Positions 1 through 64,000 of a stretch of 64,000 nt of DNA are shown here, piece by piece (positions within the stretch are counted from its first letter, which is position 1; each line of letters starts with the position of its first letter). Position numbers and translations under genes: made by a program. The notes under the pieces are model-generated. The model ran no database searches. It saw only the letters and a program-made list of their open reading frames with translations, and had not been told where the DNA came from. Location: NCBI RefSeq assembly GCF_949628265.1, contig NC_088790.1, forward strand, positions 7,630,545 to 7,694,544, in the 5' to 3' direction. The stretch is from Cloeon dipterum (lineage: Eukaryota > Arthropoda > Insecta > Ephemeroptera > Baetidae).

Positions 1-142
1 GTGCCCACCAGAGAATTCACCGGCCGTGTTTTTCCGCGGCGCGCACCTAAACGCACCACCGACCGCACAATGCCTAGATGTAGTGGAGAAAAGAGCTTTC
101 CAGCTAATGAAAATTGATTTTTGCGCTTCTGTGTGCCGGCAG

Positions 143-7409
<7,267 letters not shown>

Positions 7410-10400
7410 TCGCCGTGCAATCGCTCACAGATGAGTTATTTTCAGGGAGCTGATAGTCCACATTCCACAGAAAAGCCTTGCGCAGAGCAGCAACAAAAAC
7501 GATCGTCAGATGTGTAGAGCAAAGGAAAACTAAATTTAACCAAACGAAATTAGAGGATAAAGCACCCGCCGCACACACTCGCATACACTTACTGATTGCC
7601 ACGAAATGAAGAACAAGCATTATAATCTAATAGAGCGCACTTCAAGATTTATAAAAACTGTTGTTTCTTTGCCCAGCTGCTGGATAATGTTTTCATTGAG
7701 ACACATAATGCAAACTACTTATTGTGTTAAATGATGAAAGCGTCAACAGTCAATCTTAAATGAAATATTTAAATTTTACCAGTAATTCATTTGATATGAT
7801 TAAGGCTGTTGATGTTTCTCGTCCATTCGAGCGCTGTCACAGGCAGAGAAGGCGTTTTTAGAAAAGCGTCTCATTAATTCGCACTAATTACAAATTACGC
7901 TTCTTCGACTAGTTGATTTTGCTACTTTACTAGAAGCTTTGGTAGGCCCCATCAGAATAAGCAACTTACCAAGTTACGAAGAGCACTGTGACTATTATTC
8001 CCATCATGAGATTATTCTTTATGCAATGAAACATGCACAACGATGAGTGGAACATTTGTTATGTTTCATATCAATATTAGGCATGCAAGAGTGTGAAATC
8101 ATTAGCAAGGCTGTTAATTCGATAGCTATGTCGCATCGGTTTCACTACGATAGAAGTCCACAAAACGCATTATAAAGGTAGAAACAATTTATTACCATAA
8201 CGCACCTGAAACTCTCTATCATTAATTCCTTTCCATTGTAGATTTTTGCCCCATTGCCTGTTCTCTGTAAATACTGGCGCAATTGACTTAAACAAAAATT
8301 TAAAAAAAAATCAAGATTGGCTCGAGAGAATCGTGAAATGCTGGCCCATTTTTCCAGAGTCATTTGTATACACTGCTTATGGTTATAGTTTAATATGAAA
8401 CGCAACTTTAAAGGAAAACCAAATGGTAATAAGCTTTAATAATTTACATAGAAATATCATTTGATCTGCATAACAAGAATGCGTACGCAAATAAAATATC
8501 AATTAAGTTCTGTAGAAAAAATGAAATCATTTCGGACCAGCATCACTTGTAATCATTCACAAATTTCTCCCGATGTAGATCACTATTTACCATTAACTTT
8601 TAAAAGTACGTTCAGACCTGGAGAAATGGTCGGCAATTTCTTTCCCTAAAAAGTAAGGGCAAACATTGGATGAATATGCTGAGAAGAGAAAAAGCAAACC
8701 TCATTAATGCACTACACTGCTACTTGTGTAAAAAATATATTGTTAATTATGTAAAATTATCAAAACAAATTTAAATATAGCTGGGACATTACAATTCATT
8801 GTTGATTATCAAACACACTGAATGCAGGTTCACGGTCACGAGAAAAGCGACGATAAAAGCTGATGTGTACTGTGTTAGCTCATTTTATTATTGAAGTTTT
8901 TTATGGGGGAGCGCTGTAAATTTGAAAAAGGGTTTCGTGTATACTACGTTCTTCATATTCATACCTAATGTGGACATGACAGATTATTTATACTAATTGT
9001 AGTGAAGTGCGTAGCAAATGGAAAAATGGAGAGATTAAAGCTTGATGCTTGAGCAGTCTGTGTGCAAAAACAAAAACTTTGCTGTCAGATCTAATTAACA
9101 ACGGCTGCTCCAATACTGCCAAAGAATTCCGCTAAATTTCTCTAAATTTAAGTTGTTATATTAATTGAACAGAGAGTCACACAATGCGTAACTTTCCCAA
9201 GTTACGATGGCGGAACCAGAAGAGGGGAACTGAACATGGGTTTTTTCCACGTAAAATACACTAGTTTTATTTTATCCTCACCCTCTGGTTAAATTATCGC
9301 GCGATCTGTATGATTGATTGTTAATCTCTCAGGTATATATATTTATTAATATTTAAGCAGAAGTTCAGCATTAGAGTGAATTTAAAGTGTTTAGCCACAC
9401 GTTGAAAGTGAGGGATTATTGCGGTGAGAATTTAGGAAGTGAGATAATTAGTTACAAGTAAGTTTAGTATTTCTACGCGGTTGTGAAAACTTTACCAAAA
9501 ATAGGGACAACAATTCAAACACAAATGCACTACTTTTAAAAAAGGAAATCGTCTTCTCTTGAGCAGTCTAGTCGAGCAAACATGCCGAAATGCGTGTGTC
9601 TATTTTTTGGAACAAAATAGCGGCTCAGTACGTTAAATTTTCGATCGATTGAAAATTAGGTGCATGTGCAAAAATGAGGTGAATTAATTGGGTCAGCTCA
9701 GTTATGGCAATTACACATAAATATGCATGCACAGCGCTCTCAAAATAACTTGCAAACAAGCTTTAATAAAAGCTACATGACCAAAATTTTGATTGATTTT
9801 GATAAAGAAAATTAAAGAAACTAAAATCGATCATATCCGAATGAATGTTAAAATAATTTGCAAATGAGCGGCCTTTGTAATTGAAATGCTGTTGCGGCAT
9901 CAGCTTAAACAGAAATTTAAAAGAAAACAAAAAAATCGAGGTGGCGCTTTGTCGTTTCTCTACCTACATGACTCTAATTCCAAAACCTTAAATGCTAAAT
10001 TTTGTAAACATCAAAAAAGGGTAAAACTTATGAACTCAGAAGTTATAAATTTGTAGTTTTGATTCAGCGTTGATCTGCCAGAGACGCGACGAAATTAAAT
10101 TGGATCTTTACTGCTGTGATCGCAAATATTACTGTGTATTAAAATGTAATAAAGGCAAATGTTAACAAATTAGTTAAGGAAGGCAGTGGTACATAAATAT
10201 TATTTAAATTAGTTGCAATTGACCGAACCCAATAATAAAAAAAACAGGACAAGGGCCTGTCGTGATAATGTTTCTATCAAGAAAATCATGGTTAAAATTG
10301 TAAAAAAATTGTAATATTTATTAATATTATATTATGGTGAAAGTTTGCGTTTCCCCAGAAGACATGATGAACGAATTTGTTAACAATTAGATTCCGTGCC

Positions 10401-12687
10401 TTGGTTTAAATCAACTAAACTCGTTTGAAACACTCGCAAATACAAAATTAGTCCGATTTTGCTTTTTTTACGAAACGTTAATATACGAGCAACGAGATCG
10501 ATTTTTCGTTCCAAGTACTTACTTTTGTACATACATTTCGGGGGGAAATGGATTAATATTACGAAAGAGATACACAAAATACACGCCAATTTGTACCTGG
10601 CTGCAGCCATTATTCCACTACTGAATTCATTCAAAAGTGTGCTCGTGTGTCTGTCTACATTTGAAGCGCGCGCGCAGTTATAGAGATCCTAATAATTGAT
10701 GATCAGAATAAATAATGGTTTTGAAGCGCAAGCTTCGATTTAATAAAAAGCGGTTAGACCTAGTTGATCAATTGAATTGTAAACTGAAAGCGAGTAGCGA
10801 AACTTTTTTATGCAATTAGAGAGTGCGTTCGTAATTACCTTAGCTAGCTTTTGGAACGAGCAGAGTAGACGCGGCAAAAACAGATCAGTTATTTGTAAAA
10901 AGTGGTTTTTGCATGAAAATTATTACATTTAAATTTTCAAGCACCCCTCATAGCTAACGAGTTGACAATTAAATAGCGATTTAAACTTTAAGAGAATTAG
11001 CTGCTGAATTAAAGCGCCCTCGCATGAAAGACAGAATGATAAATCATTATAAAATACTGACAAAGGAAAAATGTGGAGCATAATACCACGCGTTGTAAAC
11101 ATTTTGTTTCAAGAAAATGGTGCTTTCACGAACACACACGTTAAGCTTTTATGATTGTGGATTTTTACTTGCAAAAAGCTTTGCAGCGTTGTGCCCTAAG
11201 AAGAAAAATCAAACTGAACGTAAGCACTCATTGAATTTTTCACAGCAGTTGATTTGTCATGTCAGATAAATTGTATTGTAACTTATTCAAAGAAGCTGCA
11301 AAACTCATCATAAGACTGATGAAAATGTTAAAAAATATCCAGCAACAAATCGCCAGAGAATATTGTTGTGGAAATGACAACACAAGAATTATTACTGACC
11401 ACGTTAATTCTCATATCAATGTTTTCGGCCAATTTTCCTCTTTTTAAAACATATTCAATTTCAACACGGTTTTGCCGTCATTGCTTGCAGACGAACATTC
11501 GCGATGTTGATTTTATGAATGTTAAATGAATGTAAATTACAAAAAAAAAATGAAAACAAAGCGGCTTTCGGTGTCATCCAAAGTAAAATATCGCATATCT
11601 GGGACGTTTGAAATTTTGCCAACTCAAAAAAGTCGATGAACGTATAATAGCAGGATATTCATTTTCTGTGATTTTCAATTTGGTGATTTGTTTGTACGTG
11701 TAAATAGAAAGAAAGTATGCTATTGATCGTGAGAAAATACTGTGTACGAAAGTCTTTGTTCAATTACGAAATAAAAAGGATGCTTCAGTAAAAAAGAGCA
11801 ACTTCTACGAGATATACAACTAATTGTTATTATGATAACGCATCATCCTCATTCTCAGTATGACTTGTCATGATATTATTTTGCAATAAACACGCTGGCA
11901 CAAAACGACTAGTTTTATTAATTCATTTCTCACTGAACTCTCGAAGGTTTTTTACACAAGAATAAACTAACAATAAGTTATAGGAAAGACTTAGTTACTA
12001 AGAAATTAAGACTGACTCAATTTCATGTTATTATTTTAGCTAGTTAAAATCTGTTATTTAATTTCCAATATAATGATTTTCATCAAAATTTGTCAAAAAA
12101 ATTCACAGCCCATTTTATGACTTTAGAATACTTCCGATGTGCGTAAGATCTGTTTAGTGCATAGCAATCAAAGACCTATGGTTTAAAAATGGACAAAAAG
12201 CATAAATTATTACTTGAAATAAACTTTTATTGAAAATTGAACAACTATAATTAAGTCCCTCTGATTATCACAAAAATTTATTTCAGGATTAAATATGAGT
12301 AATGAATGATGTGAAGCTCTCTCTCTCCCTCTCATGGTCAACCAACAATGCACAGTGTAGGCAATATTAACAAAAACCTATGTTTTCAATCATGTTTCCC
12401 CTGTTCCCCTCATTTGACTGACATACTTACTGGAATGCGGAGATAATTTGTACATGGTTGCAACATTGTTCCATTTTAACATCATGTGCTACTTAGAAAA
12501 AACAATTATGCAGATTTGGCAGTGTATCTCGACTAAAACCAGTTAGTTGAAGACATCCTTATAATTAAAGTTCAGCTGTTAGCTGACATTATTTTTAAAT
12601 GGATTGATATGATAGTTGCAAGAGAATTTAATTGTTTAAAAAGGCACTGCATCTAGTATCACATTTAATTTTGTGCCATTTTGTTTT
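7410..12687. other. Intergenic stretch between sei and CDK2 3' ends
   Basis: About 5.3 kb of AT-rich DNA between two convergent genes, with no coding segment I can support. The first part is presumably the sei 3' UTR, with a canonical AATAAA at 8490-8495 about 1.1 kb after the stop. The right end should hold the CDK2 3' UTR: on the minus strand an AATAAA lies at 12226-12231, about 460 bases past the CDK2 stop. Short ORFs here (8145-8405, 10380-10634) have no recognisable content. Confidence 0.5.
12226..12231 (-). terminator. Candidate CDK2 polyadenylation signal
   Basis: Canonical AATAAA on the minus strand, about 460 bases after the CDK2 stop codon. No other canonical hexamer was noticed closer to the stop. 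Position-based inference only. Confidence 0.35.
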
Positions 12688-15600
12688 TCAGCGTTGCTTT
12701 TGCTCATTGATAGGAGGAGGGGAAACAATTTCCGCTTTGAGCAACCACGGGTGTTTCAGTGCCTCCATAGCAGTTATTCTTTGATCAGGATCATAGGTCA
12801 GCATGCCCTGAAGAAATCGATTAATTATTATTTGAAACTCTGGATGTCAAGAAAATTTTCTTACCAGGAAGAGATCGAGAGCATCTTCGGGTAGCTCTGG
12901 CAGCATTTTGTGGAGATTGTTCATTTTCCACTTGGGGAATTGCGGTTTGAATGATCCCAGTTTAGTCACTCCAGGCCAGGTTGACTCATCAGGAGTGCCA
13001 AGAGTTCGAAAGATGCGGAAGAGCTGGTCAATTTCAGAGTCACCAGCAAAGAAGGCTTTTCTCTGCAGCTGATATGAATTCATAAGAACCGCTAAACCGC
13101 TACAAAATTAGCACCTACCAGCTCAGCGAAAATGCAGCCAATGCTCCAAATGTCCACGCTGCATGTGTAGTAAGTAGCGCCCAGCAAGATTTCTGGCGCT
13201 CGATACCAAAGGGTGACGACTTCATGGGTGTAGTTCTTGAACGGCACCACAAACGCTCTGGCCAAACCAAAGTCAGCAAGCTTTACTTTTCCATTCTTCA
13301 TGTCAATCAAAATGTTCTGCGGTTTCAAATCTCTGTGGAGGATTCGATTGATGTGGCAGTATCTGATGCCCTCAGTCATTTGGCGCACAAAACTCTGCAA
13401 ACGAAACTCGTGAGTAACCTCATATAGCCATCGGACGGAGATGGGTTACTTACTCGAACAACATTTGTGGGCACAGCCATCCCGACACAATCAAGAAACT
13501 TCTTCATATCCATGTCTAAAAACTCAAACACCATGTAAAGCTTCTTCGTGGGTGGGACGTGGACAATGTCCATCAGAGAGACGATGTTGTCGTGCTTCAG
13601 TCCTTTTAGCAAAGCGATCTCCCTGATTGTTGTACTGGGAACGCCTTCGCCCGTTCTGCAAGCATATTTTGTTAGTGAATAGCAAATTCTCAGCGCAGTT
13701 AGCAGCTGACCGTTTCTTCTCAAAAGCCTATAATCCTCAATTTTATTATATAGCCTTGGTTATTGTATTAGTTTTTAACATTCAGTTACATAAGTCGAAT
13801 CACATAGTATTGTAAAACGATCCTAGTTTTAAAAGCACTTAAGAATATTACTCGAAACTTGTTCAAGTCACAAAATTAATGATGCAGCAAAACAAGCAAC
13901 ACAAGACAATTTGCAATGCTGGAAAGATAATTCAAAAAAGCTGTTGGATTAATTTCCCAGTGGAAAAGAGAAGTTAGCAGCGAGCGAGAAGTGGTTAGTC
14001 GCCGATTGGTTAGTAGAGAGGGGGCGAGGGGCTAAGCTGAATCGTGTGGTGCTACGACCACGGCCACTACCAACGCATGCACCATCCGATTCAGCGGTGC
14101 CACGCAGCCCATGAGGAGCAACACTTTCGAACCAGGCCTCTTCGCAAGTCATGCACACCACCAACTTAGTTTGTTAGTTAGAATGTTTGTTTGTTTGTTT
14201 GTCGTTAGAACGGTCCAATCAGAACATTATGTTTGCAAGTAGTAGTGTAAGCCATGACAGCACACATCAGCGCACAAGCACAAAAATATGATGAGCTTAG
14301 CATGTAAATAGATGATTGGTCCTACTGAAAAATTGTCATTCCGTTTATTGACATTAAGCACAAGAAATTTGCAAACCACAGATTTTATAAATTCAACGCC
14401 AGATAAAGTATTAATTCACATTTTACACATTACAAGCTGTTTAGTGGTAGTCCAAAAATTATTTTTGAGATTGCTATGAATTACAATAATTATATTTCTT
14501 TTTGAAAAAAAATTATCCTAACACTGATTTGCAACCTCAATTTAGTTAAGATTTTCACAAAAAATGGTATTAATGCTAACAATGTTTAACAAGACTAAAG
14601 TGCACTTAAGTCAATTGAAGAAATATTAAAATCGACAATTTTCTAAATTAAAACATGCAAATGAGAGAGGTATTAAAAGAGGACACGGATAAAAAGCGAC
14701 CCTATATAATATTTTTAAAAAATGCTAGCTGACAGTCTATAAATTCATAGATCAACGGATACGATTCTTGTTATGCGAGACTAAATCTGTTAAAAGAAGC
14801 TGAATGAAAAATTCAGGAGAAAACTGCGACGCTGAAAAAGCAGCGGCCGCTTTTCTTTCTTTTCACCCAGAGCAGGTTAAAAAGCAAGCAAAACAGCACC
14901 CTTTGATGTTTTCAAGTACATTCAGAGACGAGAAGTGAGGAGCGAGAGGGTTGCATAGCAACAAAAAATCCCCAGCTCGGGTCCGTGTTAATCACCTAAG
15001 TGCTAGCGCCAAATCAGCCCGAAATAATTCCGCCAACCCACCCCAACTGCAGGCGCAAGTGCAAAACAGAAAATCTAGAAATCAAACCATGAAATTGACC
15101 GTTACAAATAGCAATAATCGGCGAAAACCGAGTGGGGAGATGGTGGGGGTCAGCATGCAGCAATTCGAAACAACGAAAACAAACAAATTGACAAGAAGCG
15201 TGGCGCAGGGTGCCTGTCAGCTGCGACCGAGGGGCGGCCGGGGCCCTCGGGGTCCGAGAGGCGCACCAACAGCGGTTGCTTGGGTTTCCCGAGGCCCGCG
15301 AAGGACACGCTACGGCCGAGGGCGAATGCAACGCCATTTCCCTCCGAAACATCCCTTGGCTCGACTCGCACTGGGGGATGAAAATAAGCATCGATAATCG
15401 CGCGCGCCAGAGTCACCTGGCATGTAAACAGAGCATCACGAGCGGCGGCGTTTGGCGGGAAAAGGACGGCCCTCTGCGCAGGACAGTGGCGGGCGCGCAA
15501 ATTTTTCGCTTTCGACAAAACGCGGAGATGAAATAAAGCCGCCGAACTAAATTGCCAATTACGTCACACACGCACGCCGGCAGGAATTTTTTGTGCTACT

Positions 15601-17668
15601 CGCGCGCGACCACTTCTGCATCCTTGCCCGATGAGATAAGCTACTTCCTGTGCCTGGGAGATTGCTTTATTGTTCACCAGCCAGCCTGCCGAGCACATGG
15701 ACCACCAGGTTTCGCGCAGGACTGAGAACGGGTGTTCAGCGGCACCAGGACATCAGATCTGCGTGACTTAAAGAACTCTCAAAAGGGGAATCGCCGCGTG
15801 TTTTTAACCTCTCAAGATACCACATATATTTATTAATTAAGATTAACTGAATAATCAAGGATAGGAAATAAAATAAACCAACACAACCACAAACAATAAA
15901 GAGACAATAAAACAAAACAATATTACAAAAACTACAACCTTTCTCTACAGGCAAAGATTTCTACACGACTTACACAATACCAAACACATAATGGGGACGA
16001 AAATAACACCAAGCCAGCAAGTAGCGGTGATATCGTTCTCGGTTGGGGGTTGGCCACACCGACTAAAAAACTCCTCTCTTCCCATTTCGGAAACAGCCAT
16101 GCTGGAGTGAAGGAACTCCAACTGTGATATGTGGTTTCTCTGGACCATACCACGGTACAAGAGTTCCTACGTCCAACACCACTAACTAGCAGACGCAAAC
16201 TAACGACACAGGTCGGGTGCTATTTGAGTCATGCGAGGTGCTGGAACTTCAGCCGTGATATGGCGCTAGACAGGTGGACATACCACGGTATTGAAGTTCC
16301 TACAGCTAACTACTCAATTTATGTACTTCTAAAAACAGCTACGGTTCAACTAGAAATTAAATAAAAAAATCAAACTTGATCGAGTTCATGCGACAACAGA
16401 AAAATGGTACACTTGCTAAACATTGATTCATAATTAATAAAAGGATTTTTAACTACATAGCTGAAAATTAACTTTTATAAAAATCCAGAACATTTTTCCT
16501 TGGTACAGAGCAGATTTGGTTGCCACATAATCAATGTGATATGGACTAATATAAAGCAAATCACAAGAGATTATGGGGCGTCCACATCCACAATCTCGAC
16601 TATTTCCTTGGCGAAAGAAAAGAAAAATGTAGTTATTTAAATGAGGAAAGCAGTGCGTTTCACTGTAGGCTGCAGTTTTAACACAAATTTTGAATTTTCT
16701 CAATAGAGCATAAAGCTCTACAGAAAATTTTACAACACAATGAAATTATTTATTATTAAAAAGCTAATAATTGGTGATGTTCACGGTGGTGGCACGCCAA
16801 AAAGATTGAAGGAACTCCTAATTGTGATATGAACAGGAATTAACAAGTCACAATCAGGAGTGCCCGAGTCTGTCGGCGCAAATTTCGCTGCAAAATAGAT
16901 ATCATTCGGTCGCATTCTGAAGATGACTTGACAAGGATGACGGATACTGGGAATGTGATATGACCTAGAATGCAGCAAATCACATCCCCAGCGACCGCAC
17001 CCTCAGCCAGCATAAAGCTTGCTCTCCAGGTATTTCTCCACTGAAGCCGGTGGATTGAGCAATGCCTGTTTCGAAATCTCAGGGCGACGGGGGATTAATT
17101 TCACAACACATTTTTCCCTAAAATTTCACAACCGACTACCTGGCGTCGAAGACGACGCAAGTGAATAGGCGACAAGCCATCTTTCAGTTTTGGGATTAAG
17201 GAGGCCGAAATAAAATTGAATTGAAATAAATCTATTTATGTACATACATTCACAGTAAATGTGCGGATAAACACGAAGTAAGGACAGGTTTACGATAAAA
17301 TATTATTCCATATCAAGAGCCTGGTTTAATGGGACAGAGGCATATTAAAATGCTGCATTTCTTGTGGTAGAAATTAAAGAAATCAGAATCATGTTTGTGC
17401 TACAGGTGTGGCTGATAATTAGCGCGGGAAAGTTAATTTGGCGAAATGGGCCGCTCATAGCCCGAATCGTCGAGCTATTTTTGGATGCTTTTGAGAAGAA
17501 ACGACAAACGCTTGAACAGTCATGCTAAAATAGTTAGACAAGATGAACTTACGGCTTGAGTGTGATCTTTTTGAGGGCGACGTACTCGTTCGTCTCGACA
17601 TTGCGGGCCTTGTAGACGATGCCGTAGGTGCCCTCACCGATTTTCTCGATCCGCTGGAACTTATTCAT
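12688..17668 (-). CDS. Cdk2: Cyclin-dependent kinase 2-like Ser/Thr kinase
   Basis: Cyclin-dependent cell-cycle kinase. Five exons on the minus strand, in phase: 17668-17553, 13655-13454, 13394-13119, 13068-12865, 12807-12688 (stop TGA); 305 residues, close to the usual ~300. Seen: ATG then [20 protein letters not shown] (glycine loop with the inhibitory Thr-Tyr pair), VALKK lysine, the cyclin-binding helix as PSTTIRE, catalytic [14 protein letters not shown]-loop [14 protein letters not shown] (activating Thr), [20 protein letters not shown] and WPGV. The last motifs fit CDK2 better than CDK1 (which usually has LGTP/LRTP variants and VLMQE-type stretches), but I cannot run a tree. The Ala-to-Thr change in the PSTAIRE helix is unusual. 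The first intron (17552-13656) is 3.9 kb and contains a microRNA-like hairpin cluster in the sense orientation. A DRE motif lies about 280 bases upstream of the ATG. Confidence 0.93.
14185..14202. repeat. (GTTT)n microsatellite
   Basis: Four and a half copies of GTTT inside CDK2 intron 1. Confidence 0.8.
15190..15620. promoter_or_regulatory. CpG-rich block in CDK2 intron 1, possible internal promoter
   Basis: This block is strikingly GC- and CpG-rich compared with its AT-rich surroundings. It contains TTTGGCGGGAAA at 15451-15462, a textbook E2F/DP site, and GCATCGATAATCG near 15388, an incomplete DRE-like core. Several overlapping long ORFs on both strands here are what GC-rich DNA produces by chance. 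A second promoter for a shorter or alternatively started CDK2 transcript is the simplest reading. An enhancer or a separate transcript is also possible. Confidence 0.45.
16103..16176 (-). ncRNA. microRNA-like hairpin 1, miR-2 seed
   Basis: On the minus strand the sequence folds into a stem of more than 20 pairs: TAGGAACTC near the base pairs with GAGTTCCTTC, and CCGTGGTATG pairs with CATATCACAG near the loop. The 3' arm product would start at 16129 with UAUCACAGUUGG and run to about 16109. Bases 2-8, AUCACAG, equal the seed of the miR-2/13/6/11 K-box superfamily, whose mature strand is also on the 3' arm. It lies in CDK2 intron 1 in the sense orientation. Confidence 0.75.
16235..16308 (-). 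ncRNA. microRNA-like hairpin 2
   Basis: Minus-strand hairpin: GGAACTTCA pairs perfectly with TGAAGTTCC, then a two-base bulge, then CCGTGGTATG pairs with CATATCACGG with one mismatch. The predicted 3' product starts at 16260 with UAUCACGGCUGA and ends near 16240. Its 3' half (AAGUUCC) resembles hairpins 1 and 4, pointing to tandem duplication. The seed AUCACGG differs by one base from miR-2. Confidence 0.7.
16516..16585 (-). ncRNA. microRNA-like hairpin 3
   Basis: Minus-strand hairpin: GTGGACGCCCCATAATC pairs, with a few mismatches, with GATTATGTGGCAACC, and TGTGATTTG pairs with CATATCACA. The predicted 3' product starts at 16541 with UAUCACAUUGAU and ends near 16522. Same register as the neighbouring hairpins; seed AUCACAU. 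Confidence 0.7.
16803..16872 (-). ncRNA. microRNA-like hairpin 4
   Basis: Minus-strand hairpin: ACTCCTGATTGTGACTT pairs with CATATCACAATTAGGAGT with one or two mismatches, and an imperfect lower stem continues for about eight bases. The predicted 3' product starts at 16829 with UAUCACAAUUAG and ends near 16808. Seed AUCACAA; its 3' half GGAGUUCCUUC is the same as in hairpin 1. Confidence 0.7.
16934..17006 (-). ncRNA. microRNA-like hairpin 5
   Basis: Minus-strand hairpin: GCTGGGGATGTGATTTG pairs with CATATCACATTCCCAGT, almost without mismatch. The loop is 12-16 bases and the lower stem imperfect. The predicted 3' product starts at 16960 with UAUCACAUUCCC and ends near 16940. It shares seed AUCACAU with hairpin 3 but has a different 3' half. 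Confidence 0.72.
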
Positions 17669-17943
17669 GTTTTCAGGGGCTCAGGGACATTCCAGCGAAA
17701 GGTCCGTGAGTGATTCGGTTCGTTCGGCGACGTAATTCGGCAGATTCGGCGGTGAACGTGCGTCACATTTCCAACCAGCACAAACATGTGCTTTCACACA
17801 CGAGACGCTAAGTTGCCGCCAACAAACGGGCGATATAAGAAAACGTGGCTGTAACTGATCGATATATTTTAGTAAGTTGGTAAAACTCACGCAGGTTTTC
17901 AACGCAATTAGTAGTCAGAAGTTTCCCGACACCCGACACTTTA

Positions 17944-17951
17944 TATCGATA
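17944..17951. promoter_or_regulatory. DRE palindrome (DREF-type site) upstream of CDK2
   Basis: TATCGATA is the core of the DNA-replication-related element bound by DREF in flies. It sits about 280 bases upstream of the CDK2 ATG, the usual distance for replication and cell-cycle genes. The functional link is inferred from position and motif. Confidence 0.5.
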
Positions 17952-20900
17952 GCGATGATTGTGGGATTCCACTTGCCGCGTTTTGTATACCTAGTAGGTG
18001 GTGCTACCTAACGGACGGGAATGAACTACATCATGCGATAAGTTTAGTTGATATTTCCTGCCACCTGCAGGGCCTAGTTTGAAACTAGTTTATTCAATAT
18101 TAGTCGGCACGAAAGCCACGCGCAGAGGCATGGGCTTATTGCTTCTTTCTCTTCACAATTCTCTTTTTCCAGAATTCAAATTTTGAGTCATACAAAATTC
18201 TAACAAAATTTTATTTAATTTCTGATATTTAATAAGTTCTAAGTGAATGGGCACGTTATTCAAATAAGAGTGCGCTCGAAATTTCTGAGATAAGATTAAA
18301 TTTTATTTACGTAATAAGTGGTACAAGGTTACACAAAAATCACTGATATTGTAAATATCAACAACTATATTGCCTGTAGAGAATCATTTTAAACTGCGAA
18401 ATAGGCCTCTAATTTTTTTAATTCAATTATTTAGATAAACTAACAAACTACTTTTGTTATTACCAGGCAGTATATCTATATTTTAAAAATTTGTTTCCCT
18501 AATAAGGACTTTTGCAAAATGATTTACGTTGGTAGAAAATAACTTTGTCATTCGAATTTATCCTGCATTTATTTTGGTGCATAGTGATGAATATAATTTT
18601 GTAAATTAGCCAATTAGAAGACATTTTACATCACGCTCTCTTGGTCTGCACATTTATGATTTTCTTGTTAGCTCTTGCTACGTGATTCTTCGTTTATTTT
18701 CTCAACATGAAAAACAAGTGGAAGAAAATAAAGCCAAAGTCAAACGTCCATGAGAAAATGCAGGTTTGAAGAAAAATAACTTAAAAATGGTAAATTCTAG
18801 GTTAAACAAATGATTTGAGGTCTCATCGGAAGTACCTCACAAAATTGCTACTGCAGAAAACTACACGGAGATAAAAATGTTGCTGCATTTTGCTTCGTTA
18901 ACCATGGAAAACGAATGACTGCACTTTTCACGGGCATAATAATAATAATGGAGAAAAAGTGACTGATTCCGCCTAGGTATTAACACAAATATCTCTCTAA
19001 ACATTCCATTTTTCTCAAATTTTATTAATATAATGACCGATATTTTTAACTGATAATATCAGAGAAAAGTAGGTTACAACTGATGGCTGAAAACACAAAA
19101 TTTATTATATATTTTGAATCATTATCATCAGCTTTTTCAGATAACACACGATGCGCTGACACGTGTTAAATAACAAGAGCTAATCAAATTCAACACAAAT
19201 TTTATCGGGAACAAAGCGTTATTCGTGAATATAATCGCTTAATAATAATAATCAAAATACGTGATGTTTGAGCAGGTAGCATGGGCGAAGTGCGGGTTTC
19301 CTTTGCACGCCACACAGTATTTCAGTTTGCGCCCATGTACACTGTTATCCCCTTAGGTGGCTGATGTGAAGCCCCGCCGAACCCTGTCCACCGAGCCAGA
19401 CCGCATAAAATATAGTCAAACAAACGCCACAAGTCGACTTCATTTATATATTCACGTGCGGCGAGCGCCATGTGACTTTCGGTCTCTGCGCGTTCGCCAG
19501 CACTTCTTTAGCTCCAAAAGCCTTTAAATCGCCGCGCGCTCAGACCGGCTACATATTATACCAGGCCAACACAAAAAGTCGGCATAGTTACCCTTAAATC
19601 GAGGCGGCCTGTTTTGTAGGGCTTTCCTGGCCAGGTCAGTGAAAGGAATTCCGGTGGAAAATGAAATCGAGCGCGCTCGCCGGGACTGCTGCCGGGTGGA
19701 AATACCATCAATTATAGTCACTGACGCCAGAAATGAATTATTTGTGGATTGGCCTCAATGTATTTCACAGTGTGATTGTTCGTTTAGTGCTTGCTAAATT
19801 AATGTGCCTATTAAACGAAGCGGTTCGGATCGTTGCACCTTGTTAATGCTCATACTCGTCATTGCGCAATTGCATTTTACCGCTAATAAATGTTTAAAAT
19901 GTTATGTTTTACGCATGGATAGATGCATCCACCACAATTATAGTCATTATAAAAGCGAAAAATATAACCTGTAAAACTTATAAAAGTAAGTTTATGCTCA
20001 TAAAGTTTACAGAAAAATGGAAAAAAACTGAAAATCGTCATTAAAAAGTATAGTGAATAGAGATTTTTGCACAATGTGGGTAGAATTTATTGCATCCTCT
20101 CTAGAGCTATCGTTAATTACAGTGTACTTATGGTGCGGTGAGAATAATTTTCTTCCTCGCTTGGGACATGGCTGGGCATCAGTAACGCGTATTTTATCTC
20201 TTTGAAGATAATTTGATGTTGCTATGCAACTTTGTTCCTCTCGGAAATACACAGAATGAATCGTTCATTAATGAATAATTGAGCTGTCACCACAGTCTCG
20301 CAATCATACTCATATAAATAGTCATTGAACAAACAAAATTAATATTCCTGCGATAACTTGTCAACAGCTCCAGTCTGATGTCTGACAGAAAAAAACTAAC
20401 TGACACAAATGAAGCAAAAAATGCAGCAAATAAATGGGTCTCGTCAAAATCTTTTCTAATTTCGATTTTTGATGAATATTGTTCGCCATACATTTTTTCT
20501 CGGGGTTGTTAACACTGAAGGCATTGTTCGTCGATGTTTATAAAATGTTGCAATTCTATTAGCACAACGAATCGATTTTATTCAGCACATGTGCGACTTC
20601 TTAATATTGCCTTTAGATTAGGTCTCACAGATAAAAAGAACGGGGCTCTTTTTTACCAATTTGAAAAACCTTCAAAGGGTGACTGTGCGCTTTTCCAACA
20701 GTGTAATGAAAACACGCTGCTGCTGCTGCTGAGAGCTGATTATTGCTGTTCCCAATTGTGCACACGCTTGGCGAAAAGTTCATTTTCTTCCTTTTCTTGT
20801 TCTCGCCCGTCGCGTAATTTTATGCAGCGATCGAATCGATAAAAGCTATACACACAAGGAAGCAGCAAAGTTTGGTTTGGAACTTCTTGTTTACTTTTAG

Positions 20901-21526
20901 TCAATAATTCAGTCCTACGAGAGTCGTCGCGAGACACGAGTGGTCATTCAATTTGCACTGGGAAATTTTGCCTGCGGTGAAAGTAATTTGCAGCTTGGCA
21001 ACGCAACGAGCTGCGACACAAACTCAATAATACAGTCGATTCCTATATAGAATGTTATATTTACTTCTGACCTAATTTTGCCGATCTTCGCAGAGAGCAA
21101 AACCGATAAGTACTAAAGTCATTTCGCTTATTTGTCGCGGAGCAATATTGGCTTATTTACTATTTAAGACCTTGAGTCCCTTGAGTGTATTTTTTCAACC
21201 TGCTGCGTTTGCGACATGCTATTTTGCACTTAATCAAAAATTCACGTTGAGCCGGTCAGAATAAGAAGCAACAACAACTGTCTTCACCAACATGTGCCGG
21301 AAATTGAATTAATGTACGTAGAGGACGTTCCGTGCGAGTACGTAGCGGTCAAATGAGCAAAACCAATCGAACGCATACATGCACGCGTCAGACACACACA
21401 CTCTGAATTAATTATCCTCTCTTGGCCAAGTTTCTCGTGTGTGCGGCAGGGGTGGCGCGGAAGCTCCACCGCGAGTCCATTTCTTTGTTCGCCAGCCCCC
21501 AAATGAAATTAGCGGCAGGGCGAATC
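17952..21526. other. Intergenic stretch between CDK2 and chaoptin promoters
   Basis: About 3.6 kb of AT-rich DNA between divergent genes. No coding exon, RNA gene or mobile element is supported. It holds a short CTG run at 20716-20731 and should contain the upstream control region of chaoptin. Confidence 0.5.
20716..20731. repeat. Short CTG run
   Basis: About five tandem CTG triplets in noncoding DNA upstream of chaoptin. Confidence 0.7.
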
Positions 21527-21736
21527 AGTACAAGTGAGCGAAGCTGTCTTTAGGCGGGCCGTCCCCGCGAGAACCAGTTGTTGCCGGACACTCGAGCAGA
21601 CAAAACCAGGGCGGCGGTAGCGAATAGTTGTCGGCCTTCGAGAGCTGCAGCAGTCGGCGGTAGACGGTGGAGTCGTTACATTTATGAGAGAGCATCCCTG
21701 AAGTCCTTGCTTAACCAGGTGGATTTATTAAATCAG
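21527..21736 (+). promoter_or_regulatory. Candidate chaoptin start site and noncoding first exon
   Basis: A TCAGT initiator at 21525-21529 begins a moderately GC-rich segment that ends AAATCAG|GTAAGC at 21736, a good donor. The chaoptin coding exon opens just after an acceptor (23271-23272) five bases before its ATG, so a spliced upstream 5' UTR exon is required. This segment is the best candidate I see, but it is not proven. Confidence 0.4.
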
Positions 21737-23277
21737 GTAAGCAGGCGTTATTTGATTACAGGGTTTTTGCTTTTATCGAACACTTTAATAAATAGGATAA
21801 CATCAAAGCAAGTAAGTGGTTTTATAATGCAATAACTGCTTATAAAAACCGCTTGAAGGAACAAAGAGAGAAATTTCCAGATGCCTCTAAATTGCAAAGG
21901 AACTAGACTTTATCACCCTTGATGTCAGGCACCTTTCAACAGAAAGCCAATTTCCCGCAATTTATAAGGACGGAAATTAATGAAATCTCACGACAAAAGC
22001 TTAAATTAGTATTCAGGGCTCAGAGCCGCTGCAGCCTCGTTTTCTTTGATGTTTTTCTTGGTTCCATCAGCAGGCTGCTAGGGCGAATTAAAAGAGAAAA
22101 TAATTGCCGCTCCGTCTCAATAAAGTTTGACCCAAAATCATCACAGAGATTCTAAAATAGAAATAATTCAAGCACTTTATGAACGCACTGGCTACATCTG
22201 GTGTCGGATGAGAGTTTGCGGCCAGTTCCAGATTTTAAGACCCACGAGCGTCTCACGTTTTGTTTAGGAAAATAAACATTCCCATAAAGAATAAAAACCG
22301 TGTGTTAGCTAGAGAAGACTCGTGCTGGCTGGGATTGTGATGTGCGCGTCGCTCTGTTGTTTTTCTTATCCGCTTTTACACTGGGCAAGCCAATGACCAG
22401 AGGGGATGTTTTCGCGCTGCTTCATGCTCACGGCTATATAGTGACGTAAAACTCACAATTGCTTATTGTTATGCATATGAAAATAACATGACCAGCCGCT
22501 CTTTCGTGCAAATGGACGTATTCGCAAAGCAAACATTTACTAACGGCTAACGGCACGAGGGTTCCAGTCAGCACTTTGTTTAAAGAGTTTGAGAGTGCCG
22601 CACGCAGTTCCAAGAAACGGGTGTGCAGATCGTTTGAAGGAATTCACACATTGCTCTCCCTTTCGAAGTATGCATTAGCTGATTGGCCGAATACCTACCG
22701 CAAAAAAACAGAAAATAATACATTTTACCAACTCCTACCGCAAAAAGCTAGGTACAATGATGCGTAAAAATATAAAAAATGTATAGGAAATTAAACTAAC
22801 AGACAGGCGCGAGCAATTTAGTGAATAAAAATTAACAAATTAATGTAATTATTAGAAATAAGGGAAATAAAGATAAATATAGCGGTGGACTTTTATCACA
22901 ATGAGTGATGCAACGCAATTTTACGTCATTTTGCAAGCAATAATGGCTATTTCAAGAAAAAGAAAGAAATACATTCGCAAGTCAAATTACATTAACTGAA
23001 TTTCTTTAGTCTGCGGGGAAAATTAAATCAGAATGGTCAGCTACCAGCGAAAAATTCTGACAATGAGAGAAAAATCAGATGATACACGTTCTCGCAGTGT
23101 CCAGCAGTACTTTTGCATCCAAAACAAAATTCATAACCGCAGTATTAACTGCAAAGAATTCTGAGTCTGGGATTTTTAATTAGTTTAATATATAATATGC
23201 GTATATTATAAACACTTCACAAACATAGAAACTAATATTTATTATTAATGCATTTTTTCTTAAAATTTTCAGTGAAG

Positions 23278-26200
23278 ATGTTCATCGCTGTGAAAATAGG
23301 CTACGCTATGATCATAGTGTGTCTATTACTGATGACTTGGGCCATTATGGTCAAGGCCAGTCCTGTTGCACTGGGCAGCGGCGTTATTAACTACCCAATG
23401 TCACTCGGGGCTCAGCAAGATGCTTCTGACTCGATTCAGTATCCTCCTTGTGCTTTCAACCCCTTGTGCACCTGCTCGAAAGCAGTGCCGGACCTTGGCA
23501 TTGTTTCTTGCCGGTTAGTAATTTTTGTGCGTGCTTTTCTTTTTTTACGATCGATCTTTTGCAGGGATGTACCCCTAGCGCGACTACCTCCGTCACTAAA
23601 TTCCTCTAAGATATTCATTCTCCGCTTAGAGAATAATGGTCTGCGATGGATTGAACCACAGCTCTTACAGTCCACTGGTGAGACTAATATTATTCGATAA
23701 TTTTATGAATTATGAAAATAATTTTTAATTAAAATAGGACTTTATCGCCTCCAAATCAGTGACAACCCTCTACCGGAAATTCCCGATGACTCCCTCATGG
23801 GCCTTGAGAGATCTCTGTGGGAACTTGCCTTGCAGAGGAACAAGTTGACATCTGTTCCTAATAGAGCTATTCGCTATATGCAACGACTTAGGCTTCTCGA
23901 TCTCACAGGTTGGAGCACTTTGTTCAAATTCCCAATGTTTCTCATATCGACTTTCATATGTTTAAAATAAAATATGCGCGTGACGGCTTTCAAGAAATAA
24001 TTATTGTTTATATTAAACATTATTTGCAATTTTTTGTCTAATTATTAAAAAACTACTCGAACTACCTTGTTTAAACGCCTTAATAATTATATTTGCAGGA
24101 AACGACATTTACGAATTATCTTCTGATTCTTTCCGTGGCTTGGAACAGTCGCTCTTAACTCTGGTACTTGCTGACAACTCAATTAATGCTCTTCCCCCTG
24201 GCGCGTTCAGCGAACTGAGCAGACTGGAAACTCTGGATCTGCGAGGAAATGCTCTTCAGAACCTCGACGCCTCAGCTTTGCCGCCAAGGATTCAACACCT
24301 CTCGCTGGCTGACAACTTGCTATCGAAAATGCCGGTGCGACTTTTTAAAATTAAACAATTGTTTACAAGATAAACACGGCTCGCTCTCATTTATCAGGTT
24401 GCCGCTTTGAAAACCGGTATGCAGTCCCTGGACCTGTCGAGGAACAGGCTTGTGAAGATCTATCCTGAAGAGGAAGATGACGACACCGATCTCGAGTCGA
24501 GCGTCGTTGGTGACACCACGCAAGGAGGAAACAAGAAAAACAAAGGAAATAGCGACTACCCTAGAATTTCTTTGGATGTGCTACGCCTGGAATATAACTT
24601 TATTACTGAGCTTGAAGAGGCTTCTTTCCGAACCTTCACTTCGATTAATTATACCTTCCTTGACGGCAACCCAATCAACACGCTTCACGTAAGAAAAAAT
24701 AATAATTAATTTGTAGAAAAAATTGTCGAGTCATTTTTTAACAGAACTACGCTTTCAAAGATGCGACCATCCGTGACCTTTCAATGCGCGACTGCGGTAT
24801 CAACACACTTCCACTAAACGTATTCGGTGGACTGGAGAACAGCTTGCACTACCTCGACCTGAGCTCTAACAATCTGAAAGAGCTGCCTCACGGTATGCTC
24901 GCCCGTCTTCCAAACCTGCGTGGTCTCAATTTGAGGGACAACCGCGTGAAAATCGAACCCAACATGTTCGACCACGATTACTCGGGCGCAATTCCCGTCA
25001 ATGTGAAACAGAGCAATAGAAATGCTGACACTTCAAACAAGAAAAATGTTATTGGAAACGCGAACAACCTGCACCACTTGGACATTTCTGGCCGAGAAAT
25101 GGAAATGTTCTCCTCGGTGCCCGAAATGATGGAGCCGTGGACAGGCCTTCGTGAGATCTCTTTTGGAAGGTTCAAGGGTGGCAAGAAATTGTCTCCTGAG
25201 GACTTTACTGAATTAAGCCCGGACGTTGAGGAGCTGAATTTCATCAATTCTGGCCTTACTGGAATCAACGCTCACGCATTCCGCAATGCTCGCGGCGTGA
25301 GGCGGCTCGACTTTTCTGAGAATTCTATCAAGAATTTGGACAATGATGCATTTGTTGAAATTGGACACTCCCTGGATGAGCTGAGAATGCACCGTGCTCT
25401 TAAAATGGATTCTATACCTGCCAAAGCATTTATGCACCTGACTGGCACCAAGGAAATCGATCTCAGTGCTAACGGTCTGAAAACTATCCCAGAAAGCTCA
25501 TTCATGGCTTTGAAGAGTTTAAGGCGCATTCGCATGCACGATAATCACATTGGGCGCATTCCCAAGGGTCTTTTCCTTCCCGAAACACACATGTACCTTG
25601 AAGATGCCGACTTTTCGTTTAATGCGATCGATCACGTTTATGTTGACACGTTCAAAGGTTTGACTTCTTTGCGGCAAATCCGCCTTGATGACAATAAAAT
25701 AGCTGCAATGGAGCCAAAATCCTACGCTGATTTGCCACGCTTGCGATTTTTGGATCTGCAAGGCAACCGCGTCAATGAACTGAACACCGACACCTTCCAA
25801 AATCTGCCGGAGCTTGAGGAGCTGGATATTTCATACAATATGCTCAAACAGCTTAATTTCGCTGCCCTCGACCAGGTAAACATAATAAGGTTATTTTTAG
25901 ATTTTGTTTTCGCTATTTATCAAACTATCTTTAAAGGTCGGAACACTAGCATCTCTTTGTTTCAACGTTAGTCACAACAAGCTGACTGAGCTAAAACCAG
26001 TAAACGTGATGATTAGCAATAACAATAATAACTACAACAACCAAGGCAATTACCACGTCAACGTCAAAACTATGGACATTAGTTTTAACAACATCACGGA
26101 AGTATGTGAAGCTGTAAAATATATTGCGCCGACATATTTATTTTAATTCTATCCTCTCAGATTGCTGGAGGATTTTTCCGTCCAATCGAAACGGCTCTGA

Positions 26201-28162
26201 CTTATCTGATGCTTGGCCACAACAGCATTACAAATGTTACTAGGGAGGCTTTCGGCAATATGCCTCACCTTCAGTGGCTCGATCTCTCTCACAATAAATT
26301 ACGAGAAGTTGATTTTGATGCTTTCCGCCACACTCGACGTCTGCAGGTAAAATTTATTATTATTTTATAAATTGAAGCTACGGTTTAAAAAATGATATTT
26401 ATATTGCAATTTAAATTTTAGGTTCTATTTATGGATCACAACGAGCTAGCTGAAATTCCTGCTGAGACTTTCCACAGTTTAACCGAAATGAGAGTAGTTT
26501 CTTTTGCCCACAATCAACTTCGCCAGCTTCCAGACGGCCTTCTATTTGCTGCCTCTAATATGGAGAGATTGGATGTATCTAATAATCAGCTCACTAGAGT
26601 GCCAATCGGAGTATTCAGCTCTGGTTCGGGGCGCTCACTTTGCGAACTCGACCTTTCAGGCAACCAGATTGCTGCTCTTCAACCTAATGATGCTGTGAAT
26701 AGGTTTAAGGTACACAATCTGCATTTCAGCTCCAGATGGTTTTTTGTTAATAAATACTTGCAGTCACTGACTTTCCTCGATCTCTCGGACAACCGTTTAA
26801 CGCGCTTGGACGACAGCACTTTCCTGGGCATGTCTCAACTCTCTTCACTGCACCTGAGTTTCAACAACTTTGACTCCTACGGACTCTCTAGTGCCCTCGC
26901 CGCTCTGGACTCCAGCCCACGACTCGTGGAGCTCAGTCTTGCTGGACTGAATTTAGACACACTTCCCTCTCTACCTCCTCTTCCAGCTTTGAGGGAACTG
27001 CATGCGCAATATAACATTCTGCCCGCGCTGCCATCCGATTTGGCCGCCAACCTTACCGGTTTGAGAATGCTTGACGTGAGGGACAACTCCTTAAACACCC
27101 TGGGACAGGTAAATATATATTTCAATAAAAAGCAAGTTGCCCATCGGAGACCTAATTATCAGGTTGGACTTGGTGGCGGACTGATCCTGCCTCAGCTGCG
27201 AAGCTTAAAAATTGCAAACAACCCACTTGGACTGATCACAGACGCGTGTTTGGCCACAGCCACCCGTCTAGGTGAACTGGACATTCGCAACCTGACGCAG
27301 CTCACTGCAATCGAAACCGGGGCTCTGTCCAAGATGAACCACTTGCGTACCCTGAAAGTCGGTACCTTCAACATGGCTCGCGACTTCAACATCCCGCGTT
27401 TGATCAAGCATAACATTGCACTGAAAAATCTATTTGTGGAGCTCGACTCTCGTGAAAAGGATCTCAACGATAAAATGAACGGCATCTTCCCCACGAAGCT
27501 TTCAGCTGTCTATTTCACTGGAAAATCTTTGAAATCGATTGGAAATAATGTGCTTCAAGTAATTATTTTTTACTAGCAACTTTGAAAAGTTATTTAATAT
27601 TTATCATATAGGGAATCCGCAGTCCCATGTTGCATATTGGAATTCACAACACCAGCGTTGAAACTATTCCCAAAGCATTCTTCAATCAACTTGGCCGCAC
27701 CAGAAATCTAACCCTGGATGTCCGCAACAACACGATTAAGAGCATGGCTAACCCTAACAGCGGAGAACGTCCAGGGGCGCCCAAGGCTGTTTTCTTGACC
27801 CACCTGCAAATGTCTGGCAACAACTGGAACTGCGATTGCGAACTTGGGTAGGAAAAATAATATTTTTGGTACAAAAACAAAATAATACAATATTCCCAAT
27901 TAATTATAGTTGGGTCGAAGTGTGGCAGCGCAAGAAGAGGCAGTTCTTGTGCCCCGGCGGCGATAGAAACAAATGCGAATACGGCGCGGAAGACGATCTG
28001 CGAAACTCCAAATGCGAGAACAAACAACGAACCTCCTTGATAGAAGTTCTTAAAGCAGACCTGGAGTGCGGATGGTCTTCGGGCAGTGTCAGCTTGACGG
28101 CCCAGAAGGCTGTGGCCATTATTCCAGCGATCGCCCTTATCATCATGTCCGTCCTTTACTAA
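23278..28162 (+). CDS. chp: Chaoptin, GPI-anchored LRR photoreceptor adhesion protein
   Basis: Cell-surface adhesion protein needed for rhabdomere microvilli in insect photoreceptors. Thirteen exons in phase: 23278-23513, 23565-23677, 23738-23908, 24099-24334, 24398-24688, 24745-25875, 25937-26101, 26161-26346, 26422-26709, 26764-27108, 27163-27558, 27612-27847, 27910-28162; 1348 residues (fly about 1315). Seen: hydrophobic signal segment after the ATG, cysteine-rich N-cap with PPCAFNPLCTCSK and DLGIVSC, then leucine-rich repeats through most of the length (for example LRLLDLTGNDI, LHYLDLSSNNLKELP, MPHLQWLDLSHNKL), a C-cap with NWNCDCELGWVEVWQRKKRQ, and a hydrophobic tail ending IIMSVLY, the form of a GPI-attachment signal. 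Odd: an acidic/Asn-Lys insert in exon 24398-24688 and an Asn-rich insert (SNNNNNYNNQGN) in exon 25937-26101. The start was chosen at the second Met because the first lies before the acceptor. Confidence 0.95.
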
Positions 28163-29587
28163 TCCATTTTCAACCGCAGGCTGAACATGTAAAATCTACC
28201 AAGCATTTCCCACGTGTGCAAATCAAATCATTATGTATAATGTTATTTCAAATTGCTGGCATTGGTGTCGGATCTGGTCATTTTGCGAACGGAAAATTCA
28301 ATTCATCGTTATAAATCCTTTTTAAAACGCTAATCAAAAGTGACTTTTTTATTTTTATAGATGCTTTGTTAGTCGTCTCACTCAATAATTTTCATTACTG
28401 TCTACGCATAGTTAAAATTTGGTCGGAACCTGATGATTACATTTTCCTGTAATTGATTTGCATCAGATATCCGAATAAGGACGAAATCAGTCCAAAGTAT
28501 TGTACGAATAAAATAGCCAACAAACTTACTTTTATCAAATGATAAATTAAAAATTTTAAAATAAAAATTGGATAAAATTTGTTTATTATTAGGAAGCGTT
28601 TTAGTGGAATGAGAGTATTTGGTGACAACCTTAAAATTTGTAAACGTGTTATCGATTAGTGAAGCAACTCACAATTATATAGATAAACACTCTTGCAGAG
28701 GCCGTTGCATTGAGCAGCCAATTGCGTTTTTTCTTCCTATATTTTAGTGTGTATTTAATTTACAATCAAAACACATCAGGAAGAAAAGCATTTATCAAAC
28801 CAAACCTAATCAGGTGCTAATGACAGCCAAGTGTGTTGATACATTTTTACCGCATATTATAGTGTTCTCACAAAACAACTTCAAGCTGTTCAAGCCTATT
28901 TCCGTGATTTTTCAAGTCAGCTTAGCCTACGTCCATGGTAATTTCTATCCGGGTAAATACCAAATTATTTAATTTTTTGGATGGCTTATTTTCGACCAAT
29001 TCATGAACACCTAAAAAATTACACAATTTTAGTCATCCCAAAAATTTACACTGTCACATTTATCTGTCACATCAAATTGCTGGCAATTAGTGTTAGAATA
29101 CATGCACCTATTGTTCCAATCAAACCTCAAAACCTCCTTCAGACGAAAAGTCATAAATCACCAATTGCTCAGATATTTTCAATTTTTATTGATTAAATTA
29201 AAATGAAAAATATTAAAAAAATCACATCTACGCAAAATACATTAAATAAATCTGTATCAGCATTGTCGTTTTTGTTATTGGATAAATAAATTACATGATT
29301 AGATGAAATATCAAAATCGCATCATTTAATCTAACAACGTCAACGCAAAGAGACCTTGTAGTGGCAGTTGCATAGAAAACTGCGAGCAAAACAGAGATAA
29401 AGAGCACAAAAGCGGTGGCATATTTACGGCGTTTGCTCATTGTTTGCAAGCTGCAGCGCACTATCAAAATTTATAGTCTTTTATGCACGTGGGACGGTGC
29501 AAATCTCACGCATTTCCATAAAAGCTTGAACAGTGGCCGCAAGCGGTCGACCAAATCAGAAAAAACGAGCCACGGCGCAGTCAAGAG
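28163..29587. other. chaoptin 3' UTR and spacer to the SV2-like gene
   Basis: AT-rich DNA with no supported gene. The left third is probably chaoptin 3' UTR. The right end must contain the promoter of the transporter gene, but no convincing core element was seen. Confidence 0.45.
28507..28512 (+). terminator. Candidate chaoptin polyadenylation signal
   Basis: AATAAA about 345 bases after the chaoptin stop. Assigned by position only. Confidence 0.35.
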
Positions 29588-32500
29588 ATGACACAGCAAA
29601 AATGTTTTGGCGCCGATCTGTTCCATCAGAAAAGGAACAAGGTGGCAAATTTCGAGGAATCGATAACATTGGCAGGTAATATTCTACAGATTAAAATGCT
29701 ATTTTAACAACCCTTTGAGAAACTTTTGAACATCGTAATGATTTTCCCTTTTGCAATATTTTCAGGCAATGGTAAATTCCAATTAGGCGTCGTAATTTGC
29801 GTTGGCCTGTGCCTTTTCGCCGTTTTGACGGAGGCTTCAATGGCGTCTTATTTGCTGCCCGCGGCCGAGTGCGAGCTCGATTTATCATTAAAGGAAAAAG
29901 GTCTGCTCGGCTCCTCGGTTTTTGTGGGTAAAGTATTTATTTTCTGCACGAATTACACACACCAGATAGGCCGATAGAAAAAAACGTATGCCTGGTATTA
30001 AAGGATTTGCAAGCAGTTCCCTTCTGTGGGGCGCCGTCGGCGACGTTTGCGGTAGAAGGAGGACTATGATGATCACTCTTTTATTGTGCGCCTTTTCGAC
30101 TTTGCTTTCGTCCGTCGCTCCATCCTTTTTGCCTCTGCTCATCTTCAGAGTATGCTCGGGTTTCTTGTGAGTGAACCTTTCTTTGAAATCCAATCACCAC
30201 AGCATTGATCCAAACACAAAAGTTAAAAAAGTCAATAATATATTTTTTCACCAAACTTTGAAAATTGTATTCTATAAAATAACAACGTTAAAACTTGTGT
30301 AAATATTTTATTTCACAGCGCTAGCGCCGCATCGGGCCTCATGTACGTCTATTTGGGTGAATTTTACAACAATGCAAAACGGCCAAGGGCCATTGTGGTG
30401 GCTGCCTCTTTGGGGTCAGCAGGCGTTGTCAGCATCCCTGCTGTAGCCTGGTTTATACTTCCTAAGCCGTGGATTATTAATGCAAGTATAATAGTTAAGT
30501 TGCTAATAATGAGCACAGTACAGCATTTCAATTATAATGAAAGCGGCCCCACGCTGAGGAATGCGCTGCCTTGATCGGAAAATCTATGCTTTGCATATTA
30601 TTAATGCCTGGATTAACGTCAGATATGAATGAAATACATTATGAACACGATTCAATAGATTAAATTTCCAGTCAGAATCAATCAACGGAAAAGAATTTAA
30701 ACTTTTTGTCCAGATTCCTGATCTGCCATCAATAACGTCGTGGAGAATTTTTCTCGGAGCGTGCTCCATTCCTAGTTTTACTGCTGCATTCTTCCTCTTT
30801 TTGCTGCCTGAGAGCCCCAAGTTCCTGATCAGCAAAGGAAGAGAAACGGAGGCACTGGAGATCTTCAGAAGCATCTACAGCGTAAATGCAAGAAAGCCGA
30901 AATCAAGTTACTCGGTAAGCAAAATATATCTCTGCCGGCGCTCTTTTTTTAATCCGGGGAACGATATAGTAAATTCGAAACGGAAGGACGTAAAAAATAT
31001 TGTACGAAATCAGAATCCCATTTCGGTCTATTTTGCAGCGATCGTCAGGCGCGCCGACTGAATTTTATTGGCGTGGGGAAATTGAATGAAGTTTCAAGAG
31101 TGCTTGTTCGCTACGGGCGGCTCACGATGCACGACCGACTCTCAACCTCTCGACTTTTTCCTGGTATTGCTGCAAACGCAGTTTGCCGCGAGATCAGCGG
31201 CAAATCGCAAAAAAATCGAGATCACAAAATTTACGAGCTCTGGTTTTTACCGATTCCGACCGTTCTTAAATTCGAAAGGGAAAAAAATCAATCTCCTATT
31301 GGTTGGCGAGGCAAAAACTCACCCAACGTACAACGCACGGTTTGAAAGGTGTCTATTTACGAGCTAAAGGTGGCTCAGAGGAATTGAATTCCCCGAAGCT
31401 ACTGCTGCATGGCGTCCATTAATATTACAATAAACGATGAAGGCAAACACGCTGCTCGGTCCCAGCAGCATACATTTTTGCTCCCCACGTTGGGTACACA
31501 AAGGGAAAAGTATATAATACCCACGCGAATAACTCTCGCAGCACTATAATTGTGGTCCATTATGTTCACATTCGTGCGCGCACCAAGGGCAAAATGTAAT
31601 ATTTTTACTTTACGGCACAATTCAATGCACATACCTGCTGCTTTCGTGTGTGCCCAGGTTGACGCGATTGTAGACGACAACGAAACGTCTCACGCCAAGA
31701 AGGACAAGTCCATCATACTCATGTGCTGGGAGCAAATCGCACCGCTCTTCCGCCGCGACCTGCTCGGGCAGACCTGCCTGGTGTGCGTGCTGCAGCTGGG
31801 CCTCTTCTTCGGCTTCACGGCCTTCATCATGTGGATGCCGGAAATGTTCAACCGGCTCAGGGCGCTGCCGGAGGGCACGGCCACCCTATGCGATGCTATG
31901 GCCGCAGGTTCAGACCTCCCTATGATGGAAATTGTCGAGGCCTCTGCTGGGATTGTGCCCCTCGACACAATCGTCACTTACAACACCACAACCACTAACT
32001 TCACGTGAGTTTGTTATTGCTTTGCGGTCTTGTTAAGTTCTGTGCGGGCAAGGGAGCAAGAAAGGAATAGGGTTCCAATCGGAAGTCACCGAGGATGGTA
32101 GGCGCAAATATGCAACCGGCTCAGCCGGAATGCGACGCGTGGTGTATTCTTTGCAGATTAGTAATGAAGCTGCTCTCCAATAATATTTTCATTAAAAAAA
32201 TCCTCGTTATTCAAATATCAATCAATAAAATATCAGAAAAATAAAAAAAAACAGTTAAGGATATTCACGAAATTTATTTACTCGCCGCAAAAAAGGTTTA
32301 GTTAAAAACACTGAAGTGTTAAAAACTTCTCTCCTAAAATTATTTAATAATTGAAAAATATTAAATTCGTTATCTGAGTCACTGCTGGGGTGGAATACGT
32401 TTGATAGCTGAATTATTCCACAGGGAGGAGCACATCTGCGACTCAAGCATCGACGATAACGTGTTCATCTACGGCTTGTTCCTGACAACCGCAGGTGGTG

Positions 32501-33425
32501 TCGGCAACATCATCGCTGGTATGCTAATTGGAATAGCCGGCAAACGCAACCTTTTTGGTAAGTCGGAATATTTCGGCCAAAAAAATTTATTTAATAATTC
32601 CGTCCAGTCATAATTACGTTGAGTTAGTATACAAAATAATTGAGTAATTTTCAAAGTATTCAGGATCCCGTTTCACCTAATTCCTAATAAATCAACTCAT
32701 CTTTTTTTAACATTATATCGATCTGCATGTTATAGCATCTACGTCAATGTTAAAGATACTAATATTGCCTGTTTTTTAGGCCAGCATTTGTCATTACTTT
32801 AATTGATTTATGAATACTTTAACTTAACAACATTATGTCGGCTAGTAAAAAATTGTGAATTTGCATAGGATAATGCACCAAACTCCAGAAAAATGTATCA
32901 ATCCATAAATGAAAAATGGATGATTTTATTTAGAACTGATATTTTAAAAGACATATTTTGCAGATTTTGGTATTTTGTATTTAAAATTACAGTGATATCT
33001 TCACTTGCTGCTGCGGTAGCGGTCGGCATTGTGCCGCAAATAAGGCAGCCTACACTTTTATTGGTGGTGTACTGCTCGGCGCTATGCTTTGCAGGTGCTG
33101 GACCTGGCATCCTCGCAGCCGGGACTATCGATCTCTTCCCAACCTCTCTAAGGTTAATCTCTACAATTAATCTTGCAGTATAAATAAAAAATTTGATCAA
33201 CAGAGGGATGGCAACCTGCTTGTCGATGATGATGGCCCGCACCGGCGCTCTTCTCACAACAATAGCTTTTGCTGCACTGCTCGAAATCAAGTGCGAGTAT
33301 TCCTTCTACATGCTTTGTGCAGTATTAACTGGTGAGCGTAATAGAAAATAAATAATTCACGCCAACTCATCACGACTGATTCCGCAGGTTGCGCGATTCT
33401 CGGGCTTCGTATCCCCGCTAGATGA
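29588..33425 (+). CDS. SV2-like major facilitator superfamily transporter
   Basis: Twelve-helix membrane transporter of the synaptic-vesicle-glycoprotein-2 branch of the MFS; insects carry many such genes and the substrate cannot be read. Exons in phase: 29588-29675, 29766-29927, 30004-30166, 30319-30493, 30714-30914, 31658-32004, 32424-32557, 32993-33152, 33204-33331, 33388-33425; 531 residues. Seen: FEESITLAGNGKF before helix 1, LPAAECELDLSLKEKGLLGS, helix 2-3 loop GAVGDVCGRRRT, helix 4 with LMYVYLGEFYNNAKRPRA, SWRIFLGACSIPSF, the family motif LPESPKFLISKGR, a luminal loop, and GTIDLFPTSLRGMATCLSMMMARTGA. The ATG at 29588 rather than the nested 29602 one keeps the frame across the first intron. 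The 30494-30713 intron is uncertain: an upstream acceptor at 30672 also keeps the frame and would add 14 residues. Symbol not assigned. Confidence 0.88.
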
Positions 33426-33502
33426 GCGATTCCATCATGGCATTAGGGATTATTTGTTTGAAATGAAAACCGTCTGCTGTTTATTGCATTAGATTTTATC
33501 TC

Positions 33503-33508
33503 TTTATT
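33503..33508 (-). terminator. Candidate CRF-BP polyadenylation signal
   Basis: Minus-strand AATAAA about 370 bases after the CRF-BP stop. It lies between the transporter stop and the transporter's own signal, so the two convergent 3' UTRs would overlap. Confidence 0.4.
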
Positions 33509-33581
33509 GACAGACTCTAAAAAAGAAACACACCCACGAATGAATACACTGTGCAGACTCTGAAGAGGAAAGTGGTAATTC

Positions 33582-33587
33582 AATAAA
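33582..33587 (+). terminator. Candidate SV2-like gene polyadenylation signal
   Basis: AATAAA about 157 bases after the transporter stop codon, in a normal position for a short insect 3' UTR. Confidence 0.45.
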
Positions 33588-33874
33588 ATGTCAAAAAATA
33601 TGAAACGTTTACGGGAAGTTTTACAATGTTTGCTGTTTATGACACCATCATTTTTGGACAGGCAGAAATGAGTTCAAAAATAGTGGGGCTTAGGCGCTCT
33701 CCGTATATATGTGTGATAAATAATGGTTACAGCGCTTATCAGAATACACATCATCTACAATTGGGATTTGCACAGCAGGAAACAAAAAATGTGATCAACT
33801 AGTCAGCTAACATCGTGTCGTTTCAGGTTTCGCAGATGCACAATATCGCACGAAGAGGAAACGTGTCGTAAGAA

Positions 33875-36800
33875 TTAAAGACCACAAACGACCGCCGCCA
33901 TGTCTTCCTCGCTGGCCGGCCGAACAGCCACGGTGACTGCGTTGTCAAACTCGCCACTCGACACCAAACGAACAGCAGTCACGCCGCAAAGCACCGTCTC
34001 CTCAGTGCTCCCTAAAACAAAATCCATGTTCTGCTAGCCTGGAGTGACACGGGTGGGAAAATTTGCAATTCAATGAAAAGTGGCATGAGCTGCCAAAACT
34101 TTTGACTCAGCTGAAAATCAACCCTGAACTCATGACGGCCATAACAAACTGAAAATATTTTATTAGTGTTCTTATGCGCTCGTTCATTGTGTTTATGAGC
34201 TTTGTTAAAATTTTATCTGGCATGAATACACTTTTTATTTGAGTGAAGATACTGTATTTACAGAATGGACAAAAACAAGTTGAATGATACTTATTGAATT
34301 CGGCATAAGCAACATGAGGTAGAGCTAGTCACACGCAGATGCACACGTATTTGGGTCACACGTACCTGGCCTCGAATCTAGACCGCAGATTGAGTCGGCT
34401 AAAGCCAAGTGCCGCGTGTCCAACCCTTCTGATCCGCCTACTTCGACATAATCTGTGAGTCCGCGCTTCTCACACTGACAACAAGCAAAATGATTTTTTT
34501 TTTATTTTAACACAGCACTTTCTCTGTTTCGACTCACCTTATGAATGGTTCCAATTTCCATTTCGAGGTTGCGTTTGGTGTTTGTCATGCCGACACTAAG
34601 AGACAGAACTGTTACCCTGGCAGGAAAGAGTGAGGCAAGGCTGCAATTGACCGATTTGCCGTAATTGCGCAGAGTGTAGACGTCAGCAGTACCCTCCAGC
34701 AGAATGTTGCAAGCTGCAAAAAAATTAATTGGCGATCGAACTTCAATTAAAATCGCGAGATTTTCGAGGGCACAAAATAAATGACGTGTCGGTCCTACGT
34801 TTCTAATTAACCATAACGTGGGCAAGAAAACAGGCGTAATTCAAAGCGTGGTGATGAGAAAGTAATCGAATAAGGCATCATAATTTAACACGCTGCCTCG
34901 AGAGATTCAGCCAAATTGATATTGTCGCTAACGACCTTCTCGCCTAGCGAGCTTCGCGGGGTGGTTAGGCCGTCGGCCCTCTTGTGATGCGAGAGATCTT
35001 CTTGTCTCATTACACGGATTAATAGGCGACGACAAGCTTTCAGCTGGAATTAAACTGCAGCGGTCTAACAGTGAGCAGTGCGTCAAATTCAATCAGCCCG
35101 GGACACTGAACTGCGGCACGCCAGTTACATCATTAGTTAAATTTCACCGTCAATCGCAAATCAATTATGAAATGAATCAACTGTTAAAAGCGAATTGCTA
35201 GGTTTGTTAGTCAGTCTTCCTGGGATAAGATTTATTGTGAGAGTATACGAAATTAAAAATCAACAGTCTCCCAATGGGCGTCATATTAGACATAGCAAAC
35301 GCAGCAGTGCAACTCAATAGCGTTGCTGTGGAGTTATGAACTATACATTACTGCATCGCTTTTGTTGAAGATTTCTATATACAGACAATCAGCTAAAATT
35401 TATGGAGCTTCTTTGATAAAAATACCGCTTAAAGCCCATTGCTGCAAGTCGACATATATCAAACACCACAAAGCGTTTCTAAGGACTGGAATCAGAATAA
35501 GCTGGTCTCATTTTGCAAACCATACTTCTCCTTTACTTTAACGGGTGTGTCCATTTTTGCGTGCTGACGAGATATTTCGAACACTTGACTGTGTGTGTAT
35601 ACTCACGGGCAGGATTCCGGGGGAAGCGGACCGACACGGTAAAGCCGCGCGACTTCTGCGGCACCCTGAACTGGACAAGAGCCGCGTTCTGGTAGCTCAT
35701 GAGACTCCTTTTCTGCTGGCCGAACGCGCTGGGGGCAGCTGCGACCCCGCGGAGGCCGGAAGTAGATTCCTCTGCAGGGGCTCCATTGCAGGTTTCGATG
35801 AATCGCCGGCGCATTGGCAGAGGGTGGTCCTCCTCAGCGGGGAAATACTCGCGGTTCAGCTCCCAGCCATCAAAAAGCTGCAAAAGTGGGACACCAGCCC
35901 GTTGCATTATTATACATATTTGGAAATTCCGATTTCGTCATCGCCGGGAGCGGCGACCCATTTTTTGCTTTCACGCTGCGATAAAATATTTTGATTGAAT
36001 ATATTGCCATTTTCTCTGAAACTGTTACAACGGAGATAGAAACTAATTGCAACGTGATGTCCAATTAGTGCTTAGAAATCAGGCTAATTGGCCTAATTGT
36101 TACGCGAATCTGACGCTACCTAGGCTTCTTGATTTGGTTAAACTCTGCAAGCAGCGTGCAAACGAAAGCTCAGGATATGCAACACGCTCGACAATGGCGT
36201 CGCGCGGGTTGCTTTTAGCGCGTCGCTAATGCAGTTTTCATCTCGAGCAGCGTGATACGCTCATTAAATTGGAACGTACCGCGACAAGGCCTCCCTGCAA
36301 GCACGGGACATCAACGTAACTGAGGGTGAGGTGCACTCTGCGATCAGGATCAGTGAGCAGGTATAAGCCGCACACCTCACCGCCGGTGTCACCTTTGAAG
36401 TAGTAATTGCCTTCCTCTGACGCAACAGTCATGCAATCTGCAACAATTTTCGATTTTCCTGTGTTAATTCGAGCACGAAAATGCATTTAGCTCTCCGAGG
36501 GATTAAACATTTATCGTGCACACTTGTGTGGGTGCCCTATTTCGCTTCACGGATGACAGAGCGTGAAATGTGCAGCATCGGGATTTCAAACACAGATCTG
36601 TTTTGCATATTACATTGTTTTGACAGCCGTGCATTACTTTTACTTTCTGTTGGAGATGTGTGACTGCTTTGATCGATTTATCTCTATCAACGGATAGATT
36701 TTTTAACCGCGGTGCTTACGTCAATTTCCACCTGCCAAATACAATCAACGTAATATATATTGTTTACACATGAAATGAAAATGTCTAAAAGAGGTGCATT

Positions 36801-39421
36801 TGCTGTTTTCCTTTTTTAATTATGGCTTTATAAATCGCAAGTTTTTTTCTAATTTCTCATAAAGGGCCTCGAAGACATGATAATTTAGCTGTTCACAACG
36901 AACCATCTCGTGGGTATTATCTTTGTTCAGCGGGGTCTTGAAGGCTAGTCGATATCGGGAAGAAGGGCTACCCCGCAATTTCATCACTGCCACTGAGCGA
37001 ATAGGTGTTTCCCCTGTGATAATAGACCGACCTTTTTGTTGAGCAAACACTGTATCGTCCGCCCGTTATAACAAATACGTTTGCGTTGGATGCCCACAAA
37101 TTGGGACGCAGGGGAAAATTTGCACAGGCCAGCTACTTCAATTAATCCTAGTTAATTAACAGGAAACTTGCCTGCCTCTCTCTTAACGCGAAAACACAGG
37201 AATAAAGAGAATTTGCGCGTAGGGGTTAGATTAAGGGCACAGCTAAAGCTGGGGAAGAGAACTTTTAGATTATAAATATGCAACAATTAGACGAGAGAAC
37301 TTACTCTCAGCAGGCAGAGGTATGTTTGATAAACAATAAACCTTTCGCCTAAGTCGTGTATTAACTTACAGTTGCGTTGGGTGCTACTTCTTGCTGAAAC
37401 AACCCCTTTGTGTGCAATGTTTGCGCTGGCACAACAAAAACTCTCAAGGAGCAAAATCCCCTTTCGCGAGCACCAAACATTGTCGTGCACACACAATTAA
37501 ATGTACATGCTGCACACAAGAGATATAGAGATAGTTAAAGAGCTTGCCTGTTATAATGTGCTCAGCAGATCGTCTTGTGCGTTTTTCTACGAAACTCGAC
37601 GGCAAAGTCAACCCGAGAATTCCAGACTTAACAGACAGGTTTTGGTTGTTGGATGGTGTCGTAACCTGGAACAAGAGCGGACGGAAATAATTCAAAAGTA
37701 AAACAATCGTTATATGCGGGTACCCAGTTTCCAAAATGTTGTAAAATTTATAAGTACTGATAAATCCTGCGTGGCTTTAATAATCAGAGAAGTGGCAAGT
37801 TTTGCTACTATTTTGGAATCATCAGTCTCAGCGACTTGTTCGCTAAAGCTACAAATGCCTGATTTTACCAATTTGTGATTTTTATTCTAAATTCTCGAAA
37901 TTATATTTGTCCTGACTTATTTAAATTTGATATTTTTCTATCTTTCAGTGCTTCAAAATCGTTGGATATGTCTGGGTTTTTTTCATGTAATCAAGCTTAC
38001 AGAAAAAATTGTAATCTGGCGGTATTATTATTCTGCACGTTCGCTCTGCAGTCCTCCTACGCAGCGATGAAAAATTATCACGTTAATTAGAAGACAGCGT
38101 TTCGCCGGGCATATCTATTATGCGTATCCACTTACTACACAAGTCTCTTGCTCAAGCGGCGTGATTACTTTTTTGTAAACAATATTTGTGCTTTGTTACT
38201 CAAAAACACAATAGTAAAGGCTTTATAAATATCTTGCTGTCATCTTGAATATTAATTTTCCTTTGAAATGAGAAGGATTCGGAGAAATACAGTTTTCACT
38301 TTAGCAAGCAGGCTAAAGGCAACACCTATTTCACTCAAAAAATGTGAAAATAAAAAAATATATAGAGTAGCTATATCGGCAAATCAAAATAAAAAAGCCA
38401 ATCATATATTTAATTTACTGAGTTTGACATCACTGTCACGATGAAACTTTCCTTCATGCACATTTAGTGATATTGTTGGAACATGAGTGGGTGAAATAAT
38501 GGCACTCTTAAAGCATAGAGATTTTTCGTTAGAATAAAGCCATGCAAAAGGCATTAGATTTCATTAATCGTATTTTCTATTGCGTCGTGGTAGGGCTGAA
38601 ATTGCGCATCGCTTAACAAATAACCAAATTTTCTCTGTCGAATTGATTGCTGCCCTTTTCTTGCAAAAAGGAAATTCGTGTTTGATTGTTGAGCTATGCG
38701 CAATTTTTCCACCACCTGGATGATTTTTAATTTTTCAGGTGGATCAAAAAGATTTTATTCAAAGCCTAAAATGCTTATTTTTGGACGCTATCCACCAAAT
38801 TAAATTCATTGTTAGTCTCCAGGTCATGAGAAAACTATAAATTAAATAACTGGAGACTGTTTGGTTCAAATCAGTTTTTGTTGAACCCACGTTGACTTGT
38901 TTTCAAATAAATGTTGCTTGGTGTGCTGTAAAAATGCAATTTGTTCGCAAAAATACCATCTGATTTCATTTCCGTTTTATTGCTCTGACCGATGAGAATA
39001 GAAAAAGTAATTCCATTTTCCAAGCTTTGTCGGGAAAAGGAAAATTTCCACTGTGAGCATCAAAGAGAAAGTGCCTTATTCTCAACACTACCGGTCCGGA
39101 AATTATGCTCTGATTGCGTGTAGATTGCAGCGATCGAAGTCTTTCAACTGTAAATCAGTTTGCTCCTTTAAAGTCCAGCGACGCAAACTGTATTTTATCA
39201 CGGAATCGTTTTAATTTACAAATAATTGCTTGATGCAAAATATTTTGACTTGCCATATCATGCCAGTAACCTACGTAGTATTTTTTACTATCAAAAAACT
39301 TGAATTGCCTTTAATAGATTAAATCACATACCTTGCTTGAATCCACAAGTGCAGCAGGAAGGGCCAAAGATAGTGCCGAGAAAAAGGAAAGGAAGATCGC
39401 TAACTGAGGGAAGGCCGTCAT
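33875..39421 (-). CDS. CRHBP: Corticotropin-releasing factor-binding protein
   Basis: Secreted protein that binds CRF/urocortin peptides (in insects, probably DH44-type diuretic hormones). Minus-strand exons in phase: 39421-39332, 37665-37548, 36437-36280, 35877-35607, 34713-34538, 34474-34366, 34011-33875 (stop TAA); 352 residues (human 322). Seen: signal peptide MTAFPQLAIFLSFFSALSLA, a poorly conserved spacer, then the first CUB-like domain (DCMTVASEEGNYYFKG, GEVCGLYLLTDPDRRV, VPCLQGGLVALFDGWELN, EEDHPLP, SSQ-like SYQNAALVQFRVP, GFTVSVRFPRNPAPCN) and the second (VNCSLASLFPARV, IHKCEKRGLTDYVEVGG, LDTRHLALADSICGL, AVRLVSSGEFDNAVTVAV). Cysteines fall where the family has them. The small second exon ends at a GC donor (ACAG|GCAAGC); it is the only segment that restores the frame to DCMTVASEEG. 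Intron 36438-37547 and intron 37666-39331 hold nothing else I recognise. Confidence 0.9.
37549..37666 (-). other. Region of CRF-BP exon 2 and its GC donor
   Basis: The exon (37665-37548) encodes VTTPSNNQNLSVKSGILGLT to AEHIIT and ends phase 1 at ACAG followed by GCAAGC. Joined to the 36437 acceptor it gives IIT-DCMTVASEEG. It is weakly conserved, so its assignment depends on phase and splice signals. Confidence 0.6.
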
Positions 39422-39544
39422 TTTTTTACCTAGAACATCATCAAAAGTAATACGCCATGAGAAAGTTTTCTCATTTCAGAGATACTCGGATCAATCGAAT
39501 GCCGCTTTCCGAAATTGTCGAGATAAAATAAAAATTATACTCAC

Positions 39545-39650
39545 TCTGAACGGAAAGACGAACGAGAGCTATTTGCCAGCGAGCAGGGTGCGAAAAGGTC
39601 GGTGTGGCCGCAAATAAGGGAGGCAGCCAGTGCGGTCCAGCTCTTATACT
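39545..39650 (-). promoter_or_regulatory. CRF-BP core promoter with TATA box and 5' UTR exon
   Basis: On the minus strand TATAAGAG (39648-39641) would direct a start near 39615. The short leader ends CCGTTCAGA|GTGAGT at 39545 and could splice to the acceptor at 39430, eight bases before the ATG at 39421. This arrangement is inferred from motifs and their spacing. Confidence 0.5.
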
Positions 39651-42600
39651 TATGTGTAGGCAACCAGCGCATGCACCGCATCCATCCTCCCACTCGATTG
39701 CCGCTGTCACCACGCACTTGTGCTCATCCTTCTTCAGCTTTATTACAATTCCTCCCCGATTTCTTCCTCGCGAGAGGAATGCCAAACTTATATTTTCCAT
39801 CTGCATCTTATTCTCAATTGGCTTGATTCGCACGCGCGTACGCACGTTTCCAAAGGAGGAAAAAGTTGTGTCGTCTTCATACTTTGTTTGTTCAAGCTTT
39901 TATTCGACGCGACATTTGGCCTGGAAGAAAATTGAATTTTCTGACCTAATGGATTCGCGACAACTTCTTCAAACTGAACGAAGCCACAGTTTCCACATGA
40001 AAATTGGCTACACTTCAGCAGGCACTGCAATTTTATTTCTGCCATATGGGTGAATTCGAAAGTGAATGAAGTTAAATTGTCTCTTCATATTAGAATCACA
40101 ACGCGCAGTCTAATTGAATCGGGACCTCTTTAATAAACTTTCGGCCCTCTGAAGGGAGCATGCCATTCCTCAAATTTCCGCCGAGACCAAAAGCAAGCAA
40201 GTAGAAACGGAAATGGGACTTTTGAATAAATAAGCGTAACGCAGCTCTCACACAAAAAGAGCAATGGCGGAATGTTGACCTTGCTGCGAAATGCCAATGG
40301 ATCAATATTGAGGGGTTTTCTAATTACAAAACTCGAATGGATCACTTTGCCCAACGTCAATGAGATGCTTCCCACTGGTTTTACACCGCGGAAAGAAAAA
40401 AGCGGGTTGCCTTCGTTTCAACGAAGATAGGGAGGAGAATGGGCCGCGTACACGGAGCTCGATGTTTTGCACAGGTTTTTTTCAGTGCGGTCGCTGAATC
40501 GTAAAAGATGGAAGAGCAGCAGGGCGCGCATTATCACTCTCTTGCCCCGTGATTGACGGCGAAATTATTATTAAAGTTGAAGGGAGATGAGTGTGTTCCT
40601 GAGGGTACTCTCGTAATGATGATAGACTGGTAGCAACCAGCGTCAATGACATTGCATCAATAGCATATCTCTCTCCCTGGCGCTCGAGAATATTCAAGAG
40701 CGAGTGTAATATCTGTCTATTCATGTGTGTTCGATTCCGCGGTGAAAAGGAAATGTGTCTCCTTCTCCATAAAAGCTCTAAAACAAATTGATCAAAGGAT
40801 ATTCCAGCAGCCAAATGCTAAAATAACGGACGAAGCTGCTTTCTCTCATCGTGTCTTTTGACAATTTTTCGAAATTATTTAGTATTCTTTTGAAGTCAAG
40901 GCGTCAAAGAACGAAAATGTTGGAGTGGGGCACAGATTCTGCTTAGTGGATTCGCCTGCGTGTTTCGTTTTGCAAAAGCGCAAAGGTATTGGAGAGGTGC
41001 TGCGTTACACAAAATTAAATTTTCAATAAAAGGCTTTTAACTCGAGCTCGAGGGAGAGCCCCTTCAAAGTTCGCTCAGCCTCTTGTGTCGCACCTTTTAT
41101 CTCGCGCCTTGTGCGCCAGAGATTTTCCAAGTTTTCGTTTCCTCCTGCGTGTGCCTTTCTCTGCTTCTAATTCAGTTCCCTCGGATGCTTATTTATCGTC
41201 GACAAGCAGACGATTTCGCACTGAACACAATTTCCAAGGCACACAGGTGCGAATTGATAAAGGTTGATCACGGCCTTTGTGTAACTTCAGCTCCCAAAGC
41301 AATAGGGGCAGTTGAAAATCTATTACCGGGTTTAATACAATTTAGGAACCACAGGTGAGTCAAGCAATATTCTTGCCACTTCATTGAATAATGATGAACT
41401 CACTGTCAGGTGCAACCACGACTATAAAGGTCAGAAGTCTTTTACTCTTTGGCGTGTTCCCCTTGTTTGCCACCCTTTGGTGCGCGAGCACATCTGACAC
41501 AAAAGATTCCCTCTGTGCTAAAAACTTCAGTCCCTGCTCCCACACACAATAAAAGTTTCGCACCTCTCCCTCCGTGGACACTTTGTGCGCCCTATCTTTT
41601 GAGCTTTCCCTTGCCGTAAAACCATAGAGAGGACAACGTGCAGAGTAAAATGTAACCTTTAACTACGTAACTTATTTTAACTCTAATAGAATTGAGGTAT
41701 ATGGAAAAGCAAAGAGACACGCTTGTAACGGTTTATTCCATCTCCTGATTTGTAAAGAGTGACCTACCACACCTGCGTGAGGACTGCGAGTGCAAATTTT
41801 GTGAAAACCCAATGAATTTCTACAATTTTCAAGACTGTTATAAAAACAAGTTGTCTCAAGAAATATCGTGTATCCTAATTTATTTTGTCTGTTATTCACT
41901 TTTTGTGTTTAATAAATATGTTATCATCATGGAAAAACAAAATCTTGTATTGAATGAAGGAGGCTGATTTAAAACTTGTCTCCAGGTGAGCTAAAACTGT
42001 AAATTTCCCTAAGGGGGAAAAAAGAAAATATGAATAAAGTGAGACTGAATCCAATACAGTTATTTCTACTCTATATTTTCTGGTTTTGTCACTCCCAAAA
42101 TAAATAAAAACGTTAAAATCTCATTATTTTCAAATGTATGGGGCTATAACTATATTATTTATCTTGAAATTTCCCTAAGTTCCTTGCAAGCTGATAAATC
42201 AATGCTTTAGTAAATTAAAAAATATATATTTCTTCCTTTTTGAGCCTAACATTCTCTATGTGTTATTTCAAAAAGTCAGATTTACATAATGAATTCAATT
42301 TATTTGAAGAGTTCATGCTCAGTTACATATTAATTAATTCCAGCGTAGTAATAATAATCAGTATCATTGATCAGCTCGTTATGGCCACATGAGTTTTGAG
42401 ACAGTATTGAATCATTCCAACGATGATACCAAATTAGTTTTCCATCAAGGAGAAAGGAAACAATAGTTGATGTAAAGATTAAAATATATCTGATATCATT
42501 TTTTGAAAATAATTTTGAAATCTGCTGGAAGCTGCTTCTTCTCCAGTTTCATAATGTTAACAATTATTGTAGCACATCCTCACAGCGAGTGGCGGCTAAT

Positions 42601-43650
42601 GATTGCACTGCTTGCAGATCAAACATCTCCATTTTTCATGATATATTATACATATTTAACATACATTTAAGTAAATAGTCACAATAAGCTTGTCACGAGT
42701 TGTAAAAGTATTTGTCAGGTTGGGCGCACTCTCATACTTGTGCTATTACAAGAAATGTTAATTTCTACATGGTGCTTTAAATTTGTGTGCTTGAATCGTG
42801 GCAAAATGTGCGAGCAGACATTGGGAGCACTCATTTGGAAATAGCAAATATATTAAACACGACAGTTTCTAAATCTACCTATATGCAATAATGTACTCCT
42901 TGCAAAACACCCATATCACATTTCATTTAAAATCATCATCAATTTTAATAAAAATCTCCATTTTATTGTACATACACGATAGCAAAGTTGCAACAGCATT
43001 GTCACTGCAAGCAAATTCTGAGAGTGAGAGTGGCGACCCAACCCCTGAGTAAACCGTTTTTGCCAACTAGAGTATCTCAATGTCTATGATATCGACGAGA
43101 CTGCTCAAAAGTTAAAATTTAAATGGATGTATTCGTATTTTCCGCTCCATAATTCTGGATGGTGAAAAGTGGGGAGTAAATTGTGAACTCTCTTGAAATT
43201 TATCCACACTGTTTTTAAGATTTTCTCAAAGCTAGTTAGGCGTTGCAAATTGGCACCAAAACAATTTCAAAAGCAAACATTTCTTTTAACCATATCAATG
43301 AAACTTTTCTCATACTTAGCTTGTGACGCCACTCTGCTAATCAGAAAGAAGTCGTTTTCCCACACACTACTGGCCTCTTAACCCAGATATTTACACCATT
43401 CCACAATAGTTAAGCATACACATATCTCAATTTCCAACCATTTTAAATTCAGTTTTTGAGCCGCCTTGACCCTTATTTAACGAGTATAATCAAAGACTCT
43501 AATAATTGAATTAATTGCTAGCAAAGACCAAGGGGTGCCCATTACTGCTATGATCACTTTGAAAGGCTAAAAATAAATAAATTGTGATACTTTCCTACTG
43601 CCTAGATGTAATGTACATTCAGGAACGGTAAAAATGCTGTCTGGAAGCCA
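39651..43650. other. Gene-free stretch between CRF-BP promoter and CHIC stop
   Basis: Four kilobases with no supported exon on either strand. The right part is presumably CHIC 3' UTR, with a minus-strand AATAAA at 42962-42967. The ORFs at 39604-40053 and 41083-41358 show no family resemblance and are treated as chance. Confidence 0.45.
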
Positions 43651-45082
<1,432 letters not shown>

Positions 45083-46162
45083 CTTTTCTTCGAAGACGAT
45101 CCACAGTCTTCGACTTCGACCCGGATCTTTGCAAACCCTCTTCAGCACAGACGAGGGCGAATGGCACAAAAGTTAAAAAAATAATTTCAATTTCGTTAGC
45201 TTCAGAGGCATCGTCGACACGCTTCGACTCAACCTAAAAGTGTTTATGAAAACAATAACAGAAATTTTTGTCTGAGGCAGCACCAGCCTATTTCCCAAGA
45301 AAGAGACGTGAACAGCTGCGCACCACTGCGCACGGCAGTAAACATTTGGGCATTCAAATGCTGCCGCCTTGCGCAGTAATCGCAGCTGTATGAATTCAAA
45401 TATGGCGCCTCAGGCAAACTATGGCATCTCTTCGGAGCGCACGCTGTTTATTATTGGATAAAAATATCATAGGAGCGCATCCTCGGCGGTCGACAAGCGA
45501 GACGGAAGAATCGAATCTTCAACCCTGGTTGGTTTGGTATGAGGGTGTGGATGTTGCTGCGGGCCCTTGAAGCCAAATTTCGGGGAAATTTGATCGGGCA
45601 CCTTGCAAAACCTGGTTTAAATCGCGGGTTTCGTTGCAAATTGTTTGATCTCGACCAGCACACACACCACAGGTGAGACGCAAAGCGCATGGTTCAATAA
45701 TACAAAGCCGGCAAAATGTGTGTACGTGCAACTAAAGCATGTGAACATGACGATTTCAGGCGTCTGAATTTCCCCTTGCAGCTGCAATTACCCTTCATAC
45801 CGTTAGTTGCAATTGAATGGATTTGTCGCCATTGGTCTTACTGTTTTTATTTGAAGTATCGTATTGAAATAAGTTTGTTCTTTATTTTTGAATGATTGCA
45901 ACAACTGAGCTGTATTATTTTGTTCAATGTATTACAAAATTTGTGACGTTCATTTTTATCTGACGTGTGATGATGGCAAATTGATTTTTCACTTGGTCAC
46001 AGAATACGCCCTTTTTACCATTAACTTTTGATTTCACAATAATTTGAATTAGAAATTAATATGAAGTTATAGTTGTTAGTCTTTTTATTGATTTGTTGTA
46101 TTTTCTTACTGATAAAAGAACAAAATCAGCTTCATTATTATTTGTTCATATTCAGATAAAAA
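45083..46162. promoter_or_regulatory. Divergent intergenic region between CHIC and the zinc-finger gene
   Basis: About 1.1 kb between two genes transcribed away from each other. It has several TGCGCA motifs (around 45317, 45327 and 45373), half-sites of the NRF-1/Ewg type common in housekeeping promoters. A shared bidirectional promoter is plausible. No further coding sequence is supported. Confidence 0.4.
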
Positions 46163-49100
46163 ATGAAGAGAAGCAGTTTGCAAACTACGAGAGTAAGTCG
46201 GACACTGAAAAGAACACCAACAAGGAAGCAAGTGTCTGAGAGAAACTCTAGTCCAGACTTGCAATCAGTTGCCAAAAAAAGAAACACGGTAATTTCAGGT
46301 CAGGTACTGATTTGCTTAGCTTTTAATTTTCCTTCCTCGTTTCAGACAAACACTATTACTGAGGAGATGATTGGGAAGTTTGTGCATGAAAGATTAACTC
46401 GGAACTCTCATGTTTTTCTTCCATCCCCTGCACCGATTCACTTGAAGTTTGAATCTAGTTGGCTGCACAAATGCGAAGATTGCGGTGATGCGTAAGTAAA
46501 CTGTAGGTAGTTCAAAGGGAAATTGTTCAGTGGAAGGTATTTTTCTAGGTTCCTTAATGAGGAGACTTTCAAACAGCACGTAACTCGCCGCACCATGAAA
46601 ATCACAGTGTGCGATGTCGGCCAAGATAGTGAAGTGTATTACAACCGATGCAACTTCTTGGGTGGAATGAGAAAGCAAGGCAGGAATCAGCAAGTGATCG
46701 ACAAACTGAACATCAAGGTGGAGCCGCTCATCAAAGAGCTGTCCCATAAGTTGAGTGGAGGAGACATTGATCTGTAAGTATACTGCTCAATTTAGTTGAG
46801 GATTTCATTAAAACTAACTTCAAAACTCTCATAGAGCCTCGTTGAAAAAGAATTCGGAGGAGTTCTACAAGCAGGTCCAGGCCAATATAAGAACCAACAA
46901 AGCAAGCAGCCTTGATATCATCGGCAGCGAAGCTAACTCTCAGCCCAGGGCAAAGAGCGGTCCCATCAAATCCACTATGAGCAAACCGGATTCCAACCAG
47001 ATTGAGCCCTTTGGTATGAAGTGCCCAGAGTGCGACTTGCCAATGGCCACGAGGCTCAGGCTGAAGCAGCATCTGGACTTTGAGGGGCCTGAACCTAAAA
47101 TCTGCGCCATTTGCCACCTGCCGATGCCTAACAAGTGCAGTTTGAAGGCGCACGAGAGGCTGCATGAGGCAGCGAGCCAGTCTGCGGACCACTCATTCAT
47201 GTGCCCAGACTGCGGCGTTCAGTTTCTCTCTCGGGACACGCTCTTGACCCACATCCATCAGGATTGCATGCACGGCTTTCTCAGTGCAACCTTCCAGTGT
47301 CCTCAGTGCTGCAAACTGCTCTCCTCGTCTATTAGCTTAGAAGCGCATTTGCTTAATGAGCACACAGAAAAGGTCTATAAGTGCAGTATTTGCCACTTAG
47401 TGGAGTCAAGTCCCGAGGACATAGCCAAGCACATATCGCAGAATCACGTTGAGAATGGCAGGGTAAGCATTGAAATCTGTGTTTGCTGTTTTATTTATTT
47501 ATTTATAATTTTTATTGGAAAATGGCCAGATGTATTTAGATAGACAATCACTGTGATAAACTTTCCAATTAAAACAAAATAATTATTAGACCGTTAAATT
47601 TGGAAATAAGCGCAATGTTATTGTTAAATAAATTTGGCCAAAATACACCATAATTGAATTATATTAAATATTTTTTCAAAGGTAATAAAAAAGAATTATG
47701 TTTTGGTATTATTTTTTTAAAGAACACCATCAAATACTTAAAAATATTATTTTCCTCTGGCACATTAAGTTTATGAAAGTTTGATGATTGATGCTTGCTT
47801 TCTCCTGTTTTCAAAGTGTTACATACCGTTTTAAAACCACCCTTAGCCGTATTGCGTCAATTTTATTTTAAAAGTAAAGATTTGCACATTCCAATATAAG
47901 CTTAAAACCTGTGAACTCATATTTTCAATTAAAATTCAAGGAGGCAGAACTGCAGTACAATTGGTAGTTAAGGGTAGCAATAACAGATTGAGTATTAGTT
48001 TGGTCTTAGTGTAGATTACTAAATATTTATGATAAGAAAAGTTAAGTGTTATTTTCTTCTCCAAACTTGTTTACTGTTGACTCACGTGCAGTTTTAACAA
48101 TTTCAGACTACTGCCAAGAAAGTGATTTTCAACAACTGCGAACTCTGCCCAGGAAGGTACATAAAAAGCAATGACATCCTTTTCCACGTCCACAAGCACG
48201 CAGAAGAAGCAGACTCTTTAGTTTGCTACGTCTGTGCGCCCTGTAATGTGTACGTGGAGACTAAGGAGGAGTTCCGCGAGCACAAGCAACTCTGCAAGCA
48301 ATCTGTTTCCAAATTCAGCACTCTTGAGGTGGGGAAAAGTGAAAAACCAAAGAGCAAGCAAAGCAGCCCAGACCTCACTGACGAGGCCGACTCGCGATCC
48401 TCGACGCCACCTAAGAAGAAAATGAAATCCGACATAGGCCCGCGACGCAAGTCGGACGAGGATCTGCCGCCGGCCAAAAAGAACTGCATCCGTTGTGGTG
48501 GCCCAACTAAAGCGACCAAGAACGCCGCCTGCATGTACTGCCGTTCTAGCAGGGTAAGCGTGTTGTCAGACGACAGCCCCTTCAAGCAGCGCCTCACCAT
48601 CACGCAGCGCGGCATCGCGGTCGAGGAGATCGACACGGACGCATTTGAGGACGCGATCCTAGGCAAGAAAAAGGCCGATGACATTTACAACTGCTACATC
48701 TGCAAGGAGAAGCTGGTCAGCAAGTATGGTGACGTGGAGCACCACTTCCAGGAAAAGCACTGCATCAACTTCACCAGCAAGAAGATCAACACCAAGAACT
48801 TTAAGGTCCAGCTTGAATCCATGAAGAACGAGTTTATGGAGAAGTGCAAGAGTGATTTCAGCTGCAAGTCGTGCCTGTTCAAGACACAGAATGAGACCGA
48901 ATTCAACCGCCACTTGCTGGAGCACAAACCACTAAAACCGATCTCGTACATATGCAAAAATTGCGACATCAGCTTCGCCATGAAGTCGTGCCTTGCCATG
49001 CATCTGGAGCAGAAACACAAGGTCACCGACACTGACGTCTACTTGAAAGACACCGACCAGATGATCAACCGAAAGGAGTCGCCCACCATGAAGGAGAACC

Positions 49101-49204
49101 AATGCCGCGTGTGCTACAAGGAGTTCAACACGGCCCTTGAGATGAACACACACTTCCGCATCCACGGCATGGCCTTCCTGCTGAACAAGACGCGCAGCAC
49201 CTAA
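46163..49204 (+). CDS. C2H2 zinc-finger protein, ZNF532/592/687 (row-like) family
   Basis: Nuclear multi-zinc-finger protein, probably a chromatin or transcription factor. Exons in phase: 46163-46288, 46346-46491, 46549-46773, 46835-47462, 48107-49204; 740 residues. Seen: basic N-terminus, a first finger HKCEDCGDAF with the following RRTMKITVCDV and YYNRCNFL segment, a tight row of fingers (MKCPECDLPM, KICAICHLPMPNKCSLKAHERLH, FMCPDCGVQFLSRDTLLTHIHQDCMH, FQCPQCC, YKCSICH), more fingers in the last exon (CELCPGRY, CIRCGGPTK zinc-ribbon-like, YNCYICKEKL, FSCKSCLFKT, YICKNCDISF, CRVCYKEFNTALEMNTHFRIHGMAF) and a nuclear-localisation stretch PPKKKMK. The order PNxCSLxAHxRLH, then CPxCG, then CxHxxxxxxFxCxxC resembles ZNF532/592/687, related to fly row; this assignment is from memory of the family and moderate. 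Intron 47463-48106 is AT-rich without content. Confidence 0.8.
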
Positions 49205-49969
49205 CAACGAACCGCTGCGCTGGGAGCGCAGGGAGATGCTAAGAAAAAACAGTGATTCGTTCAATAATAATTGTAGTCCCAATTGCTATACGGTTGAAGT
49301 GTCCTCCATAATATACACATTTACAATTTTTAGTACTTAATTATTTTCCTGAATGCAAATATTGCTTGCTGCTTGAATAGCACTTTTGAATCAATTTTGT
49401 TACGAGTCTTTCCTGAATAGACCTTTTAGTTTTTCTTTAGCCATCCGTAACTGACGTCAGAAGCTTGCGTGCTTTAATTATTTATAATTATTAATGTTTT
49501 CAAGAGATCTTGGAAAACCTTCCGCGAACAAGTAGATAAAATGTACTAAAGATTTGTCAAAATTAAACTGAATTAAAACGCTTAATCCTAATTGATGCGA
49601 ATGATTTTATTAAGTCGACTTTGCCAATTCCCACAGTTCAAAACTAATTAAGCTGCTTTCAATGCCTTGACTTATTAAGAATAATGATAAAAGAGTCCGC
49701 TTCCCCAGACGGTTTTGGGTTACCGCGCTTGCGAAGTGAAATTAAACTCGTCGTGGAATTGAAAAATAGGTTTTTTTGTGCCCGCCGACGGTCGCAACCA
49801 CAATATTGGATAATCCGATTCTCATCAAACATCAATTGGATAAAGAGATCGCTGCGTGGATAAAGGATAAACTGCGGCTGTTAGGTTGCAAGCCTGGTTA
49901 CACGGTTGACTTCTCCCCCTTCTCGCTGGCGCTCGCTCGCTCGCTCGACTTCTGATTCCAGCGAGCTTC
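49205..49969. other. Zinc-finger 3' UTR and spacer
   Basis: AT-rich for its first 500 bases, then rising in GC toward the next promoter. No canonical AATAAA was noticed near the stop; AATAAT at about 49263 could serve. Nothing coding is seen. Confidence 0.4.
49923..49948. repeat. GCTC/CGCT tandem repeat
   Basis: Tandem CGCT units immediately upstream of the presumed start site of the FERM gene. Confidence 0.75.
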
Positions 49970-50337
49970 AGTGCGATCTAGATAGAGTTCGCTGAGTGAG
50001 ACGGAGAGGTGCACGAACAGGTGTCGGGTCGGTCGGTCGACGGTCGGTCAGCTTTTTTAATACCGTGTCAGGTGAATCATCCACTGGTCCGCTGCAGTTT
50101 TTTCTTCGTTATTTATTCACGAGTCGAGGGCAGCAACCCCTTAAATTTCTGCATCCCTCCTCGCCTTTCTTCGCTTCGCAAGCAGCTAGAGGGAGAACGC
50201 GCCACAAAATCCTCTCGGCGCTCGCCGTGCGTATTCACCGCTCTCGCGGAGGCAAACGCTCGCTCGCTCTCCCAATGCGAAGGTGCAATTAAACTGAATG
50301 CATGGGTTCACGCCAGGAGAATTTTCAACTCTGACAG
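49970..50337 (+). promoter_or_regulatory. Candidate promoter and noncoding first exon of the FERM gene
   Basis: A GC-rich segment starts at a TCAGT initiator (49968-49972) and ends CTCTGACAG|GTAAGAATG near 50337, a strong donor. The first coding exon of the FERM gene at 54251 begins after an acceptor with 61 bases of leader, so a spliced upstream leader exon is expected. Association with that gene is inferred from order and strand. Confidence 0.45.
50026..50049. repeat. GGTC tandem repeat
   Basis: Five or more copies of the tetramer GGTC with one CGAC interruption, inside the presumed leader exon. Confidence 0.7.
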
Positions 50338-53300
50338 GTAAGAATGATTTGTGACGTCACACACACCGTACGGTATATATATCGTTCACTGCGTCTTTTC
50401 ATATTTCATTGCTTCCTCATTGTTAAAATAATCGAGAGCGCGCGCGTTACTTTAATTACCGACTCGAGTAGTGCATCGAGATTTGAACTGTCAAGAAGAA
50501 GGTCAATAAACTTGTGGGGGAATATTACGAGTTTTGCGCAGAGAGCGGAGATTTTCGCGGAAACTCTGATTTCTATTAAGCATTAATTGCTCCGACCGAA
50601 GGATAGGCGTAATTTTGGTCCGGCACGGAGAATTAATATTTTCCTGGTAACTAATTTTTCTGTGTAGTGTACAATAAAGGCCAGAGCGCGCGGTCGAAGG
50701 TGGGAGAGGAGGAACCCACCTTCTTTTTGCCTCTGGTGGAAATCCTCATGAGATCGAGTTTGTTTTAATTATATTTCTACCGATCGTCTGCTTGTTGCCT
50801 TGCGTGCGTCTGGTTATTATGGTATATTTTTATATACCTGCTGTAAATTTTTTTCCTCTAACTTGAAGCCCTGAGAAAAAGGTACGTGCCCTGGGGGGTA
50901 AGCGGAGCAGTCCGTGAGAATTCACCGTGGATGGACACGGTCTGCCCACAACCCGAGCAATTCAAAAATTCTCCGCCGACACTGCATTTCCATATAATTT
51001 AACACGAATTAGTGCAGGCGCAGCGCGCACCTTTTTCCGCGCCGGGTGATAAATTACTACCATTAATATTTCGCATCTACCGCCGAACAAAAGTATACCT
51101 GCGCTCGCGATGAAAACAATCTCTTATTCTTGCTTGACTGTATGAAACGGGGTCGAATGCGCTGCATTCTTTCTTTCATCTCGGGCTTTTCTGGCGCGGT
51201 GCAATTTAACATATTATTTGATCCGCTTGATGATGTAGTAATTTAGAGCTACGCGCGCGAACTAATTTCTCCTTCCTCTTAACAGATTTCTTGGAATTAA
51301 CCGGACTCTGCGGCCCCTAAGGAATTTTTAGGCATATTAAACGTTTAGCATTAATTTCACTTAATAACTCTAATAAACAAAATTCAGTCTTAAACTGGTC
51401 TAAATCTGATACCGTACGTTTTACTTTAAAATGTTCAGCAAGAATAAAAAATAAATGCTTAAAAAAGAGATCGAGCGCAATATATATTAAAGTTAATGTA
51501 GCATAAAAATTCAAGATGATTGCAAAGAGCGACATCAAAGGGCGCAGTATAGCTCAATTCCCATTAGGGAAAAACAATGAAGCAATTATTTAGATTTCTT
51601 TTGGGTCCTGGGTATTGCTTCAGACATGACGAGAGCAATTATTCTTCTTCTCTTTTGCGTTTTCATTTTCGCTCTAACCATTATTGTCCGGTTTGATTTT
51701 CTTAGAGCGGCAATAATCGGCTAGGAGTACCATACCAACAAATTTTACAAATAACTTAGACGTACGTGACTTGAAAAATGTGTTGAATATTATTTTTCAT
51801 GGCTCTCTTGGAAATTTTTTCTGACAGAGGGAGCAACGTTTTTACTCAACAAAGGAAAGATGCTGTTTTGTGTTGTTGCCGACGTAAAATACTTTTTGTA
51901 TTATGCTGTTGTTCCCCCAGCTATTCAAGGTTCTTTTATTGTTGGGCATCTCATTCTTCGAGTGTTAAAGTAATCCTTATGAATGGTGCCCACCAGCAGT
52001 CACTTTAATGTATGTCTTTAAGGGTCTTGAACTAATCGAATTAAAGAAAAGCAAAAAGTAAAAAAGCCGAGGAAGCCTTGAATGTCCACCAATATGATTT
52101 AAACCGATTATAACTAACATTTAATTTATTTTACCCTGTTATAAAAAGCTTAGATTATTGAGATTATAATTGCAATACCTTGAGGAAGAGAAACTATTAC
52201 CAATAAATCTAATGGCAATTTACATAGGAATAATTATCAATCATTTTTATGAGAAAAATGTATTTGAATAAAGAGCAAAGACCTGGAGCCTCTGGAATTA
52301 TTTCTCGGCATATATACAACTCGTTTGTATATATATATATATTTCATGATGACGTTACGTGTTTTACGCATGCACTGGCACCTTGGGGGATTGCAGCAAC
52401 AAAGTATCGTAAGAAATGACTCTCCAAGCGTGTTGTTGTTTTCCCAGAAAATAGTGCGTATTGTCTCGTAGAAAAGAAACCTTTTTACGTGTATATATAT
52501 TAAAGCGTGCACTTTCATTGTGGACGTGCACAAAGCTGCCGCGCGCACTGCATTCCCAGCTGAGCATGACATTCCTTTCAGAGAAGCAGATTTTCTGCTC
52601 AGCTTGTATAGAAGAGCAGAAAAATGATTGTTCCCTCTTTGTAAATGAAAAGTCTCCGCACCTAACGTTCCCCTTTTTTTTATTTTTCGTTCGCGGCTCT
52701 TTGTGCGAGCTCGAAGCAGCAGAACTCATCAGGCTGAGGGGATTTCGCGATGAAAATTCCCAGGGCGTTGATGCCGTGTTTCTCAATATCCACTAATGGA
52801 ATTTGGCTAATTAACTCGACCCTGCTCGGTGCGGAGGCAAAATTACCGGCGAAAAAACGCGCTCAAGTGTCACACGAACATCACGAAATTGAGACGGCCA
52901 GAACGAGATTTTACGGCCGAACGGCAATTATATTATTTCAAACAGGGCGCTTTTTTGGGCGTTTAGGAGAGGAAAATAATAAAAAAGGACCATTATAATG
53001 TATCATTGGGCTGCTGAGTCACGAACCATTCAACAACACCTATAAAACAAGACCGGTTTCGCTCGACAGGAGATAAAAATGAAATATGCACACGCATGCA
53101 CGGTAGCTCATTACACTCGGAACGGAAACTCAGCTCCAGATTTTTCAAATTTAATTGATATTTTAGTACAGCCGCGGGTGAAATTTCAGCAGAGTCGTGG
53201 CTGCGGCATTTTTTAGAGTTGAGAGTAACACACTGCTTAGGCTTAATTGAAATAAAAGCTGTTCTGCGTGGTGGCGGAGCGGTGAGTGGTTGGACCGTTC

Positions 53301-54250
53301 GCTGGCTGCGCCTCCGTTATTTTTTACGCGGATCCATAACTTCTTCTCTTTAAATTGCGCCGAGAGAGCTTCTTGTGGTCCAAATCGCTAGTGATTGTGA
53401 CAGTTGAATACGCCTCGCTCTCACTGTGCCTGCGCGTTGACGCGAGTCGAAGGTCAAGGGCCTGTCGCGACGACGCCGAGGTGACCCCAGCACACTCGGG
53501 ATGCACATAAACTTGAGGTTTTCCTGTCTCTCTGCGGCCGTAAAATTTCGGTGGGAATGCTACCGAAAAGCGAGAGGAAGAGGCGAAATTAGAATTTGCA
53601 TTGTTGATTTTCCCCTTGAATACGTAATTGCCAGCGCGCATAATTATATTCAGCGAAACCTTGAGTAATTCGATTTCTAACGCGTGGAATTACAAAATGA
53701 TATTCGCAATCAAGTGATGTTGCGCGTTTTCGTCATCTGCGACAAGAATCGCGCGCGCAAAAATGGCAAGGAGACTTGTAGGAAAGAATAGAGCGTTCCC
53801 AGCCTTACGTGCGTTAATATGAATGCACGCTAGTGTGCAGAGTCCGTTTGGCCAGGGTCCAGGGACTGAGGAGGTGCTCTCGCACATACTAATGGCGTGA
53901 TGCGCGCTACAGACAGGGGAAGGGCGCTCTTATACTTAGAACAAATTCACAAAAACTTTTTGCTGAATCCAGGATCAGTTGGAAACCGTGGACAAAGAGC
54001 AGCACGCAGACGATATCAGCGATCGGTAAAATCTGATTTTATGGCAGCTCGCTCCGCTCGTTCCGTCATTTCTAGATCAGAAGAAGCAGAAGCAGATGAA
54101 GCGATAGGCGCGCGATTCTATAATTTTATATGGAGCCGAGTCTGCACGTGAAGGAATTCACATAAGCAAATTGCTATTGTAGCAGCGCGATGACGACGTC
54201 TGTCTCTCTCCCTGCTTTGTTTTTCATTGCGAAACCTTATTTGATTTCAG
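50338..54250 (+). other. Presumed first intron of the FERM gene
   Basis: 3.9 kb without supported coding sequence. It contains a (TA)n run at 52328-52343 and several CpG-rich patches (51.0, 53.4 kb). ORFs at 52364-52786 and 53324-53641 show no family resemblance. Confidence 0.4.
52328..52343. repeat. (TA)n microsatellite
   Basis: Eight tandem TA units in noncoding DNA. Confidence 0.8.
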
Positions 54251-54311
54251 ATCACCTTTCTTGCTCAGGAATGACTCATGACAATTGTGTTGCGACCGAA
54301 ACGTAGACAAT

Positions 54312-57300
54312 ATGAGGTGCTTTGTTTGGAAAAAGTCGCAGAGCTTCCTCTGCAAAATCGTTCTCCTCGACGAGCAAGAGCTGATTCAGGAAATTAATGT
54401 GAGCCGCGCGCTGTTTGTCTTGCTTTTTCCACTTCATTTCGTAATCAAACATCTTTGCAGGACTCGACCTCGGGCCAAGAACTTTTAGACACGGTCTTTC
54501 GGCATCTGAATCTTTTAGAGACTGCATATTTCGGACTGCGCTACCTGGACCCCTCAAATCAGCCGGTTAGTTGGTTTTCACTCTGCTTGATTCATTGTTT
54601 GCTCTGCGGCACTAACTCTCCCACTCAGCGTCGTTCCGCAAACCAATTAGGCTAATTGCTAATGGCTCCTTGTTTGATTCCAGCACTGGTTGGACGTGAA
54701 CAAAAAAGTAGCGAAACAGTTGAAAGGTAAATACATATATATTTTACGTCTCCTCGCAGATAATTCAAATTTTTCCTGCTCGAATTCTTTCATAACGAGA
54801 AGCTCTTTTTCTTCCAGGCTCAGATCTCTTTACGCTTTACTTTGGTGTCAAGTTTTACGCGGTCGACCCGTGCAAGCTGCTCGAAGAAATCACAAGGTAA
54901 TAATTCAGTCATTCAATTTACGCAGTTAGTATGTGGGTCGTGTAAAACCTAATTGTTTAATGAGAATTTATATACTGGCGGGGGGACTGGAGCCATTTCA
55001 TCAATTGAAATACGATCTCGCACTAAAGCTTTAACAGCAGGGAGGCCGGCGCACATTTCAACCACGCACCAACCAACCTTTGGAAGAAGGTTAATTCGGT
55101 TCGTGTTACTTTCTTTTGTTGCAGGTATCAGTTCTTCCTGCAAGTAAAACAAGACATTCTCCAAGGTAGATTGCCTGTGACGTTTGACTTGGCAACTGAA
55201 CTTGGCGCCTATGTCATCCAATGTGAGTCGCTCATGGGATCAATTTTATTTCACACACGGGTTTAATTATTTTCCTTCCGTGCCAAATAATTTGAATTTA
55301 CAAGTGCGAGTCAAACGGTGATTTACGTTTGATTTTTACATGTGCAGCTGAGCTCGGTGATTTTGATCCGCGGCGTCATTCCCACGGATATGTGTCCGAA
55401 TTTCAATTGGTCTCTAATCAAACGTTCGAGCTGGAGAGCAGAATATCGGATCTACACAAGGGTTTAATGTGAGCCTGCTCAATTTAAGATGTAGATAGTC
55501 GCAGATTTTGACATTTTTTGCCCTTCTCAGTGGACAAATTCCAGCAGTCGCCGAGTTGAATTACTTGGAAAAAGTCAAATGTTTGGATATGTACGGTGTG
55601 GATCTTCATCCAGTGCTGGTAAATAATTTTTTGAAAAAATATTGTGTGAAATTATAATTTTAGCATCCGATTATTAGGGTGAAGACAATGTTGAGTACTT
55701 TCTTGGACTCACGCCTAGTGGAATAATAGTGCTTAGAAATAAAACCAAAGTGGGCAATTATTTATGGTGAGACATTAATAATTAAAATTGTGAGTTTAGC
55801 TTCATGTTGGTTTATCTCTCGCAGGCCCAGGATTACCAAAGTTTACTTCAAAGTGAGATACTTCATGCTGCGGGTGTGCGATAAAAATGTGAGTATCTCT
55901 AGCAAGGGCAATAAACAGTGAGCGCAAATAAATATTTTAGAACGAAGAAACAACGTACGGTTTTGAGACTCCCTCTAAGCAAGCGTGCAAACATTTGTGG
56001 AAGTGCTGTGTCGAGCATCATGCCTTCTTTAGACTTTTGCAAGTAACGCCGGCCTCTTCAGATAATTTATTCTCGTCCAGATTTAGATACAGGTACTTGA
56101 ACGATATTGATCAGCGTGCGTTACGGCGTGAAATATATTCCCTGCTTGCAGTGGCCGGACGGAAAAGCAAGCGCAGTTGGACGCGCAAATGAGAATCAGG
56201 AGCCCGCCCCAATTTTCCCGAACCCCTAGCAGAAGACACCAAAGAAGAGTCGTCGAGGGAGCTCAAGAATGTAAGCTCATTATTCACGAAATCCACTCCC
56301 GTCTATGCAACTCACTCTTTCGCAGGTCCGAAAATCGTCGATGAAAACTTGAAGCAGGAAATGATGCTCCTCAATACCAAAATTATTTCGATACCACAAC
56401 CTGTTTGGTAATTAAAATTCATTAGTCTATCAAAAATCAACAAACAAAATTAGATATTTCAATAGTAAAATCAATAACTCCTTGCATTTTTATGACAGCA
56501 AAAAGTGAATATAAATATTTTGCACGCTCTCTTAAAAACAGCAACTGATAAATAAATTTGATTAAATTATTTTAATAAACGCAGATATGCGTGCAACACT
56601 GAATCTACAATTCCTCAATTTTGAAATATTTTTTATGCTTCTCTCGCAGTCAATTTTCTTGCCGTACACTTTTTATTATAATATTTTTCACATTTCTCGC
56701 CAAAATTTAATTCATTAATCTTTCTTCAGTGCACCTGAAATGCACAGCACCTCCATGCCCAACGGGTCAGACTCGCCCAAGTCGACGAGAAGCGCGCCAT
56801 GGACCAAACCAAGAGGACTATACACTGGATCTGCGAGTCCCAGGTCGGTGCGTTCTGCGGGCCACAGACCCATGTTCCAAAACTACCACCGACGCTCGGA
56901 CAGCGTTGAAAGTCAAACGTCGATCGACAAAGAAGTCAAAAGGTAATTTGACACTTCTGGGAAACAATAATCGCAAGCTAGATTGCTTCCTATTGCTCAC
57001 TTCCCTTGAGGAATTCCCATATTAGTAGACTCATTAAAGTAACTGTCGAGCCCGGAAACTTAATAAACAAATTTACCTCAGGCACAGGAGAAGGAGCAAA
57101 AGAGGCTCAGACAATGAAAGTGAGCACTCAAAGACCTCAGGTCGTTCCCACCGTCACCGGCACCGCAGAGAATCTGACACGGAGAACGACAGTCATAGGC
57201 ACTCCCGCCGGCACAGCAGCAGCAGACACAGGTTGCTTTGAGAAACAAATACGCTATGAGACAGCAAATCTAATTTGCTACGGTTCCAGGCATAGTAGTA

Positions 57301-59242
57301 ACTACGAACTGGTCGATTCGGAAGAAATGTGGAGGAAGGTGCAGCGGCAGCTGGATGAGAGCCGCGCGCAAATTCATCAAGCCACCGTTATCAGGGATTT
57401 GGGCTCCACCAGGCATGCCGCCTACTCAAACGCGATAGACACTACTTCTGAACCGGCGTACAATCTTCACAAGAGGAAACATAGGAAACACAGGTGCTTC
57501 AATCTGTCATCCTTAGTTACAAAGCAAATGATTCCATTATTTTACTAATTCTTGCAAATTTTCAATTTTTAATAAATTTGCTACTGACTTAAACAAGTAT
57601 GGAAGTATTAGGACATAATATTTGGGCAATATGCGAGACTGAAGTGTTTCAGATAGCAAATTTTCAATGCAGAAGATACATTTCCGCGAAATAAAAATTT
57701 TTGCTCGTTTATCTTGCCTAAGGAATAATTAAAAGGGAAAAATGCAACACTTTACTTTATCGTACATTTTTAATGATCGTTACAAGCTTTAGTTGTTTAC
57801 TGTGACTTTTCTTGGGGAAAAAAGATTTTTAATCCTTTTATAGTCGATTTGTAGAGCAGAAATGTGTTAAAGTGCGCATCACGTCATTATTTTTCAGGTC
57901 GAGGTCTCCCTCCAGTAGAAATGCGGCGTTGCCGGAGGAAATAAAGCGGCAGCTTGAGTTCGACCTGGTGGACACAGAAGGCATGCCGGAGGACAGGCTG
58001 CGCGAGATCGATTACAAAGTGGTGGAAACGAGGTCAAAATCATTAAAACCCAAGATTTCCGCAGCCACGAATAAGCACCGCCATCGCTCGCCGCGGAGCG
58101 TGAATGGGTAAATAGGCAGCTGCTTTGAAGTTTGTGTCGACGAGGTGTATATGTTTGTCGTGTGTCATTATTGCAGCATGGGCAAAGAACAGCCACCTGA
58201 CAATGGTGACAGTCCTCCTCCCCCATACTCTCCCCCTCAGAATGCAAATAGCAATGGTTCGGAGGAGAATGTGCGATTAAATAGCGGTCTTTCCTTCTCT
58301 CTGGCATGCGACTCTGACAATGTTATTAACAACAATTCCGCTCCAAGGTTAGGCAGATATTAATGCTGTTTGTGCATTTTGTGTTTTAATTAAATTGTCA
58401 CGAACCCTCATCTCAAATTTAACCCGCGATTAATGTGACTTGCAGACTGGATGCCGACGAAAACTACAGCTTGCCGCCGTACGAAACCTCTTACAGACCC
58501 CCATACCTCAATTCTTCCATAAATTATAACGCACCCAGTTCACTCAGCTTGCCGAACGGCAACTTGAAAATAGGAGCAAGGCAGCAACACAACAGTCTCG
58601 ACAACAACTTCAACCCGGCCGCGGACGTGAACAGCTCTTATAGGTGAGTTGCGTTTAATTTGCGCGCGTGGCGCCACTTTTTTCCGCTTTGCTGATTTTC
58701 ATTTGCCTTTCCCAGACTCGACGACAACGCGAGATATCGACAGAGCCCAATGTCAAACGTCAGTAATGCACAGCCGTCGCACTCGCGCTTGAATATTCTC
58801 CGCACTCACGCGGCAAATTCCCCATCGTTTCTGCCCTCACCTGTTGGCCCTTACCTCCCTCATGTGTCGCTGTATGAAAAAAATCAATATGCAAAGCCGG
58901 CACCACGCAGTCCAGAGAGTGTACGCAGCACCCGGTCCACCCCTGCGTCTGTGTGGATGCGACCCAAACAGCACATGAAAGAGGCAACATATGTCAAGGT
59001 ATGTTTCATACACGTACTCGCAAGTGTGAAAATCGATTTTGCGGTTGAGCCAATCGGAGAAAACTCTAATTCAACCGTGACGCCCCTCTTTTGTCGTTTT
59101 GCAGACCGCCGACCAGAAAATCGAGCCTGATGACCGCAGCCCCTCCCTCGACCGGTGCTCCAGAAACCGCTCTTCCAGCCTGGAACTCGTGCTGTCGCCC
59201 CTGATCCAAAGTACCAAAGACCACTACAGCAACCAGCAGTAA
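54312..59242 (+). CDS. FERM-domain protein, EPB41L4A-like
   Basis: Band-4.1-family membrane-cytoskeleton adaptor. Exons in phase: 54312-54398, 54461-54565, 54684-54726, 54818-54896, 55125-55222, 55348-55468, 55531-55618, 55678-55766, 55825-55888, 55941-56092, 56152-56270, 56326-56407, 56730-56942, 57082-57231, 57290-57493, 57898-58107, 58177-58347, 58446-58643, 58716-58998, 59105-59242; 897 residues. Seen: FERM F1 ([30 protein letters not shown]), F2 ([52 protein letters not shown]), F3 ([63 protein letters not shown]), FERM-adjacent RFRYSGRT, then Arg/Ser-rich disorder ([35 protein letters not shown]) and a conserved block [34 protein letters not shown] matching EPB41L4A. A proline patch PPPPYSPP follows. 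EPB41L5/yurt is the next alternative, but [25 protein letters not shown] and the tail favour 4A. Confidence 0.92.
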
Positions 59243-59366
59243 GTACCAAACTCGACACGACTGTGACGACGCGAAAAGTCCTGTTTTCTAGTTATGTGAC
59301 GTGAGGCTATTTCATTTGCTGTGCTTTTTATAGTTAACGGACGTAGACTCGATTTTTCTCTCTCAG

Positions 59367-59555
59367 CCAATCACGTTTTATGGGCTTACCTAATGGACAA
59401 TTTCGATATGCTGGTTTGATTCGCAGACCCCTGCTCGAAGTATAAAAGACATGGGCCCGCAGTCATCCGCCGCGCGATCCTTTGACGGCCCCAGCAAATT
59501 GATGCCAAAACCCAACAAGCCCGACTTATCCCACGAGATGAGCACAGAACTCTAA
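59367..59555 (+). other. Alternative 3' coding exons of the FERM gene
   Basis: Two open segments in different frames follow the annotated stop. From acceptor 59367, joined to donor 59238, 26 codons end at TAA 59443-59445. From acceptor 59427, phase 0, 42 codons (TPARSIKDMGPQSSAARSFD to SHEMSTEL) end at TAA 59553-59555; these would join the 58998 donor in phase if exon 59105-59242 is skipped. The second looks like real coding sequence by composition. Confidence 0.45.
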
Positions 59556-60362
59556 ATCTTCGCTGTATTTATTGTTACACTCAATCAAACTTCTACCAAT
59601 TACCTAGAGCCGGTGTTTTTACTACTTCAGATAAAAAGTTTCTAAAATGAGAAGCAATTAATGTGTGATTTTTATAATCTATGTGTAACTTTGTTTTTTA
59701 AGGAACTTTAAATATATTTGTCTCTTTTGCTGTCTTTTGGCAAGAGCTATTTATTCAAAGAAAACTTTTGACTCAAAAGTTGATGTGGATTTTTCTGAAA
59801 GCATTTAAAAATTCTATAACATGTATGCTAATAATTTTAAGTTTTGATGTAAACCTTTAACTTTTGGCACGTTGTAGAGAAGCGACCCGACTTTTTGTAG
59901 CACTCGCGCAACGATATTATAACGATGAATTACTCTGAGATTCTATATCATTCTACGATTCTTGTGTTCATGTGCGAGAGAAAAGCTGCGACGTGTGGGG
60001 TTGAAAAATAAACACGACCACTTTTTAAAGCAACATTTCATAATTTTATACTTTTATTTAAACCTCCATTCTGATAACTTAACGTTAGATAATTCTTTAG
60101 ATCTAATTCATGAAAATCTTAGCCCCCTTTTTATTTTTAATGCCAAGGCTAAAATCAGAAACAGTGCATATATTGTTTAAAGCTCAGTTATTTGAATTAA
60201 ATATAACCCTTTAATTTTTGTCAGCCCTTCGCAATTTCTGGAACGAAATTCTTGATAGAGCAGAGAGCTGCTTGTGTTTTGTGTTCCTTTTGCAATCACA
60301 CAGGAGAGCTGCAACGGACCGCGTGCGGAAGGCGGTAGAAATGTGTGTGTATATGGGTCAAA

Positions 60363-60391
60363 TGTGTGTGTGTGAGTGAGTGTGTGTGTGT
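60363..60391. repeat. (TG)n microsatellite
   Basis: TG dinucleotide run interrupted by two GAG units. Confidence 0.85.
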
Positions 60392-61892
60392 CCACCGAAT
60401 GCATTTTTCATGTAATCCATCAAATTTTGATGCCGCGGCGTGGATAATATTATAATTATCTGTGTCTCGTCGAAAGGAGCGGAACTCAATAAGGAGTCAT
60501 CACTACCACAAATTGACACCCGATTACAAATTTTTGAAGCGGATTTTCTTCCTCTAGACTGATATAAAGCATAGTATCGTATCCTATTATATCTAGGTAA
60601 AGGAGAGTTTGTGACATTCATATACTGCGCTGGATTGGTCTGATTGATTTGTTCGAATTCTACACAAACACACAAATCTCTCTCTGATAAATTTTTTATT
60701 TTCCATCAGCACGATGACAAATTCACTGTAGCAGAAATTCCTCCTTACAAATTGAGAATTGGGATTGACAAATCATTGGATCGAAGTAGTGACCGCGCTC
60801 GAGAGGACCGTGGGGAAGAGGGAGCCGGTGGCCATCGGCAGTGGGGAACTGCGCCGAGGGCTCTTGAACGGACCGGTCCGTTGCGGTCGCCTCTCACGCG
60901 CTCACAGCTTTCCACGTTTTCGATTCGTTGAATTCCAATAGGAGCGTTCGTATGTGAACAGAGGAGCGTGGAATCGCCGCCTTCCGCGAATTACATTATC
61001 GCTTGCTTTTTTCTCTAAAGACAAATCAACAAAATGCATACTCTCCAAGCAGCATTATATAAGGAGTCATAATTTGATGCTTTGATTTACGCGCTATAAT
61101 TCGTGCGAAATCCATAGCAAGCATTAATTAATGTTTGTATTTCTCTTTTTTTAAAACTCTTTATTTGCAGCACGTAAGTTCTTTGTCAAAATTGGGGAAG
61201 TGATAATTTTGGCAAAGAGTCCAGCAGCTTTTCAGCTGAAAACGCGTTCATTGTGTGAGTGTAGCTGTTACTTTTAAATTCTTTTCTCTCTTTTTTTATC
61301 TTAACAAATTCTCGTAATCTCTCTTTCTCTTTCTGCTATGGAAATCCCGAATTTCTACACTGGCCAAGAAAACAAATTCGTAGCCGTACATTATAGCAAA
61401 AGAACAGTGCGAGTTTTTCCATACATCATCAATGGGTTTGATTTGTTATTTCTTTCTTGAAACTTCAGCCAAGCACATAATAGGTTTTACTTCATTAATC
61501 GCTTGTTAAAAATTTTGTTGCGTATTTTTTCTCACATAAAGGTTTGATGTCGTGTGTGTGTTTCTGAGTGTGTTTGTGTATGTTTCTTGCGTCATCATAT
61601 TCGTTTTTCACACTGTTACAGTTCTTTAAGTTCTTTTTGCCGTTTTTCTTTTCCTTCACACTGCAATTATTTTTATGCTTTTCTTGTAAAATCAATTGTT
61701 GCAATTTATTTAGAAAAATAACAAGTGAAAAAGAGCATGCAAAAACAACAACATATCCTACTGCAAAAAGTTCATCGTCGCATATTCATTCAGTTCAAAT
61801 ATAGAACTTGTTGTGTTTTACTTTTTGTGAGTCTTGTTTAATTATTTATTGTGTGTAGTCAAATTAATTACTTTTGCGTGTTCATTTTTTTG

Positions 61893-61909
61893 GTTGTTGT
61901 TGTTGTTGT
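61893..61909. repeat. (TTG)n run
   Basis: Five tandem TTG units. Confidence 0.75.
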
Positions 61910-62945
61910 GTCGTACATTGCCGCCATATAATGCGTTTGCTTTTTATGAAACCGGATCAAAGACTCGCTCAATAATTTGAAAATACGAAACAACGCAATC
62001 AATGCTGTCGGGTGTATTTTCCACGTACGTTATTATAAAGTACCATAGTGGAACGTAATATAAAAATAAGGCGATCGGAACTCCATGCACACAAACACGC
62101 GCGCACTCAAGAGTCTTATCGTTAGTCTATTTAGTATTTTATGCAATTATTTTTGTGTGCTGAGGGGGCAGGCGCGCCGTCCGGCGGCGGGCAGGCGTGT
62201 CCGGGGAAGAATCTGCCTGCGGGCGCGCGGCGCGGACGCTCGCTCGCGCCCCCTCAGCTTTTATATTCTGTTGTTGCAAGCTGGAGTTCCATTTTTTGTG
62301 TTAATTTATTTAAAAAGTAGCAAATTTTATAGCTCGCGCTAAGCACACTTTTCATGCACCACTTTCCATCGCACCACTTTTCACTGAATGCAAGAACCAG
62401 TGCGTCCTGATTGACGAGCGCGGACGACGAGAGACGCGTACGCGTGCGTGTCCGTTCGGTTCTTTGGGCGCGCGCGGCGTCTCCCGTGCGCTCACCGCGA
62501 AAATTTCACGTCGCACACCACTGTTGTTGTGAATCGATTTAGATTTGTGACGAACAGTGCGTGGTCAACAACTTTTTCTCTTCTCTTGACGGTGGTGTAG
62601 TTGTACGAGCTACGTGAGTGATTTTTGCGAGAATTTATCAATTGGTCTGTCTGCACCTCTGGAAGCAGCGAATGTTGTACAAAGTGTCTATTCAATAAAT
62701 GGCATTTATTGTAAAACGAATCAAACTCCCGTACGCCTTAGTTGAAAAATTTCTCAATCAAAGCCGAAACGCTGAGAAGATTGTAAACTGGTTGGAAAAT
62801 CAAAGGTGGCGCAAGTTGGGGGGTGAGTGTTGAGAGTGAACAAGAGTAGAACACAAAATTTCCTTTTAGCAGCAGCTGCAGCGTCGTGTGAGTGTGTGTT
62901 TCGCAACACGTCCACGTTTTCTTTTACATGCGCGCTATACTTATC

Positions 62946-62979
62946 GCTCTCCTTTTCTCTCGCTCTCTCTCTCTCTCCT
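62946..62979. repeat. (CT)n pyrimidine tract
   Basis: CT-rich simple repeat; on the minus strand a GA tract that would lie in the para 3' UTR if that extends so far. Confidence 0.75.
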
Positions 62980-63586
62980 GCCTTCTTGCATAATCATTAC
63001 ATTTTACATCTCCTTCCGAGCGGTCGAATGGGGAGCAGAGAGAAAATCGAAAATCGGGAGCAGGAGGAGGAGCAAATCTCTAGTCATCACAATTTTTGCA
63101 GCGAGTGTGTTTTGTGTGTGATTTTCGTGAGAGTGTGAGTGTATAGGTATTTTATAATCGTAAACAGGCAGCGGAGATCAAAAGCGAGCGTGTGTGTGAG
63201 TGAGTTGTTATATTTTTCGAGTGTGTGTGTCGTGTTGTGTTCGTTATTAATTTTTTTCCTTTTGTTCTTGCTTCCGAGAAATGAACGTAAAAACAGGAGG
63301 GCTCAATACAATATTTTTTTTCCAACAATACTTGTGTGTGTTTAACAACCGATCAAGAAAACGGGATCGTAACGAGTGTTCGTCCTCTCTCGCCAGTTGG
63401 CTACGGAGGCGACCGTCGGCTGCTGCAGCAGCAGCAACTTGCGGGTCAGCCTCGCGGCGTGTGTGTGATTGTGCGAGAGCCCGAACTCACGCCAGTCATT
63501 CAGCAGCGTTGTTTGGCTCGACACCGTCGTCCGCCCGGCGAGTGTTGTTACTCGGGCGTGGTGTCCAGCGCACGGGGTGGCCTGTC

Positions 63587-64000
63587 TCAGACATCGGTCG
63601 AGCGCGACGTCACGCTCGGCGAGCGTGAGTGCTGCAGCACGACGCGGTGTCCGTTCTTGGTGGAGAAGCCGTCGCTCTCGACGACTACAGAGGTCTGCGC
63701 GGTGGTACCGCCGCGGCCGCCGTCGGCGCCGCCAGCCTCGTCGGGCGCATTCGAGTCGGACGCGTCGCCGGCCTCGTTCTCGCTCTGCGACTGCGCCTTG
63801 TTGCGCGCGTTTTTGTGCTTGCGCCACGCGTTCTGGATCAGCCGCGCGCAGTACTCCTCGCGCTGCCGCCACAGCGTCGACGACACCGGCTCGTAGCCGG
63901 CCTCGCCGGGCCGCGTGTTCACCTCGCCCAGCTCGGCCGTCTCCTCGATGGGGCTGCCCTTGCGGGCGAAGAAGTCCTTGGTCAGCGCGTCCAGAATGTC
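63587..64000 (-). CDS. para: Voltage-gated sodium channel Para, C-terminal exon (5' partial)
   Basis: Last coding exon of the insect Nav channel alpha subunit, the action-potential channel and pyrethroid target. The exon is open from the window edge (phase 0 at 64000) to TGA at 63589-63587; 137 residues. Seen: [60 protein letters not shown] (the calmodulin-binding IQ motif), a low-complexity Glu/Asp/Gly/Ala spacer, then [17 protein letters not shown] and the terminal [13 protein letters not shown], near-identical to fly Para apart from the spacer length. The exon is very GC-rich at third positions, unlike sei at the other end. The rest of the channel lies beyond 64000. Confidence 0.96.

Follow-up and report, generated by a model that had tools for sequence, protein, structure and literature searches.

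The Drosophila microRNA mir-11, located in the final intron of dE2f1, is expressed together with its host and limits cell-death genes (PMC4109884), so that a cell-cycle host for a microRNA with the AUCAC seed core has a precedent in flies. An intragenic Drosophila microRNA, mir-92 in jigr1, is reported to lower its own host gene (PMC4441384). The stretch of Cloeon dipterum DNA analyzed here (64 kb; the window) contains five hairpins in an intron of a CDK2 gene. It is very probable that they form a polycistronic intronic microRNA cluster with mature 3p strands of ∼22 nt, with a plausible self-limiting loop on the host.

The host gene

The gene was assigned on the minus strand as follows.

17553..17668, minus strand: first coding exon of CDK2 (best PDB match CDK2, E 1.1e-12)
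13656..17552, minus strand: cluster-bearing intron 1 of CDK2 (donor GT at 17552, acceptor AG at 13656; read by eye)
12688..13655, minus strand: remaining CDK2 coding region, interrupted by more introns and ending in the stop at 12690-12688

The frame across the intron 1 junction, read by eye, is ITLKPTGEGVP. The open reading frame at 13092-13445 also had CDK2 as its best match in the PDB (E 5.5e-42), and CDK3 was a close second in the PDB matches of exon 1 and the downstream exon. A Pfam Pkinase match on 13376-13759 scored 26.3 bits, under the cut-off of 31.7, and no Pfam match was obtained on 12847-13107. Intron 1 spans 3.9 kb and is the first coding intron, with the hairpins lying ∼550 to 1450 bases into it. 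As the initial annotation had proposed, all five are inside this intron and sense to CDK2.

The intron also holds a further hairpin lacking a UAUCAC arm at 14026-14104 on the minus strand (-37.4 kcal/mol, z -3.5, with a similar z on the plus strand). Near CDK2, at 23236-23970 on the plus strand, is a leucine-rich-repeat gene, with LRR_8 detected on 23722-23970 and nothing on 23236-23700, which we take by eye to recall chaoptin.

Among the matches listed in a search of the main text of largely open-access papers, nothing relevant to CDK2 as a host of such microRNAs was seen. Fragments of each of the five mature strings, and of the E2F hairpin string described below, were absent from the PMC main text that was searched.

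Structure of the five hairpins

The hairpins are listed in the direction of transcription.

16933..17004, minus strand: hairpin 1 (transcribed first); seed AUCACAU, in the predicted mature 3p strand UAUCACAUUCCCAGUAUCCGUC starting at 16960
16802..16873, minus strand: hairpin 2; seed AUCACAA, in the predicted mature 3p strand UAUCACAAUUAGGAGUUCCUUC starting at 16829
16514..16585, minus strand: hairpin 3; seed AUCACAU, in the predicted mature 3p strand UAUCACAUUGAUUAUGUGGCAA starting at 16541
16233..16304, minus strand: hairpin 4; seed AUCACGG, in the predicted mature 3p strand UAUCACGGCUGAAGUUCCAGCA starting at 16260
16102..16173, minus strand: hairpin 5; seed AUCACAG, in the predicted mature 3p strand UAUCACAGUUGGAGUUCCUUCA starting at 16129

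The primary description of these elements proved accurate. TATCAC begins the 3p strand exactly at 16129, 16260, 16541, 16829, and 16960 on the minus strand and is directly preceded by CA in all five, and the opposing 5' arms are GTGGTATG (16129 and 16260), GTGATTTG (16541 and 16960), and GTGACTTG (16829). The dimensions given for the stems and loops were only partly borne out. The predicted pairs, in order from 16129 to 16960, number 20, 24, 22, 19, and 25, reaching the described 20 or more in four hairpins and falling short in one, and the predicted terminal loops of 14, 9, 7, 12, and 8 nt fall within the described 12 to 16 in two hairpins and outside it in three. Within the window, CATATCAC occurs five times on the minus strand and once on the plus strand. 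A CNNC motif starting 16 to 18 nt beyond nucleotide 22 of the 3p strand is found in two of the five.

Folding no better than shuffled sequence had been named as a reason to discard the hairpins; all five folded better (1000 dinucleotide shuffles each). The minimum free energies of hairpins 1, 2, and 3 were -40.2 (z -7.2), -25.5 (z -5.3), and -22.8 kcal/mol (z -4.8), with 0/1000 shuffles as good in each case. Hairpin 4 gave -27.2 kcal/mol (z -4.3, 2/1000 as good) and hairpin 5, the weakest, -23.1 kcal/mol (z -2.7, 8/1000 as good). Viewed as microRNA precursors, that is, as stable single hairpins with the mature strand in one arm, all five lay below the shuffle mean and four had z < -4.

The pairs 16960/16829 and 16260/16129 have the same spacing of 131 nt, and their second members, 16829 and 16129, have a common tail. 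Local alignment of the two blocks scored 58, whereas 500 mononucleotide shuffles averaged 27.6 and reached 61 at best (P 0.002). Because this score is driven largely by the hairpins themselves, duplication of a two-hairpin block is suggestive only.

Paired substitutions and strand

The five hairpins were aligned in five rows, all of them paralogues, with the alignment fitted to the structure. Standard pairs occupied 85.1% of the 94 pair cells (0/500 shuffles as high), and 7 of 19 pairs were changed on both sides (3/500 as high). The covariation score was 0.321 versus 0.174 (2/500 as high), and there were 13 further pair types (19/500 as high). When the structure was slid along the alignment, 24 to 48% of cells were paired. 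The paired substitutions among these paralogues favor a folded RNA, providing support rather than proof.

In 72-nt segments, the minus strand of hairpin 1 folded much better than the plus strand (-40.2 versus -25.1 kcal/mol), and the plus strand of hairpin 2 was also the weaker (-23.6 versus -25.5). Hairpin 3 gave -22.8 on both strands, and the plus strand was slightly better for hairpins 4 (-29.6 versus -27.2) and 5 (-25.2 versus -23.1). Therefore, with the plus strand equal or slightly better for three hairpins, production from the sense strand is not dictated by the fold.

Rarity in the genome

The string CATATCACR occurs 1831 times in the 190-Mb genome (967 and 864 on the two strands), which gives an expectation of ∼0.004 on one strand of 0.83 kb, where five were observed. 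Folding energies of nine other CATATCACR sites, two of which were counted twice, ranged from -2.5 to -13.4 kcal/mol versus -22.8 to -40.2 kcal/mol for the cluster. A two-arm pattern, GTGATATGN{10,26}CAWRYCAC (on the plus strand, GTGATATG, 10 to 26 bases, and CAWRYCAC), was drawn from the five hairpins and hence recovers them by construction; it had eight matches genome-wide, the five and three others, with three matches for the reversed-pattern control. The three extra matches folded poorly (-19.3, -14.1, and -14.7 kcal/mol).

A fixed hairpin filter was then applied, requiring a minimum free energy of -22 kcal/mol or lower and upstream pairing of at least 14 bases among the first 20 of the 3p strand. 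It was run on 68 TATCAC sites from the window and 21 loci, where overlapping loci double-count a few sites and sites near locus ends were dropped. The filter was passed by 11 sites: the five of the cluster, five canonical mir-2/13 hairpins, and one in locus L015. The last lies inside an open coding frame (77 amino acids, no Pfam match) and was discarded as a microRNA candidate. A DNA search of the genome, in which simple repeats and highly frequent words are passed over, returned only the self-match for the 911-bp region. Of the ten contigs of this genome, five measure 33 to 43 Mb and five less than 1 Mb; none of seven telomere repeats examined occurred as three tandem copies within the first 3 kb of any of them. 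The clustering of the five hairpins is not a matter of chance.

Relationship to known microRNA families

The classic mir-71/mir-2 cluster was found in the same genome on another contig, C3, at ∼7295060-7296002 (locus L014, 4062-4978), where mir-71 is accompanied by five mir-2/13 hairpins, four of which score above the cut-off of RF00047. The CDK2 cluster is thus separate from it, as had been suspected. The assignment of the CDK2 hairpins to a miR-2 superfamily fared less well. The core UAUCAC is present throughout, and the predicted seeds, AUCACAU, AUCACAA, AUCACAU, AUCACGG, and AUCACAG in transcription order, share AUCAC, but the exact miR-2 (K-box) seed AUCACAG at 3p nucleotides 2 to 8 is found in one hairpin of five (16129), no hairpin reached the gathering score of any Rfam family, and the mature tails did not match those of the genome's own mir-2/13 (from nucleotide 9 on, 0/25 comparisons at P < 0.05). 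The best RF00047 score was 24.8 bits, with a cut-off of 45.5; other subthreshold Rfam matches in the cluster were mir-994 (23.6 bits), mir-2567 (21.9), and mir-308 (20.6). A genome search with RF00743 (mir-308) gave four matches, none over the cut-off and none in the cluster region.

Whole-hairpin scores, seed included, were 2 to 9 over the 25 pairs of CDK2 and canonical mir-2 hairpins. Within the CDK2 cluster, the scores were 26 for 16129/16260, 19 for 16829/16960, 18 for 16829/16129, 15 for 16541/16960, and 12 for 16541/16829, and the remaining five of ten pairs scored only 4 to 6. When the canonical locus was searched with a covariance model built from the five, none of its mir-2 hairpins was detected on its own strand. 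The predicted matures are miR-2-like in their seed core only.

A resemblance of hairpin 16960 (16935-17002, minus strand) to vertebrate mir-23, with which it has AUCACAUU and an opposed 5' arm in common, scored 29.9 bits (E 0.0006, cut-off 52). Homology was rejected; the likeness is probably convergence, since just one of the remaining four, 16829, was listed for mir-23 as well (18.7 bits).

A relationship to mir-11 was examined in the same way. RF00813 gave the CDK2 hairpins at most 19.3 bits, with a cut-off of 45. The tails of 16260 and 16829 resembled that of fly mir-11 at uncorrected P values of 0.006 and 0.044; these were the only 2 below 0.05 in a set of 60 tail comparisons with known microRNAs or non-cluster microRNAs of this genome. 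No tail of the CDK2 hairpins matched the genome's own mir-11-like tails at P < 0.05.

The latter belong to two mir-11-like hairpins (CAUCACAGUCAGAAGGCU) standing in tandem near 3897 and 4023 on the plus strand of locus L016 (-46.9 and -47.6 kcal/mol), which scored 39.4 and 30.5 bits with RF00813, under the cut-off of 45. Upstream of them an E2F winged helix is encoded, as is part of a CC-MB domain whose remainder appears as a subthreshold match at 3454-3651, and a C-terminal exon was read by eye downstream. Judged from sequence, this genome carries a mir-11-like hairpin pair in an intron of an E2F gene. Neither of the two AGCACCA matches of L016 belongs to a mir-998-like hairpin, and GTGAT is absent from the 835 bases after the E2F stop (read by eye).

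Putative target sites in the CDK2 message

Two 8-mer sites for the predicted matures lie downstream of the CDK2 stop.

12657..12664, minus strand: ATGTGATA, 8-mer site for hairpins 1 and 3, presumed CDK2 3'UTR
12266..12273, minus strand: TTGTGATA, 8-mer site for hairpin 2, presumed CDK2 3'UTR

The first base of the ATGTGATA site is the 24th beyond the stop. The TTGTGATA site is flanked by AATAAA signals at 12282-12277 and 12231-12226, is 3 nt past the first, and would therefore stand at the extreme end of the message if the UTR is short. The 3'UTR was taken as 12687-12215, its end being placed after the second AATAAA once the sites had been seen. The two sites, which match three of the five hairpins, compare with 0.049 expected in this assumed UTR (20,000 dinucleotide shuffles), giving a P of 0.00085 for two or more that is optimistic because the UTR end was chosen afterwards. 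In the whole window, such 8-mers number 13 on both strands, five of them being the complements of the hairpins themselves.

The predicted duplex of the hairpin-3 mature at ATGTGATA was the most stable (-18.8 kcal/mol, P 0.002 versus shuffled tails); that of hairpin 1 at the same site reached only -10.4 kcal/mol, and that of hairpin 2 at TTGTGATA -12.9 kcal/mol (P 0.083). As a lead, the data suggest self-repression of CDK2 through the two putative sites.

Interpretation and alternative explanations

In the reading that we prefer, the CDK2 pre-mRNA would carry five Drosha/Dicer-type hairpins, whose 3' arms would be selected to give ∼22-nt microRNAs starting with UAUCAC whenever CDK2 is transcribed. 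The copies have the seed core AUCAC in common and show divergence in their tails and at seed positions. Messages with (A/C/U)UGUGAUA or CCGUGAUA sites would be repressed, and CDK2's own message, which appears to contain two such 8-mers, is plausibly among them, which would create a self-limiting loop in dividing cells.

The same hairpins could be genuine microRNAs driven by an intronic promoter of their own, with CDK2 hosting devoid of regulatory meaning. The 3.9-kb first intron has room for such a promoter, and a putative E2F-like TTTCCCGC match lies in it at 17431; the common sense orientation of all five to CDK2 speaks against this arrangement, which we regard as unlikely. That the elements are not microRNAs at all but inverted repeats devoid of RNA function, such as palindromic DNA or a mobile-element relic, would fit the comparable folding of both strands for 16129, 16260, 16541, and 16829. 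It is highly improbable given that the arms vary between copies yet remain paired, that the 3p start and its preceding CA are invariant, that no second copy of the region was found in the genome, and that the geometry is the same as that of the genome's canonical mir-2/13 hairpins.

An affinity with mir-2944, whose hairpins would have drifted after moving into, or while remaining in, the CDK2 intron, appears doubtful. Passages of the literature place mir-2944 in Daphnia, a beetle, and mosquitoes, and none was found at the cut-off anywhere in this genome, its three matches being canonical mir-2 hairpins (25.4 and 23.8 bits) and the plus strand of 16129 (21.8 bits). The 5' arms of 16129 and 16260 have AGGAACTC and AGGAACTTC in common with mosquito 2944b-5p and 2944a-5p (P 0.025 and 0.010), the 5' arm of 16829 gave P 0.025 and 0.031 with mosquito 2944b-5p and 2944a-5p, and the tails of 16829 and 16960 gave P 0.037 and 0.025 with the beetle 3p strand, all uncorrected. 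These are 6 of 20 uncorrected comparisons, however, and the E2F mir-11-like hairpins also reach 0.029 and 0.030 with 2944a-5p, comparable values that lower the odds of this affinity. The tails were no better than shuffles against Daphnia mir-2944 (P 0.19 to 0.95), the CDK2 hairpins scored 16 to 22 bits (highest on the plus strand) with RF04054, whose gathering score is 56, and the available passages of the mir-2944 literature name no CDK2 host.

Returning to an intronic cluster made with its host, processing of the hairpins would place microRNAs inside the gene of an S-phase-driving kinase, in parallel to mir-11 in E2F1. As the seeds differ between copies, a single host intron would act on a number of related sets of targets, with the host message possibly belonging to one of these, and a self-limiting circuit at G1/S is directly testable. 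A wider scheme, in which CDK2 carries its own brake and E2F hosts mir-11-like hairpins, so that the G1/S module is wired to UAUCAC/CAUCAC microRNAs at two nodes, is tentative and somewhat unlikely.

Comparison with known systems

With jigr1/mir-92, as reported, the cluster would have in common an intragenic microRNA acting on its own host; the host is unrelated. The seed of mir-92 is likewise unrelated to those of the CDK2 hairpins. With mir-2944, which accompanies mir-309/mir-286 in mosquitoes and is below its family cut-off everywhere in this genome, the 3p start UAUCACAG is common to one hairpin, and AGGAACUY is found in the lower 5' arm of two (16129 and 16260).

The canonical mir-2/13 hairpins resemble those of CDK2 in the 3p start UAUCACA, in hairpin geometry, and in the presence of several copies within 1 kb. 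CA precedes the 3p strand in three of the five canonical copies of this genome and in all five CDK2 hairpins, whereas in the latter the seed core is not followed by GCC, and the seed itself departs from canonical mir-2 in four of the five. In mir-11/dE2f1, a microRNA with the AUCAC seed core likewise lies inside an intron of a G1/S gene (PMC4109884). There, a single mir-11 (with mir-998) occupies E2f1, whereas CDK2 holds five hairpins with varied seeds.
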